A stretch of DNA of 64,000 nt, from assembly GCA_009841235.1 (NCBI GenBank), contig VXMH01000024.1, forward strand, positions 1-64,000. Reading direction: 5' to 3'. Origin of the DNA: Caldilineaceae bacterium SB0661_bin_32 (GTDB lineage Bacteria; Chloroflexota; Anaerolineae; Caldilineales; Caldilineaceae). This document shows, piece by piece, positions 1 through 64,000 of this stretch. The translations under genes and the position numbers were made by a program. The notes under the pieces were generated by a model, which searched no databases, was not told the origin of the DNA, and saw nothing but the letters and a program-made list of their open reading frames with translations. Every line of letters begins with the position of its first letter. Position 1 is the first letter of the stretch.

Positions 1-27
1 GAGGGCAGGCACAAGGCCTGCCCCTAC
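1..27. repeat. Palindromic GGGCAGGC-ACAAG-GCCTGCCC element, truncated by the window edge
   Basis: Direct read: gagGGGCAGGCacaagGCCTGCCCctac forms a perfect 8-bp stem. Only one copy was noticed in this window. Confidence 0.5.
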
Positions 28-152
28 CGTAGGTTGAGAGGGATGGGGAGAGGCGAGGGGTGCGAGGGCAGGGGCACGGCCATGCGCTTCGGGCAGCCTC
101 CCAGAAGATTGACGCAATAAGATGCGATTGCCCTGGCAACAGAACCTCGAAA

Positions 153-181
153 TCTTGACTTTGTTCAGGTTCCGTGCTACC
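153..181 (+). promoter_or_regulatory. Possible sigma70-like promoter upstream of the short leader ORF
   Basis: TTGACT, about 17 nt, TACCCT, upstream of the 263-334 ORF; the -10 match is weak. Confidence 0.35.
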
Positions 182-218
182 CTTCGGCTCGTGTCCTGAC
201 ACGAAATCGGTACGCAAT

Positions 219-248
219 GCAAACTCACACAGAGCAAACTCACACAGA
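219..248 (+). repeat. Perfect tandem duplication of 15 bp (GCAAACTCACACAGA x2)
   Basis: Direct read, immediately 5' of the AAAGGAG ribosome-binding site of the leader ORF. Confidence 0.85.
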
Positions 249-262
249 AAGGAGCGAACACC

Positions 263-334
263 ATGCGAATTGAATTGTCTGTCGAAACCGGTGTCTACGC
301 GTCCTTCGTGAGGAGTTCTGCGCCCTGCTGTTGA
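263..334 (+). CDS. Putative 23-aa leader peptide MRIELSVETGVYASFVRSSAPCC*
   Basis: ATG preceded by AGAAAGGAGCGAACACC; the ORF ends Cys-Cys-stop and is followed 22 nt later by an intrinsic terminator. Confidence 0.5.
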   Translation: MRIELSVETGVYASFVRSSAPCC

Positions 335-356
335 GTCAGCCCTGAACTGTTCTCCA

Positions 357-395
357 AACCGTGGACGCGAGTATCGACCGCTCCACGGTTTTTTT
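357..395 (+). terminator. Rho-independent terminator / attenuator-like hairpin
   Basis: AACCGTGGA ... TCCACGGTT (9-bp stem) running directly into a T-run (ggttttttt). Confidence 0.75.
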
Positions 396-478
396 GTTGG
401 CCAAAGAAGTCGAAGACCGCACATAAGAAAGGAGGCGCAAAATCAACAGTTTCGTCGACTTCAATCCCCGGAAATCCG

Positions 479-1537
479 ATGAACTTTCAAAATGGAGCAA
501 GAGCCTTGATTACAATTCGCCCCTTTGAGAAAAACGACCACGACTACCGGCAGGCGGTGGAAATAGTGAACACTGTCTGGCCGGAATATCCCGATACAGT
601 GGAAGAGTGGAAGGAGTCCGATGAGAAGCGCTCGAAACTGGTCAAGAGAGGCAGATTCTTCGCCGAGATCGATGGTACGGCTGTCGGCTTTGCCGGTTAC
701 GGCCAGTCTCTGTGGCTGAACCATCCCGGCAAGCTGTTCGTAGGCGTAGAGGTTTTGCCGGCGTTTCGCAAGCGCGGCGTCGGGACCGCCCTGTGGGAGC
801 ACCTCTGCCAGGAAGTCCAGCAGTTCGACCCATTGCGCCTTCTGGCCCACACGCGTGAAGACTACGAAGAGGGTATTCGATTTGCCCAGAAACTCGGCTT
901 TAACGAATGTATGCGGGACTGGGAGTCCCGTCTGGACCCGGCGAGCCTCGACCTTGACGAGTGGAGTCGATATCCCCGGCAGGTGGCCGAGCAGGGGATA
1001 GAGATCAAGACGGTCGCCGAACTGGCGTCCGACCCGAACCGGGACCGAAAGCTATACGAGCTGGAGTGGCTTATCGACCGCGACGTCCCCAGCCCGGAAC
1101 CCCCCTCTAAGGTGCCTTTTGAGGAGTTTCAGAAGGTGTGGGAGCGAACGAATCTGCTGCCGGATGCCTGGTACGTCGCAATCGACAATGGCGAATACGT
1201 GGGAATGACCAATTTGTGGACGAGCCAGGCGAATTCCAAACTGCTCTATGTTGGACTTACCGGTGTGACGAGGTCCCACCGAAAGCGCGGCATTGCGATG
1301 GCATTGAAAGTCCGTTCCGTGGAATTCGCGCTGCAAAAGGGTTTCAGCGAAATCCGGACCTGGAATGAGACCAACAACCAGGCAATGCTGGGAATCAACA
1401 ACCGGCTCGGCTTTGTGCGGCAGCCCGCTCACATCGAGTTTATGAAAGCGATGCGGGAGGAGCGTCCCGAGGACGCCAATCTGAAGATTCAGGACGCCGC
1501 GCAGGAAGAGGAGAAGTCGGAAGTCAGTTCTGATTGA
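479..1537 (+). CDS. GNAT-family N-acetyltransferase with two GNAT-like domains
   Basis: ITIRPFEKNDHD start, GVEVLPAFRKRGVGTALWEHL and GLTGVTRSHRKRGIAMALKVRSVEFA acetyl-CoA-binding motifs. The true start may be TTG at 506, which has GGAG upstream. Confidence 0.85.
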   Translation: MNFQNGARALITIRPFEKNDHDYRQAVEIVNTVWPEYPDTVEEWKESDEKRSKLVKRGRFFAEIDGTAVGFAGYGQSLWLNHPGKLFVGVEVLPAFRKRGVGTALWEHLCQEVQQFDPLRLLAHTREDYEEGIRFAQKLGFNECMRDWESRLDPASLDLDEWSRYPRQVAEQGIEIKTVAELASDPNRDRKLYELEWLIDRDVPSPEPPSKVPFEEFQKVWERTNLLPDAWYVAIDNGEYVGMTNLWTSQANSKLLYVGLTGVTRSHRKRGIAMALKVRSVEFALQKGFSEIRTWNETNNQAMLGINNRLGFVRQPAHIEFMKAMREERPEDANLKIQDAAQEEEKSEVSSD

Positions 1538-1605
1538 GAACCGATTCAAGCCCGGTCAGCTCAATGCCCTGGAAACAAGACGCCAGAAAAGCGCCATTCC
1601 ACAAC

Positions 1606-1634
1606 GGCGGGGGCCCCATTAGCAGGCCCCCGCC
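1606..1634. terminator. GC-rich hairpin between convergent genes
   Basis: GGCGGGGGCC-ccattagca-GGCCCCCGCC, 10-bp perfect stem; it overlaps the 3' end of the minus-strand PNP ORF and has only a weak T-tract. Confidence 0.45.
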
Positions 1635-2521
1635 ATTTCTATTGTGTCCCCGTCGGGCTGCAACCGCCGCAAAACTGCCTTCAACAAGGCCGTCAGCCGC
1701 GGCACAACGACTTTGCCCGTTTCCATTACCTCTTCTGCGCTGGTCTCCTTGTCCGAATCCAGCTGATCGACCGCCACATTGGTGATCGTGCTGATGCCCA
1801 GGACCTCAATGCCGGCGTGAACCGCCACCAGCGCCTCCGGTACGGTGCTCATACCGACCGCGTCGGCTCCTACCAGGCGCAGATAACGCACCTCCGCCGG
1901 CGTCTCAAAGTTTGGACCGGCGAGAAAGGCGTAGACGCCCTGACGCAGCGCGATCCCCAATTCCTGCGCCGATGCCAGTGCCGCCCTGCGCAGAGACCCC
2001 GGGTACGCGTGCGTCATCGACGGAAAACGCGTACCGAACGCCGGCGCGTTCGGACCGATCAGCGGATTCTGCCCCGCCATGCCTACAAAGTTCAGGTGGT
2101 CCACGATCAGCATGAGATCGCCCGCGCGAAAGCCGGGATTTACCCCACCGGCCGCGTTGGTCAGAATCAGCTTAGCCACGCCAAGCCGCTTCATCACCCT
2201 GATGGGAAAAGTAATCTCCTCGGCCGTATATCCCTCATAAAAGTGGATGCGCCCCTGCATCGCCACGACCGTCCGACCGGAAAGTTGGCCCACGATGAGC
2301 CGCCCTTCGTGCCCGGGCGCCGTGCTGGCGGGGAAGTAAGGGATCTCCTCGTAGGGGACTGCTTCCGCCTCCTCTATCGCCTCTGCCAAAGAGTTCAACC
2401 CGCTGCCGAGCACCAGCCCGATCGGCCGCCCTTCGACCAACTGTAATCCCCGTCGATGGGCCCTTTCCCGTACGAACTCCGCCGCGCGGTCATATTCTTC
2501 CAGACCAAACTTTTCAGTCAT
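1619..2521 (-). CDS. Purine nucleoside phosphorylase
   Basis: GLVLGSGLNSLAE, STAPGHEGRLIVGQLSGRTVVAMQGRIHFYEGY, LTNAAGGVNPGFRAGDLMLIVDHLNF, GVYAFLAGPNFETPAEVRYLRLVGADAVGMSTVPE. Start at the MTEKFGLEE methionine. Confidence 0.93.
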   Translation of the reverse strand: MTEKFGLEEYDRAAEFVRERAHRRGLQLVEGRPIGLVLGSGLNSLAEAIEEAEAVPYEEIPYFPASTAPGHEGRLIVGQLSGRTVVAMQGRIHFYEGYTAEEITFPIRVMKRLGVAKLILTNAAGGVNPGFRAGDLMLIVDHLNFVGMAGQNPLIGPNAPAFGTRFPSMTHAYPGSLRRAALASAQELGIALRQGVYAFLAGPNFETPAEVRYLRLVGADAVGMSTVPEALVAVHAGIEVLGISTITNVAVDQLDSDKETSAEEVMETGKVVVPRLTALLKAVLRRLQPDGDTIEMAGAC

Positions 2522-2592
2522 CGGGTTACCTCTGTGCCATCCAGTCTCTGCTCGTGCGCTGAAGGCGCCGGATTGCACTGTTTAGCCGCCGT

Positions 2593-3783
2593 CTATACAG
2601 TGTTGCCATGGTACCTCGAGGCTTCCTGCCCCGTCGTATCCGGAGAGAGGTCGCGCCACCGAAACAGACCGGCCCATTCATTCGGCTTGTCCTCGACCAC
2701 ATCCGCGATCAGGTCGCCGAGCACCGGCCCGAACTTGAACCCGTGGCCGCTCCCGCCCGTGGCTACGCTCAGTCCTTCTTTCTCCGGATGGCGGTCGATC
2801 CAGAAATGCTCGTCCAGCGTGTCATTGTACAGACATCTTCGTGTATAGGTTATTTCAGCATCCAGGAGCGCTGGAAAGGTGTCCTCCAGGAAGATGCGCA
2901 GTTCAGCGTAATCCTCCTCGTATACCGTACGCTCATCGTGCTCCGGGTGAAGCGTCACGCCAACCCCGTGCCGGGAAACCTTGACGATGCCTTCACGCAA
3001 CATCGGGAACCCGTACCAGCCGGTGCGCGCAGTGTCGCCGAAGTAGACGACAAAGTCAGGCGCAAAGAACGGCGCAGGATTCCTGGGCTTCAGGTGGAAG
3101 ATCGGGTGGCCGGTGGCAGTCATAACCGACTGCAGTTCAGGCAGCAGCCAGGGCGTCCACGAACCGGCTGCGAGCACGGTATGATCGGAGGTGAATTTTG
3201 CGCCCTCACGCGTTCGCATCCCCTGCACACGGCCGCCATCCAGCAAGAGCTGATCCGCAGTCTGGCCGGGCCGGACTTCGACCCCGACAGCCGCGGCCCG
3301 TTCCGCCAGCTTGCCTACTACCCGCCCGCTTTCCGCGTAGCCCCCACGCGCATTGTAGAAGCCGTCTGTGTAGACTCCGGTTGACCAGGCGGGGAACCGC
3401 CGCGATATCTCTCCAGCGGGCAAGCGTTCCGGCCTCTGTCCCTCATCCAACAACATCTGAAAACTGCTGTTGACGAACTCGTTTTCCGACATCGGCCCCT
3501 TCGAGGCCGCCAAGACGCCGGTCTCATGGTACAACGTCTCTCCGAAAAGCTCGTTCCAGCGATGGAAACCCTCGATCGAACCAATCGCCATGCGCGTGTA
3601 CTGGCGGTTGTCGCCGTACTCCATTCGTACAACCTTGCTGACATCCGTAGATGCAGCCAGAGGATAGGGAAGGGGGCCGGGGTCGATCAGAGTGACGCTG
3701 TACCCGCGACTGCGCAGGGACAAAGCGGTCGTCACTCCGAATATACCGGCGCCGACGACAAGAAAGTCAGAAGATGAGGACAT
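2593..3783 (-). CDS. FAD-dependent oxidoreductase (DAO / sarcosine oxidase-like)
   Basis: DFLVVGAGIFGVTTALSLRSRGYSVTLID dinucleotide-binding N-terminus; C-terminal VATGGSGHGFKFGPVLGDLIAD. Confidence 0.88.
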   Translation of the reverse strand: MSSSSDFLVVGAGIFGVTTALSLRSRGYSVTLIDPGPLPYPLAASTDVSKVVRMEYGDNRQYTRMAIGSIEGFHRWNELFGETLYHETGVLAASKGPMSENEFVNSSFQMLLDEGQRPERLPAGEISRRFPAWSTGVYTDGFYNARGGYAESGRVVGKLAERAAAVGVEVRPGQTADQLLLDGGRVQGMRTREGAKFTSDHTVLAAGSWTPWLLPELQSVMTATGHPIFHLKPRNPAPFFAPDFVVYFGDTARTGWYGFPMLREGIVKVSRHGVGVTLHPEHDERTVYEEDYAELRIFLEDTFPALLDAEITYTRRCLYNDTLDEHFWIDRHPEKEGLSVATGGSGHGFKFGPVLGDLIADVVEDKPNEWAGLFRWRDLSPDTTGQEASRYHGNTV

Positions 3784-3899
3784 CAAATTTCTCCTACTGG
3801 TTTCCAGTCCTTGGGAAGCGCTTGCACAGAGGGCCCTCTTGCGGCGCCCCATCCATTAGATCTTCCAGCTCTCGGGCTGTTCAGTCAAAAAGGGATTCG

Positions 3900-4724
3900 C
3901 TAGTTTCCGAAGTCAGCAAGGCGGGCGACGGCACTCGTCGCGCCGGCTTCCAACAGGCCTCCGTCGCTGGTCGCGGTGATAAACCGAAAGCCCTGGCCGG
4001 CCCTACTCAGTGCGTCTTCCACGCTGCGCCCCGCAATCCCCGGAATTTTGCCTGTGTTCCTGCAGGCTGTCAGGATCGTTTCAAGCGCCCGTGCATGCTC
4101 CTCGCGGTCGTCCATCTCAGACGGGTGAAAGCCCAGAGAAAGAGACAGGTCGCTCGGCCCGGTCCAGCAGCCGTCAATGCCCGGCGTACTGAGAATCGCT
4201 TCCGCATTTTCTACAGCTTCCACGCTTTCCAGCTGTACTGCGACAAAGAGTTGCTCGTTGATCCACTCAGCATAATCGGCCCCGTACAATTTGGCCCGGC
4301 CCCAGCCCCATGATCGCTGCCCCAGCGGAGGTAGTCTGCTGGCATCGGCCGCAAAACGAGCCTGCTCAGGCGTGTCGACCATCGGGACAACCAAACCCAT
4401 CACGCCTTCGTCCAGCAGCCTGCCGATGAAGGTGTAGTCATTGCGGGCGACACGGGCCATGGGAACCGCGGAACTCCCGTTGACGGCCACAAGCGCGGCG
4501 ATGGCGCTGTCTTCGCCCCAGGAGCCGTGCTGCCTGTCAATCATCACAAAGTCGATACCGCTCCGGCTCATAAGTTCCGCATTAAGGGCCGACCCCATCC
4601 CCAGCGTGAATCCGAAGGCGGGCTGGCCGGACTGCATCTTCGCTTTGGCTGTGTTTGGGTTCACAATATCCCCCTCGAATGGAAAATTGGCGAATCGCGC
4701 TGTGACGCGCTCGTCGAAGAACAA
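3900..4724 (-). CDS. HpcH/HpaI-family aldolase
   Basis: GMGSALNAELMSRSGIDFVMIDRQHGSW, MVDTPEQARFAADASRLPPLGQRSWG, VQLESVEAVENAEAILSTPGIDGCWTGPSDLSLSLG. Start codon uncertain. Confidence 0.9.
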   Translation of the reverse strand: MFFDERVTARFANFPFEGDIVNPNTAKAKMQSGQPAFGFTLGMGSALNAELMSRSGIDFVMIDRQHGSWGEDSAIAALVAVNGSSAVPMARVARNDYTFIGRLLDEGVMGLVVPMVDTPEQARFAADASRLPPLGQRSWGWGRAKLYGADYAEWINEQLFVAVQLESVEAVENAEAILSTPGIDGCWTGPSDLSLSLGFHPSEMDDREEHARALETILTACRNTGKIPGIAGRSVEDALSRAGQGFRFITATSDGGLLEAGATSAVARLADFGN

Positions 4725-4788
4725 CAGAGTCTATGCTTGAATTGGATGCAGGAAAAGTAGCAGTCGTATCGAAAAGGCACCTGGGACG

Positions 4789-4807
4789 TACTATCATCCC
4801 GATAGTA
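4789..4807. promoter_or_regulatory. Palindrome TACTATC-ATCCC-GATAGTA in a divergent intergenic region (possible operator)
   Basis: Perfect 7-bp inverted repeat between the minus-strand aldolase and the plus-strand MFS gene. Confidence 0.35.
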
Positions 4808-5066
4808 GCTGTAGAAGCCCGCTCTGTCAAAAGAAAACTCTCCAAGACCTTTGCCCCCGAAATCAGTCGTTCGGGCCGGCGCCCGGTCACGGCTCTGAAT
4901 GCAATGGCGCAAGTTGCGGAATACCCAAGACCACTCCGTTTCAATCCGGAGTAAACCAAATTGTAAGAGGATATGTTACAATGGCTCGAATCGGCGAACA
5001 CCTCACCGTCGACAAACGCGGCCATTACTGTCAGTGGCTGCCTGCCATTTCAGTCTGGCTGTCGAA

Positions 5067-6416
5067 ATGTCCCAAACTGAACTGAAACCTCAGCCCGATA
5101 CGTCTTCAGTCGATCGCCCGTCCCGCCTGTCGCCCGCCACTGCCCTGGTGCTTGTTGTTTCCGGGGCCGTCGGCTTTGCAATCATGGGCGATTCGCTGCT
5201 GTACGCAATTCTCCCCCTGGCGGCAGGACAGCTGGCACTATCTCCACAGCAGGTCGGCATCCTCTTGAGCGCCAACCGCCTCATCCGACTTTTCTCAAAT
5301 ACCTGGCTCGGAGCGATCTTCGCCCGTTTCGGTCCGTACCGGGCGTTTGTGATATCAGCCATACTTGGCGTCCTGACGACCGTTCTGTATGGTTTCAAGT
5401 TCGGGTTCATCGTCTTTTTATTGGCGAGGATAGGGTGGGGCGTCAGCTGGTCAGGTCTCCGACAGGGCACCTACCAATCTATCTGGACCGGGGATCGGGC
5501 GGATGCGGGCCGGTTGATGGGCCTGAAGTGGGGTGTTGTTCGGGGCGGCAGCGCAATCAGCGCCTTGATTGGAGGGTTTCTCTTCGATCATTTTGGATTT
5601 CAGACCACGGTCTGGACGATTGCAGGGTTGTCAGCGCTTTCCATCCCAATCGCATTCGGCCTTTCCTGGCCCGCAAGCGCGTCGCCGCAACATGAGGAGA
5701 ACCAGGCAAATGCAGCTGCCGATTCCCCTGAGGCCAGCCAGAAGCAGACCGGGAATGTCCGCCGCAGCGAACACGAGATTCTCGCAGGCTGGACTGAGGC
5801 CCTGTCGGAGCCCCTTCAGCGGTCTGTTCTCCTGGTAGGATTCTTTAAGCTACTGCTCAACTCCATTCTGGTTGCCACGGCTTCCGTGTTTCTGGCCGAC
5901 CGCTTCGCAAGCTACTCGGGGGGGGTCCTGCTGGGCCTGCAGGTGGGCGCGCTGGCCGGAATCGTGCTCGGAACCCGCTGGTTTTCCGACCTCTTTCTCG
6001 GCGCGGCGATGGGCGCTCTGGCAGACCTGGTTGGGCGGATTCGATTGACCCTCGTCCTGGTTTTCCTGCTCTGTCTTGGTCTGGCTATGATGCTGACTGT
6101 TCAGGATAACATGTCCTTCGTCGCCTTGCTTGCCGTCCTGATCGTCAGCACCGGCGTAAACGTGGTTCTGGACGCATACGCAAATCAAGCCGCTCTGGTC
6201 ACTCACCATCCCCAGATGTTCGTTGCTACCTATGCAACCGCTTCCGACCTGGGTTCCGCGGTGGGCCCGCTGTTTGCGTTCTCGCTGGTAGCATCGGTGG
6301 GATTCGCCCCGGTCTACGGGATCGCCGCGCTGCTGGTCGTGCTGGCTCTATTGTATCTTGTTATGCTCGACGCCCGTTACACCAAGCCGCAAACACCAGT
6401 GTCTGGGGGGCTGTGA
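5067..6416 (+). CDS. MFS transporter
   Basis: Multiple hydrophobic helices; ILLSANRLIRLFSNTWLGAIFARFGPYRAF and RADAGRLMGLKWGVVRGGSAISALIGGFLFDHFG. Start at MSQTELK. Confidence 0.9.
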   Translation: MSQTELKPQPDTSSVDRPSRLSPATALVLVVSGAVGFAIMGDSLLYAILPLAAGQLALSPQQVGILLSANRLIRLFSNTWLGAIFARFGPYRAFVISAILGVLTTVLYGFKFGFIVFLLARIGWGVSWSGLRQGTYQSIWTGDRADAGRLMGLKWGVVRGGSAISALIGGFLFDHFGFQTTVWTIAGLSALSIPIAFGLSWPASASPQHEENQANAAADSPEASQKQTGNVRRSEHEILAGWTEALSEPLQRSVLLVGFFKLLLNSILVATASVFLADRFASYSGGVLLGLQVGALAGIVLGTRWFSDLFLGAAMGALADLVGRIRLTLVLVFLLCLGLAMMLTVQDNMSFVALLAVLIVSTGVNVVLDAYANQAALVTHHPQMFVATYATASDLGSAVGPLFAFSLVASVGFAPVYGIAALLVVLALLYLVMLDARYTKPQTPVSGGL

Positions 6417-6458
6417 GCAACCTGCCCGCAGTTTGCGCCGCAGTACAGAGGTGAACAG

Positions 6459-6836
6459 ATGCAATTCATCGGCCGCGAGATTTCAGTGAAACTGCCTCCC
6501 GGCTTTTCACTGGAGAAAAAGCCGCCTGTTCCGGACACATTCAGCTGGCAGGGAAAAACTCATTCGGTTGTCGAGATGCTTGCGAATTGGCATCGCTACG
6601 GAAAGCCGGAGATTCGAACACAGGGCGGGCGGCCCCCCTACTTCGTTCGCAGCGGCCGTACCCAGGGATCCTGGGGACAGGGCAGGGTCTACTACCGCGT
6701 GCGCACGGCAGAAGGCCGCCTGTTTGACCTCTATTACGACCGCGCACCCAAAGGTCAGCGTCGCGCCGGGGCCTGGTTCCTGTGGCGGGAGCTGTCCGCC
6801 GAGGAAGAACTCGTTGGACTGGATGAGGACCTCTAG
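6459..6836 (+). CDS. Conserved hypothetical protein, DUF6504-like
   Basis: Intact ORF with ATG; GRVYYRVRTAEGRLFDLYYDRAP...WFLWREL. Family assignment is from recall only. Confidence 0.6.
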   Translation: MQFIGREISVKLPPGFSLEKKPPVPDTFSWQGKTHSVVEMLANWHRYGKPEIRTQGGRPPYFVRSGRTQGSWGQGRVYYRVRTAEGRLFDLYYDRAPKGQRRAGAWFLWRELSAEEELVGLDEDL

Positions 6837-6862
6837 CGCCGGAAGGTCCGGTGAAGTTTCCT

Positions 6863-9800
6863 CTACCGTTCGCCGACATTGAGCACCGTGGGCAGATAGA
6901 CCCTGTAGCCGCTCGACGTACTGCCTTCCTGGGCTGAAGGAGCTGTCGAATTGGGAGGAGACGTTGGCGTCTCGGCAGGCCTCGGTCTGGCCGACGGTCC
7001 GCCGCTCGCCAGGCTCTGCGCCGGCACGTTGCTGAGCGTTATAACGTCAACCAGCGCGGTCGTGCGGCGGTTCGGCGACGTCTCATAGACATTGAAAATC
7101 AGGTTGATCTCCTTGCCAGCGTAACGCGCCATGTCGAACGAGCGGTACTGCCACCCGCTGCTCTGGCGCTGCACCAACATATAGTTCGCCGGCTGACCGT
7201 CCTCTACGGCAATGACCTCGAATGAGTCGGCGCCCGTGTCCGATTCTGCGGTATCCACCTTGTACGCGATCGCCAGGAACGGCCTTCCCGTTGGCACTGT
7301 CACTCGCTGGGATACCGTGCTGTTTCCCCCGTCGCTGCCCTCGGTACCGGGTACGCCATCATTCGGCACAAATTCACTGGCCAGCCGCAGCGCATGATCC
7401 GATGCGCCGGTCTGCGCTTCGATCCGGGAAGAAGAGCTGCCCGACTTCGTCCAGCTACTGAAGGCATTCTCGAAATCCCCGTTTGTTACGGCGTTCGTCC
7501 CCGGCGCGTAGAGCAACGCAAGGCTCTCGCTCGTACCGAAAACACGCCTGCGCATGAGCAGCTGGCTGCCTACCGAGATATTCCAGCTCCCAATCGGCAC
7601 CGTCATCGTAAACCGGCCGCTTGCATCGGTCGCGGCCGTCGTCGCGCCGATGCTCACTTGGACCCCAACCGCAGCCTCATTTGCCGGGTTGATCACCCTG
7701 CCGGTAACTGAGCTGTGTTCCGCAACTGTCGTCGAGGCCAGCGATCTGTCTGCCTCCAGTCTGTAGCCCAGGCGGTCCTCAGCCGCAACGCTGAATGAAT
7801 AGCTCTTGCCGGCCTCACCACTGTAGGACGCCGTGCCGTACGCATCGACATCTTCCTGCCAGAGCTCCCAATCTCCATCGTCGACCTTTACATAGACTGA
7901 AGTCGATATCACCCCAGAGCCCCAATCTCTCGCGTGCCAGGTCACATCGAATGTCTGCGGGGAGTAGGCCGGCAGGTCCAAAATCGACGCGCTGGGCGGA
8001 ATCGTGTCCGTTTCAATCAGCAGGACTGGTTCACCGTAAATGCCCATGCCGTAGCCGCCCTGGCCGTCAGGCCAGTTGGCATTTGTCGCGCCATTAAGGC
8101 TGACCTCATAGATACCGGCGTTCGGAGTGACGACAGTGGTTGTCCCGTCCAAGCGAATCAATCGTCCACTCGTACCCGCAGCCGGAATCTCGGCCGTCTG
8201 CGCCTGCGTATTGAGCGACCACGTCAGCAGACGCCGCTCCTTTGTTTCCGGGTGATAGAATGCGATCCTCCGTACCCGAAAACGCTCGATGTCTGCCCAG
8301 GCAACATCCGTACCCGTCAGGTGCTGATTCGCCAGTTTGAATGCGGTATAGGCCAGCCGCGTTTCAGCATTGGAAGGGGAACAGAAACTGGAACTCTCAT
8401 TCTTCGCCAGGCCGAAACCGTCCGGCGAATCGACCGCCACCACGTTCCCGCAGTCATCATGGAGCATAAAGTGGAAGATGGGACCCCCTCCGGCGAGCCT
8501 CGTGTAGGCAATGTTCTGCCAAAGATACGACGCCTGTTCTTTGGCCGTGGCCCGCCACGGGCTTGGGCAGTTTGGCCCCGGGTAATCGTTACAGACGGGT
8601 ACCCCGCTCTCCGTTATCCAGATTGGCTTGTCAGCCCAGCCCCGTCTGTCCAGCGCGCTGCGAACTTTCCGGGTGTACTGATAGCCGACATAGGAAAGTG
8701 AATAGTGATGGCTGCCCGCCGCGTCAAAGAATCCATCGTTCTGTTCACTCAGCGCATCGGCATCCAACGCGTCCAACATGCGGTCGAGCCATTGTCCGTT
8801 CTCAAAGTGCGCCAGGCCGCCGAACACCACGAAGGCTTCCGGGTCGATCCACTTTATGACAATGTACGCAACCTTCTGCAGCCGTGCGAACTCTTGCGGC
8901 GTCCCTGACCAGAAGTGGCACAGATCCGGTTCATTCCAGATCTCCCAATGTCGTATGTTGGTGCCGGCACTGCCCCCGGGCATGTATCGGTTCACCGCGG
9001 CGCCGACAAACCGGGCCCACGGGTTCGTTGGATTGAGCCGCCCGTCGGCCGGCGGAACGTCGGCGCCGTTAGTGAATATCGGGTTCCACAGCCCGAAGGG
9101 CGCCGGAGGACCCTCGTGGCGGTGGCAGGCGCCGGACTGATCCTGCAGCCCGTCACGGGTAGCTCGTACCTGCCTCCCTGAAGCATCTGTAGCTTCCAGA
9201 ACGTCGCACTCACCTCCGGCCTCCTGCGTGTCGCAGTCAGCCGACCTCGGCGCCAGGCCCGCCGGCAATTCTGTAAATGACCCGCCAAGAGGCGCCGACA
9301 CAGACCGGACGCCCGCGCGGTATTGACGCGGCGTGCCCAGCAGGATCGCCAGCGTGTTCAGGTTCTTGCCTTCGTTGGCTCGAATGGCCGCGTCCTGGCC
9401 GGTCCAGGTAAACTCGCCGATACGCTTTTCGACCTGTTCCCAGTAGATGGGGAAGCGGTCCATGCGGACGCCGGTGTCCACGCCCCGCTGAATGCGCCCG
9501 CCGCCGCTATTGGTTTCAGCCGAGTTGACAAATGCCAGCCCGAATTCGGAAATATCCAACGTCTTCGTAAAAGGGACAGTTGCAGTATGGTTGGTAGAAA
9601 CGCGTATCAGAGTGCGGCTCTGCGGAGCTCTGCCACGTCGAGCCTCCGCCTGAGGCAGATCGGCGCGTTCTGCCTCAGGCGACCGGTGTAAGTCATCTGC
9701 AAAGACAGGAGAATCCGCTCCGCCCTGGTAAAGCAAAAAGAGGAGCAGGACGCCCGCCACCGCAACGGCCACTGTCAAGCGGCGGGCCGCAAACAGCGTG

Positions 9801-9955
9801 CGTCGAATGGGAGGCAGTTTGCCTTCTCGGTGCGTTCTTCGACGATCCTGCACTGCCCAGGCCCTTTTGCGCCCGCCAAGAAACACCCCGATGAGGGCGC
9901 GTTTTGTCATCAGCGATTGCAGGAAATATCGAGTGAGAAAAGAAAGGCGCTGCAT
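6863..9955 (-). CDS. Large exported/membrane-anchored glycoside hydrolase-like protein (clan-A TIM barrel) with Ig/carboxypeptidase-regulatory-like and carbohydrate-binding-like modules
   Basis: N-terminal hydrophobic segment LTVAVAVAGVLLLFLLY; IRHWEIWNEPDLCHFW (acid/base NEP) and KPIWITESGVPV (nucleophile E); VTGRVINPANEAAVGVQVSIGATTAATDASGRFTMTVP; C-terminal GYRVYLPTVLN tail. Confidence 0.75.
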   Translation of the reverse strand: MQRLSFLTRYFLQSLMTKRALIGVFLGGRKRAWAVQDRRRTHREGKLPPIRRTLFAARRLTVAVAVAGVLLLFLLYQGGADSPVFADDLHRSPEAERADLPQAEARRGRAPQSRTLIRVSTNHTATVPFTKTLDISEFGLAFVNSAETNSGGGRIQRGVDTGVRMDRFPIYWEQVEKRIGEFTWTGQDAAIRANEGKNLNTLAILLGTPRQYRAGVRSVSAPLGGSFTELPAGLAPRSADCDTQEAGGECDVLEATDASGRQVRATRDGLQDQSGACHRHEGPPAPFGLWNPIFTNGADVPPADGRLNPTNPWARFVGAAVNRYMPGGSAGTNIRHWEIWNEPDLCHFWSGTPQEFARLQKVAYIVIKWIDPEAFVVFGGLAHFENGQWLDRMLDALDADALSEQNDGFFDAAGSHHYSLSYVGYQYTRKVRSALDRRGWADKPIWITESGVPVCNDYPGPNCPSPWRATAKEQASYLWQNIAYTRLAGGGPIFHFMLHDDCGNVVAVDSPDGFGLAKNESSSFCSPSNAETRLAYTAFKLANQHLTGTDVAWADIERFRVRRIAFYHPETKERRLLTWSLNTQAQTAEIPAAGTSGRLIRLDGTTTVVTPNAGIYEVSLNGATNANWPDGQGGYGMGIYGEPVLLIETDTIPPSASILDLPAYSPQTFDVTWHARDWGSGVISTSVYVKVDDGDWELWQEDVDAYGTASYSGEAGKSYSFSVAAEDRLGYRLEADRSLASTTVAEHSSVTGRVINPANEAAVGVQVSIGATTAATDASGRFTMTVPIGSWNISVGSQLLMRRRVFGTSESLALLYAPGTNAVTNGDFENAFSSWTKSGSSSSRIEAQTGASDHALRLASEFVPNDGVPGTEGSDGGNSTVSQRVTVPTGRPFLAIAYKVDTAESDTGADSFEVIAVEDGQPANYMLVQRQSSGWQYRSFDMARYAGKEINLIFNVYETSPNRRTTALVDVITLSNVPAQSLASGGPSARPRPAETPTSPPNSTAPSAQEGSTSSGYRVYLPTVLNVGER

Positions 9956-10338
9956 GAAGCCAGCATTCCAACTTCGTGGAGGGGCCGCGCCTCAGTCAGA
10001 CGGAAACGAAGCTGAGGCTTCCCGTGAATTCGACTCGTCTCTTAAGTGTACCATAGGCAATTTGCCCTGGTAACGGAAAAAGAGTGTAAACTTAGTCGGA
10101 TTGCAGCGCTCAGCGCGCCTGCCGCGCCAAGAGGTGCAAAAGCGTCGTTCGTTCGAACGGCATTCGTAGAGAGTTCGACGGCTCCTTGGGTCCTGCCAAC
10201 GAACACTGGCTAAGAAAACCCTAAGGGAGGGGTTGACTGACTGTGACGAAGGCCGCGCTCCGCTTCGAGGAACTGAACTTGAGAAATGGAGTACCCAGGA
10301 ATGTAGAGGAACGAAGAGGTGAGGCCGGATTCAATCTA

Positions 10339-11367
10339 TCAAGGTGAGAATTCACTGACAGCGACTGATCGCTTTTCCCGGTACGACTTCCCGGCCGCCA
10401 AAGCCAGCACAACCGGGGCCCGTCCGTCGTTGCCCGTTACCTCGACCTCCGTGTCATCCAGGATAGCGCGTATGAAGGAACGCAGCTCATCTGCATAGGC
10501 CGCGAGATACCGTTCAAGGAAAAAGTAGAGCGGCTTTGCATGGATCACCCCGGCCTCGGTCTGCCTGACGACCCGGTCGGGCGTATTGTTTTCGCACAAG
10601 ACAGACCCAAGCGAGCCGAGAACCTCAACTCTCTGGTCACCTCCGTAGACAGCCTGGCGCGAGTTGGTGATGACCCCGAGCGCACCACATGCGTAACGCA
10701 ACGTAACGATGGCCGTGTCGATGTCGCCTGCCTCGCCAATAGCCGGATCGACCCGAACTGCTCCGGTTGCCGACACCTCCTCCACCTCGTCGTCAAGAAG
10801 GAAACGGACCATGTCAAAATCGTGAATCATCATGTCCAGAAACAGGCCGCCAGAGTCCCTGACATAGCTTAGCGGCGGCGGCTCCGGGTCGCGGCTGGTT
10901 ATCTGTACCAGGTAAGGTTCTCCGACCTCACCATTGCGCACAGCATCCCGTATCCCGCGGAAGTTGGGGTCGAACCGCCGGTGGAAGCCGATCTGCAGCT
11001 TCGTTCCGCTTTCCGCGACAGCTGCCAGTGCAGCGTCGACCGCGGGCAGACGGAGCGCAATCGGCTTTTCACAGAACGCGTGCTTACCTGCACGAGCCGC
11101 CTGGATGATGAAATCGGGGTGCGTCTCTGTCGAAGAGCAGATCGCGATCGCGTCGACATCATCTCGACAGATCACGTCCGACGCGTTTCCGCCGGCCTGC
11201 GCAATGCCGAACCGCCTGGCCGTCTGCTCCGCCGCTTCCGGGACGACGTCGGCAATCGCGACCACCTCCGCCTCCTGGATATGGCGTGTCAGATTCTCCG
11301 CATGAACCTGCCCAATCCGCCCGGCCCCGATGATCGCGAATCTGACCTTTTGCTCCACCTCAGTCAC
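10339..11367 (-). CDS. iolG: Inositol 2-dehydrogenase (Gfo/Idh/MocA family)
   Basis: FAIIGAGRIGQVHAENL, CEKPIAL, QIGFHRRFDPNFRGIRDAV, SRDPEPPPLSYVRDSGGLFLDMMIHDFDMVRFLL. Confidence 0.88.
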   Translation of the reverse strand: MTEVEQKVRFAIIGAGRIGQVHAENLTRHIQEAEVVAIADVVPEAAEQTARRFGIAQAGGNASDVICRDDVDAIAICSSTETHPDFIIQAARAGKHAFCEKPIALRLPAVDAALAAVAESGTKLQIGFHRRFDPNFRGIRDAVRNGEVGEPYLVQITSRDPEPPPLSYVRDSGGLFLDMMIHDFDMVRFLLDDEVEEVSATGAVRVDPAIGEAGDIDTAIVTLRYACGALGVITNSRQAVYGGDQRVEVLGSLGSVLCENNTPDRVVRQTEAGVIHAKPLYFFLERYLAAYADELRSFIRAILDDTEVEVTGNDGRAPVVLALAAGKSYREKRSVAVSEFSP

Positions 11368-11368
11368 C

Positions 11369-12478
11369 TCAGCTGATTTCCTGCAGCCGGACCCACCGGC
11401 TCTCGCGCGCGCTCAAATCAGCCGCGTCGGTAATCCGCTGGACGTAAGCACCGTCTTCAAGACTCGGGCTGAAGGGCTCGCCGTCGGCAATCGCGTTGAT
11501 CCAGCCCCGCGTCATATGATCCTCGACGCGAAAGACGTCCCGGTACGTGTTGTGCACTGTATCGCGCCGCGCCGCGCCCCAAACGCGCCCCGGTAACTCA
11601 AGCGGACGCGTCGGACCTTCGCCGCGGCGCGTGCCCTCAACATCCTGTCGCTCGACCCAATCGATCACGCTGCGCAGTGTGCCCTCTTCCCCGTGCAGAT
11701 CGAACTCGTGCCGCTGGCCGAAGACTGATTCCTCCGTGCAAACAGCCGAGGCCTGCACAAGCCCCTGCGCGCCGTTGGCAAAGCGCAACAACGTGTACGC
11801 CGCGTCCTCCGTACGCTCGTACGGCTTCCCCTCCGGCGTGACGTCGGGCCGGTCGACAAACTCGCCCGCCAGGCAGAACACGTCAGTAACCTCGCCAAAC
11901 CACCAATAGGCCAGATAGAAGAAGTGCGATGCGATGTTGCCAAGCACACCGGTAGCCGCAACGGCGCGATCGTGCCGCCAGCCATAACCCGGCTCACGTG
12001 CGTAGCCGGTGTAGTAACGCAGATTAAGGTGGTACGGCCTGCCGATGTATCCTTCCTCCACCAACTCCTTAATGTACCTGTTCGTTGGCATAAATCGGTA
12101 GGTAAAGGGTGTGCAGTGGATCACTCCTTTTTTCGCCGCCAGCGCCGCCATCTCCGCCGCGTGATCGTATCTCAATGCCAGTGGCTTTTCGCACAGTACG
12201 TGAAGGCCGGCGTCGAGCGCCTGCATCGTGATCGGGTAGTGGGTCTCATGGCCCGATGCCACCACCAGGGCCTCGATCTCACCGCTGCGTATCAGAGACT
12301 CATAGCTTGTGTAAACTTGAGGGATGTTCCAGCGCGCCGCAAAGGCGTCTGCCCGCTCCCGGTTTCGACCGCAGACTGCCACCACGTCGGCCCTCGGGTG
12401 AGCGTCCAGTGCCGGCAGATACATTGCGTCTGCCCACCAGCTGGTGCTGACGACGCCTACCCTTACAGTCTCAGACAT
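11369..12478 (-). CDS. Gfo/Idh/MocA-family oxidoreductase
   Basis: [58 protein letters not shown]. Confidence 0.88.
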   Translation of the reverse strand: MSETVRVGVVSTSWWADAMYLPALDAHPRADVVAVCGRNRERADAFAARWNIPQVYTSYESLIRSGEIEALVVASGHETHYPITMQALDAGLHVLCEKPLALRYDHAAEMAALAAKKGVIHCTPFTYRFMPTNRYIKELVEEGYIGRPYHLNLRYYTGYAREPGYGWRHDRAVAATGVLGNIASHFFYLAYWWFGEVTDVFCLAGEFVDRPDVTPEGKPYERTEDAAYTLLRFANGAQGLVQASAVCTEESVFGQRHEFDLHGEEGTLRSVIDWVERQDVEGTRRGEGPTRPLELPGRVWGAARRDTVHNTYRDVFRVEDHMTRGWINAIADGEPFSPSLEDGAYVQRITDAADLSARESRWVRLQEIS

Positions 12479-12527
12479 CTCAGTTCACTCCCTGTTTCTT
12501 GACACGGGTTCCTGTCGAAGTGTCTGT

Positions 12528-13769
12528 CTACCGGATGCTCTCGCCGGCCAGCGGCCGCACGTCTTCCCATGCGCCGCTCTCCCAGGAGCGAGTCATCGCC
12601 TCCTGTACTTCGGCCAGACGCAGGACATCCGTAAAGCTGGGAGACCGCTGCACACCTTCAGCTATCGACATCAGGAAATTGTGCGCCTCCAGCACCTTCA
12701 GGTCTTCGTAGCCCATCCCGATGCCATCCCCCGGATTGAAACGGCCGTGGCCAGGGTAGGCGGGTCCGCCCAGCAACGTTGTGTAGCCGTCGTGCATTCC
12801 ATCCGTACCGGGCAGGTACAGCTCCAACTCATTCATACGCTCGAAATTCCAATTGGCCGCACCCGCAGTGCCGTTGACTTCGAAAGACATTTCGCATTTG
12901 GGCCCGAAGATCGCCCGGCACGCCTCAAAACTGCCCTGTACGCCATTCTCAAATTCGACCAGCGCGCCAACATAGTCTTCGTTTTCTACCTCGCCGGTCG
13001 GGTCGCCTTCCTTCCCTACCGAAAAGTGCGTACCCTGTCCGGGCACCGGCAGAGGACGCTCGCCAATGAAGACGCGCCGGCTGCTGACAAGCCGTTTGAT
13101 CGGCCCAACAATCATGTGCGCCATATCTACCGTGTGGGACATGATGTCCCCCAGCACACCTAGCCCGGCTTGCTCTCGCTTGAAGCGCCATGTCAACATG
13201 CCTAAGGGGTTGCTGCCGTACATCGCGAAGAAACGGCCCCGGTAGTGGGTCAGGCGGCCCAACTTGCCAGCTTTGATCAGCTCTCTGCAATGCTGCACCA
13301 TTGGCGCCCAGCGGTAGTTGAAGCCGACAAAGCTCATCACACCCGCCTCACGCGCCAACTGCTCGATGGCAGCCGTCTCCTGCGGGCTGCGTCCGACCGG
13401 CTTCTCGCAAAAGACATGCTTCCCGGCCGCGGTGACGGCCTCCACCATCTCCTTGTGCAGAAAGTTAGGCGCGGCGATGTTGACGACATGCACATCCGGG
13501 TGGGCGACGACCTCATGCCAGTCGGTCGTAGACTCGACGAACCCCAGCGTGTTTCTCGCTTCCTCCGCTCTGTACGCCACATCGTCGGCGCAGATCACCA
13601 GGCGCGCCCGGACGCCGCTGTCGTGGAAACGGTCGTTCACCAGCCTGTAGGAACGGCTGTGAGCGGTACCCATCCAGCCCATGCCAATAACGCCAATGCC
13701 AATCTCCTGGGCCATGCCTATCTCGCCTGCCTCCTGTTCCACTGATCCGACAAGCCAAAACGGCCCCAC
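12528..13769 (-). CDS. Gfo/Idh/MocA-family oxidoreductase
   Basis: IGVIGMGWMGTAHSRSYR, NIAAPNFLHKEMVEAVTAAGKHVFCEKPVGRS. Start uncertain. Confidence 0.9.
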   Translation of the reverse strand: MGPFWLVGSVEQEAGEIGMAQEIGIGVIGMGWMGTAHSRSYRLVNDRFHDSGVRARLVICADDVAYRAEEARNTLGFVESTTDWHEVVAHPDVHVVNIAAPNFLHKEMVEAVTAAGKHVFCEKPVGRSPQETAAIEQLAREAGVMSFVGFNYRWAPMVQHCRELIKAGKLGRLTHYRGRFFAMYGSNPLGMLTWRFKREQAGLGVLGDIMSHTVDMAHMIVGPIKRLVSSRRVFIGERPLPVPGQGTHFSVGKEGDPTGEVENEDYVGALVEFENGVQGSFEACRAIFGPKCEMSFEVNGTAGAANWNFERMNELELYLPGTDGMHDGYTTLLGGPAYPGHGRFNPGDGIGMGYEDLKVLEAHNFLMSIAEGVQRSPSFTDVLRLAEVQEAMTRSWESGAWEDVRPLAGESIR

Positions 13770-13841
13770 CGCAGACCGCGTTCACAAGACACCGTTGTAG
13801 GTAGGGCCGTCGTGATTCCGAACTCAGCTGGCCGCCACCGG

Positions 13842-15329
13842 CTAGAACTTTCGGCTCCACTCCTGCGGCCAGCGTTCAACAACCACCTTTGTCTGCGTAT
13901 AGAATTCGATACCGTGCCGGCTCTGCGCATGCAGATCGCCGAAGAAGCTCTCGTTCCAGCCGCTGAACGGGAAGAAGGCCATCGGCGCGGCTACCCCGAT
14001 GTTGATGCCAATGTTGCCGGCGTCAACATCGTGGCGGAACTGACGAGCCACCGCGCCGCTGCTCGTGAACAGGCAGGCCATGTTGCCGTAAGCGCTTACG
14101 CTGCGATCGTTTATCAGAGCTATGGCGTCTTCGATTGTTTCTGCGTGCATCAGGCTGAGAACCGGCCCGAAAACCTCTGTGCGTGCAATCTGGCTGGTCG
14201 GGTCTACGGCGTCCAGAACCGTTGGGAATACCCAGTAACCATCGTCATAGCCGGGCACGCTTTTCTGGCGGCCGTCCACCAGGACGCGCGCGCCCTCTTG
14301 CGCGCCCGCCTCGATCAGGCCCTCTATGCGATGCTGGCTCTCGCGAGTGATGACAGGGCCCATTTCGGTCGCTTCGTCCAGCCCGTAGCCAACTTTGCGG
14401 CTGGCGGCCAAATCTGCGATTCCCTCAGTGAAAGGATCTTTGGCCTCGCCCACAGTCACAGCGACCGAGACTGCCAGACAACGCTGGCCCGCGCAGCCAA
14501 AGGCGGAGTCGCCCATCATCTGGGTTGTCATTTCGAGATTCGCGTCCGGCATGATGACGACCGGATTTTTGGCGCCACCCTGGCACTGGGCGCGCTTGCC
14601 GTTGGCGGTGGCGCGACTGTAGATGTATTTCGCCACCGCGGTCGAGCCGACAAAACTGATCGCCCGAATGTCAGGATGGTCAAGAATGGCGTTTACCGTA
14701 TCCGCGCCGCCGTTTACAAGCTGCACAACGCCCGGCGGGAAGCCGGCCTCTTCGATCAAGGCAAACAGCTTCTGCGTGGTCATCGGCACCTTTTCGCTGG
14801 GCTTGAGAATGAAGCAGTTACCGGTCGCCACCGCATAGGGGAGAAACCAGAGGGGAATCATGCCGGGAAAGTTGAACGGCGTGATCGCCGCCACGACGCC
14901 CAACGGCTGCCGCAGCATATGCTCGTCGATGCCGCTCGCAATATCCTCGTTATTCCACCCCTGAACGAGCGACGGCGTGCCGCAGGCGACCTCCACATTC
15001 TCGATACCCCGCCGCAACTCCCCCACGCTCTCTGCAAACGTCTTGCCACACTCCTCGGTGATGACGCGCCCAATCTCCTCCAGATGCTCCTCAAGCAGCA
15101 TCTTCAGCCGGAAAAGCGGCTGGACACGGTCGACAACCGGCGTCTCTCGCCACTCGGCGTAGGCTTCCAGCCCCGCACGGGCCGCCGCATCCACCTCCGC
15201 CGCCGGCGTCAGACCCACCGTCGCGATCGTGCCGCCCGTGGCCGGGTTATGCACGTCGAGGGCGTCGACCGCTCCGCTGCGCTGCCATTGGCCGTTGACG
15301 TAGTTGAGCAGTTCCTGTTTCTGTGTCAT
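13842..15329 (-). CDS. mmsA: CoA-acylating methylmalonate-semialdehyde / malonate-semialdehyde dehydrogenase
   Basis: [75 protein letters not shown] Cys motif [18 protein letters not shown]. Corresponds to IolA in inositol loci. Confidence 0.94.
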
Positions 15330-15343
15330 ATGTCTTTCCTCTC

Positions 15344-15826
15344 TTAGGAGAATATCTCGTCCAACGCCACAATTGCTTCCAGCGAAGGGTCAACTACATT
15401 TCCCTCGCTAAACACCTCAGGTTCCGTTTCCGGCGCGAATACGGCCACCTGTTTCAGTGGCGGAAGCACCAGCCAGACCGATCGTACTCCAAAGCGGAAA
15501 TAGTCTTCGATTCTGGGGACGAAGTCATTGATACTTTGAGACGGTGAAACGATTTCAACCGTGGTCAATGGCGCCTCCGCCACGCGTATCTCGTCATGCA
15601 GCCAGTCAGGCTGCCGCAAGCTGCAGATGGAAATATCGGGAGTCATTGGTGGTTCAGACGCCAGGGAAAGCTCGCTCGCAATCAGGAATCGGTCTCGACA
15701 GGCGGCATTTAGAGCAACAACCAGATTCGCCTGCACGACCCCATGGTTGAAGCTCGGCATCGGTTTTCCCCGTTCCTTTTCGTAATCTTCCAGAAGGTTC
15801 GACTTAGGTGTTACCGACGCTGCCAT
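15344..15826 (-). CDS. Uma2-family (DUF820) nuclease-like protein
   Basis: [63 protein letters not shown]. Confidence 0.88.
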
Positions 15827-15942
15827 TGCGTTTCTCCTTGGTCAGAACCCAGGGCTTGACCCGTCCCTTCAGGCGGCCTCTCTCTGCGATTCAGCAGCGA
15901 ACGAAAGCATCTTCGTGGTAATGAGTTTGCTTGTTAGCAGCC

Positions 15943-17856
15943 TCAAATATAATACCGCTCTTGCGTGCGCATCTCTTCCCACTCCTCACGCGCCGCGTTA
16001 ACCGAGTCCAGCTCACTCACCTCCGCCACCGGCACGTCCCACCAACTGTAGCCCTGTACCCCCAGGTAGCGATCGTCCGGCACGTAAATCACCGTGGTTC
16101 TGTCGACCGATTTGGCGTCCTGCAGCGCCTGTACGACGTCACTTACGCTCTGGCAGCGGATGACGTGACAGCCCAGGCTTTCGGCGTTCGCCGCCAGGTC
16201 GACCGGCAGTGGGTTGACATCGTAACCGGACTCGTCAGTCGGCAGCCCATTGAAGGACTGGCCGTTGCGGTGGGCCGCTTCGACCTGATCGGGATAGATG
16301 TAGCGCGTTCCGAAGCCGTCCTGCCCCAATGAGCGGCTGAGTGACCCGATCGAGCGAAAGCCGGTATTGTCCATCAGAATGACGGTAAGTTTGTACCCTT
16401 CCTGTATCGAAGTGATCAGGTCGGTGTTCATCATCAGATAACTGCCATCGCCAACCATGACATAGACCTCGCGATCCGGCTCAGCCATTTTGATGCCCAG
16501 CCCGCCCGCGATCTCGTAGCCCATGCAGGAGTAGCCGTACTCAAGGTGATACTGCTTCGAATGCCGCGCCCGCCACAGTTTGTGCATGTCGCCCGGCAGA
16601 CTGCCGGCCGCGCCAACCATCACCGCGTCGGGGTCGCCATGGTCGTTCACCGCCCCGATCAGCGCGCCCTGATAGGGCAGTCCGCTCTCTGCCTCGTGCG
16701 TGTCATAATTGCGCTGCACCTCGGCTTCCCATTCGTCATGCAGCCTCTGCGCCTGCGCGACACTCTCGTCGTCGTTGCGGTAGCCCGCCAGCAGCTCGCT
16801 CAGCTCCTCCAGGGTGACGCGCGCATCCCCCACCAGCGGCACCGCACAATGCTTGTAAGCGTCAAACTCGGCTACATTGATGTTCACGAACTGAACGTCC
16901 GGATGCTTGAACGCGGTCTTGCTGGAGGTGGTGAAATCGCTGTAGCGCGTGCCGATGCCGATCACGACGTCGGCTTCGTCAGCCACCTGCTCCGCCGCAA
17001 ACGTGCCCGTAGCGCCGGCCGCTCCCAACTGCAAAGGATGGTCGTAAGGCAGGCTCCCCTTGCCTGCCATCGTCTCTGCCACGGGGATGCCGAAACGGTC
17101 GACGAACTCTCTCAGCGCGGCCGTCGCCTCGCTGTAAAGTACGCCGCCGCCAGCGACAATCAGCGGTTTCTTCGCATTGCGAATTGCCGCCGCCGCCCTC
17201 TGCAACGCGGCAAGGTCTGGCCGGCTGCGCGGTACGGACCAGACTCGCTTCTCGAACAACGCCGCCGGGTACTCATGCGCTTCGGTCTGCACGTCCTGCG
17301 GAATCGAAAGGGTTACCGCCCCTGTGTCCGCCGGGCTCGTCAGCACTCGCATTGACTCGATCAGCGACGTGGTCAGTTGGTCTGGGCGATTGATCCGGTC
17401 CCAATACCTGCTGATCGGTTTGAAGCAGTCATTGACGGAAATGTCCTGACTGTGCTCTGATTCCAACTGCTGCAGCACCGGCGCGACATTGCGGCGAGCG
17501 AAAATATCCCCAGGCAGGATCAGGACAGGCAACCGGTTGATAGTCGCCGTCGCCGCTCCCGTTACCATGTTGCTGGCGCCGGGGCCGATCGAGCTTGTGC
17601 AGGCCAGGGTGCGCATCCTGTTACTGTGCTTGGCGTATGCCGCCGCCGTATGCACCATCGCCTGCTCGTTTCGCGTCTGATAATAGCGAAAGTCCGGATA
17701 CTGCTGCAGGGCCTGGCCGATACCGGCGACGTTGCCGTGGCCGAATATCCCAAAACAGCCGCCAAAAAAGGGTTGCTCCACACCGTCGCGTTCGCTGTAC
17801 TGGTTCTTTAGAAAGCGTACGATAGCCTGCGCCATGGTCAAGCGTTCAGTATTCAT
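15943..17856 (-). CDS. iolD: 3D-(3,5/4)-trihydroxycyclohexane-1,2-dione acylhydrolase (ThDP-dependent)
   Basis: GCFGIFGHGNVAGIGQALQQ, YYQTRNEQAMVHTAAAYAKHSNRMRTLACTSSIGPGASNMVTGAATATINRLPVLILPGDIFA; ThDP motif VMVGDGSYLMMNTDLITSIQ. Confidence 0.95.
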   Translation of the reverse strand: MNTERLTMAQAIVRFLKNQYSERDGVEQPFFGGCFGIFGHGNVAGIGQALQQYPDFRYYQTRNEQAMVHTAAAYAKHSNRMRTLACTSSIGPGASNMVTGAATATINRLPVLILPGDIFARRNVAPVLQQLESEHSQDISVNDCFKPISRYWDRINRPDQLTTSLIESMRVLTSPADTGAVTLSIPQDVQTEAHEYPAALFEKRVWSVPRSRPDLAALQRAAAAIRNAKKPLIVAGGGVLYSEATAALREFVDRFGIPVAETMAGKGSLPYDHPLQLGAAGATGTFAAEQVADEADVVIGIGTRYSDFTTSSKTAFKHPDVQFVNINVAEFDAYKHCAVPLVGDARVTLEELSELLAGYRNDDESVAQAQRLHDEWEAEVQRNYDTHEAESGLPYQGALIGAVNDHGDPDAVMVGAAGSLPGDMHKLWRARHSKQYHLEYGYSCMGYEIAGGLGIKMAEPDREVYVMVGDGSYLMMNTDLITSIQEGYKLTVILMDNTGFRSIGSLSRSLGQDGFGTRYIYPDQVEAAHRNGQSFNGLPTDESGYDVNPLPVDLAANAESLGCHVIRCQSVSDVVQALQDAKSVDRTTVIYVPDDRYLGVQGYSWWDVPVAEVSELDSVNAAREEWEEMRTQERYYI

Positions 17857-17930
17857 TTTTGTCCTCTATTTTGCTGCAGTGTCCGGATTCTTAGAGCGGC
17901 TGCATTTCAATCCCAAGCCTGTGGACGTGC

Positions 17931-18941
17931 TCACCCGTACAGTTCGGGTTTCCCCGGCAGATCGAGGGAAACAGGCTGTCCCCTCTCGCCCGACTCAATA
18001 CAGGCATCGGCCGCGAGAATCGAAACATATCCATCCCAGGCGCTTGGCCCGGTCGCCTCGCCGTCCAGGATCGACTGTACCCAGGCCTGGACCTCAATAA
18101 TATAGGCCTCGTTGAATCGCTGCAGCCAGTCCTCTTCCACCCACTGGCCGCTGGCATTGCTGTGACGCACGACGGGGCTCTGCAACGGGCTCGAACGGAC
18201 TACACCTGTTTCCCCGGTGATACTGACCTCGATCTCATAGCCGTATCCGGCATCCGCGTTGCACTCAAGCCCGCCCAAGGCGCCGTTGGCGAACTCCAAT
18301 TGGACCATGACGTAGCGCGCGCTGTCCGGTCTATCGGACGAGAACGGAATGAAGGAGGTATGGACGCGTACGATCTCATCTCCCATCATCCAGCGCGCCG
18401 AATGAATGTCGTGGATAAGGGAGCCCGTTATGACGTCGCCAAGGGAGGGAACTTCATCGCTGGATGGGTTGATGTGGACACTGCGAAAAACAAGCGCATT
18501 CCCCTGCGCCCCACTGTCGCTGACCCGTTTGACTGCAACATGCGCCGGGTCAAACTGACGCATGAGGCCTACCTGTACGAGCCTCCTTCCGCCCGCTACC
18601 TCCGCATCGATGACTCCCCTGGCTTCGACGCCGTCGGTCGCCAGCGGCTTTTCGCAAAGCACGGGCTTGCCTGCGGCAATGCAGGCCCTTGTCAACTCGG
18701 CGTGGAAACGGTTCGGCGCCGCAATTACGACTGCGTCGACTTCCGGTGAAGAAATGAGCTGTTCGGCTTCATTGTAGATTATCGCGCCACCGCACCGCGC
18801 CGCAATCTCCTCGGCCCTCTTCGAGTCCACATCCATGATCGCGGTGACTTCAGCCGCAGCGACCATATAGGTCAGATTCGATGCGTGCCGGCCTCCCATC
18901 CCCCCTGTCCCAATTACGCCGACGTTGACTGATCGGCTCAC
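17931..18941 (-). CDS. Gfo/Idh/MocA-family oxidoreductase (probable inositol dehydrogenase paralog)
   Basis: [66 protein letters not shown]. Confidence 0.88.
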
Positions 18942-18989
18942 GCGTTTCTCCTTTTTCGGCTTCTCAACGGCAAAGAACCTCCAGGCAAC

Positions 18990-19856
18990 TTATTCCCACG
19001 CGCTGTCTATGGAGCCAACGTTCCAATAGGGGTCGTCCAGAGGAGGCGGCTTGGAGACAGGCCCCCCGCCGCGAACGGACTGGTCGAAGTCGATCAAACT
19101 GCCTGTCATCATCCCCGACTCATCGGACGCCAGAAAAGCGATCGCCCGCGCCACTTCATCGGTCTTGAGCAGACGCCCGAAAGGTTGCTCGGCTTCCGCC
19201 TTCTCCAGCCAGTCTTCCCCACGGGAATGAAATGTACGCTGAATATAGTCCTCGGCCGGTGAATCCATCCAGCCCACCGCGATGGCATTTGCACGGATCT
19301 GGTAGCGCATGACAGCGAAGGCGACATTTTTGGTCATCGCGTTGAGCGCACTCTTGGAGGCGGTATAGGGAAGCAAGAACTGCTCGCTGCCGAAGGAAGC
19401 CACGCTTGAGATATTGACGATTGACCCGCCCTTGCCGTCGCGCCGCATCACCTTGCATGCGTCCTGCATGAGCAGCAGCGGCGCGCGTGTATTGACGGCT
19501 ATCATCCTGTCAAAGAGCTCAGGCGTCGTATCCCAGATATTTCCGCGAACAGTCAGGGCGCCGCAGTTGACCAGCACATCCAGCGCGCCAAACCGGCTGT
19601 CCGCTTCGGCTACGATGCCGCGGCATGCGTCAACGTCGGCCAGGTCGGCCTGAACGAAATGGGCCTGGCAGCCGCCGCCGCGCAGGTCGGCCGCCACCGC
19701 ATTGCCGCGCTCGGCATTCCGGCCGCTGACGATGATCCCCGCCGCCCCCCGTTCTGCGAATAGCCGCACTGCCGCCTCACCAAGCCCCTGCGTGCTGCCC
19801 GTCACTACGGCGAACTTGCCATCCAAAGAACTGTGTTTTGTTGACATTGTCGGCAT
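18990..19856 (-). CDS. Short-chain dehydrogenase/reductase
   Basis: [65 protein letters not shown]. Confidence 0.93.
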
Positions 19857-19930
19857 TTCCTGTCAAGTGTGACGGCTGCAGTGCAGTTCGGCCCCTTGAG
19901 CTGCTACCATCTGTACCACGATACTGTCTC

Positions 19931-20830
19931 TTACCAGCCTAGCTCATCTTTCAAGAAGGCGCGGTTTCGCTTGGCGCTTTCCAGTGCATCGATTCCCAAT
20001 CCCGGCAGGATGTCCTGCTCGACCGTTCCCCAGCCATCGAAATCCATCTCGTGCAGGATACGATTGATCCCCTGCCAGTCAACGGTGCCCTGACCCAGTT
20101 CCGGGAACACGCCCGATGACACTCCATCATAGTAGTCGCCTTCTCGACCTACGACCTCCTCGCGACGGCGGCCGTCACACTCTTTGATGTGCAAGTACCA
20201 CGCACGATCTCGCCACTTGTCGAGCACGGCGACCGGATCGCCTCCGCCGTAAGCAATGTGCGCCATATCAAAACAGAGGCCCACAAGCTCCGGGTCGGTG
20301 CGCTCCAAAAGAGCATCGATTTCAAAGTCGGTCTCCAGGTATCCGCCGATATGCGGATGGGCCGCGCACTTCATGCCGAACTCATTGAGGACAATTTTGG
20401 CGAAGGCATCGACATTCGCGGCGGCCTGATCCCATTCGGCCGCGCTGAGAGAGTCCTCCCGGCGTATACGCCCGGCGCGCCGCGCGCGGCTCTCCTCCAC
20501 AAAAAGTACGTCCGAAAGCACGATGTGCGTACAGCCCATCGCCGAGAGCACCTGGGCAGTCTCCAGCGCCTCTCGATAGACCGTTTCATCTCCCTTGCCA
20601 GACAGAAAATTGAAAATCGTAAAGGCTGAAATCAGGGTTAGTCCGCGTTCTTCAAGTTCATCGCGCAGCTTTGGGATGTCAAAAGGCAGGTAACCGTATG
20701 GCCCCAACTCGGTTCCTACATAACCAGCTTTTCGGATCTCGTCCAGGACCTGACCATAGGGTGGGACGTTTGGCGTGTCTTTCATGAGTACACCCCACGA
20801 TACTGGTGCTGTCGCAATTCGAACTTTCAT
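19931..20830 (-). CDS. iolE: Inosose dehydratase-like xylose-isomerase-barrel protein
   Basis: IATAPVSWGVLMKD, AGYVGTELGPYGYLP, CAAHPHIGGYLETDFEIDALLERTDPELVGLCFDMAHIAYGGGDP; located between iolC and iolD-type genes. Confidence 0.82.
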   Translation of the reverse strand: MKVRIATAPVSWGVLMKDTPNVPPYGQVLDEIRKAGYVGTELGPYGYLPFDIPKLRDELEERGLTLISAFTIFNFLSGKGDETVYREALETAQVLSAMGCTHIVLSDVLFVEESRARRAGRIRREDSLSAAEWDQAAANVDAFAKIVLNEFGMKCAAHPHIGGYLETDFEIDALLERTDPELVGLCFDMAHIAYGGGDPVAVLDKWRDRAWYLHIKECDGRRREEVVGREGDYYDGVSSGVFPELGQGTVDWQGINRILHEMDFDGWGTVEQDILPGLGIDALESAKRNRAFLKDELGW

Positions 20831-21013
20831 GGTGATTTCCTCGAATTGAGTAGTCAGAGTCTAAGTCATCGCGAGTCGATAATGCGGGCCAGCATTCGGG
20901 CATTCCGTCGAGCTCAGTTTCTGTTGGCGCAACAGTTATGGTTTCTTACCTGCTGCACTTCCTTAGGTCGATTGAGAACTGTGGCAAATTCGAGCAGCGC
21001 CCCGCTCTATCTT

Positions 21014-22039
21014 TTATAGCCCGCCCCGTTCCTCAACAAACGCCATGACCTCATCGAGCGTCGGCATGAAGTTTGCGCACCCGTGCGCCAGCACCACCAT
21101 CGCACCACAGGCATTGCCCAGCCGCGCAGACCGCTGCCAGCCCCAGTCGTTCACGAAACCGAAGATGAAGCCGGCCCCGAAAGCATCGCCCGCCCCCAGA
21201 ATGTTGTAAATCTCGACCGGAAAACCGGGCGCCTCAAGGATCTCTCCTCCCGCCAGGTGTACACGTGAACCAAGCGCGCCCACCTTTTCCACTACTGCCT
21301 TCGGCCCCAGCTGCAGAAGCCATTCAATTGCCGTTCTTACGTCTCCTTCTACCTTCGCATCGGACACCTGTGAGTGCGTCAGCGACATCTGACTGGCATC
21401 GCTGAGCACTGCCGCGTTGATCTCATCCTCCGTCCCGATTACGACGTCAACGTTGGGAAGAACAGAGCGGGCGACAACTCCAAACGCACGCGGGTCATGC
21501 CACTGATCGGGCCTAAAGTCCAGGTCGAAAATGACTGTCGTACCCACCTGTTGCGAATACTCCGCGCCAAACATGGTAGAGCTGCGGCTCGGCTCCTTGC
21601 TGAGGTTCGTACCCGCGAATTGAAAAACCTTCGCGTCGGCAACGGGTGCAGCCAGCACGTCGTCGATCGTCAGCTCAATGTCGGCACAGTTTTCCCTGTA
21701 ATATACCAGTGGAAATTTGTCAGGGGGCTCAATGCCGAGAACGACCGCACTGGTGCGGTGCCCCGGCTTGCGCGGGCTGAAACTGAAATCGACGCCCTCC
21801 TTTTTCAGAAAGTCAGCGATGAAATCCCCCACAGGGTCCTCACCAAGGCCGGTAACGAGCGCCGTCTTGAGCCCCAAACGCGCCCCGCCCACACTGATGT
21901 TCGTCGGAGAACCACCGACGTAAGCGGCGAAGCTGCCGATTTCCGCAAAAGGCGCGCCGACGTCATTGCTGTAAAGGTCGATTGAAGAACGCCCCATGTG
22001 CAGTGAGTCGTAAGTTCTGGCTTCGTTATCGGTTGTCAT
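21014..22039 (-). CDS. iolC: 5-dehydro-2-deoxygluconokinase (PfkB family)
   Basis: HMGRSSIDLYSNDVGAPFAEIGSFAAYVGGSPTNISVGGARLGLKTALVTGLGEDPVGDFI; EIYNILGAGDAFGAGFIFGFVNDWGW. Confidence 0.93.
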   Translation of the reverse strand: MTTDNEARTYDSLHMGRSSIDLYSNDVGAPFAEIGSFAAYVGGSPTNISVGGARLGLKTALVTGLGEDPVGDFIADFLKKEGVDFSFSPRKPGHRTSAVVLGIEPPDKFPLVYYRENCADIELTIDDVLAAPVADAKVFQFAGTNLSKEPSRSSTMFGAEYSQQVGTTVIFDLDFRPDQWHDPRAFGVVARSVLPNVDVVIGTEDEINAAVLSDASQMSLTHSQVSDAKVEGDVRTAIEWLLQLGPKAVVEKVGALGSRVHLAGGEILEAPGFPVEIYNILGAGDAFGAGFIFGFVNDWGWQRSARLGNACGAMVVLAHGCANFMPTLDEVMAFVEERGGL

Positions 22040-22111
22040 CGTTCTTGGCTTCCTCTGATCACGTCCGGGAGTTGCTTAGCCTGCCACTACCTTCGTGCGA
22101 CCTGTCCAAAT

Positions 22112-23005
22112 TCAGTACAACGGCAATCTCTCATCCACGCCGCTATACTTCTCCTTCACCCAACCGTAATCCGGGTCCTCCTGGTTGGCCAAGCTCTGCG
22201 CGCTGCCCGCCAGCACATTCAGATAGTATGTCGTGTATCCAGGCATGCTGACCACGGGATGATAACCCTCAGGAACCAGCACCGCCTCATTGTGGCCGAC
22301 CCGGACCAGCGCGTCGATTGGATTGCCCGCGGCGTGCATCGGTGAGTTCTCGTCGGTATAGACCCTCTGGTAGGCGAATCCTTCCGGCCGGTCGATTTGA
22401 TAGAAATAGACCTCCTCCAGATCGGCTTCGATCAACCCGCCCGCGTCGTCCTCGACGTGGACGTCGTGCTTATGCGGCGGATAGCTGCTCCAGTTGCCGC
22501 TCGGCGTGTAGACTTCGACCAGCACGATCCTGTGGACCGGCGAGCCGGGAGGCAGCAGGTCATTGATCTGGCGGCTGACGTTGTCGCCGCCGCGTATGCT
22601 GATCTCCACATCTTGCGGCCTGATCAACCACGGTTCGTGGTCCTCAGTTGTCGGCACCCACGTGACCGCAAACTCGCCGGTCTCCTCCGCTGTGACCGTC
22701 AGACCGGTCTGTCGCGGCAGATAAAGGGCGTGGGCGCCGCCGCCGAATACGTCGCTCCGCCCGCCGATCCCGGCCCAACTTCCTTTGTCACTTTCGACTC
22801 GGTAGCGTCCACTCAGATTTACAAAAGCAAACTCGTTTTCGGCTGTATCGAAGGACCATTCCCTGCCTTCCCCCAGCCGTCTCGCCTGAAAAGAAATGTA
22901 GTCCCACCCTGCCCTCTCTGGCGTTACCGAAAGGATCAGATCCGGGTCCTTCCCCTCGGATTCCGGCTTTATCAGCACGTTTTCTGCAGTGTAAAGCATT
23001 CTCAC
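22112..23005 (-). CDS. iolB: 5-deoxy-glucuronate isomerase
   Basis: ERAGWDYISFQARRLGEGREWSF, EVYTPSGNWSSYPPHKHD, EEVYFYQIDRPEGFAYQRVYTD, VLVPEGYHPVVSMPGYTTYYLNVLAG. Confidence 0.94.
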   Translation of the reverse strand: MRMLYTAENVLIKPESEGKDPDLILSVTPERAGWDYISFQARRLGEGREWSFDTAENEFAFVNLSGRYRVESDKGSWAGIGGRSDVFGGGAHALYLPRQTGLTVTAEETGEFAVTWVPTTEDHEPWLIRPQDVEISIRGGDNVSRQINDLLPPGSPVHRIVLVEVYTPSGNWSSYPPHKHDVHVEDDAGGLIEADLEEVYFYQIDRPEGFAYQRVYTDENSPMHAAGNPIDALVRVGHNEAVLVPEGYHPVVSMPGYTTYYLNVLAGSAQSLANQEDPDYGWVKEKYSGVDERLPLY

Positions 23006-23041
23006 CCTCTTTCCACAGTTCGGTCAGGAGCCCCTTCCTCA

Positions 23042-23536
23042 CTACCTGTTTGTCGCGGCAAATCGACCATAGTCGAGCGGCTCCGTCGGATGCCCCAACT
23101 GGGCCAGTACCGGAGTCATCTGGCTGCGGTGCTCTGTCGCATGGTTGAACACGTGCCGCAGAACATCATCCATCCGTATCTCCATCTCTTTGCCTTCAGA
23201 AATGCGATAATGGAGAGACTCTTCAAGCCCTTTGGCCGTCAACGAGCCAACATAATCCTGCCATTCGCTCCAAAGTGATTCCCATGCGGTCCTCAGTTCG
23301 GCGAAAGAAGCAAAGTCCGACGCGGCCGGCCGTTTCGAAGGGCTCTTTCCGCCTATCCTCTGCAACCATGCCAGCTCAGCACCGTAGCCGTGAGTGGCCA
23401 ATCCATGCAACGACTCCCAGAAGAAGGGGCGTTCGGCAAAGTACTCCTCTTCCGGGAGCGCTTCCAAACTGGGGAAGACCCGGTTCCAGGCCCATTTGTT
23501 GTAGGCAAAAAGCCTCTCGACGGAATGAACAGACAT
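23042..23536 (-). CDS. DinB-family protein
   Basis: LFAYNKWAWNRVFPSLEALPEEEY, LRHVFNHATEHRSQMTPVLAQLG (metal-binding His pattern). Confidence 0.9.
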   Translation of the reverse strand: MSVHSVERLFAYNKWAWNRVFPSLEALPEEEYFAERPFFWESLHGLATHGYGAELAWLQRIGGKSPSKRPAASDFASFAELRTAWESLWSEWQDYVGSLTAKGLEESLHYRISEGKEMEIRMDDVLRHVFNHATEHRSQMTPVLAQLGHPTEPLDYGRFAATNR

Positions 23537-23741
23537 AGGCGTGATCCTCTGTGATCATGGCGTGAAAATGCGAGAAATCGCAGGTCTTCTGTTTGAGTCG
23601 CGCCGGCGAATGTAGAGAGGAGTGCGGGGTGTGCGAAGTGACTTGGCGCGCTTCATCCCCTCATGATCGGCGCCTGCAGCGTCCGCTGGGAAGATATAGC
23701 ACGCGAATGCGGCATTGTCAACATTTTTGCTGGTCTGGTCG

Positions 23742-24158
23742 TCAATTTTGGCGCCAAACGCTGCCCGTTCGCGGCAACTCCGACAGCGGACCGGGAGCGG
23801 CCTCGACGCTGCTCACGAGCAGAAAGTCAGTCGCCTGTTGTAAAACGTTTTCCGGGGAGAGATTGCTGGTGTCAATGACCAGGTCCGCATGCGTCCGCGC
23901 ATGCGCCAGCCGCTTCAACTCCGTCCGGCGCCAGGGCTCGTCCCAACTGACGTCAGGACGCCGCTCACCTTGGGCCGCCAAGTCCGCATCCAGAAATATC
24001 AGCCAGTTGGGCGGCCTGATACGCTGCCACATGTCAGGCACCTGGCTGTGCTCCTGCGCAACGGGCCGGGCGTTGTAGCCCAACTCCCTCAAACCGGCCA
24101 CCAAAGTCGACTTGCCGGCGGCGCTCACGCCCACGATTTTAACAAGGTCCAGATTCAT
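23742..24158 (-). CDS. Small P-loop kinase-like / ATPase protein
   Basis: Walker A GVSAAGKST near the N-terminus; LIFLDADLAAQ; HADLVIDTSNLSPENV. Confidence 0.7.
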   Translation of the reverse strand: MNLDLVKIVGVSAAGKSTLVAGLRELGYNARPVAQEHSQVPDMWQRIRPPNWLIFLDADLAAQGERRPDVSWDEPWRRTELKRLAHARTHADLVIDTSNLSPENVLQQATDFLLVSSVEAAPGPLSELPRTGSVWRQN

Positions 24159-24218
24159 TTGGCCGCCCCCATTGGCGGTCAGAAAGAACCACGCTACATT
24201 CTATGCGGTTGGAGAAAC

Positions 24219-24956
24219 TTATATGGGCAGAGAAATCTCCATGCGGCGGATTTTCTGTTCCCACTGATGCGATCCAACCTTGATGACAAGGACGGTCGAG
24301 TCGTCTCTTGGCCGTCCCTTGTCCAGTTCAAGTGCCGCTTCCAGGACGCGATCGGCGATCTCTTTGGCGCTGTTCTCTTCTACAGAAACATCGCTGCTCG
24401 CTTGGCTTCCGTCGTTCAAACTCGCCGCCCCGGCCACATCCATAGCCCCTCCGCTGCGGTGCCCCGCGCTCCAAATCCCATCAGTAAATACGACCGCGGT
24501 CATTCCCGGCACGAGCGGAAGTTCGACGATACTGGGTTTCGTATTGCGATAGATGCCAATCGCGTCGCACTGTTCGTCTAACCATTCCGTCCCACCATCC
24601 CTTTGCACCAGGACAGGACAACGGCTATTGCGGCTGAGAACAAGCGTCTCCGTGACCAGATCAACGCTCGCAATGACCAACTCCGCGCTGACCTTACCGC
24701 CTCGATTCGTGCGCAAATAATCGTGCGTGGCACGCGCCACTGCGCCGTCCCGCACGCCTTCAGCAATCAGGCTCATCGCCTTCCTTGCCACAACATTGCT
24801 GATCGCCTTCGCGCTGCGTCCACTCCGCTGACCGTCCGAAACGATGATGCTGATTCCCCCGTGAGGACGTTCCACGACCTCAACCGTATCCCCGCTCTCG
24901 CTGGAAGCGTACTTTGACACCTTGGCAACCGCGATCTGAATCTCAATTCGGTTCAT
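24219..24956 (-). CDS. SpoIIE/PP2C-like serine phosphatase
   Basis: [50 protein letters not shown]. Confidence 0.82.
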
Positions 24957-25212
24957 TGCTCGGCGGGGCCTCCCAGTAATGGGGTGTCTCTCCACCTTCC
25001 ATTTCCGGCAGCGAACTCTATGTCGATGGGTGAGTAGGGTGACTCATTCGTGTCCGCCTGTAGAGGAACTTAGCGCTGGTTCCCCATATGCCCGCCATCA
25101 AAACACAGCAGCAGCGATATGTCAATCGAGAACGGAAAAAGCGCTGTGGAAGTCTTGACACGGAGAGCGCAGTCAACGATAATTCCTGCAATCCGCCACA
25201 GGAGCAATTCGC

Positions 25213-26352
25213 ATGAAAATCACTCGTATAGACACGCACTTGACCGAACTGGCCAATCGCTCGATACCCTACGTCGTCGTCCATACCGACGAAGGGATCC
25301 ACGGTGTTGGCGAGCCATTTTCCTGCGGGCCAGACGGCGCCACGGCGGCCGCCATTCACGATTTCGCAGAGTGGCTGACCGGCCGCGATCCGCGCGACAT
25401 CGAAGGCCTGTATCACCTCATGTACGCCGGGGGCCGTTTCCCCGGCGGCTCGGTCGTCAACGCCGCCATCAGCGGCATCGAACACGCACTGTGGGACATC
25501 GCCGGTAAGGCTGCCGGCCTGCCTGTATACAGGCTTGTCGGCGGTAAGGCCCGCAACCGCGTTCGCGTCTACCAGAGCCTCGGCGGAGATACGCCCGAAG
25601 AGGCGGCCGACGATGCCATTCGCCTCATCCAGACCTACGGCTATACCGCCCTGAAGATGGGCCCTCTGCCCCCCGGCTGGCACCAGATGCCCTGGAACCG
25701 CGTCCTGCGCGAGACCGAGAGGCGTGTCGCAGCCGTGCGTGAAGCGGTCGGACCCGACATCGACATCGGACTCGATCCCCACGCCCGCATCCTCGAAATA
25801 GGTCGCGCCGCACAGCTCTGCGACGTGGTGGCTCCCTATCGTCCCTTCTTCGTCGAGGAGCCCCTGCGGCCGGAAAACTATGAGGCCCTCGCAAAGCTCA
25901 GCCGCAAGGTCAACGTTCCTATTGCCACCGGCGAGATGCTCTACAGCCGCCATGAATTCCGGGCGTTGCTGAGCCATCACGCCGTGGACATCATCCAGCC
26001 CGATATCTGCATTACCGGCGGCCTCTGGGAAATGAAAAAGATCGCCGCCATGGCCGAAGTACACTACGCCAGCGTCGCCCCCCACAATCCCTGTGGTCCG
26101 ATTGCGACCGCCGTCAATGTCCACTTCTCCGCCAGTACCTCGAATTTTCTGATACTGGAGTACAAGGCCGATGAAGGCCGTCGCGCCGACATCGTGGACG
26201 AACCAATCAAATTGATAGACGGTTACCTCGAGTTGCCCGACCGCCCCGGCCTCGGCATCGATCTGAATCTGGACGCCCTCGACGCCCGCCCTGGCCGCTC
26301 CTGGCACAGGCCGTTCCTCATTCGCCCGGACGGCTCCCTGGCCTACCAGTAG
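25213..26352 (+). CDS. Mandelate racemase/muconate lactonizing enzyme family (galactonate dehydratase-like)
   Basis: AAISGIEHALWDIAGKAAGLPVYRLVGGKARNRVRVYQSL, GYTALKMGP, FVEEPLRPENYEALAKLSRKVNVPIATGE, IIQPDICITGGLWEMKKIAAMAEVHYASVAPHNPCGPI. Confidence 0.93.
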   Translation: MKITRIDTHLTELANRSIPYVVVHTDEGIHGVGEPFSCGPDGATAAAIHDFAEWLTGRDPRDIEGLYHLMYAGGRFPGGSVVNAAISGIEHALWDIAGKAAGLPVYRLVGGKARNRVRVYQSLGGDTPEEAADDAIRLIQTYGYTALKMGPLPPGWHQMPWNRVLRETERRVAAVREAVGPDIDIGLDPHARILEIGRAAQLCDVVAPYRPFFVEEPLRPENYEALAKLSRKVNVPIATGEMLYSRHEFRALLSHHAVDIIQPDICITGGLWEMKKIAAMAEVHYASVAPHNPCGPIATAVNVHFSASTSNFLILEYKADEGRRADIVDEPIKLIDGYLELPDRPGLGIDLNLDALDARPGRSWHRPFLIRPDGSLAYQ

Positions 26353-26511
26353 ACCAATCTACTGCGGAAAGAGCATCTGGACCCTTGTTTTCCTTTGCGG
26401 GATTCAGCGCTATGAAGTATACTGTCGCAAAGAACGCTTGTGCGATTATCAGCTATTGCCATTTCTTCGGCAGTTCCAGGAAACGGCCACTCGACAGATT
26501 GAACTCGGAAA

Positions 26512-27264
26512 ATGACGACTACCGCCATCAATACAATTGAAGACCTTGTGCGGATTATGGACGATCACCCCGAGTGGGTCGAGGCCATGCGCGTAAGGCT
26601 TTTGTCAAGAGAAGTCCTGGAACTACCCCGGACGATTGCTACTCTAGCCGAAACCGTGGAAAGCTTTGCCGCCTCCACGAACAAGCGCTTGGACACAATC
26701 GAAGGTCGCTTGGATCAGCATGACGCCAGGTTCGACGCTGTGGACGCCAGGTTCGACGCTGTGGACGCCAGGTTCGACGCTGTGGATTCCAGATTCGAAT
26801 CAGTGGAGAACAGTATTCAAAAACTGCGAAATGAAGTAGCGCCCATAAAGGCCGCACACGCCCGAAATGCCGCGATCGAAGACGCCCTCGCCATTGCCGG
26901 CGATCTGGGCCTTCGGCAAGCCAAGACTCTAACCAGAGAAGAGCTCTGGGAGATTTCCGAGTCTGCTGACACTTCAGACATTTCCACAGGCGACCTGAGA
27001 AGCTTCCGCCGCGCCGACCTCATTTTGGAGGCCGCGGACACAGATGGGGAAACATGCTACGTTGCGATCGAAGTCTCCTTTACTGCAAATGGAAGAGACA
27101 CCGACAGAGCGATCCGCAACGCTGAATTCTTGAAGCGGTTTACTGGCAAGCGCTCAATTGCCGTAGTAGCTGGTCTCTATCGGGACAACCGGATTGACGA
27201 AGCTCTGGAAACCGGAGCGGTTTTCTGGCACCAGCTTGACCCTGAGCAACTTGAAGTCGAATAG
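26512..27264 (+). CDS. Coiled-coil protein with C-terminal PD-(D/E)XK-like domain (DUF3782-like)
   Basis: Heptad-rich FDAVDARFDAVDARFDAVDSRFESVENSIQKLRNEV, then RADLILEAADTDGETCYVAIEVSFTANGRDTDRAIRNAEFLKRFTGKRSIAVVAG. Confidence 0.7.
   Translation: MTTTAINTIEDLVRIMDDHPEWVEAMRVRLLSREVLELPRTIATLAETVESFAASTNKRLDTIEGRLDQHDARFDAVDARFDAVDARFDAVDSRFESVENSIQKLRNEVAPIKAAHARNAAIEDALAIAGDLGLRQAKTLTREELWEISESADTSDISTGDLRSFRRADLILEAADTDGETCYVAIEVSFTANGRDTDRAIRNAEFLKRFTGKRSIAVVAGLYRDNRIDEALETGAVFWHQLDPEQLEVE
26722..26784 (+). repeat. Three perfect tandem copies of a 21-bp unit (GACGCCAGGTTCGACGCTGTG), with a degenerate fourth to 26805
   Basis: Direct read; each copy encodes one 7-aa heptad (DARFDAV). Confidence 0.95.
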
Positions 27265-27406
27265 CAGTGCTCAGCTGAAATCCTCTTACCGTCATCGTTT
27301 CCCAGCCGCATTTCGCAACAGCCCAAAAGCCCCAGTACTCAAGCATTTGACGATTTTTCCATTTCACAAGACAGAATGAAGCTCGCCTTCGCGAAGGAAC
27401 TGACTT

Positions 27407-28387
27407 ATGCACGCAATCGAAGTCGAACAGACGCAATCAGGCCCCCTGCTCGTCTGGCGGGAGGTGGAAGAGCCAGTTTTGCATCCGGGCGAAGCGCTCG
27501 TGTCCATCCATGCGACAACGCTCAATCGCGCCGACCTGTCTCAGGCCGAAGGCAACTATCCTCCGCCCCCCGGAGCGTCCCACATCATGGGGTTGGACAT
27601 GTCGGGAGAAATCCTCGAACTGGGCGCGGGCGTAGAGGGATGGCAGGTCGGGGACAAAGTCTGCGCACTGCTCGCCGGTGGCGGATACGCCGAACGCGTA
27701 GCCGTCGACCAGCGGCTTCTGATCCCGATTCCAAGCGGTTGGTCCTTCGAAGAAGCGGCCTGCCTCGCGGAGGTCTACCTGACCGCCTACGTCAATATCT
27801 TCATGGAGGCCGGTTTTCAGGCTGGCGAGACAATCCTCATCCATGGCGGAGCCAGCGGGGTTGGGACTGCCGCCATTCAACTGGCGCAGGGCGCAGGGGG
27901 TCGCGTCATCACGACGGCCGGACGGCCCGACAAGGTGGAGACCTGCCTCGACCAGGGCGCCGACCTGGCTATCAACTATCGGACTGAAGACTTCGCCGCC
28001 CGCACCTTGGAGTACACGGACGGTGAAGGTGTCGACGTCGTCCTCGACATGGTGGGGGCAGAGTACCTGGAGAGGAACATCGGCCTGCTGAAGGTGAAAG
28101 GCCGCCTGGTATTCATCGCTACGCTCGGAGGTTCAGAAGCAATGGTTGACATCAGGCAACTCATGGGCAGGCGCGCACGCCTGATCGGGTCAGTGCTTCG
28201 CCCCCGGTCCGTCGTAGAAAAAGCCGAAATCATCCGGCGCTTTCGACGGCAGTTCTGGGGCCAGATCGAGGAGGGCTTGATCCGTCCCGTCATCGACAAA
28301 GTACTGCCGGTTGCCGAAGCCCACGCTGCACACGAACGCATGCGCACCTATGAAAACATCGGCAAGATCGTCCTCAAAGTGCGCTGA
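27407..28387 (+). CDS. NAD(P)H quinone oxidoreductase / zinc-type alcohol dehydrogenase superfamily (MDR)
   Basis: VSIHATTLNRADLSQAEGNYPPPPGASHIMGLDMSGEILELG, LIHGGASGVGTAAIQLAQ, GVDVVLDMVGAEYLERNIGLLKVKGRLVFI. Confidence 0.94.
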   Translation: MHAIEVEQTQSGPLLVWREVEEPVLHPGEALVSIHATTLNRADLSQAEGNYPPPPGASHIMGLDMSGEILELGAGVEGWQVGDKVCALLAGGGYAERVAVDQRLLIPIPSGWSFEEAACLAEVYLTAYVNIFMEAGFQAGETILIHGGASGVGTAAIQLAQGAGGRVITTAGRPDKVETCLDQGADLAINYRTEDFAARTLEYTDGEGVDVVLDMVGAEYLERNIGLLKVKGRLVFIATLGGSEAMVDIRQLMGRRARLIGSVLRPRSVVEKAEIIRRFRRQFWGQIEEGLIRPVIDKVLPVAEAHAAHERMRTYENIGKIVLKVR

Positions 28388-28808
28388 GTTCATCCAATAG
28401 CGCCAGTACTGCGTTCTCTATCGCCGCCAGCCCCGATTCTGCGTCCGCCAAATCCAGGTCGTACATCCGCCAATAGCGGACGCATTCTTCCCATTCGGGA
28501 AAACGCGCCGCCATAAGGGGGCGGTGCTCGATCTCGTTCATAGCGATCGTGAGCGCCGCCGCCATCAGATCTGACGCCTGCAAATCCATAGGCAGTCGGA
28601 CAGGTTTGCGCGGCCCGAATCCATGTTTGCGCAGCCGGTCCAGGGCATGTCTGGACATACAGCCCAGATTCTCCAGACTTGGCTGCAGCCCGCGGCTGCT
28701 CGCCTTCCAGTCCAGTTTACGTTGCCGGGCATGCTCGTTGAAAAAGTGCTCGGCATAGCGACTGCGATAATAGTTGCCAGTGCAGACGAAAAGCACTGTG
28801 GCGGTCAT
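28374..28808 (-). CDS. Low-molecular-weight phosphotyrosine phosphatase-like protein
   Basis: N-terminal VLFVCTGNYYRSRYAEHFFNEHA (CX5R-type loop CTGNYYRS). Confidence 0.85.
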   Translation of the reverse strand: MTATVLFVCTGNYYRSRYAEHFFNEHARQRKLDWKASSRGLQPSLENLGCMSRHALDRLRKHGFGPRKPVRLPMDLQASDLMAAALTIAMNEIEHRPLMAARFPEWEECVRYWRMYDLDLADAESGLAAIENAVLALLDELSAL

Positions 28809-28826
28809 CTGTCCCGGTCCCCGTTT

Positions 28827-29453
28827 CTATCGTCGATTGCGTAACAATATCGCCTGACGACTGTCCCCGCTTTCTTCCTCTCTCGCTATCACCTGGAAGG
28901 AAAGTATCTGAAAGAAGCGTTCCAGAATCCTCCGTAACTCGTCATCCGCGTAGAGCGCATAGAACCGTTTAGGCTCGTAGAAATCCTCTTCCCGTACGCC
29001 TTCAAAGCTGCGACCTCCGTGCATGACGATGAAAATCAACCCTCCGGGCCTTACGACCCGACGGATCTCCTGCAAGACGTCCGCGAAGTCAGCCTTCGGT
29101 ACATGCAGCAGACAGTTCTGGGCGAACAGTCCGTCAAAGCGGCCGTCCGGAAAATCCAGCCGCAGGAAATCCATCTCGTATGCTGCCAGCCCCTTCTCCC
29201 GGCACAGACGAACCATCTCTGGAGAAAGATCTGTGCACACGACCTCCAGTCCCGCGTCCTGAAAGAAATGGGCTGCTTGGCCTGTACCTGCCCCGATCTC
29301 CAGGAGCGACGTCAAATCCTCGTCCTGCAAGCTCTGCAAGTACTGTACCCAAAGCGCTTTCTGCCAATCCCGGATGGGATTCCTGTCTCGTTGTTCAGCC
29401 TTGGCATCGTAAGCGCGTTTCAGTTCAGATGCGACCAAACGATAGTCTGTCAC
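28827..29453 (-). CDS. Class I SAM-dependent methyltransferase
   Basis: LLEIGAGTGQAAHFFQDAGLEVVCTDLSPEMVRLCREKGL, DGLFAQNCLLHVPKADFADVLQEIRRVVRPGGLIFIV. Confidence 0.92.
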   Translation of the reverse strand: MTDYRLVASELKRAYDAKAEQRDRNPIRDWQKALWVQYLQSLQDEDLTSLLEIGAGTGQAAHFFQDAGLEVVCTDLSPEMVRLCREKGLAAYEMDFLRLDFPDGRFDGLFAQNCLLHVPKADFADVLQEIRRVVRPGGLIFIVMHGGRSFEGVREEDFYEPKRFYALYADDELRRILERFFQILSFQVIAREEESGDSRQAILLRNRR

Positions 29454-29477
29454 CGAGCGTCGCCCCCTGTATGTCTC

Positions 29478-31757
29478 TCAGGAAGGGTCAGCCTGGCCCA
29501 ATGCCGACTGTTCGAAAAACCCGGGACCGGGCTGGGCCAGCATGCGCGCCAATGGCCGCAACTCCATCCACCACTGCTCAAGAGGCCGTTGATGGACTTC
29601 GTCCATCAGCCTGGGAATCCGGTAAAGCGGGGTGGCGTTCACGTCGCCCTCCTGAATCCCCAGACAGACAGCTCCCACATCTGAAAAACGCCTTGCTTCC
29701 GGGCGGCTCGCCACCTCTTCAATTCTTCGCACCGCTTCCCAGGCAAGTCGCGCCGCCAGAATGCGGTCGAATGGTGACGGGTTCCCGCCCTGCTGCAGGT
29801 GTCCCAAGATAGACTGGCGCACCTCGAACAGGTCCCCCCCCTCTTCTTCGAAAAGAGCGGAAATGAAGGAGGTCGTATAGAAGGAGTTTGCAGCTTCGTT
29901 TCGTATCATCAGCCCCAAACGTTTGCCTTGCTGAAATCCCTGCCTCAGGAGCTCAATATCTCGTTCGAGGTCCTTTAAGGTTATCCCCTCTTCGTGCAGG
30001 TAGACGCGTTCGGCGCCTGTGGCAATAGCGCTCATCAGGGCCAAGTAACCGCAATATCGTCCCATTACTTCCACAATAAAGCACCTGTTCAGGGCCACGG
30101 CAGACTGCTTAATCTTGTCAACGACCTCGACGATGCTGTTCAGGGCTGTGTCAGCGCCGATACTCAACTCCGAGCCAGGCAGGTTGTTGTTTATGCTGGC
30201 AGGGATGCAGATGATGGGTATGTCGAATGCCGGAAAGTTATGCCGCTCTTCGTATAATTTGTGTGCGGCGTGATACCCAGCCCAGCCGCCAATCATGACG
30301 ATGGCATCCACTCTATGTTTTTCGAGCACCTGCGCCGCCGCATACAGTTCCGCGCCCTCAGGGGTCTTGCGGCTGCTCCCCAGTTCCGAGCCCCCGGTGG
30401 GCGCCCAGCCATTGACGGCCATCCAATTCATCTCTTCAATATCGTCGTCAATCAGGCCCCGAAAGCCCCACTTGACACCGAGAGGAATATGGCCGTTGTC
30501 TTCGAGCATGCGCACGACCGCACGTGTCGCGGCATTCATTCCCGGCGCCGGCGCACCTCCCGTCATGACAGCGACCCGTAGACGTCGTTTGTTCGGCTGC
30601 GGAGGGCGCGGGTTGGCGCGAATCAGTGTCCGCAGAATGCGGAAGGAGTCCCTGTAGGCTTTGCCCCGGTACTCCATCGCCTCGTCGAATCGGCATTCAT
30701 GGATACATCTGCCGACCTTGTGCGTCTGTTCCACGCATTCCGTCAATGAGCTGTGAACGATCTTGTTGTTCTCGAATCCGATCAGAACCGCTTCATCGCC
30801 GGACTTGGCATTGAGAACAGCTTCAGCCGCCGCCGCGCCCATCAAAGTCGCCATGACTCGGTCCGAAGCGCTGGGAGAACCACCGCGTTGCACGTGGCCG
30901 AGAACAGTCACCCGCGCCTCTTCTCCCAGGTATTTGGTGAGTACCTCTTCTACATAGGCGCTGGATATCGCGTTTCCGTGTCTATCTTGCGCTCCCTCCG
31001 CCACCACTACAATACTGTCCCGCCGGCCCATTTCGCGGCCCGTGCGCAAAATTGAGCACATCCTCTCTTCCCACTCGTCCAGATTGGGCGGGCTCTCCGG
31101 AATCAGTGCAAAATCGGCCCCGGACGCCAGTGCGCCCATCAGCGCCAGATGACCGCAGTGATGCCCCATCACCTCGACCACAAAGGCGCGCTGGTGACTG
31201 GCCGCCGTACTGGTGATGGCGTCCAGCGCCTCGGTGATGCGGTGCAGGGCGGAGTCCGTGCCAATTGACAAGTCCGTTCCGAACATGTCATTGTCGATCG
31301 AACCGACCAGACCTGCGACCGTAAGAAATCCATACTCTTCCAAGTAAGATGGCTCCAGGCGGCCTTCGGCCACCAGCTCCTCCAACAGTGAGCGCCACTC
31401 CTCCCGCAGGACCTGTGCCCCGGTCAAACTGCCGTCGCCCCCAATCACAATCAGCCGGTTTATGCCCTGGAGCAGCAGATTGTACACCGCCTCCTTGCGC
31501 CCTTCCCTCCTGAGAAAGTCCGGGCTGCGGGCAGTTCCCAGCAGGGTCCCCCCTTCTTGCAGCACGCCGCCAACCGAGTCCCAGGAAAATGGGCGAATCA
31601 GATTGCCGCCCTCGATCATCCCCTGAAACCCCTCGAAAATTCCAAATACCTCCGCCTTCCGCTCCAAAGCCGCACGCACGGCCGATCGCACAGCCGCATT
31701 CATGCCCTGCGCATCGCCTCCGCTGGTGAGGACGCCAAGCCGAGTTGTCTTTGCCAT
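29478..31757 (-). CDS. Tandem-domain 6-phosphofructokinase, eukaryotic-type architecture
   Basis: N-half: RLGVLTSGGDAQGMNAAVR, VIGGDGSLTGA, GLVGSIDNDMFGTDLSIGTDSALHRITEALDAI, VLGHVQRGGSPSASDR. C-half: RLRVAVMTGGAPAPGMNAATRAVV, IPASINNNLPGSELSIGADTALNSI, VEVMGRYCGYLALMSAIATGAE, ILGHLQQGGNPSPFDR. Confidence 0.95.
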   Translation of the reverse strand: MAKTTRLGVLTSGGDAQGMNAAVRSAVRAALERKAEVFGIFEGFQGMIEGGNLIRPFSWDSVGGVLQEGGTLLGTARSPDFLRREGRKEAVYNLLLQGINRLIVIGGDGSLTGAQVLREEWRSLLEELVAEGRLEPSYLEEYGFLTVAGLVGSIDNDMFGTDLSIGTDSALHRITEALDAITSTAASHQRAFVVEVMGHHCGHLALMGALASGADFALIPESPPNLDEWEERMCSILRTGREMGRRDSIVVVAEGAQDRHGNAISSAYVEEVLTKYLGEEARVTVLGHVQRGGSPSASDRVMATLMGAAAAEAVLNAKSGDEAVLIGFENNKIVHSSLTECVEQTHKVGRCIHECRFDEAMEYRGKAYRDSFRILRTLIRANPRPPQPNKRRLRVAVMTGGAPAPGMNAATRAVVRMLEDNGHIPLGVKWGFRGLIDDDIEEMNWMAVNGWAPTGGSELGSSRKTPEGAELYAAAQVLEKHRVDAIVMIGGWAGYHAAHKLYEERHNFPAFDIPIICIPASINNNLPGSELSIGADTALNSIVEVVDKIKQSAVALNRCFIVEVMGRYCGYLALMSAIATGAERVYLHEEGITLKDLERDIELLRQGFQQGKRLGLMIRNEAANSFYTTSFISALFEEEGGDLFEVRQSILGHLQQGGNPSPFDRILAARLAWEAVRRIEEVASRPEARRFSDVGAVCLGIQEGDVNATPLYRIPRLMDEVHQRPLEQWWMELRPLARMLAQPGPGFFEQSALGQADPS

Positions 31758-32145
31758 GCGCCGCCCTCCTTTTGCGGCTAAACTACCTCCCTGTGCCGCC
31801 CTGCAGCGGCGTTTCTTGATTCCAGAAGATTATAGCATGTAGCAGGTTATTCTCGCACCTCGCATTCAGAGCCGGAGGTTCCGTTGCCGGCTCTTGCCAT
31901 CCGGCTGAAATCGCCGGCTTCCTCGCGAATTGCTGTAGCACGGCAGAGCTCTGGCGCCCCACAACTTCTGAATCGCTTTCCTTTCCAATCAATGCATTAC
32001 TCTTCCCGCTTTGACAGAACAAGCCCTCAAAATGTAGACTATCTGATTAGAATCAGAACTGCAGTAGGCGAAGCGAATTCGAAGCTCAGTGTCGAAGTAA
32101 CGTTGTTTCCGGCGCAAAAGATCACCTGGACGAGAGGTTTCGATC

Positions 32146-33171
32146 ATGGCTGCCAGACGTAGAACTTCCTTCAAATTAGGGGTGACGGGCCTGGGCGAAC
32201 GGCAGGAAATCGCACCTGGTCTGTTTATCAACACCTTCTATAGAGGCTGTACGCCGGGTTTCGTCGTCACCGACGAGGGCCTGATACTCATCGATACGCC
32301 ATTGATCCCAAAACAGGCCAAGGACTGGCGGGAACAGATAGAAGCGGAAGCGCCGGGCCTGCCTATTCTCTATGTGTTCAACACCGATCACCATCGCGGC
32401 CACGCCCTGGGAAACCAGTATTTCCTGCCTACGACGGTGATCGCACACGAACGCGCCTTTAAGGAGATGTCAGGTTACACTGAAAACTTCAAGGAACGTG
32501 TCTATAACAGCTTCAAGCGAGAGCCCGAGATCCAGGAACAGTTGACCAACATCGAGATTATTCTCCCCGACGTTACCTTTACCGACTGCGCCCGCCTCAA
32601 ATATGGAGGTCGTGAGATTCAGTTGATCTACGCCGGCGGTCACACGCCGGCCACCAGCATTGCCTGGCTGCCGGAAGAGAAGATCGCCTTTGTCGGTGAC
32701 ATCCTGTGGGTGGACCAGCATCCGTACATGGCCCAGGCCGATTCTCTCGAATGGATCGAAGCCTTGCGACGTATCCGAACCCTTGGCGCCGAGAGATTGG
32801 TCCCAGGCCACGGCCCCGTCTGCCGTCCCGACGACACCCACCGGGTGGAGAAGTACATTCTCTTCAAACGAAAGCGCGTCCGTGACTACTACCGCGCCGG
32901 CAAGACCAAGAATGAGGCCAAGAGCGGGCTTGTAGGCGAAATGCTGGAGTGGTTCCCTGTTCCGCTGGAACGCAAAGCGAAAATAGAGAGCCAGATAAAG
33001 TCCGGCATCAATCGTGTCTACCGTGAGATCCAGAGAGAAGAAGAGTTGGCTGGAGCAGAGTCTGTGAACGGAGCTCTGCAGCCGCCGTCAAACGGCGCCC
33101 CCGTCCTTCACGAGCCGCAGGCCGAAGCCAACCTGATCCCCACACCTGTGGCGGTGGAGGCCAACCAGTAG
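32146..33171 (+). CDS. MBL-fold metallo-hydrolase
   Basis: LILIDTPLIPKQAKDWREQI, VFNTDHHRGHALGNQYFLPTTVIAHE, YAGGHTPATSIAWLPEEKIAFVGDILW, LVPGHGPVC. Confidence 0.9.
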   Translation: MAARRRTSFKLGVTGLGERQEIAPGLFINTFYRGCTPGFVVTDEGLILIDTPLIPKQAKDWREQIEAEAPGLPILYVFNTDHHRGHALGNQYFLPTTVIAHERAFKEMSGYTENFKERVYNSFKREPEIQEQLTNIEIILPDVTFTDCARLKYGGREIQLIYAGGHTPATSIAWLPEEKIAFVGDILWVDQHPYMAQADSLEWIEALRRIRTLGAERLVPGHGPVCRPDDTHRVEKYILFKRKRVRDYYRAGKTKNEAKSGLVGEMLEWFPVPLERKAKIESQIKSGINRVYREIQREEELAGAESVNGALQPPSNGAPVLHEPQAEANLIPTPVAVEANQ

Positions 33172-34220
33172 TGGCCTACTCAGTGCGGGAAGAACGCCAA
33201 AGCCTCGCGAATAGTTTGCGTGAAGATCTTGGCGAAGCGGAGCGGATGATCGTTCAGCTGCGGCGCGACACCGTCGAACAGTTCCTTCAGCTTCTGGACC
33301 GTATCGAAGACCGTTTTGCCCAATTGGAGTCCAGCGGTCTTGACCTGCGTCCTGAGTACACGCGGTGGGGCAGCCTTCAGAGCAAGTTGCGGCGCGAAGC
33401 AGGCCGCATCGTTCGCGTCATTGATGTGGCCGGCGGTCTGGATCAACTGCGTCAGGCCAATCCGCCGGCCGAAGGGCTCTGGTGGCGCCTTGACGCCGTG
33501 GTGGCCGAAGCCCGCCGCCGCTTGGTTCGCCGTCTTAGTATCACCTTCGGGACCATCGTCGTCGTGCTGGCGGTGGTCTGGGCGCTGCTTACCTTCGTCT
33601 TTCCCCCGGACCCCAATACCGTTGTTGCCTCAGAAGCGATCTCCACCCTCCAGCAACTGGCCTTTGAAGGGCGTTGGGAAGAGGCCCTCGCAGTTATCGA
33701 GGACGCCATGTCTCAACTCACCCAGCCCGATGCCGAACTCCTGATCTGGGAAGGAGTAATACGCGGCAAATTGGGCCAGCATGAACGCGCCCGGGAGGCG
33801 TTAGCAGAAGCGAAATCGCTGGTGCCGGCCGGTAAACTCGTGGCCTACTGGTGGTCGCTCGGCTCAGTTCAGCTTTCAGTTGGAGATCTGGAGGAGGCCC
33901 GCAACGCAGGCTTCGAAGCAATTGGTTTGGACGATTCCGATCCCCAGGGCTACTTTCTCCTCGCAAGTGTTGCTGAGATGAAAGGCGATACAGTATGCGC
34001 CGTTGACCTCTTCGAGGAGACCTTCCAACTGGCAGCTGACAGCAATCCACAGCTGGCCGTCATAGCACGCGTCCGTATGGGCAACCTCCTTCAACGGCCG
34101 GCAAATCTGGCACTCCTGGGCGACGACGAGACCGACAACGGCAACGACGAGGGCGGCGATAACAGCGACCAGACCGGCAATGCCGATTCCGGACTGCCCG
34201 AAACCTGCGGCGGACTATAG
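33171..34220 (+). CDS. Membrane-anchored tetratricopeptide-like protein
   Basis: GTG start overlapping the MBL stop (TAGTG); one TM segment ITFGTIVVVLAVVWALLTFVF; TPR-like LLIWEGVIRGKLGQHERAREALAEAKSLVPAGK. Confidence 0.7.
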   Translation: MAYSVREERQSLANSLREDLGEAERMIVQLRRDTVEQFLQLLDRIEDRFAQLESSGLDLRPEYTRWGSLQSKLRREAGRIVRVIDVAGGLDQLRQANPPAEGLWWRLDAVVAEARRRLVRRLSITFGTIVVVLAVVWALLTFVFPPDPNTVVASEAISTLQQLAFEGRWEEALAVIEDAMSQLTQPDAELLIWEGVIRGKLGQHERAREALAEAKSLVPAGKLVAYWWSLGSVQLSVGDLEEARNAGFEAIGLDDSDPQGYFLLASVAEMKGDTVCAVDLFEETFQLAADSNPQLAVIARVRMGNLLQRPANLALLGDDETDNGNDEGGDNSDQTGNADSGLPETCGGL

Positions 34221-34330
34221 CCCACTGTTCTCCTAATCTGATTCGACGGTCACCGCGTGGATCGCGACCTGAATTTCCGCGCCGGCAGGGAATCGAGTAA
34301 AATGGGCCTGTCTAAGTGAAGTCCACATAC

Positions 34331-34403
34331 GCCCCCTTAGCTCAGAGGATAGAGCAACGGACTTCTAATCCGTCGGTCGTAGGTTCGACTCCTACAGGGG
34401 GTG
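34331..34403 (+). tRNA. tRNA-Arg (anticodon TCT)
   Basis: Cloverleaf read by eye: acceptor GCCCCCT/AGGGGGT, D-arm GCTC-AGAGGATA-GAGC, anticodon arm ACGGA-CTTCTAA-TCCGT, T-arm GTAGG-TTCGACT-CCTAC. Confidence 0.95.
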
Positions 34404-34530
34404 CCTAAAGATCTGCTGGCTTGATCAAGACACTGTTTCGCGCTAGCCGTAGATAATGTGCTGCAGCGCCGTTTCTTGCAGCTTGGACATGACTGATGTC
34501 CTTGAGCAATCTGCACAGGTGACCCGAGCC

Positions 34531-35319
34531 TTAGCCAACCCGGTCCCGCTCCGAACCCTTCTCTGCGATCGTCTCCAGCGGCTCCTTCTCATTAAAAGCA
34601 ATGAGGCTTTTCGCGCCCTCTCGATAATAGGGGAACGTCGGGCCCCCGGACGGCGCCGCCCAGCGCACGCCGTTCGCGATCACATGGCGGACAATGTCCA
34701 TGTGGAAAATCGGGTAGGTTTCATGTCCCGGCCGGAAGTAGAAGATCTTGCCATTGCCGCGGTGGAAACAGGCCCCGCTGCGGAAGACATTGCCTCCCTC
34801 AAACCAGCTGACGAACACCAGGTCGTCCGGCGTGGGGATGTCGAACAGCTCCCCATACATCTCGCACTCCTCAATCTCAAAGTAGGGCGGCAAGCCCTGC
34901 GCAATCGGGTGGGACGGCTTGACAACCCAGATGCGCTCCTTCTCGTCCGCCTCCCGCCAGCGTAGACTGCACGTTGTGCCCATCAGGCTGCGGAAAATTT
35001 TGGAAAAATGGCCCGAGTGCAGGACCACCATTCCCATTCCCTCCAGGACCCGTTTCTTGACACGTTCGACAATCTCATCGTCAACCTGCGCATGCGCCCG
35101 GTGACCCCACCAGGTCAACACGTCCGTCTCCGCCAGAACTTCATCTGTCAGGCCATGTTCCGGCTCATCCAGCGTAGCCGTGCGTATTGAATTGAATCCG
35201 TGCAGACGGAGCCCTTCGGCAATGGCCCCGTGAATTCCATCGGGATATATACCGCCGATGAACTCGTTAATGTTCTCGTGTTGAAACTCGTTCCAGACCG
35301 TTACTCGAATGTCTCCCAT
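34531..35319 (-). CDS. ThuA-like (trehalose utilization family) protein
   Basis: [76 protein letters not shown]. Confidence 0.9.
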
Positions 35320-35422
35320 CCTGTCTCCTCCATAAAGTGAAAACTGAAAAGAGAACCGGAACGCATCAAACATGATGCGTTCCTCCCCTTACTTTGCTGG
35401 CTCCTTTAACCCTGTTGTTTGG

Positions 35423-36451
35423 CTAACTTCCAACCGTCACCGGCCTTCCCCCCTGACCGGCGGACTCCTTAATCGCATCCCACAACCGCGCCATGCGCAG
35501 ACCGATTTCCGGTGGGCAGGGGTTCTCCATCTCACCGGCCCGCACGCGCAGAAACTGCTGCCACGTGCCCAGTGATTCGGGCAACTTGACCTCCATCAAC
35601 GCCTCGTCCTCGGTCTCCTGAATCAGGAGACACTCTCCCCAGACACCGGTCTGAAGCATCCCCTTCTCGCACAGAACGCGAACGTCCGAGCCAATCTTAC
35701 ACTGTGTATTTCCTGCTGCATTCATCGACACCAGCGCGCCCGATTTCAACCGGGCGATCACCGCCCCCAGAATGTCCACCGGCGTACCGTGGTTGTCCAT
35801 CCAAGCCGCGACCTCGACAAAGTCCTCTCCCGCCAAATCCGAGATAGTATTGAGCATATGCGCACCGGTGTCAAACAAGAAGCCGCCTCCTGCGACCTCG
35901 GGATCCTGGCGCCACAGGCCCGTCGTGAAGGACATCCAGTTCTGCCATACCACTGCACTGATGTTCAGAATCCGGCCCAACCTGCCAGAGCGCAGAATCT
36001 GTACACCGGTGCGCACCTGCGGCGACATACTGCCGTTGAATGACACCGACAGCAGCCGCTCGCTTCGGTCTCGGACGTCGATAAGCGCCAGCGCCTCCTC
36101 CGCGTTCATGACCATCGGCTTTTCCAATAATACGTCCAGCCCGGCTTCCAAACATGCTTTCGCCTGCGAAAAGTGAAGTACGTGCGGTGTGATGATAAAT
36201 GCCGCGTCGAGTTCACCGTTCTGAAGCAGCTTTTCCAGATCCGGCTCGTTCGGAGGGGGAGGCCTGCCCGCCTCTTCGAAAAGCTCACAAAAGGCCTCAT
36301 AGGAATTGGCCGAGGGCTCACATACGATCTTTACCTCGGTCGTATCCTGCTGCTTAAGAATCCGCCGCGTATGGCTACGCGCCATGCCGCCGCACCCGAT
36401 AAATGCCATTCGAACGCGGGGCGACGCCCCGCCGGATCGACGTTCTGTCAT
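35423..36451 (-). CDS. Gfo/Idh/MocA-family oxidoreductase
   Basis: [59 protein letters not shown]. Start at MTERRSGG. Confidence 0.9.
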
Positions 36452-36808
36452 AGACCGACTCCTGACTGTCTTTATTGTGGAAGTATGCAACATCACCAAA
36501 TGAGCCGGATCTACGGCGCCGCCCTCAACCGGAGCGGCCTGACGCCGTACGACAGTGGGGGCCTGTACACCGACTTTCACCACGGGTCCCGGAACAGTTT
36601 CTGACCGGTCAGGCAATCATACCTTGCGATACAGTCACCGGCAAGAATTCGCCGCCAATATCTGCTAAAATGCCGCCCGAAGCCCGCCGCCCAGCTTGCC
36701 GCCGTTACATCTTTTGCGAGACTCACCATGTTTTGCGAACTCTGGACCGGCTCTTAAAATACACTGTGGCGTCCCGTTCTTGCAGCCGCTTGATTCTCTA
36801 ACGCGACG

Positions 36809-37531
36809 ATGAACACCCCCAAAGTCATTCTTGCTTCCAACAGCCCCCGCCGCCAGCAGTTTTTCCACGCCCTTGGAATCCCCTTCCTGGCCGAATCCGC
36901 CGACGTCGATGAGTCGCCCGCACCCAATGAATCACCTGCCCAGGTAGTGGAACGGCTTGCCCTCGCCAAAGCCCTGACCGTGGGCAGTCGCCTCGCCTCC
37001 TTTTCTGACACAATAGACGCAGACCCCCCGGAAGAAGTCCTCGTAATCGGCGCCGACACGGTGGTGGCTATTGATGGCGAGGTTCTGGGCAAGCCCGCCG
37101 GCGCCGGGGAAGCCCATGCCATGCTGACGCGGCTTCGTGCCCGTCCTCACCAGGTCCATACCGCGATTGCTGCCGTCCTCCGTACGGAAGAAGGGCTGAA
37201 GCGCACGCGCAGCCTGTTGAACACGACGACGGTGGAAATGCGCCCCTATAGCGACGGGGAGATTGCCGCCTACGTGGCAACGGGGGATCCGCTGGACAAG
37301 GCCGGCGCATACGCAGTCCAGCATCAGCGGTTCCACCCCGTTGAGAGCGTCTCAGGCTGCCCCGCCGGCGTGATGGGCCTCCCCGCCGCCGACCTGATCC
37401 GCCTGCTGTCAGAATTCAATGTGACCGCGGCGCGCTCCCCTTTACAGGTCTGCCCCGCCTTGACGGGACTTCAATGTTGTCAGCGACAGGCCGTAGATTC
37501 CCACTGCCATCGGCAAGGGTGCGTTTGCTGA
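36809..37531 (+). CDS. maf: Maf-family nucleotide pyrophosphatase
   Basis: [77 protein letters not shown]; extra Cys/His-rich C-terminal tail. Confidence 0.9.
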
Positions 37532-37638
37532 CAGCGCTGGCCGCTTATTGCCAATTGTGCCCTTACATTGATACACTTGGGCCGAATTCTGTTCGCCTGG
37601 ACAAGGCGAGCCCATTACCCGCAAGCTGCCGCCAGGAG

Positions 37639-38724
37639 ATGCCTTTGCCAAGAAACCCGGAAGCCTACGAAAAGTGGGATGAGGCCTACGAGGACGACTA
37701 CTTCGACGCGCCGGCCAAAAGCAAACCGAAGCCGAAAAAGAAGGACCGGACAGTAGATGGTGTCGTCGTACGCGCCAGGGGTCATCACTACGATGTCGCT
37801 ACCTCCAATGACAAACTGATTAGCTGCCGCGTGCGCGGCCGGCTGCTTCAGGAACGCACCAAGGACCTGACACTCGTGGCCGTCGGCGACCGGGTTAAGG
37901 TTGTCCTGGAAGGCAGACGTTCAGGCCTCATCGACTCCGTCGAAGAGCGGGATTCAACGCTGAGCCGCCAGCTCCCCGGCTCCTCTCGTCCCGCCGAAGA
38001 CGTGATCGTCGCCAATCCCGATCAGGTACTTGTCGTATTTGCCGTAAAGGACCCGGAACCGCACCTGCGGATGCTGGACCGCTTTCTCGTTATCGCCGAA
38101 GCCAATGAGCTTCCCGCGGTGATCGTCGCCAACAAGGTCGACCTGATCGGGTTGGAGGCTGCTCGCGAGATGTTTCTCCTCTACGAAAAGCTGGGTTATC
38201 CCCTTCTCTACGTCAGCGCGACCGAACGGTTCGAGGTTGTTCCGGGCCGCGGTGCGTCCGGTACCGTAACGTCTGAAGAGTTCGAACAGCTGCGCCGGTT
38301 GCTGACCGACAAATTGACGGTCGTAACCGGGCCGAGCGGCGTAGGCAAGAGCGCGCTCATCAACGCCATCCACCCGCAGCTGAATCTGCGTGTGGGCAAC
38401 CTGCGAAGCTTCGAAGGCAAAGGCCGGCACACAACGCGAAACGCCCAGCTTTTCCGCCTGCCCCTGGGTGACAGGACCTTCATTGCCGATACCCCGGGTA
38501 TACGCGAGCTCGGCCTCTACGAGCTCGACCCGGGAAGTCTTGGCTTCTTCTATGTCGACCTGAAGCCCTACGTAAACGACTGCCGCTTCCCCAACTGCAC
38601 CCACGACCACGAGCCGGACTGCGCCGTGCGTAAGGCGGTAGACGACGGCCGAGTATCACACGAACGCTACGACAGCTATGTGCGCCTTTTGAACGGGGAG
38701 AGCTTCCAGCTGGAGGAATGGTAG
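37639..38724 (+). CDS. rsgA: Ribosome small-subunit-dependent GTPase A
   Basis: Circularly permuted GTPase order: VIVANKVDL before [12 protein letters not shown] and DTPGIREL; C-terminal Zn motif [19 protein letters not shown] 39-41 with upstream CCAGGAG. Confidence 0.94.
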
Positions 38725-41112
38725 ATGCCCCAAATCCTTGAAGGTCTCAACGACCAGCAAAAGGACGCAGTCCAGGCGACCGAGGGCCCGGTTCTCGTCC
38801 TGGCAGGCCCCGGCTCCGGCAAAACGCGCGTCCTCACCAGGCGCATCGCCTACTTGATCGAAGAGAAGAAGATCGATCCCTGGCATGTCCTCGCCGTAAC
38901 CTTCACCAACAAAGCCGCAAAGGAAATGGGTGACCGGGTAGAAGAGCTGATCGGCCACCGCTTTCCACCGCCGGCCGAAGGGCGTCGCCGCAGCCTCGGT
39001 GGGCTGACCATAGGCACATTTCACTCCGTCTGCGCCCGCGTACTGCGCGTCGAGGTGGAAGCCGCGGGCTTCCAGCGCAACTGGGTTATCTATGACAGCG
39101 CCGACCAGCTGGCTCTGGTCCGCGAAGTCATGAAAGAAATGCAGTTGGATGAAAGTCGTTTCAGCCCGCGCGCCGTCCTGTCACAGATTGGCGGCTGGAA
39201 AAACGATCTGCTTACACCGGACCTGGTGAGCGCTGACGGATACATGCAGGAAATATGCGACCGAGTCTATGGCCGCTACCAGCAGCTCCTCCGCCTCAAC
39301 AACGCCATGGACTTCGATGACCTGCTGATGCACGCGGTTCTCCTCCTGCGCAAGAACAAAGAGGTCCGCCGGAAGTACCAGGACAAATGGCGTTACGTGC
39401 TGGTGGACGAGTTTCAGGATACCAACACCGCCCAGTACGAATTGGCTTCACTCTTCGTCGGCCCTCCGGACGGCAGAGGCAACCTCTTCGTCGTCGGCGA
39501 CGAGGACCAGTCGATCTACCGCTTTCGCGGCGCCGACTACCGCAACGTCCTGCGTTTCCGCCGCGACCACCCTGCCGCAAATGTCGTACTCCTCGAGCAG
39601 AACTATCGCAGCACCCAGAACATCCTCGACGTTGCCAACGCAGTCATTGCCAAAAACAGGAACCGTACGCCCAAACAGTTACGAACAGACCGGGGCAGCG
39701 GCATAAAGGTTACAATCCACGAAGCCTACAACGAGGTCGAAGAGGCCGAGTACGTGCTCGACGAAGCATCCCGCCTGACCACGCAAAGCGGGTCGGGCCC
39801 CGGCGCCGCCGCGGTCGTCTATCGCACAAATGCCCAGAGTCGCGCCCTCGAGGAGGCCTGCGTCTACCGCAATCTGCGCTACCGGTTGGTTGGCGCGACC
39901 CGCTTCTACGAACGCCGCGAAATCAAAGATGTACTCGCCTACCTGCGCCTTGTTCACAACCCTTCAGCCACAATGGCGCTCGACCGCATCATCAATGTGC
40001 CCCCGCGCGGCATTGGCGCCCGGACCTATGAGCTGCTGAAAGAGTGGGCCGCCTCCGGCTCCGTGAGCGAATGGCAGGCAATGCAGACCCTGATCAGCGA
40101 CGGCCGCGAAAGGGACGAAAGTGACGCTTCTCCCCCCCATCTCCCACCGGCGCCGTTTGCGCCTCGGGCCCGCAACGCCTTGATCAGATTCGCCTCGTTG
40201 CTGACTTCCTGGGTGTGGCTGGCATCCAATGTGAATTATGAAGACGTCGCCGCCCTGCTCGACCGGATCCTGACCGACTCCGGCTACCTCGACCGCCTGC
40301 GTGATGGCAGCGACGAGGGCGAAGAACGCTTCGAAAATATCAACGAACTGCGCGCCGTGGCCGCCCAATACCGTCCCGGCCTCGACGAGCTGGAACCGGG
40401 CCAGGATCCTCTCGGCCTCTTCCTGCAGGAGATCAGCCTTGTGAGCGAGCAGGACGACTACGAAGAGAACGATGAAGCCTTAACCCTGATGACGCTGCAC
40501 ACGGCCAAAGGGTTGGAGTTCCCCGTCGTCTTTATGGTGGGGATGGAAGAGGGCCTGCTGCCGCACGCCCGCAGCATTGGCAGCGAGGACGAGGAAGAAA
40601 TGGCCGAGGAGCGCCGCCTCGCATACGTCGGCATCACCCGCGCCAAGCATCGCCTCTACTTGGTACACGCCTCCCAACGCGCCATGTGGGGCAACAGCGA
40701 GTCTCAAGCGGCCAGCCGTTTCCTGGATGACATCCCCGCCGAGCTGCTGAGCGGCAGCGTCGACCGCCGCAGCCGCCAGGCCGCCGCCTACGACAGGGCC
40801 ACCAGCTGGCTGGACGGCCCCGCCAGTTTTGGCAGGTATAGGGACAGCAATTACGTCGCAAGAGGCGAGGCCACCGCCTACAGGACAACGAGCCGCTCAA
40901 CGCCCGACCGCCCGCAGGCCCGCCGCCGTCCGGCGACCACCGACGCCCCCACGCTTTTCAAGCGCCGCCAAAGCGTGGAACATCCCAAGTTTGGCGTGGG
41001 CATGGTGATCGACAGCGTTGTGATAAGCGGTGAAGAAGAAGTGTCGGTCGCTTTCCCAAACTTGGGTGTCAAGAAGTTCATGGCGTCGCTGGCAAATCTG
41101 AAGATCCTCTAA
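38725..41112 (+). CDS. pcrA: UvrD/PcrA-type ATP-dependent DNA helicase (SF1A)
   Basis: LNDQQKDAVQATEGPVLVLAGPGSGKTRVLTRRIAYLI, VDEFQDTNTAQYELA, VGDEDQSIYRFRGADYRN, LMTLHTAKGLEFPVVFMVGMEEGLLPH, ERRLAYVGITRAK. Confidence 0.96.
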   Translation: MPQILEGLNDQQKDAVQATEGPVLVLAGPGSGKTRVLTRRIAYLIEEKKIDPWHVLAVTFTNKAAKEMGDRVEELIGHRFPPPAEGRRRSLGGLTIGTFHSVCARVLRVEVEAAGFQRNWVIYDSADQLALVREVMKEMQLDESRFSPRAVLSQIGGWKNDLLTPDLVSADGYMQEICDRVYGRYQQLLRLNNAMDFDDLLMHAVLLLRKNKEVRRKYQDKWRYVLVDEFQDTNTAQYELASLFVGPPDGRGNLFVVGDEDQSIYRFRGADYRNVLRFRRDHPAANVVLLEQNYRSTQNILDVANAVIAKNRNRTPKQLRTDRGSGIKVTIHEAYNEVEEAEYVLDEASRLTTQSGSGPGAAAVVYRTNAQSRALEEACVYRNLRYRLVGATRFYERREIKDVLAYLRLVHNPSATMALDRIINVPPRGIGARTYELLKEWAASGSVSEWQAMQTLISDGRERDESDASPPHLPPAPFAPRARNALIRFASLLTSWVWLASNVNYEDVAALLDRILTDSGYLDRLRDGSDEGEERFENINELRAVAAQYRPGLDELEPGQDPLGLFLQEISLVSEQDDYEENDEALTLMTLHTAKGLEFPVVFMVGMEEGLLPHARSIGSEDEEEMAEERRLAYVGITRAKHRLYLVHASQRAMWGNSESQAASRFLDDIPAELLSGSVDRRSRQAAAYDRATSWLDGPASFGRYRDSNYVARGEATAYRTTSRSTPDRPQARRRPATTDAPTLFKRRQSVEHPKFGVGMVIDSVVISGEEEVSVAFPNLGVKKFMASLANLKIL

Positions 41113-41148
41113 GCGGCGGCAGCGCCCGCAGGCGCGCAGGAAGACATC

Positions 41149-43386
41149 GTGCAATCCGCTTCTCCCCCCTGGAACACTACCACTAAGGCCATCGTTGCCG
41201 TTTCGGCACTGGCCCTTTTCTGCCTGCTTGTCTGGGTCTTTCGCGGGCTCCTGCAGCAAGTAGTGCTGGCCGCAATACTTGCCTACTTGCTCCACCCGCT
41301 CATTACATTTATCGACCGGCGCACGCCCGTAAATCGAGTCACTGTCGTTCTTGCCTTCTACCTGGCCCTCGCCCTACTTGTCGTTGCCCTCTTCTCCATG
41401 GTAGGCGTCACCACCTTTCAACAGGTCCTCGATCTCTCCCGACGTCTGCCAGGCTGGTTCGAAGAGGCCCTCGATCAACTTCAGGTGCTGCGGGAGCAAC
41501 TGCCGGAATCGATAACCGTTGGCGGATTTGCCGTTCCAGTTGCCAGCCTCCTGCCCCAACTTCCCGGTTGGGACCAGCTCTTCAGCCAGGTGTTTGGCCT
41601 GCTTCAGCCGATCTTGGGTCGCGGCGGTAGTCTGGCAGCCAGCGTCGTTACGGGAACTGTTGCAGTCCTGGGTCAAATCGTCCTGATTTTCATAATTTCA
41701 ATCTATATCGCTGTCGACATTCCCCGCATCGGCAGCATGATCGCCAACATCGCCCACAAACCCGGATTTCGCCGCGACGCCGAACGCCTGACCTCAAATG
41801 TAAGCCAGGTGTGGGCGGCCTATATGCGTGGACAGGCCCTCCTTGCCATCATCATATTTGTCATGGTCAGCGCCGTGCTCGGGATCCTGGGTGTCGACAA
41901 TGCCCTCGGTCTGGGCCTGCTTTCCGGCGCCATGGAGTTTCTTCCCGTCATCGGGCCGCTGGCCGGCGCAGGTGCAGCCATCCTGGTCGCCCTATTTCAG
42001 AGCTCGCCAAGTTTCGGCCTGGACCCTCTCCAGTTCGCGCTCGCAGTGGCCGTGGCCATGATTGTGATTCAGCAGATCGAAAACACTTTGCTGGTGCCCC
42101 GCATCGTCGGCAAAGCCCTGAACCTGCATCCCCTTCTGGTGATGGTAAGCGTCATCATGGGCGCCTCCCTCGCCGGCCTGCTCGGGGCGATCCTCGCGGC
42201 GCCCATCGTCGCCTCCATTCGGATCCTGGGAGAATACGCCTGGCACAAAATGCTCGACCTCCCGCCCTTCCCGGATGAAGAAGAGTCCCAGGCAGAAGAC
42301 ATGCAACGGAACGCCCCCTCAGAAGAAGAGCCGGCCCCGCCTCTCGCCCGCAACGTCTACCCCCTCTCCTTCCAGCCCGTATTCAAAGACTACATCTGGG
42401 GCGGACGCAACCTGGAAACAATTCTGGGAAGAGAGCTGCCCCCTGGCACCATTGCCGAGAGCTGGGAGATTGCCGCGCATGCCAACGGGCAATCCAAAGT
42501 CGCAACCGGCCCCTTGGAAGGATCAACATTGGCCGAAGTTCAGCAGAAATGGGGCCGGCATCTCCTCGGAAGTTCAGCCGACTCTGATACTTTCCCCCTC
42601 CTGATAAAGGTTCTCGACTCCAACAGCTGGCTCTCTGTCCAGGTCCACCCGGACGATTCCTACGCTCAGGAACATGCAGGCGACCTTGGCAAGACCGAAC
42701 TCTGGATCATCCTTCACGCCGAGCCCGACGCCGAGATAATTTACGGGCTGAAAGCCGGCGTCGACCCGGAGCGCTTTACCCAATCTGCCGCCGCCGGCAG
42801 CATAGATTCAATGCTCCATCGCATCCCCATTCGAACCGGAGACGCCGTCTACCTGCCTGCGGGCACCGTCCACGCCCTCGGTCCCGGCGCCATCGTGGCC
42901 GAAATCCAGCAGAACAGCGACACCACCTATCGCCTCTACGACTGGGGGCGCACCGAGGCTGGCGGCCAGTCCAGACCGCTGCACGTTCGCCAGGCGCTGG
43001 AAGTCATCGACTGGCGCATGGTCGAACCCGCCGTCGCCGCCCCTCCAACTCTGTCCGCCCCCCAAGGATGGGTGAGGGAGGCGCTGGCCGACCTGCGCGC
43101 AATTGGCGGCGCCGCCGCCGTCAACCTGTACACAGCCGCCGCTTCCGACACGACCTGCCCCTATTTTCAGGTCGACCGTCTCACGGGCCGGCCCGGCGCC
43201 GTCTGGCACGGCTCCTGCGACGGCAGCTCCTTCCAGATCTGGGGGTGCCTTTCCGGCAGCGCCTTCCTCAACTGGGACGGCGAGACCGCCGAGCTTCATG
43301 GGGTCTCCTGGCTCCTCCTTCCCGCCGCCCTCGGCGCCTACGAAATCCGCGCAGAGACACAATGTGTCCTGCTGAAGATCAACTAA
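41149..43386 (+). CDS. Single ORF joining an AI-2E-family transporter (N-term) to a class I mannose-6-phosphate isomerase (C-term)
   Basis: N-part multi-TM, SGAMEFLPVIGPLAGAGAAILVALFQ and LVPRIVGKALNLHPLLVMVSVIMGASLAGLLGAILAAP. C-part from about M385: FQPVFKDYIWGGRNLETILGRELP, SWLSVQVHPDD, GKTELW, YLPAGTVHALGPGAIVAEIQQNSDTTYRLYDW. Confidence 0.9.
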   Translation: MQSASPPWNTTTKAIVAVSALALFCLLVWVFRGLLQQVVLAAILAYLLHPLITFIDRRTPVNRVTVVLAFYLALALLVVALFSMVGVTTFQQVLDLSRRLPGWFEEALDQLQVLREQLPESITVGGFAVPVASLLPQLPGWDQLFSQVFGLLQPILGRGGSLAASVVTGTVAVLGQIVLIFIISIYIAVDIPRIGSMIANIAHKPGFRRDAERLTSNVSQVWAAYMRGQALLAIIIFVMVSAVLGILGVDNALGLGLLSGAMEFLPVIGPLAGAGAAILVALFQSSPSFGLDPLQFALAVAVAMIVIQQIENTLLVPRIVGKALNLHPLLVMVSVIMGASLAGLLGAILAAPIVASIRILGEYAWHKMLDLPPFPDEEESQAEDMQRNAPSEEEPAPPLARNVYPLSFQPVFKDYIWGGRNLETILGRELPPGTIAESWEIAAHANGQSKVATGPLEGSTLAEVQQKWGRHLLGSSADSDTFPLLIKVLDSNSWLSVQVHPDDSYAQEHAGDLGKTELWIILHAEPDAEIIYGLKAGVDPERFTQSAAAGSIDSMLHRIPIRTGDAVYLPAGTVHALGPGAIVAEIQQNSDTTYRLYDWGRTEAGGQSRPLHVRQALEVIDWRMVEPAVAAPPTLSAPQGWVREALADLRAIGGAAAVNLYTAAASDTTCPYFQVDRLTGRPGAVWHGSCDGSSFQIWGCLSGSAFLNWDGETAELHGVSWLLLPAALGAYEIRAETQCVLLKIN

Positions 43387-43410
43387 TGCAAGATTCTGAG
43401 GAGAAGATAC

Positions 43411-44025
43411 GTGCACGATAACGTCAAGCGCGCAGTTACTACCTATCCAATCAACGACCTCCTCGCCAGCCGTTGGAGCCCCAGGGCCTTCGCCGATCGC
43501 GCCATCCCCACCGATGTCCTGGGCAGTCTCTTTGAAGCCGCCCGCTGGGCGCCTTCCTCCCGCAACCTCCAACCTTGGCACTTCGTCATCGGCGAACGCC
43601 ATCGCGATCCTGATGGTTTTGCCCGCATTCTCAGCACGCTGGTGGGGGCGAATAAGTCCTGGGGAAAGAACGCCTCGGTTCTGCTGATCGCCGTGACCGA
43701 GCCGGAACCCGAAAACGTCAAGGGCGGCAACACCTACGCCTACTACGACGTCGGCCAGGCCATGGCCCACTTTTCGATCCAGGCAATGTCCTGCGGACTC
43801 TATATTCATCAGATGGGCGGCTTTCGCCGGGATAAGGCACGCGAACTCCTGGAAATACCCGATCAGTATGAGCCGGTCGTCTCAGCAGCCATCGGCTACC
43901 TGGCCGACCCTTCCATACTGTCGGATACGATGCGGGAGCGCGAACTGGCCCCCCGCAGCCGCCATCCTCTTTCCGAACAGGTCTACAGCGCCAAGTGGGG
44001 CCAATCGCATCCGGACTATGTGTGA
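43411..44025 (+). CDS. Nitroreductase-family protein
   Basis: LLASRWSPRAFADRAIPTDVLGSLFEAARWAPSSRNLQPWHFVIGER; GTG start. Confidence 0.93.
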   Translation: MHDNVKRAVTTYPINDLLASRWSPRAFADRAIPTDVLGSLFEAARWAPSSRNLQPWHFVIGERHRDPDGFARILSTLVGANKSWGKNASVLLIAVTEPEPENVKGGNTYAYYDVGQAMAHFSIQAMSCGLYIHQMGGFRRDKARELLEIPDQYEPVVSAAIGYLADPSILSDTMRERELAPRSRHPLSEQVYSAKWGQSHPDYV

Positions 44026-44196
44026 CCTGGTCATCAGGCACGGGCAGCTCATCACGCCCGTCGCCCGCCTCTCGTCTGACCTCGCTCAGACCGAACGAAA
44101 GTTGATGGAGAGCGGCGCAAAAGAGAGCCGCCCATTCCGAACAGCTACGCCCTGACATTCCCGGTCCGTCCCATCCAGAAAGAGATCAGAACCCAA

Positions 44197-44811
44197 ATGC
44201 CAATTCTTAGCCAGGACACGCTGAACGAAGGCCTGCAGTTCCTGTCAACACAGGACGCCGACCTGGCAAGGGTCCTTGACCAACATGGCCCGCCGAAACT
44301 GCGTCAACAGCCCCAGGGCTTCTCTACAATACTGAAAATCATCATTGGCCAGCAGGTCTCCCGCTCCTCAGCCGACTCCACTTACCGGCGCCTTTGCGAC
44401 GCCATCGGCCCGCCCGATCCCGCGAATTTCCTGGCCCTCGACGACGACGCACTCCGGTCCGTCGGCTTCAGCCGCCAGAAGAGCCGCTACGGCCGCGAAC
44501 TCGCGTCAGCGCTCATCGAGGGTCGGCTTGATCTCGACCTCCTGGCCGGGTGCGACGACGACGCGGTGCGTACTGCCCTCACCGCCCTCCCGGGAATCGG
44601 CGCCTGGAGCGCCGAAATCTATCTTCTGTTCGCCCTGCGCCGCGCCGATGCCTGGCCCGCCAGCGATCTGGGCGTAATCGTCGGCGCGCAGAAGGTGAAG
44701 AATCTGGATGCCCGGCCCACCCGGCAGGAGCTGGACGCAATGGCCGGGCCCTGGCGGCCTTGGCGCGGTCTTGCCACCTTCATCCTGTGGCACGGTTACC
44801 AGGTGCTCTGA
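44197..44811 (+). CDS. HhH-GPD DNA-3-methyladenine glycosylase II-like (AlkA-like)
   Basis: LKIIIGQQVSRSSADSTYRRL, ALPGIGAWSAEIYLLFALRRADAWPASDLGV. Confidence 0.9.
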   Translation: MPILSQDTLNEGLQFLSTQDADLARVLDQHGPPKLRQQPQGFSTILKIIIGQQVSRSSADSTYRRLCDAIGPPDPANFLALDDDALRSVGFSRQKSRYGRELASALIEGRLDLDLLAGCDDDAVRTALTALPGIGAWSAEIYLLFALRRADAWPASDLGVIVGAQKVKNLDARPTRQELDAMAGPWRPWRGLATFILWHGYQVL

Positions 44812-45195
44812 GCAGGCTTTTGGGACCCTTGTCTCCTCTTCCCATTGAAGGCCGCTTCTGACCGCTGTAACGGTTCTCTCACCGTCACCTCAACGTTTCA
44901 CCCCTCAGTCCGCCTTCCATATTTCTGCTCCTCAGGAGCACGGGCGCGACCTCGCGGGGAGCTGTTCGAACGTCCCCAAACCGGTTCCTCGGCAAGCAAA
45001 AAAATATCCCAAATGTGTGCGTAGACGGATCGTAGGCAAATCACACAGGAATCATCAAGATCGTATAAAATCCCCCTCTCACGTTCGAAATTCCCCCGTT
45101 TTGCGCCAAAAATACCCTGCCCACCAGAGTATATAATTTCCGGTTCAGCCGCCAATTGGTCTGATCTTTCTGTCTCGACAGACCGGAAAATCGCA

Positions 45196-45224
45196 TTGAA
45201 AACCGGCCCAATTGGTGTTAAGAT
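45196..45224 (+). promoter_or_regulatory. Candidate sigma70-like promoter for the carD leader
   Basis: TTGAAA, 17 nt spacer, TAAGAT. Confidence 0.45.
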
Positions 45225-45324
45225 TTGAAGTCCTGAATTCCCCTGTTTCGGGAATGACACGGCCCGGCTGAAGTCCTCTTTGCCGGTCCACCGCCGGGGT
45301 CGAAAACGGCCCGTCAAAGCAGGG

Positions 45325-45383
45325 GGCGGCAGGTCAACTCTCTGCCGCCAAGCGGATTGTCGCAGTTCAGGTTTCCTGAACTG
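45325..45383 (+). ncRNA. Two strong hairpins in the putative carD 5' leader
   Basis: GGCGGCAG-9 nt-CTGCCGCC (45325-45349) and CAGTTCAGG-TTT-CCTGAACTG (45363-45383), both perfect stems. Confidence 0.45.
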
Positions 45384-45550
45384 AGAGCGGCAATCGACCA
45401 AGTTACTCAATCGCATTTGCCTCAGAAACCGCAATGGCGCTGTTTACGGGCAGTATCAACGTAGCTTCGCCACCTCGCATGGGGCCAGGTTGGCGAAGCA
45501 TCTTCACATCAGGTGCCACAGTCAACTTCCAGATGAACGGAGAGGATAAG

Positions 45551-46150
45551 ATGGGCTTTGACATTGGGCAAAATGTAATTCACCCGTCCCACGGAGCTGG
45601 CACAATCGTCGCATTCAAGGAAAAGGAACTGGTCAAGGGTTTCCAGCGCTACTACGTAATCGAGTTCATCCACAACCGTCTCACCGTACACGTGCCGGCG
45701 CCCCGCATCGAACAGATCGGCGTGCGCCCCGTTATGCCCGACGCCGGCATTAACGGCGTCTTCATGACTCTGGAGTCACATCCACTCGATCTGCCCGATG
45801 AGTTCAGGCTGCGGCGCAACTCCATCGAAAAGCAGATCCACTCGGGCTACCCCAATCAGGTTGCCGCCGCAGTTCGTGACCTGGCCTGGCGGGATTCCTC
45901 CAAGTATCTGACCGAAGCCGACAAGGAAGCCCTGATTGAAGCGCGCGCGTTGCTCATCACAGAGCTGGCCCTTGCTCTCAAGCAGTCCTGGGAACTCACC
46001 GAACTTAGCGTCGACGACGCCGTCGCTCGCGGGATTCGCGACCGCCAGGACGCAGAGGCGCGCGCCCTGGAAGAAGAAATGGAGCCGGTTTCGACAAACT
46101 GGCCGTTCCCCGTCGCCTTGCCGGCGGAAGTGAGCGGCGCTGCCGACTGA
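45551..46150 (+). CDS. CarD-family transcriptional regulator
   Basis: MGFDIGQNVIHPSHGAGTIVAFKEKELVKGFQRYYVIEF...LTVHVPAPRIEQIGVRPVM; SD GGAGAGGA upstream. Confidence 0.92.
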   Translation: MGFDIGQNVIHPSHGAGTIVAFKEKELVKGFQRYYVIEFIHNRLTVHVPAPRIEQIGVRPVMPDAGINGVFMTLESHPLDLPDEFRLRRNSIEKQIHSGYPNQVAAAVRDLAWRDSSKYLTEADKEALIEARALLITELALALKQSWELTELSVDDAVARGIRDRQDAEARALEEEMEPVSTNWPFPVALPAEVSGAAD

Positions 46151-46325
46151 GGCCCGTCTGTCCAAACGGCAAGGCGCGCCGACTCAACCTGTCCCCGGCA
46201 GGTTCGCCATCCATAGTAGTCATCCGCAGTCCGGGAGCGCAAGCGCCCGGACTGCTGCGCGCCAGAATCGAGAATCCTTGCAATCCATCGAAGCCGGTGC
46301 AAAGGCAAGGTGAGGGAGGCAGACC

Positions 46326-47138
46326 ATGCGCGTCCAGATCATGACCGACATGGAGGGCGTAAGCGGAATTATTGCCTGGGACCAGGTAAACGGCGGCAAG
46401 CCAATGTACGAAGAGGGCCGGCGCCTCTATACGGAGGAGATTAACGCAGCCGTCCGCGGCGCAGCCGCCGCAGGAGCAGCCGAAATCGTCGTCATCGACT
46501 GCCATGGCGCAGGCGGATCCTGGACCTTCAACTCGCTCGTCCCCGAACGCCTCGATCCCCGCTGCGAATGGGTCGCCGGCCACACCTGGAGCCGCTACAC
46601 CGAAACAGTTGAGGCCGGCTGCGATGCAGTACTCCTCGTCGGCATGCACGCCAGGGCCGGGACCGCCGACGGCGTCCTCAGCCACACGATCTCAACCGTG
46701 CTCTGGCGTCATCTCTGGTTCAACGGCCAGGCCGTGGGCGAGGTAGGTGTCAACGCCGCCGCCTGCGGCTATTTCAACGCTCCCGTCCTCCTCGTCACCG
46801 GCGACGAGGCGGTCTGCCGCGAATCCACCGAGCTCCTCGGGCCAGGACTGACCACCGTCGCAGTTAAGAAGGGACTTTCGCGCTACGCCGCCCGCCATAT
46901 ACCGCCCGCGCGCGCCCGTCAGATGATCGAAGACGGCGCCCGCCTGGCCCTGTCGGACCTGAGCGCCGTGCCCCCATATCGATTGAGCAGTCCCACCACC
47001 ATCACTTTCGAAGTCGGCAGCCCCGAACACCTGGATACCTTCCGTGACCGTCCCGGCGTAACCCTGGAGCCTCCGTACACCGTCCGCAGCGTCGGCGACG
47101 ACTGGATGGCCGCCTGGAATCAGATCTGGCACTGGTGA
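46326..47138 (+). CDS. M55-family D-aminopeptidase (DppA-like)
   Basis: VQIMTDMEGVSGIIAWDQV, EIVVIDCHGAGGSWTFNSLVPERL, AVLLVGMHARAGTADGVLSHTIS. Confidence 0.94.
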   Translation: MRVQIMTDMEGVSGIIAWDQVNGGKPMYEEGRRLYTEEINAAVRGAAAAGAAEIVVIDCHGAGGSWTFNSLVPERLDPRCEWVAGHTWSRYTETVEAGCDAVLLVGMHARAGTADGVLSHTISTVLWRHLWFNGQAVGEVGVNAAACGYFNAPVLLVTGDEAVCRESTELLGPGLTTVAVKKGLSRYAARHIPPARARQMIEDGARLALSDLSAVPPYRLSSPTTITFEVGSPEHLDTFRDRPGVTLEPPYTVRSVGDDWMAAWNQIWHW

Positions 47139-47139
47139 C

Positions 47140-48144
47140 ATGCCGCCCAAACTCCTTATCACCGGCGCAACCGGACACCTCGGCTCCCACATACTGCGCG
47201 CTGCGCAGGAAAACTGGCACGTGGTCGGTACCTACCACAGGACGACCCGCCGCCAAGCCCAGTATTTCTTCGGCCACATCGACCACGGCCGCATCGATCT
47301 CGGCGACTACGGCGAGACCAGGGCCATGATCGCCGACGTCGACCCCGCCGCCGTCATCCATACCGCCGCCATCACCGATCTCGACTACTGCGAAAAATAT
47401 CCCGACGACTCCCAGCGAATCAACCTCAACGCCGCCATCGATCTGGCCGCCCTCTGCGGCGACCGTGACATCCCCTTCCTCTTCACCTCCACCGACCTTG
47501 TCTTCGACGGAGCCGGCGCCCCCTACACCGAGGATGACCCGCCCACGCCAATCAACGTCTTCGGAGAACACAGAGCCCTGGCCGAGGAAGGAATACTGGC
47601 TGCATACGCCGATGCCGTCATCGCCCGCCTCCCGCTCCTCATCGGCTACGGCAGCCTGGGGCGAGAGAGCTTCTTCCAAAGACTGGTCTCGGCATTTCGC
47701 GGGGGCCAGGAGGTCACGCTCTTTGGCGACGCCATCCGCACGCCGGTAAGCACAGAAGCCGCCGCCCGGGGCCTCCTGCAAATCGCCGGAAGCGGATTCG
47801 AAGATGATGTCAATATATCGGAAATTGACCGTACAGTCGGTCGCCTTCACCTCGGCGGGCGCGACGAGGTCAGTCTCTACGAGCTGGGTCTGTTCACGCT
47901 CCGCATCCTCGGGCTGAACGAGAAGTTGGCCGTTCCGATAAGCGTCCTGGATTCCTACACCGGTTCTCTCCAAACACCCTTCCTGGCCGCACGCTCCGCC
48001 AACGTGGCCCTCGACAGCTCTCGCGCCTACGAACTGGGCTACGACCCGCCCATGCTGCGCTCGCAGCTCGAACTTCTGCTGCCTGCCGCGTGGCGCGCGC
48101 CCGCCCATGACATTGACGAATCCGGCGACACCACTGAAGACTGA
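47140..48144 (+). CDS. NAD(P)-dependent sugar-nucleotide reductase-like extended SDR (RmlD-like)
   Basis: LLITGATGHLGSHILRAAQ, VIHTAAITDLDYCEKYPDDSQRINLNAAIDLAALC, LFTSTDLVFDGAGAPYTEDDPPTPINVFGEHRALAE. Confidence 0.88.
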   Translation: MPPKLLITGATGHLGSHILRAAQENWHVVGTYHRTTRRQAQYFFGHIDHGRIDLGDYGETRAMIADVDPAAVIHTAAITDLDYCEKYPDDSQRINLNAAIDLAALCGDRDIPFLFTSTDLVFDGAGAPYTEDDPPTPINVFGEHRALAEEGILAAYADAVIARLPLLIGYGSLGRESFFQRLVSAFRGGQEVTLFGDAIRTPVSTEAAARGLLQIAGSGFEDDVNISEIDRTVGRLHLGGRDEVSLYELGLFTLRILGLNEKLAVPISVLDSYTGSLQTPFLAARSANVALDSSRAYELGYDPPMLRSQLELLLPAAWRAPAHDIDESGDTTED

Positions 48145-48225
48145 GCGAATTCCAGTGCGAACTCATCTGATTCACCGCACTAAGAATTCTCCTCCGTACG
48201 GCGGCATCGAAGCCGGAGGACCCTG

Positions 48226-48501
48226 ATGGTCGCCGTAAACACGCTTCTCCTCGCCGTTCTGCTAGGTGGCATCGTCGCCTATGTCGTCGCGAGAATTGCA
48301 CTCGCAATTCTGAACACCCAAGACGGGATCCCCGTGCAGTTGAGGCTGGTCCTTGCATTTATTATGTTCGCTCTCGGTGAGGGCCTGAGCTTCCTGTTCA
48401 CTGATGGCGGGGATTTCGCAGTCACGGTCGCGTACACTGTCGGATTCATGGCTGTCATCTTTTCCTATGACAAAGTTTTCAACGGTCGGGACAAAAGCTA
48501 G
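48226..48501 (+). CDS. Small membrane protein, unknown function
   Basis: ATG ORF with three hydrophobic stretches (LLLAVLLGGIVAYVVARIAL, LRLVLAFIMFALGEGLSFLF, FAVTVAYTVGFMAVIF). Confidence 0.6.
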   Translation: MVAVNTLLLAVLLGGIVAYVVARIALAILNTQDGIPVQLRLVLAFIMFALGEGLSFLFTDGGDFAVTVAYTVGFMAVIFSYDKVFNGRDKS

Positions 48502-48705
48502 AAGATTTGACTATCCTCGCTCCTCCCAACCTTGCACAAACCCGAAAATCAGGTAGAATTGGCACGAACTTTCAGTTCGACAACTGTCCCTTTGCTCCAA
48601 CCCCCTGGACCGACCGGGCTACATGGAATACTGAGAATCGAATTCCGGCGTACAGAAATCGATCCCCTTTTCTCTAAAACACATCAATACACGAGAGCGC
48701 TGCAC

Positions 48706-49533
48706 ATGCTGACAACCGAACAGAAACGCCAATTTGATAACCAGGGCTTTCTCAATGTTCCCGGTCTCTTCTCCAACGAAGAGGTCCGGACCTTCCGCGG
48801 CCACTTCATGGACTTGAGAGCGGCCGGCGCCTACCCCGGCGACTCCGCCGGCGTCGACAACGACAGCAACGATCCCCTTAAGAAATATCCCCGCATGATC
48901 CACATGCACCGCTGGGATCAGCTCAGTTGGAACTGGATGCTGGACAGCCGCCTGCGCGCCTGCATGACCGGCATGCTCGGCCGCGAGCCCTTCGCCGTGC
49001 AGACCATGCTCTACTTCAAGCCCCCCGGCGCACGCGGCCAGGCCCTGCACCAGGACCAGCACTACCTGCGCGTCCAGCCCGGCACCTGCATCGCCGCCTG
49101 GCTCGCTCTCGACGACTGCGACGAAGAAAACGGCTGCCTCCGCATGGTCCCCGACAGCCACGCCTGGCCCCTCCTCTGTACCGCCGAAGCCGACACCACC
49201 CAGAGCTTCACCGACGTCACCGTCGACCTGCCCGAAGACGTGGACGCCCAGCCGGTCATTATGAAGGCCGGCGACGTCGTCTTCTTCAATGGCCAGGTCG
49301 TGCACGGCAGCTTCCCCAACACCAGCGACGACCGCTTCCGCCGCGCCCTGATCGGCCATTACATCGCAGGGGAAGCCCGCCAGGTCGCCAGGTACTACCA
49401 CCCCATCTTCCGCATGGACGGGACTGAGGTCGATCTGGGCATCAGCGAGGGCGGAGACCTGTGCGGGCGCTGGGTCGATGTTGACGGCAAGCCCGAAATA
49501 GAAATGCAGCCAAGCGAACAGCTGGCGTGGTGA
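48706..49533 (+). CDS. Phytanoyl-CoA dioxygenase (PhyH) family protein
   Basis: LTTEQKRQFDNQGFLNVPGLFSNEEV, ALHQDQHYLRVQPGTCIAAWLALDDCDEENGCLRMVPDSH, VVFFNGQVVHGSFPNTSDDRFRRALIGHYI (Fe(II) HxD...H). Confidence 0.93.
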   Translation: MLTTEQKRQFDNQGFLNVPGLFSNEEVRTFRGHFMDLRAAGAYPGDSAGVDNDSNDPLKKYPRMIHMHRWDQLSWNWMLDSRLRACMTGMLGREPFAVQTMLYFKPPGARGQALHQDQHYLRVQPGTCIAAWLALDDCDEENGCLRMVPDSHAWPLLCTAEADTTQSFTDVTVDLPEDVDAQPVIMKAGDVVFFNGQVVHGSFPNTSDDRFRRALIGHYIAGEARQVARYYHPIFRMDGTEVDLGISEGGDLCGRWVDVDGKPEIEMQPSEQLAW

Positions 49534-49642
49534 ACGCGTCCGATTTGTCTAATCCGGGACTGGACAACTGAAGAATTGATGCTTGGCCGTCTCTCAAAAT
49601 GCAGGGCGTAATCCCCCCATCCCCCAGTTAGCATGCGTCAAA

Positions 49643-51019
49643 ATGAAGAGACCGAACATTCTGCTGATAATGAGCGATGAGCACGCCCCCGCCGTTACCG
49701 GCTGCTACGGCCATCCGCTTGCGCAGACGCCCAACCTCGACCGCCTGGCCGCGGAAGGAACACTCTTCGAAAACGCCTACTGCAACAACCCCATCTGCGT
49801 CCCCTCCCGCATCTCCTTCCTCACCGGCAAATACGCCTCCGACGTAAATGTCTTCGACAACGGCTCCCCCCTGGCCTCCGAAATTCCAACATTCGCTCAC
49901 TACCTGCAGGCCTCCGGCTACGAGACGACCCTTTGTGGGCGCATGCACATGATCGGCCCCGACCGCCTGCACGGTTTCGGACAGCGATTGTTCGACGACA
50001 TGAACGATTGGGTCCGACTCGGAAAGGGTCCCGTGCGCACCCCTGATGCACGTCGCAACAGCAACTCCCACGTCACCGAATGCGGACCCGGGCCGCCCCG
50101 CTGGCTCGATTACGACCGCACCGTCACCGACCTCAGCGAACGCTTCCTGCGCGACAAAGCCGGTAACCCGTCCGACAGGCCCTGGTGCCTCGTCTCCAGC
50201 TTCATGTACCCGCACTTCCCGCTCTACGCACCGCAGGAATACCTCGACCTCTACCCGGCCAACCGCATCGCCCTGCCCGATCTGGGTGATGAGTCGTTCG
50301 AAAGCCAGCACCCTGCCATCCGCCAGCTGCGCTACTTCTTCCACAACGACCAACCCCTGCCCGAGGAGCTCACCCGCGCCGCCCTCGCCAGTTACTTCGC
50401 ACTGGTTACACTGACCGACGAGCACATCGGACGCCTCATAACCATCGTCGATGACTCTCCGCTCCTCGAAAACACTGTCATCATCTATCTCAGCGACCAC
50501 GGCGAGATGGCCGGTCAGCACGGGATCTGGCAGAAACAGTGCTTCTATGAATCGTCGGTCCGCGTCCCGCTCATTGTCAAAGGGCCCCGCCTGGAGGCGG
50601 GCGCGCGCGTAAACGCCAACGTCAGCCTGGTCGACATTATGCCCACGCTGCTGGACCTGGCCGGGACGCCCATACCGGGAGGTCTGCGGGGCCGCAGCCT
50701 CCTCCCCGCGCTGCGCGGAGCCGCGCTCCCGGATGATCTCGTAGTCGCCGAATACCACGCCCAGGGAATGCTCAGCGCAGGCTACATGGCAAAAAAAGGA
50801 AATTTGAAGTACAATTACTATGTCGACCTTCCCCCGCAGCTGTTCGACCTGGCCGCCGACCCCAATGAATTCGTCAATCTGGCAGGCCATTCTGGCTGGG
50901 CCGGCCCCCAGTCAGACCTGCATAGCGAACTGCTTGCCAAGCTGGATCCCGAGGAAGTAGACGGCCGGGCCAAGCGCAACCAGTTGCTTGAAGGAATGGC
51001 AAGGTCCTATGCCGGCTGA
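49643..51019 (+). CDS. Sulfatase (arylsulfatase family)
   Basis: RPNILLIMSDEHAPAVTGCYGHPLAQTPNLDRLAAEGTLFENAYCNNPICVPSRISFLTGKY (CxPSR formylglycine motif); YLSDHGEMAGQHGIWQK. Confidence 0.96.
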   Translation: MKRPNILLIMSDEHAPAVTGCYGHPLAQTPNLDRLAAEGTLFENAYCNNPICVPSRISFLTGKYASDVNVFDNGSPLASEIPTFAHYLQASGYETTLCGRMHMIGPDRLHGFGQRLFDDMNDWVRLGKGPVRTPDARRNSNSHVTECGPGPPRWLDYDRTVTDLSERFLRDKAGNPSDRPWCLVSSFMYPHFPLYAPQEYLDLYPANRIALPDLGDESFESQHPAIRQLRYFFHNDQPLPEELTRAALASYFALVTLTDEHIGRLITIVDDSPLLENTVIIYLSDHGEMAGQHGIWQKQCFYESSVRVPLIVKGPRLEAGARVNANVSLVDIMPTLLDLAGTPIPGGLRGRSLLPALRGAALPDDLVVAEYHAQGMLSAGYMAKKGNLKYNYYVDLPPQLFDLAADPNEFVNLAGHSGWAGPQSDLHSELLAKLDPEEVDGRAKRNQLLEGMARSYAG

Positions 51020-51174
51020 GTCAGCCTCAGGCTGACTTGCTCAAAGGAGGTGGAATACCGAGAATTGTTGGGCCCCGCAGGGCTGTTTTCCCGTGACACT
51101 TTGGTCAAGTTGATTCGTGATCCTTCGTTCATAGTTGGAACGCTGACCACCCGCACACGAAAGGAGAACAAACC

Positions 51175-52719
51175 ATGTCTGACCGCACTCTTAGTCGACG
51201 ACGCTTCCTGCAGGGAATGGGTGTCGCGGCCACCGGCGCCGTAATCGCCGCTTGCGCGCCGCCCGTCCAGCAAGCGGCCGGCGATATGGCCGAGACTGCT
51301 GAAACGCCCGAAATCTGGGTATTTGTCGTGACCGGTTGTACCGCCGGCGGCAATGAGGAAAAGACCAAGGCCGTCCAGGACCTCATCCTTGAAGAGTCCG
51401 GCGTCCTGGTCCAGAACTATCTCTCCGCCCACGGAGCCGCCTCAACAGAAAAACTGAACCTGTTGATCGCCTCCGGCACGCAGCCCCTCGACCTCTTTGA
51501 GGGATCGTGGCCCGACTTCAAGGGCATCATCACACCTATGGACGATCTCCTGGATGCCTTTGGCCAGAACGTCCTCGCCCTCAACAACGACTTCGCCTGG
51601 GCGCGTATGAAGGATGCGGAAGGCGTTACCTGGGGCTACCCGCGACTTGGGCTCATGGCCCACACCCACTTCTGCTTTTTCCGCTCCGATTGGCTCGACG
51701 AAGCCGGCCTTGAGACGCCCGATACCTGGGACGGCATGGAAGCCACCATCGAAGAATTCAGGGCACTGCACGACGAATCCGTTACGACCACCATGGGTCG
51801 CCGCCATCTGATGTACAACACAATGGGCGCCTTCACCGAAAACGGCTATTCCAACTGGGTCGATCCCGCCGATAACATGCTCAAGCCGGTCGAGACCAAT
51901 CCTGGTTACATCGACTGGCTTACCAAGATGCACGAATGGTGGGATAAGGGTTGGTTCCAGCTCGAGTCCTTCGCCAATCCAGACTTCCGTGCCATGCTCA
52001 AGACCCTCACCATCGGCACCTGGCTCGGCTGGTACTCCCGCATCACAATCTGGTGGGAACAGATTAGGTTGGATTCAGGCTACACCGACATCGATTACAC
52101 ATTCCCCGAAACCATGACCGGGCCCATGGGGCTGGCCAAGACCAACAATGTCGGCGGCAACGCCGCATATATGATCCCCCGTAAGTCGCAACATCCCGAT
52201 GCCGTAATTCGCTTCGCCGACTGGGCCTACGCAGGCCTCCCCGATGAACCCCGCAACCTGGTCATCACCCAGGCCGGCATCGAAGGCGTCGACTGGGAAT
52301 GGCACGACAAGGAAGCGGGTCTCTACCGCGCCCTCGTCCCCGCCACCGCCCCCTGCGAGGCCAGATATCCCAGCGAATACTACCAGGTCAAGGGCATGGG
52401 CACCGAACCCCACGTTGTCAGGGTTTTGGAGGACGGCACCGTCCATCGCCAGAGTGCCCATGTCGTCAAATACAACGACCAGTTCCAATTCGGTAAGATG
52501 CCTGTCGACTTTGACGTTCCCTACGACCTGACCGCGATTCGCGACCAGTACCCGGGTCTGTCAGACTTCGAGCGCCTCATTGACGAAGAATCGGTCAAAT
52601 TCATTACCGGTGCACGTCCCCTCGCCGAATGGGGCAACTTCCTCGACTCGCTTCAGAGCGCCGGCCTGGACAAATGGAGCGAGTTGCACACCGAACAGTA
52701 CCGCCAGTACCATCCCTGA
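51175..52719 (+). CDS. Extracellular solute-binding protein, Tat-type lipoprotein (paralog 1)
   Basis: TLSRRRFLQGMGVAATGAVIAACAPP (RR motif plus AAC lipobox); TEKLNLLIASGTQPLDLF; adjacent paralog and permeases. Confidence 0.92.
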   Translation: MSDRTLSRRRFLQGMGVAATGAVIAACAPPVQQAAGDMAETAETPEIWVFVVTGCTAGGNEEKTKAVQDLILEESGVLVQNYLSAHGAASTEKLNLLIASGTQPLDLFEGSWPDFKGIITPMDDLLDAFGQNVLALNNDFAWARMKDAEGVTWGYPRLGLMAHTHFCFFRSDWLDEAGLETPDTWDGMEATIEEFRALHDESVTTTMGRRHLMYNTMGAFTENGYSNWVDPADNMLKPVETNPGYIDWLTKMHEWWDKGWFQLESFANPDFRAMLKTLTIGTWLGWYSRITIWWEQIRLDSGYTDIDYTFPETMTGPMGLAKTNNVGGNAAYMIPRKSQHPDAVIRFADWAYAGLPDEPRNLVITQAGIEGVDWEWHDKEAGLYRALVPATAPCEARYPSEYYQVKGMGTEPHVVRVLEDGTVHRQSAHVVKYNDQFQFGKMPVDFDVPYDLTAIRDQYPGLSDFERLIDEESVKFITGARPLAEWGNFLDSLQSAGLDKWSELHTEQYRQYHP

Positions 52720-52734
52720 CTGTGGCGGCACGCC

Positions 52735-52765
52735 GGTCGGGGCGAACTTTCAATCCGCCCCGACC
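52735..52765 (+). promoter_or_regulatory. Perfect 10-bp hairpin between the two solute-binding protein genes
   Basis: GGTCGGGGCG-aactttcaatc-CGCCCCGACC; not followed by a T-run. Confidence 0.65.
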
Positions 52766-52822
52766 GTTCTATATATCTGTAGTTCCATTTATCACTATTC
52801 TCAGCTAATGAAAGGAATTCAC

Positions 52823-54382
52823 ATGACAACTCAGTCTAAGCCTACGCGCCGCCAGTTCCTGCAAGGTGTCGGCATGGTAGCTACAGGCGCCGTTATCGCT
52901 GCCTGCGCGCCGCCGGTCGCAGCACCGGCCGGCGACGGTGGCGCCATGGAAACCCCCGAAATCTGGTTCGGAACGACGAATCCCTGCCCCGGCGGCGGCA
53001 ACCCGGAACGCACCGACGCCGTCCGCCAGCTCATCCTCGAAGAGACAGGGGTCCTGGTCAACACCAACATCCTGCCGCCAGGCGCCGCCGCCACCGAAAA
53101 GCTCAATCTCCTGCTCGCTTCCGGCACGCAGCCCCTCGACCTCTTCGTCGGCAACTGGCCCGACTTCAAGGGCATCACCCTCCCCATGGACGACCTGCTT
53201 GAAGTCCACGGCGCCGACATCCTCGCCGGTCACTCCGACCTCGACTGGCGCATGATGAAGGACTTCGAAGGCACCACCTGGGGCTATCCCCGGCTCGGAC
53301 TCATGGGGCATACACACTTCCCCTACTTCCGCACCGACTGGCTCGCCGAAGCCGGCCTCGAAATACCCGATACCTGGGATGGCATGGAACACGCCTACGA
53401 AGCGATGAAGGAAAACCACGACGAAGCAGTCATCGTCGCCATGGGCCGCCGCCACCTCATGTACAATACCCTCGGCGCCTTCACTGAACACGGCTTCTCC
53501 CGCTGGATCGACCCCGCCGACAATATGCTCAAGCCCCCGGAACTGCAGCCCGGCTACCAGGACTGGCTCGCCAAGATGAACGAATGGTGGGACAATGGCT
53601 GGCTCCAGCGAGAGTCATTCGCCAATCCCGACTACCGCGCCATGCTCAAGACCCTGACAATCGGCGTCTGGCTCGGCTGGTACTCCCGTATGACCATCTG
53701 GTGGGACCAGATCCGCCGCGACGCAGGCTACGAAGAGGAAGATTACGACTTCGCACTCAAGATTACAGGACCCGCCGGCGTCGCCAAGACCAACAACGCC
53801 GGCTCCAACAGCGCCTACATGATCCCCCGCAAGTCCAACTATCCCGAGGCGGTCATCAAGTATGCCAACTGGATCTACGAGGACGGTCCCGATGACGTAA
53901 CCAACTACCTCATCGCTTCTTGGGGTGTGCCCGGCGAAGACTGGGAATGGGTCGACAAAGAGGGCAAGGTCGCCCGCCTCCACTCCGCTGGCAGCACCGT
54001 CTGCGAAGAAAAGTACTCCCGCGACTTCCAGATTACCCTCGGACTCGGGCCGGAAACATGGGCCACCGCCGTCAAGCTTCAGCAGGACGACGGCTCAATC
54101 GAGTGGAACCGCCACTGGCAGCACATCAACACCTATTGGAACCAGTACGAAGGCGGACGCATGCCCGTCGACTTCGACGTGCCCTACGACCGCACTGCCA
54201 TTCGCGATGCCTTCCCCGGCGAACCCGACTTCGAACGCTTCGTCGAAGAGGAAAGCATCAAGTTCATCACCGGCGCTCGCCCAATTGTAGAATGGGGCAA
54301 CTTCGTCGATGAGATGAACAACGCCGGTCTCGAGCAGTGGAGCGAGCTTTACACCCAACAGTACCGGCTCTATCACCCCTAA
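52823..54382 (+). CDS. Extracellular solute-binding protein, Tat-type lipoprotein (paralog 2)
   Basis: TRRQFLQGVGMVATGAVIAACAPPV; near-collinear with the 51175-52719 protein (e.g. MGRRHLMYNT.GAFTE.G, NPD.RAMLKTLTIG.WLGWYSR.TIWW.QIR). Confidence 0.93.
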   Translation: MTTQSKPTRRQFLQGVGMVATGAVIAACAPPVAAPAGDGGAMETPEIWFGTTNPCPGGGNPERTDAVRQLILEETGVLVNTNILPPGAAATEKLNLLLASGTQPLDLFVGNWPDFKGITLPMDDLLEVHGADILAGHSDLDWRMMKDFEGTTWGYPRLGLMGHTHFPYFRTDWLAEAGLEIPDTWDGMEHAYEAMKENHDEAVIVAMGRRHLMYNTLGAFTEHGFSRWIDPADNMLKPPELQPGYQDWLAKMNEWWDNGWLQRESFANPDYRAMLKTLTIGVWLGWYSRMTIWWDQIRRDAGYEEEDYDFALKITGPAGVAKTNNAGSNSAYMIPRKSNYPEAVIKYANWIYEDGPDDVTNYLIASWGVPGEDWEWVDKEGKVARLHSAGSTVCEEKYSRDFQITLGLGPETWATAVKLQQDDGSIEWNRHWQHINTYWNQYEGGRMPVDFDVPYDRTAIRDAFPGEPDFERFVEEESIKFITGARPIVEWGNFVDEMNNAGLEQWSELYTQQYRLYHP

Positions 54383-54396
54383 TTGAACTGTACCAT

Positions 54397-54427
54397 GAGG
54401 GAAGGAGGGCGTGCCCCTCCTTCCCTC
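54397..54427 (+). promoter_or_regulatory. Perfect 13-bp hairpin between the solute-binding protein and permease genes
   Basis: GAGGGAAGGAGGG-CGTGC-CCCTCCTTCCCTC, 15 nt after the SBP stop and upstream of the permease SD. Confidence 0.8.
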
Positions 54428-54457
54428 AGCCCTCCCTCGGCGACAGGAGGTGGACGA

Positions 54458-55450
54458 ATGCAACAACCCCTTGGCGAACAGATCAGAGTACGACTTGAGG
54501 AGGATGCCCCTGTCTTTGCGGAGAAGAAGGGCTTCCGCGAAGCGTGGCGCCAGATCAAGCGTGACCGATTTCTCTACGCCCTTGCCGCCCTTCCCCTCCT
54601 TTATTTCGTTATCTTTCGCTACCTCCCCATGGTCGGCCTGATCATCGCCTTTCAGAACTACGATCCCTTCCTCGGCATCGGCGCCATGTTCAGCCTGGAA
54701 AACTTTGTGGGGTTCAAACACTTCACCAACTTTTTCGACTCCATCTTCTTCTGGAACGTCGTTCGCAATACCGTTCTCATCAGCTTCTACAAACTGTTAT
54801 TCGGTTTTCCACTTCCTATCATCCTCGCTCTCCTGATCAACGAGGTGCGAATTACTGTATTTCAGCGCACCGTCCAGACCATTTCTTACCTGCCGCACTT
54901 CTTCTCCATGGTAGTAGCCGCCGGCATCGTCCGCGCCATGCTTACTCCGCAAGGCGGCCTACTCAATCAGGCTATCGTCGCATTCGGCGGTGAAGCCCAG
55001 GCCTTTCTTACCGATCCCAACCTCTTCCGTTCCATTCTGGTCACCATGGACATATGGCAGCAGGCCGGCTGGAACAGTATTATCTTTTTGGCTGCCATGG
55101 CCACCATCAACCCGGAAATGTACGAAGCCGCCGCCATGGACGGCGCCAACCGCTTCCAGCGCATGTGGTACGTCACCCTGCCCAGCATCTCCTTCGCAAT
55201 CGTCATCATCCTCATCTTCCGTATCGGCGGTATGCTGGACGCAGGTTTCGAGCAGATTCTGCTCCTTTATTCACCCTCCGTCTACTCGGTCTCGGACATC
55301 ATCGACACCTACGTCTATCGCGCCGGCCTGATCGGCCGGCAGTACTCCTTCGGCGCGGCAGTTGGCCTCTTCAAGTCCGTATTGGCGCTGGTCCTCATGT
55401 ATATGGCAAACAAAGTTGCCCAGTACCTGGGGCAGGAAGGCCTCTGGTAG
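54458..55450 (+). CDS. ABC transporter permease (LplB/CUT1-type)
   Basis: ALAALPLLYFVIFRYLPMVGLIIAFQNYDPFLGI, EAAAMDGANRFQRMWYVTLPSI (EAA loop); SD ACAGGAGG. Confidence 0.95.
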   Translation: MQQPLGEQIRVRLEEDAPVFAEKKGFREAWRQIKRDRFLYALAALPLLYFVIFRYLPMVGLIIAFQNYDPFLGIGAMFSLENFVGFKHFTNFFDSIFFWNVVRNTVLISFYKLLFGFPLPIILALLINEVRITVFQRTVQTISYLPHFFSMVVAAGIVRAMLTPQGGLLNQAIVAFGGEAQAFLTDPNLFRSILVTMDIWQQAGWNSIIFLAAMATINPEMYEAAAMDGANRFQRMWYVTLPSISFAIVIILIFRIGGMLDAGFEQILLLYSPSVYSVSDIIDTYVYRAGLIGRQYSFGAAVGLFKSVLALVLMYMANKVAQYLGQEGLW

Positions 55451-55459
55451 GAGAACACC

Positions 55460-56350
55460 ATGAAACTATCCCGGGGCGAAAAGCTGTTCGACTGGATCAA
55501 TATCTTTGTTCTCGCCATCCTTACGCTGTTCTTTCTGATCCCTTTCCTCTCTGTGGTCTCCACTTCGCTCGTCAGCGGCAGAGAGTACGCCTTGCGCGGG
55601 CTGTTTATCCTCTACCCGTACCGGCCCGTACTCAGCTCCTATGACATGCTCTTGGGCCAGGGTTCAATTGTAGTCAACGCTTATATGGTCACCGTCGCTC
55701 GCGTTGTCGTCGGTACAGGCCTCGGCCTTGCATTCACCTTCCCACTCGCCTACGTACTCTCCAAGCGCAGGCTATACGGCCGCGTTCCCATCACGATGTT
55801 TATCTTTTTCACCATGCTCTTTCACGGCGGCCTCATTCCCAACTTTGTCCTGGTGGAAAAAGTTCGTCTGTTGGACAGTTTCTGGTCGATGATTTGGCCG
55901 GTCCTGATCAACCCCTGGTGGCTCCTGATCATGCGTAACTTCATGTTGGCCATCCCCGAAGAACTGGAGGAGGCCGCTATCATGGATGGCGCTAGCCCTC
56001 TGGTGGTTCTCTTGCGGGTCTACCTCCCCCTTTCCATGCCGGTAATCGCAACGATCGGTCTCTGGTATGCAGTCTTTCATTGGAACCAGTGGTTCGACGC
56101 GGCAATCTACATAAACGATCCCAAAAAGCTGCCCCTCCAACTGATCCTGCGCGGCATTCTCGAATACGGCACCGGCCAGTACAGCGACTACTCCGGCCTC
56201 GCCGAAATGACCGAGCTCACCGACCCGCCTCCGGCCGAGTCGCTCAAGGCCGCTATGATCGTCATCACCACCCTGCCGATCCTCATGATATACCCCTTCA
56301 TCCAGCGCTACTTCGTCAGGGGCATCATGCTCGGCTCCATTAAAGGCTGA
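55460..56350 (+). CDS. ABC transporter permease (LplC/YtcP-type)
   Basis: LFDWINIFVLAILTLFFLIPFLSVVSTSLVSG, IPEELEEAAIMDGASPLVVLLRVYLPLSMPVIAT. Confidence 0.95.
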   Translation: MKLSRGEKLFDWINIFVLAILTLFFLIPFLSVVSTSLVSGREYALRGLFILYPYRPVLSSYDMLLGQGSIVVNAYMVTVARVVVGTGLGLAFTFPLAYVLSKRRLYGRVPITMFIFFTMLFHGGLIPNFVLVEKVRLLDSFWSMIWPVLINPWWLLIMRNFMLAIPEELEEAAIMDGASPLVVLLRVYLPLSMPVIATIGLWYAVFHWNQWFDAAIYINDPKKLPLQLILRGILEYGTGQYSDYSGLAEMTELTDPPPAESLKAAMIVITTLPILMIYPFIQRYFVRGIMLGSIKG

Positions 56351-56357
56351 TACCACA

Positions 56358-57266
56358 ATGGACAACTCCTTTCACGGCGCATGGCCCGCGCTAATTACTC
56401 CAGCCACCGCCGACGGCGGCGTCAATCTGACCGCCCTCCGCGAGCTCATCGACTACATGCTCGCCAAGAAGGTCGATGGCCTCTATATCCTGGGCGGCAC
56501 CGGCGAAGGCCTGCTGATCTCTGCCGCGGACCGCCGCAGCGTTGTCGAAACCGCCATCGCACAGGTCGGCGGCCGCATCCCCGTTATCGTCCACGTCGGC
56601 AGCATCAGCACCGTCGAAGCCGCCGCGCTCGCCTGCCATGCACAGGAGCAGGGCGCCGACGGCGTCAGCTCGGTACTGCCCGTCTACTTGGGCGGCCTCG
56701 AAGCGACCTACCGCCACTACGGCGCCATCGCCGCCGCCGCGCCCGGACTGCCCTTCTTCCCCTACCTCTTCGGCGGTCAGATCGACGCCACCTCCCTCAT
56801 GAAGGAGCTTATCTGCCGCATTCCCAACGTTGGCGGCGCCAAATACACCGGCCCCAACATGTACGAGATCGCGCAGATAATCGACCTGGGCGACGACCTG
56901 CCCGCCGGCCGCGGCTGGACAATCTTCTCCGGCATGGATGAACAGTGCCTCTTCGCCGCCATGATGAACGCGCCCGGTAACATCGGCTCCACCCTCAACG
57001 TCATGCCAGGCCCCTACAGCAAGATGCGCGCCTGCTGCGACGCCGGCGACTTAGCCCAAGCCCTTTCCCTCCAAAAACAGGCCAACCGCCTCACCGCCGT
57101 GATGATCGACCACGGTGTAGGCGCCGCCCTGCGCGTCTCCATGAAGGCCCTCGGCATCGACTGCGGGCCCCTCCGCCTCCCCCAGGAGCAGATTTCCCCC
57201 CAAAAGGAGGAAACGTTGCTCGCCGAACTGGAAGAGGCTGGCCTCGCCGCCCTCGCCGCCATGTAG
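56358..57266 (+). CDS. Dihydrodipicolinate synthase / N-acetylneuraminate lyase family protein
   Basis: [101 protein letters not shown]. Confidence 0.92.
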
Positions 57267-57421
57267 GCCGCCGCGCAATTCCACCTCCCTTCACGGGGCA
57301 TCCCGAACACGCCCGGTTTTGGCCGATCCAACCGCATAGCGTAGCATGGACTCAGCCATCCGGCACGGGGCACACGCTCCTGCAACCGCGCTGTCCGACT
57401 TCGTCAATACGAGGATCCCGC

Positions 57422-58933
57422 ATGTCTTTTTACGCCAAACTGGAAGCCGCCGCACGCCGCAACGACACACTCCTCTGCGTCGGCCTCGACCCGACCCCGG
57501 AGGCCTGCCCGGTTCGCTTTCAACAGGCTGTGAAGACCTCTATTTCCGAGACTGAAAGCGAAGCCGTCAGAAAATGCCAGGCCCTGCTGGCATGGAATCG
57601 CGCCGTCATCGACTCCACGTCCGACCTCGTCTGTTGCTACAAACCCAACATCGCCTTCTACGAGGCCCTGGGCCAGCCCGGCATGGCCCTGCTGCGCGCC
57701 ACCATCGCCGCCGTCCCGACGGACATCCCCGTGCTTCTCGACGCCAAGCGCGGCGACATCGGCTCCACCGCCGCCGCCTACGCCCGCGCCTGCTTCGAAG
57801 AGCTCGGCGTCGACGCCGTCACCCTGAGTCCATACCTGGGCGAAGACAGCATCTCCCCTTTCGCCGCCTACCCGGACAAAGGGCTCTTCGTGCTCTGTCA
57901 CACCTCCAATCCCTCCGCTGGCGCCTTCCAAAGGCTGACCGCTGGCAACGGCCGGAACCATGACGGGAACGACCTTCTCTTCCTGCGCGTAGCCACTGAA
58001 GCCGTCAGCTGGTCGCCCGCCGTAGGCCTGGTCGTCGGCGCAACCTATCCCCAAGCCCTCGCCGACGTCCGCGCCGTCGCGCCCGACGCCTGGCTGCTGG
58101 CCCCCGGAATCGGCGCCCAGGGAGGCGACCTCGAAGCGGCGCTCAAAGCCGGTCTGCGCGCCGACGGACTCGGCGTCCTCGTCGCCGCCACCCGCAGCGT
58201 CACCCAGGCAGACGACCCGCGCCAGGCCGCCCTGCGCCTCCGCGAAGACTTAAATGCCGCCCGCGCACAGTGCCTTGCCCCATCGAAAATAGAGGCGGCC
58301 TCCTCTGCCCCGCAACCATCGCCTGTTCAAGCGTCCCACAGGGACCTCGTAACCGGCCTCGCCGAGCTCGGCGCCCTCCAGTTCGGCGACTTCACCCTCG
58401 CCAGCGGCAAGCGCTCCTCCATGTACGTCGACCTGCGCCTCCTCGTCAGCCAGCCCGACCTGATGCAGGCCGCCGCCGCCGCTTACGCACAAGAACTGGC
58501 CGCGCTGCAATGCGATCGCATCGCCGGCGTCCCCTACGCCGCCCTGCCGATCGGCATGGCCGTCGCCCTGGCCAGCGGCGTCCCCCTCATCTACAATCGC
58601 AAAGAGAGCAAGAGTCACGGCCTCGGCAAGGATATCGAGGGCCTGTGGCAGCCGGGCGAGCGCGTCGTCATCATCGAAGACGTGATCACCACCGGCGGCA
58701 GCATCGTCAGTTCAGTTGAACTGTTCCGCGTCGCCGGCCTGGTCGTCGAGGATGCAATCGTGTTGCTGGACAGGCAGCAAGGGGGCGTGGAAAACCTCCG
58801 CAAAGCCGGGATACGCGTTCACAGCGTCCTGGCGCTGGGAGATGTCCTGGATCTGCTTTCCGAGACGGGCCATATCCCCGCAGAGATTCGCCAGTCGCTG
58901 GGTCTATCCGTCTCTGCCGGGGAAAACCGGTAG
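57422..58933 (+). CDS. pyrFE: Bifunctional orotidine-5'-phosphate decarboxylase / orotate phosphoribosyltransferase
   Basis: N-part [38 protein letters not shown]-part [46 protein letters not shown] (PRPP motif). Confidence 0.95.
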
Positions 58934-58966
58934 CCGGGCGGCCTGTTCTGTGGAGAGATATCCGAA

Positions 58967-59965
58967 TTGCCCAAAAGCCTTCCCAACCTTTCAGTCACTT
59001 TTCTGGACCGCGAACTGCCCTCGCCGCTCGTGCTGGCCAGCGGCATCTGGGGCACCACCGTCAGCCTGCTCGAACGCGCTGCCGCAGAAGGCTGCGGCGC
59101 CGTCACAGCCAAGAGCTGCGGCCCTGAGCCGCGCGCAGGCCACGTCAACCCCTCCTGCATCGACTGGGGCGGCGGCCTCCTCAATGCGATCGGTCTGGCG
59201 AACCCGGGCGTCGACGAGGAAGTCGGGCTGCTCCGGGAGGCGAAAGCGCGCCTCCAGCCGCGCGGCGTCGCCGTCATCGCCAGTATCTTTGCCGGGACAG
59301 CCGCCGAATTCGGTGACGTCGCCCGCCGCGTCGCTGACGCTCAACCCGATTTTATTGAAGTCAACATCTCCTGCCCCAACGTTGAGGACAGCTTCGGCGA
59401 ACCCTTCGCCGCCAGCGCCGACGCCAGCGCCGCCGTAACCGGTTACGTAAAGCAGGCCGTCGCAGGGCGGGCGATCCCCGTCATCGTCAAACTGGCCCCC
59501 AACGTTCCCAGCGTCGGCCGCATCGCCCAGGCCGCGGTCCACGCCGGCGCCGACGCCCTCTGCGCCATCAACACGATGCCCGGTCTCGTCATCGACCCCA
59601 TCAGCGGCCAGCCCGTGCTCGCCAATCGCAGCGGCGGCATCAGCGGCCCCGCCCTCAAGCCGATCGCCCTCAAGGCCGTCTACGACACCCGCAAAGCCTG
59701 CCCCCACACACCGATCATCGGCACCGGCGGCGTCAGCAACGGCCAGGACGCCGTCGAAATGCTCATGGCCGGCGCCACCGTCGTCGGCGTCGGCAGCGCA
59801 ATCTACCAGCGCGGCCCGGACGCCATCCGCCTTATCCGCGCCGAGCTCCAACAGTGGATGGCCGAACAAAACATAGCCCGCATCGCCGACCTCCAGGACC
59901 GCGCCCACAGCGAGCCCCTCTACGCAACATCACCCTCCACGCCGCCCGCGCCCTCCGCTGCATAA
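58967..59965 (+). CDS. pyrD: Dihydroorotate dehydrogenase, class 1
   Basis: [127 protein letters not shown] start as in the ORF track. Confidence 0.95.
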
Positions 59966-60009
59966 GCCGGGCAGCGCGCCCCCCCGGACCGCACCTGGGG
60001 GCCCACGCC

Positions 60010-61095
60010 TCACAAGATCAGCATCGCATCACCGAAGCTGTAAAACCGGTAGCCCTCCGCCTTTGCCTCTTCATACGTCCGCAACAGCATCTGCCGGCCG
60101 GCGTCAAGGTCCTCCGGGCGCCCTTGGCCCACAAACGCGCTCACCAGCATCAGCAGCGATGACCGCGGCAGATGAAAATTTGTCAGCAGCGCATCCACCG
60201 CCCGGAAACGGTAACCGGGATAGATGAACAGATCGACCTCGCCCGTGAAGGGGACAACCGTCTCCCGCCCCCGGGCCGGCTCGTTACCATCAACACGCCG
60301 GGCAGTTGTGGCGCAGTATTCCAGCACGCGCGTCGAAGTGGTGCCCACCGCAAATACGCGCCCTCCCTGCTCCCCGACCGCATTGACTGCCCCCGCCGAC
60401 GCCACCGTCAGCTCCGCCCACTCCCTGTGAATCCGATGGTCGGCCACCCGCTCCGCCGTGACCGGCCCGAACGTGTCCAGCCCCACGTGCAGCGTGATCG
60501 TCTCCCACCCCACGCCCGAGTCCTTCAATCTCGCCAACAGCTCCGGCGTGAAATGCAGGCCCGCCGTCGGCGCCGCAACGCTTCCATCCGTTCGGCTGTA
60601 AACAGTCTGATAACGCCCTCCGTCTCCGGCGAAGTCGGTGATATATGGCGGCAATGGCAACTCGCCCAGCTCTTCAAGAATCCCCCCAATTGCCATCGAA
60701 AAATGCGCCCTGCGCTGTCCTCCATGGCCCTCTGAGACAATCTCCACCTCAACTGGACCGCCATCCAGTTCCACCCTGGCGCCCGCGCGCAGACCCCTCC
60801 CCCGCACCAGGCAGCTCCACGTCCGGCCCTCTTCATCCAGCCGGCGCAGCAGGAAGATCTCCACCGCCCCGCCCGTGGCCTTATGCGCCCGCAGCCGCGC
60901 CGGTACGACGCGGCTGTCATTCGCCACCAACAGGTCCCCGCGCCGCAGGAACGCGCCGATCTCGCTGAAACGACAATGTTCGATTCGCCCCGACGCCCGG
61001 TCCAGCACCAATAGCCGGCTGCTGTCCCGCGGTTCGGCCGCGTGCTGAGCGATGAAGCTCTTGGGAAGTTCGTAGTCGAATAGATCGGTTCTCAT
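60010..61095 (-). CDS. queA: S-adenosylmethionine:tRNA ribosyltransferase-isomerase
   Basis: MRTDLFDYELPKSFIAQHAAEPRDSSRLLVLDRASG, ADHRIHREWAELT, AVGTTSTRVLEYCA, DLFIYPGYRFRAVDALLTNFHLPRSSLLMLVSAFVG. Confidence 0.96.
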   Translation of the reverse strand: MRTDLFDYELPKSFIAQHAAEPRDSSRLLVLDRASGRIEHCRFSEIGAFLRRGDLLVANDSRVVPARLRAHKATGGAVEIFLLRRLDEEGRTWSCLVRGRGLRAGARVELDGGPVEVEIVSEGHGGQRRAHFSMAIGGILEELGELPLPPYITDFAGDGGRYQTVYSRTDGSVAAPTAGLHFTPELLARLKDSGVGWETITLHVGLDTFGPVTAERVADHRIHREWAELTVASAGAVNAVGEQGGRVFAVGTTSTRVLEYCATTARRVDGNEPARGRETVVPFTGEVDLFIYPGYRFRAVDALLTNFHLPRSSLLMLVSAFVGQGRPEDLDAGRQMLLRTYEEAKAEGYRFYSFGDAMLIL

Positions 61096-61348
61096 CTGTA
61101 TTCTGCATTTCGCCTGGTGTGCGGCCGGTCCATGGTCTGCGAAAAAGGGGAGGCTGCACTGATCCAGCCGCGATTTCACTTGGTTTTAACACAGGTGTTA
61201 GAATCGAGGAAGCGCCGGGCTGACCGCAACAAACCGCGGCACAAAGGCGCATCGAACCTCCGAACCCCTGGAAACAGTTCGGTCGCAGCATCCAATCCTT
61301 CCATCCAGCCCAAAGCAATGCCAAGTGAAACGCAATAGACGGAAGCCC

Positions 61349-63877
61349 ATGAACCTCACAACAGTGATATTGGCCGTCGCCCTTCTCTTCGTCATCGTTC
61401 TGCTTGGCGGCGGGCTCATCGTCTACATCTACTGGTGGCTCGTCCAGCGGCCCGCCCCCCAGCTTGAAGGCGAGCTGGACCTCCCCGAGCTGGACGCGGC
61501 CGTCGAAATCCTCCGCGACCAGCACGGCATCCCCCATATCTACGCCCAAACCGAAGCCGACCTCTGGCGCGCCCAGGGCTTTACCCACGCGCAGGACCGC
61601 CTCTGGCAGATGGAGCTCAACCGCCGCGTCGCCCAAGGCCGCCTCGCCGAGCTCTTCGGCGCCCCCGCCCTCGACGTCGATCGCTTCAGCCGCATCGTCG
61701 GCTTCCAGCGCGCCGCCCAGGCCGAACTGGACGCCCTCGACGAAGCCACGATCGCCATCATGCGCCACTACTGCCAGGGCGTCAACGCCTATATCCGCAG
61801 CCGCAAGGGCAGACTGGCCGCCGAATTCAACCTGCTCCGCCGCCAGCCCGAAGCGTGGTCGTCCGTCGACATCCTGGCCTTTGGCAAGATGATGGCCTGG
61901 AGCCTGAGCGTCAACTGGGAAAGTGAACTGGTCCGGCTGCAGCTCGCCGCCAAACTGGACCCGACCCTCGCCGCCGGTCTGGAGCCGGACTATCCCAACA
62001 TCAACCCGACCGTGTCCGAGGGCGCCGGCAGCGAGGCGTCGATGCGCCTGCTCCACACCGCCGGCCTCATACTGAACGAATACGAACAGCTGAAGGGCTG
62101 GTTTGGCGTCGCGGCGCCGGAGTTCGGGCAGGGAAGCAACGCCTGGGCCGTCTCGGCAGAAAAATCCGCCACCGGGCGTCCGGTTCTCTGTAACGATCCC
62201 CACCTGGTCATGACAATGCCCGGCACATGGTACGAGATGCACCTCTCATGCCCGCCGCCTCCCGACAGCGCAGAGCCCGGCATCCACGTCAGCGGCGCCT
62301 CCTTCGCCGGCGCGCCCGGCATCATCATCGGCCACAACGAACAGATCGCCTGGGGCCTGACCAACGCCTTCCCCGACGTCCAGGACCTCTTCATCGAGCG
62401 CCCCCATCCCGATAACGGAAACGGCCGCCCGCCCCGCTTCGAGTACAAGGGCGAATGGGAAGAGGCCGCCGTCCTGCGCGAAGAGATCCATCTGCGCAAC
62501 CGCGCCCGCCCCCACGTGGAAGAGGTCATAGTCACCCGCCACGGCCCCATCCTCACCGGAATTCTCAAGCCGGACGGCCCCGATTCCGCCTTCCCCGACG
62601 AACCCGTGCTGACCGCCGCGCCCCTGGCTCTCCGCTGGATCGGCCACGACCCGGGAACCGTGATGCGCTCGGTCCTGCGCCTCAACCGCGCCCAGAACTG
62701 GCAGGAGTTCAACGCCGTCCTCGCCGACTGGAGCGCGCCCTCCCAGGTCTTCGCCTACGCCGATCGCGAAGGCAACATCGCCTACCGCCTCGCCGGCGCC
62801 GTCCCGGTTCGACGCAACGGCAACGGCCTCGTCCCCGTGCCCGGCTGGAGCGGAGAGTACGAATGGGACGGCCTGATCCCCGACGACGAGCTGCCCCGGC
62901 TCCTGAATCCCCCCAGTGGCCTCATCGTGACCGCCAACAACAAGGTAGCCGGCGACGACTACCCCTACGTCCTCAGCTTCGAGACCATGCCCGGCTGGCG
63001 CGCCCGCCGCATCGAAGAGATGCTGGCCGCGAAAAGGCAGCTGACCCTGCGCGACATGGAGCAGATCCAGCTCGACGAGACCAGCCTCTACGCCAAAGAG
63101 CTGACCCCGTTGCTGACCGGCCACCTGAGCGAAGACCCCTACGTGCGCGTCGCCGTCAACATGCTGCAGGACTGGGGCTATCGCATGGACCAGGAAAGCC
63201 CCGCCGCCCTAGTCTTCCACTATACCCTCCTCCATTTGCTCGACCTGACCTTCGGCCAGAAGCTGGGCGCGACCGCGCCCGCTTTCCTCGGTAAAGGCAG
63301 CAGCCCCGTCTTTCTCATCAACGGCTTCATGCTCCGCGCCCAGACGAAACTGCTCGAGCTCCTGCAAAACGAAGAAGATTCTCCCTGGTATGCCGACGCC
63401 GCCACCGGCCGCCGCAGAACCAGGGAAGAGCTGGTCGAGACCGCCCTCCAGCTCTCTGTCCACCGCCTGCGCCGCGAGGTCAACCCCACCCCCCGCAAGT
63501 GGGCATGGGGCCGCATGCACCAGATCCGCTACAGTCACACACTCGGCCGCGCGCCCATCCTCGGCTGGCTCTTCAACCGCGGGCCCTATCCCATCGGCGG
63601 CGACGGCACCACCCCCAACCAGACCGGCTTCATGTCCGAGCTGCCCCCGGGCCTCGTCCAGGTCCAGGCCGCCTACCGCCAGATCTTCGACGTCGGCAAC
63701 TGGGACGCCGCCCAAAGCGTCACCGCCAGCGGCCAGTCGGGCCATCCCATCAGCCGCAACTATGCCGACCAGATCCCCATGTGGCTGGAAGGGGCCTATC
63801 ACAGTATGCCCTGGAGCCGCGCCGCCGTCGAAAAGAGCGCCCGCCGCCGTCTCGTCCTCAAGAGCGGCGGTCGCTGA
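61349..63877 (+). CDS. Penicillin acylase family protein (Ntn hydrolase, S45-like)
   Basis: VEILRDQHGIPHIYAQTEADLWRAQGFTHAQDRLWQMELNRR; GQGSNAWAVSAEKSATGRPVLCNDPHL (Ser at the autocleavage position). Confidence 0.95.
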   Translation: MNLTTVILAVALLFVIVLLGGGLIVYIYWWLVQRPAPQLEGELDLPELDAAVEILRDQHGIPHIYAQTEADLWRAQGFTHAQDRLWQMELNRRVAQGRLAELFGAPALDVDRFSRIVGFQRAAQAELDALDEATIAIMRHYCQGVNAYIRSRKGRLAAEFNLLRRQPEAWSSVDILAFGKMMAWSLSVNWESELVRLQLAAKLDPTLAAGLEPDYPNINPTVSEGAGSEASMRLLHTAGLILNEYEQLKGWFGVAAPEFGQGSNAWAVSAEKSATGRPVLCNDPHLVMTMPGTWYEMHLSCPPPPDSAEPGIHVSGASFAGAPGIIIGHNEQIAWGLTNAFPDVQDLFIERPHPDNGNGRPPRFEYKGEWEEAAVLREEIHLRNRARPHVEEVIVTRHGPILTGILKPDGPDSAFPDEPVLTAAPLALRWIGHDPGTVMRSVLRLNRAQNWQEFNAVLADWSAPSQVFAYADREGNIAYRLAGAVPVRRNGNGLVPVPGWSGEYEWDGLIPDDELPRLLNPPSGLIVTANNKVAGDDYPYVLSFETMPGWRARRIEEMLAAKRQLTLRDMEQIQLDETSLYAKELTPLLTGHLSEDPYVRVAVNMLQDWGYRMDQESPAALVFHYTLLHLLDLTFGQKLGATAPAFLGKGSSPVFLINGFMLRAQTKLLELLQNEEDSPWYADAATGRRRTREELVETALQLSVHRLRREVNPTPRKWAWGRMHQIRYSHTLGRAPILGWLFNRGPYPIGGDGTTPNQTGFMSELPPGLVQVQAAYRQIFDVGNWDAAQSVTASGQSGHPISRNYADQIPMWLEGAYHSMPWSRAAVEKSARRRLVLKSGGR

Positions 63878-63923
63878 TCGCGACGCAACCGGCTACCTGG
63901 ACGCCTGCAACCGGCACGACTCC

Positions 63924-64000
63924 GTGAACCCCTCCTCCTACCGCGGCTACCTCTACGCCCTCATCGCCTTCGGGACCTGGGGCTTCCTGCCCGTCTACTG
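63924..64000 (+). CDS. 5' end of an EamA/RarD-like transporter (truncated by the window)
   Basis: GTG start, VNPSSYRGYLYALIAFGTWGFLPVY, resembling the RarD first TM. Confidence 0.6.
   Translation, partial: MNPSSYRGYLYALIAFGTWGFLPVY

Follow-up and report, generated by a model that had tools for sequence, protein, structure and literature searches.

A two-domain, eukaryotic-type 6-phosphofructokinase in a Caldilineaceae bacterium and the gene fusion it shares with animal and fungal PFK-1

Results

A double-length phosphofructokinase and its genomic neighborhood

The window analyzed here is a stretch of 64,000 nucleotides from Caldilineaceae bacterium SB0661_bin_32 (contig VXMH01000024.1, positions 1 to 64,000 of the forward strand). 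Positions 29478-31757 encode, on the minus strand, a single ORF of 759 amino acids that begins with ATG. The features of this ORF and of its neighbors are listed below, with coordinates given in the window.

29478..31757, minus strand: two-domain 6-phosphofructokinase (PFK), 759 aa (ORF; TIGR02478; predicted model, pLDDT 90.9; best PDB fold human PFK-1)
30819..31742, minus strand: N-half PFK domain, catalytic as judged from sequence (PF00365 match, 339 bits)
31419..31442, minus strand: GGDGSLTG, residues 106-113, nucleotide/Mg site (matches the ATP-PFK motif GGDGSxxG)
31287..31301, minus strand: SIDND, residues 153-157, with catalytic Asp155 and Asp157 (alignment to E. coli PfkA)
30579..30818, minus strand: interdomain linker, mostly helical, alignable with the rabbit PFKM linker (sequence alignment and predicted model)
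29727..30578, minus strand: C-half PFK domain, predicted non-catalytic effector domain (PF00365 match, 310 bits, and motif loss)
30276..30290, minus strand: GGWAG, residues 490-494, decayed nucleotide site (motif and E. coli PfkA alignment)
30183..30197, minus strand: SINNN, residues 521-525, both catalytic Asp positions replaced by Asn (motif and E. coli PfkA alignment)
29790..30086, minus strand: retained C-half sugar-phosphate residues R558, M565, G566, E621, R647 and H653, with eukaryote-like Q656 (E. coli PfkA alignment)
28827..29453, minus strand: methyltransferase-domain gene, 24 bp downstream of PFK, conserved beside PFK in the genus
28374..28808, minus strand: low-molecular-weight phosphatase-like gene, conserved in most genus members examined
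32146..33171, plus strand: metallo-beta-lactamase-fold gene, divergent upstream neighbor, conserved in other genera of the family

Two PF00365 domains fill the ORF, in keeping with an initial annotation that had described two complete PFK-A folds within one 759-aa frame, and every motif named there occurs exactly at the residues given. The same annotation had proposed a search with the NCBIfam model for eukaryotic-type 6-phosphofructokinase (TIGR02478), which the protein matches over its full length at 944.3 bits against a curated cut-off of 708.4 (E=4e-284), with the alignment spanning profile positions 2-741 of 744. The observed resemblance of the ORF to the PFK family is far beyond chance.

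Inspection of the AlphaFold model (pLDDT 90.9, pTM 0.91) indicates confident prediction except for the last 16 residues and one short loop. The closest PDB fold is human PFKL (8w2g; TM 0.95, rmsd 1.7), and single-domain bacterial PFKs cover just one half of the model in the fold search. The top PDB sequence matches are likewise rabbit and human PFK-1, at ~700 bits over the full length. Identity to rabbit PFKM amounts to 46% overall, with 50% for the N-half and 41% for the C-half, and some other Chloroflexota members reach up to 50%, which exceeds the 43% that rabbit PFKM shares with the yeast alpha chain. The likeness to PFKM proposed in the initial annotation is thus borne out by the best PDB relatives, in both sequence and fold, and by TIGR02478.

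The gene is followed on the same strand, after 24 bp, by the methyltransferase-domain gene and, after a further 18 bp, by the phosphatase-like gene, an order that most members of the genus share. In several sister genera, the place of these two genes (28374-29453) is occupied by a PFK of the PFK_mixed type. Such a second PFK adjoins the double gene in sister genera and in other Chloroflexota families; it is TIGR02483-like and belongs to the PFK-A superfamily, but it is single-domain, ~390-400 aa long and ~26% identical, and was not found in the window's genome. The upstream metallo-beta-lactamase-fold neighbor retains 68-75% identity across several genera of the family.

Residue-level division of labor between the two halves

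Residues of both halves were mapped using E. coli PfkA numbering. The N-half retains D103, G104, G108, D127, D129, R162, E222, R243, H249 and R252, where D103, D127 and D129 correspond to D108 (within GGDGS, residues 106-110), D155 and D157 of the 759-aa protein. The C-half equivalents of these three aspartates are W492, N523 and N525, whereas the equivalents of R162, M169, G170, E222, R243 and H249 are all retained; that of R252 is Gln, as in 5/5 eukaryotic sequences. Other C-half motifs are GADTALN (534-540), MGRYCGYLALM (565-575) and GHLQQGGNPSPFDR (652-665). Judged by its residues, the C-half retains the sugar-phosphate pocket, whereas the nucleotide pocket and the catalytic carboxylates are gone.

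This pattern extends across the 109 distinct bacterial members of the family. Their C-halves all carry the R162, E222 and R243 equivalents, all lack the D103 equivalent (the Asp of GGD), and never keep D127 and D129 together (0/109). The eukaryote-like split of labor proposed in the initial annotation therefore holds residue by residue, as does the claim that the C-half substrate/effector scaffold is kept, with its sugar-phosphate residues retained as in eukaryotes. The accompanying claim that the catalytic aspartates of the C-half are lost is correct for the window protein but varies family-wide, since 56/109 bacterial C-halves retain one of them.

The two halves are also distinguished by the spacing of their motifs. 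GGDGS and SIDND lie 44 residues apart in 101/109 bacterial and 5/5 eukaryotic N-halves, and the equivalent C-half motifs lie 28 residues apart in 107/109 bacterial and 5/5 eukaryotic C-halves; in the alignment to E. coli PfkA these half-specific spacings represent shared insertions. The ancestral ADP/PEP effector site presents a mixed picture relative to E. coli, with Arg21 and Arg25 kept and others changed. The pair of glycines by which ATP types differ from ADP and PPi types does not vary among the bacterial members (109/109).

Compared with known systems, the window protein has in common with animal and fungal PFK-1 (TIGR02478 / IPR009161) its length, domain order, fold and half-specific insertions, together with a predicted catalytic N-half, a predicted non-catalytic C-half that keeps its sugar-phosphate pocket and, according to the trees described below, one fusion event. 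It differs in occurring in a bacterium, in carrying Trp rather than the Phe of sampled eukaryotes at the C-half GGD Asp position, and in carrying Asn rather than the eukaryotic Ser at the C-half catalytic Asp position. Each half corresponds to one fold of the single-domain ATP-PFK of E. coli and Bacillus (PfkA), and the N-half conserves the PfkA active site at ~40% identity. In contrast, PfkA is half as long and has no catalytic/regulatory split.

Two-domain PFKs are patchily distributed among bacteria

A two-domain PFK scores above the cut-off in all 25 of 25 genomes of the window's family and is present in 42/400 Chloroflexota. One further order of this phylum carries it in 12/20 genomes, 11 of them above the cut-off. 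Beyond Chloroflexota, with the search-centre genome included in each of the four counts, two-domain PFKs occur in 21/347 genomes from the phylum of Mycolicibacterium agri (Actinomycetota), 4/297 from that of an Aminicenantes MAG (Acidobacteriota-type), 2/244 from that of Planktothricoides (cyanobacterial) and 1/349 from that of a Contendobacter MAG (Competibacter-type). Named carriers include Arsenicicoccus, Actinomyces, Schaalia, Ornithinimicrobium and Competibacteraceae. Plasmids yielded no match, and viral contigs yielded no two-domain PFK, their 15 homologous stretches being single-domain-type PFKs or fragments.

One Chloroflexota MAG (L079, G445) encodes two different two-domain PFKs in frames of 744 and 794 aa, the former of which falls in the deepest-branching clade of the family. 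That clade is carried by one Chloroflexota order (L029, L188-L196), and two of its members, L189 and L196, have GGEGS in place of GGDGS in the N-half.

Both halves descend from one duplication-fusion

To resolve the history of the halves, N- and C-halves were separated and placed in one tree rooted on single-domain PfkA. Bacterial and eukaryotic N-halves all fall into a single clade, and all the C-halves into a second one, which is the outcome of the separate-half phylogeny that the initial annotation had called for. Forcing the window halves together lowers the log-likelihood by 355 and is rejected by the AU test (p=0.00024); forcing the eukaryotic halves together is rejected as well (log-likelihood difference 197, p=4e-34). 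Because each clade mixes bacteria with eukaryotes and both forced pairings fail, the trees show that the two halves stem from a single duplication-fusion common to animal and fungal PFK-1. A recent lineage-specific duplication, which the initial annotation had named as an outcome contrary to its reading, is rejected by the same tests: the halves do not branch together.

The best root lies within bacteria

The two-domain family was rooted with each half serving as outgroup of the other or with a single-domain outgroup, the eukaryotic sample consisting of five opisthokont sequences only (rabbit, two yeasts). The best root falls within bacteria. In the N-half and concatenated trees, the Chloroflexota clade comprising L029, L079, L188, L189, L191, L195 and L196 splits off before the divide between eukaryotes and the remaining bacteria, and the same members occupy a basal position among the C-halves. 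Most of the evidence for this root comes from a single Chloroflexota order plus one other MAG. The C-halves of the deep clade mostly retain the ancestral Arg252 equivalent (QRGG), which is Gln or another residue in nearly all other bacteria and in eukaryotes.

Monophyly of the bacterial sequences to the exclusion of eukaryotes was recovered in 0/200 bootstraps of each rooted careful tree, where values from the swapped-half trees are inflated because the data enter those trees twice. AU tests of this monophyly give a range of outcomes. It is rejected for the concatenated alignment with a single-domain outgroup (p=2.5e-5) and with a swapped-half outgroup (p=0.034), and one N-half set gives p=0.003; it is not rejected for the C-half only (p=0.25) or for the enlarged joint set (p=0.31 and 0.34). 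The initial annotation had offered two options, a eukaryote-type PFK of bacterial origin or a horizontal transfer, and the bootstraps favor the former over transfer from a eukaryote, though single-half AU tests mostly do not reject bacterial monophyly. Since the best root lies inside bacteria, the fusion is probably older than its presence in eukaryotes. That is to say, a bacterial fusion, with the ancestor of the opisthokont gene acquired from bacteria, is the most likely history, and one that the trees support without settling.

Discussion

Taken together, we consider it highly probable that the window ORF is a genuine bacterial two-domain "eukaryotic-type" PFK-A, the product of a shared and most likely bacterial fusion, with a catalytic N-half and an allosteric C-half. 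Regarding its history, we favor on balance the reading that the fusion is bacterial and probably arose in or close to Chloroflexota, that opisthokonts received the ready-made double enzyme by transfer, and that control by fructose 2,6-bisphosphate was later added to an existing bacterial sugar-phosphate effector site.

Other histories account less well for these observations. Fusion of PFK genes is mechanically easy and the window halves can still be aligned with one another, such that an independent duplication converging on the eukaryotic layout might be imagined; the AU rejections for the window pair (355) and the eukaryotic pair (197) rule this out for either lineage, and the half-specific insertion lengths common to eukaryotes leave the idea with hardly any credibility. 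Equally negligible is the idea that the gene is a eukaryotic contaminant or was recently acquired from a eukaryote. The assembly is a draft in 122 contigs, with contamination estimated at 4.5%, but occurrence in 25/25 family genomes, including single-contig ones, and conserved neighbors exclude such a source, and the gene is nested within the bacterial tree. An origin of the fusion in early eukaryotes, followed by a single ancient passage to bacteria and subsequent spread there, deserves more weight and is nevertheless unlikely. It would suit the patchy bacterial distribution (42/400 Chloroflexota, 21/347 Actinomycetota, rarer elsewhere) and the single-half AU tests that do not reject bacterial monophyly, yet the rooted trees place a Chloroflexota clade outside eukaryotes and all other bacteria, and most C-halves of this clade still carry the ancestral Arg252 equivalent.

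With respect to function, residues and fold suggest that the N-half would bind ATP and fructose 6-phosphate (F6P) and yield fructose 1,6-bisphosphate; phosphorylation of F6P with ATP is very likely its activity. Phosphate donors vary widely across the PFK-A family (PMC11609450), and the long PFK of Chloroflexus aggregans is weakly transcribed according to the part of a 2021 study that concerns it (PMC8004040), so that use of PPi or ADP by the N-half, or a protein that is mainly a regulator rather than a glycolytic enzyme, might be considered. We regard this as improbable: GGDGSLTG matches the ATP-PFK donor motif GGDGSxxG (PMC11609450), the donor-discriminating glycines are invariant, and a profile search of the window's genome for PF00365, the PFK-A type, found no second gene. 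PPi or ADP as donor is disfavored by motif only. With this as the sole PF00365 gene detected, the genome probably relies on the double enzyme as its glycolytic PFK. For fructose bisphosphatase, neither class I (PF00316) nor GlpX-type (PF03320) genes were found in the 98.7% complete genome in a search that covered these two families.

The C-half pocket, having no ATP site yet being able to hold a sugar phosphate, would tune the activity of the N-half. In eukaryotic PFK-1, the F' site is the former C-terminal F6P pocket, now an effector site (PMC12203962), and by analogy the C-half most likely acts as a built-in allosteric site. A difference from the eukaryotic enzymes concerns the ligand: no PFK-2 gene (PF01591) for making fructose 2,6-bisphosphate was found in the 13 genus members searched, in a search run without a eukaryotic positive control. 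For this reason, F6P or fructose 1,6-bisphosphate would be a more likely C-half ligand in the genus than fructose 2,6-bisphosphate.

In textbooks, the double-length PFK is a eukaryotic invention. A 2025 review still dates the PFK-1 gene duplication to eukaryotes (PMC12203962). The initial annotation had allowed that the family might already be well described in many Chloroflexota, which stands in part: a passage of the 2021 study reports a 747-aa 6PF1K_euk PFK in C. aggregans with homologues in many Chloroflexota, and gives neither phylogeny nor biochemistry of the long PFK (PMC8004040). Cagg_2702 of C. aggregans and these homologues are almost certainly of the same family as the window PFK. 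C. aggregans, as that passage describes, also has a bacterial-type PFK that is transcribed far more strongly than the long one, and because of the weak transcription of the long PFK its role there may be minor; in contrast, no other PFK-A was found in the window's genome. Given this earlier report, the occurrence of long PFKs in Chloroflexota was already known. What is new, as far as we found, is the shared fusion and the bacterial root, with a search of open-licence literature returning nothing on the shared origin, bacterial root, phylogeny or enzymology of bacterial two-domain PFKs.

Should the fused gene be older than its presence in eukaryotes, glycolysis would owe the regulatory half of its best-known allosteric enzyme to bacteria, and bacterial relatives that have no PFK-2 would let one ask what the regulatory half sensed before fructose 2,6-bisphosphate. 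The window's genome, in which no PFK-A besides the double enzyme was detected, thereby offers a simple test system for the regulatory half.
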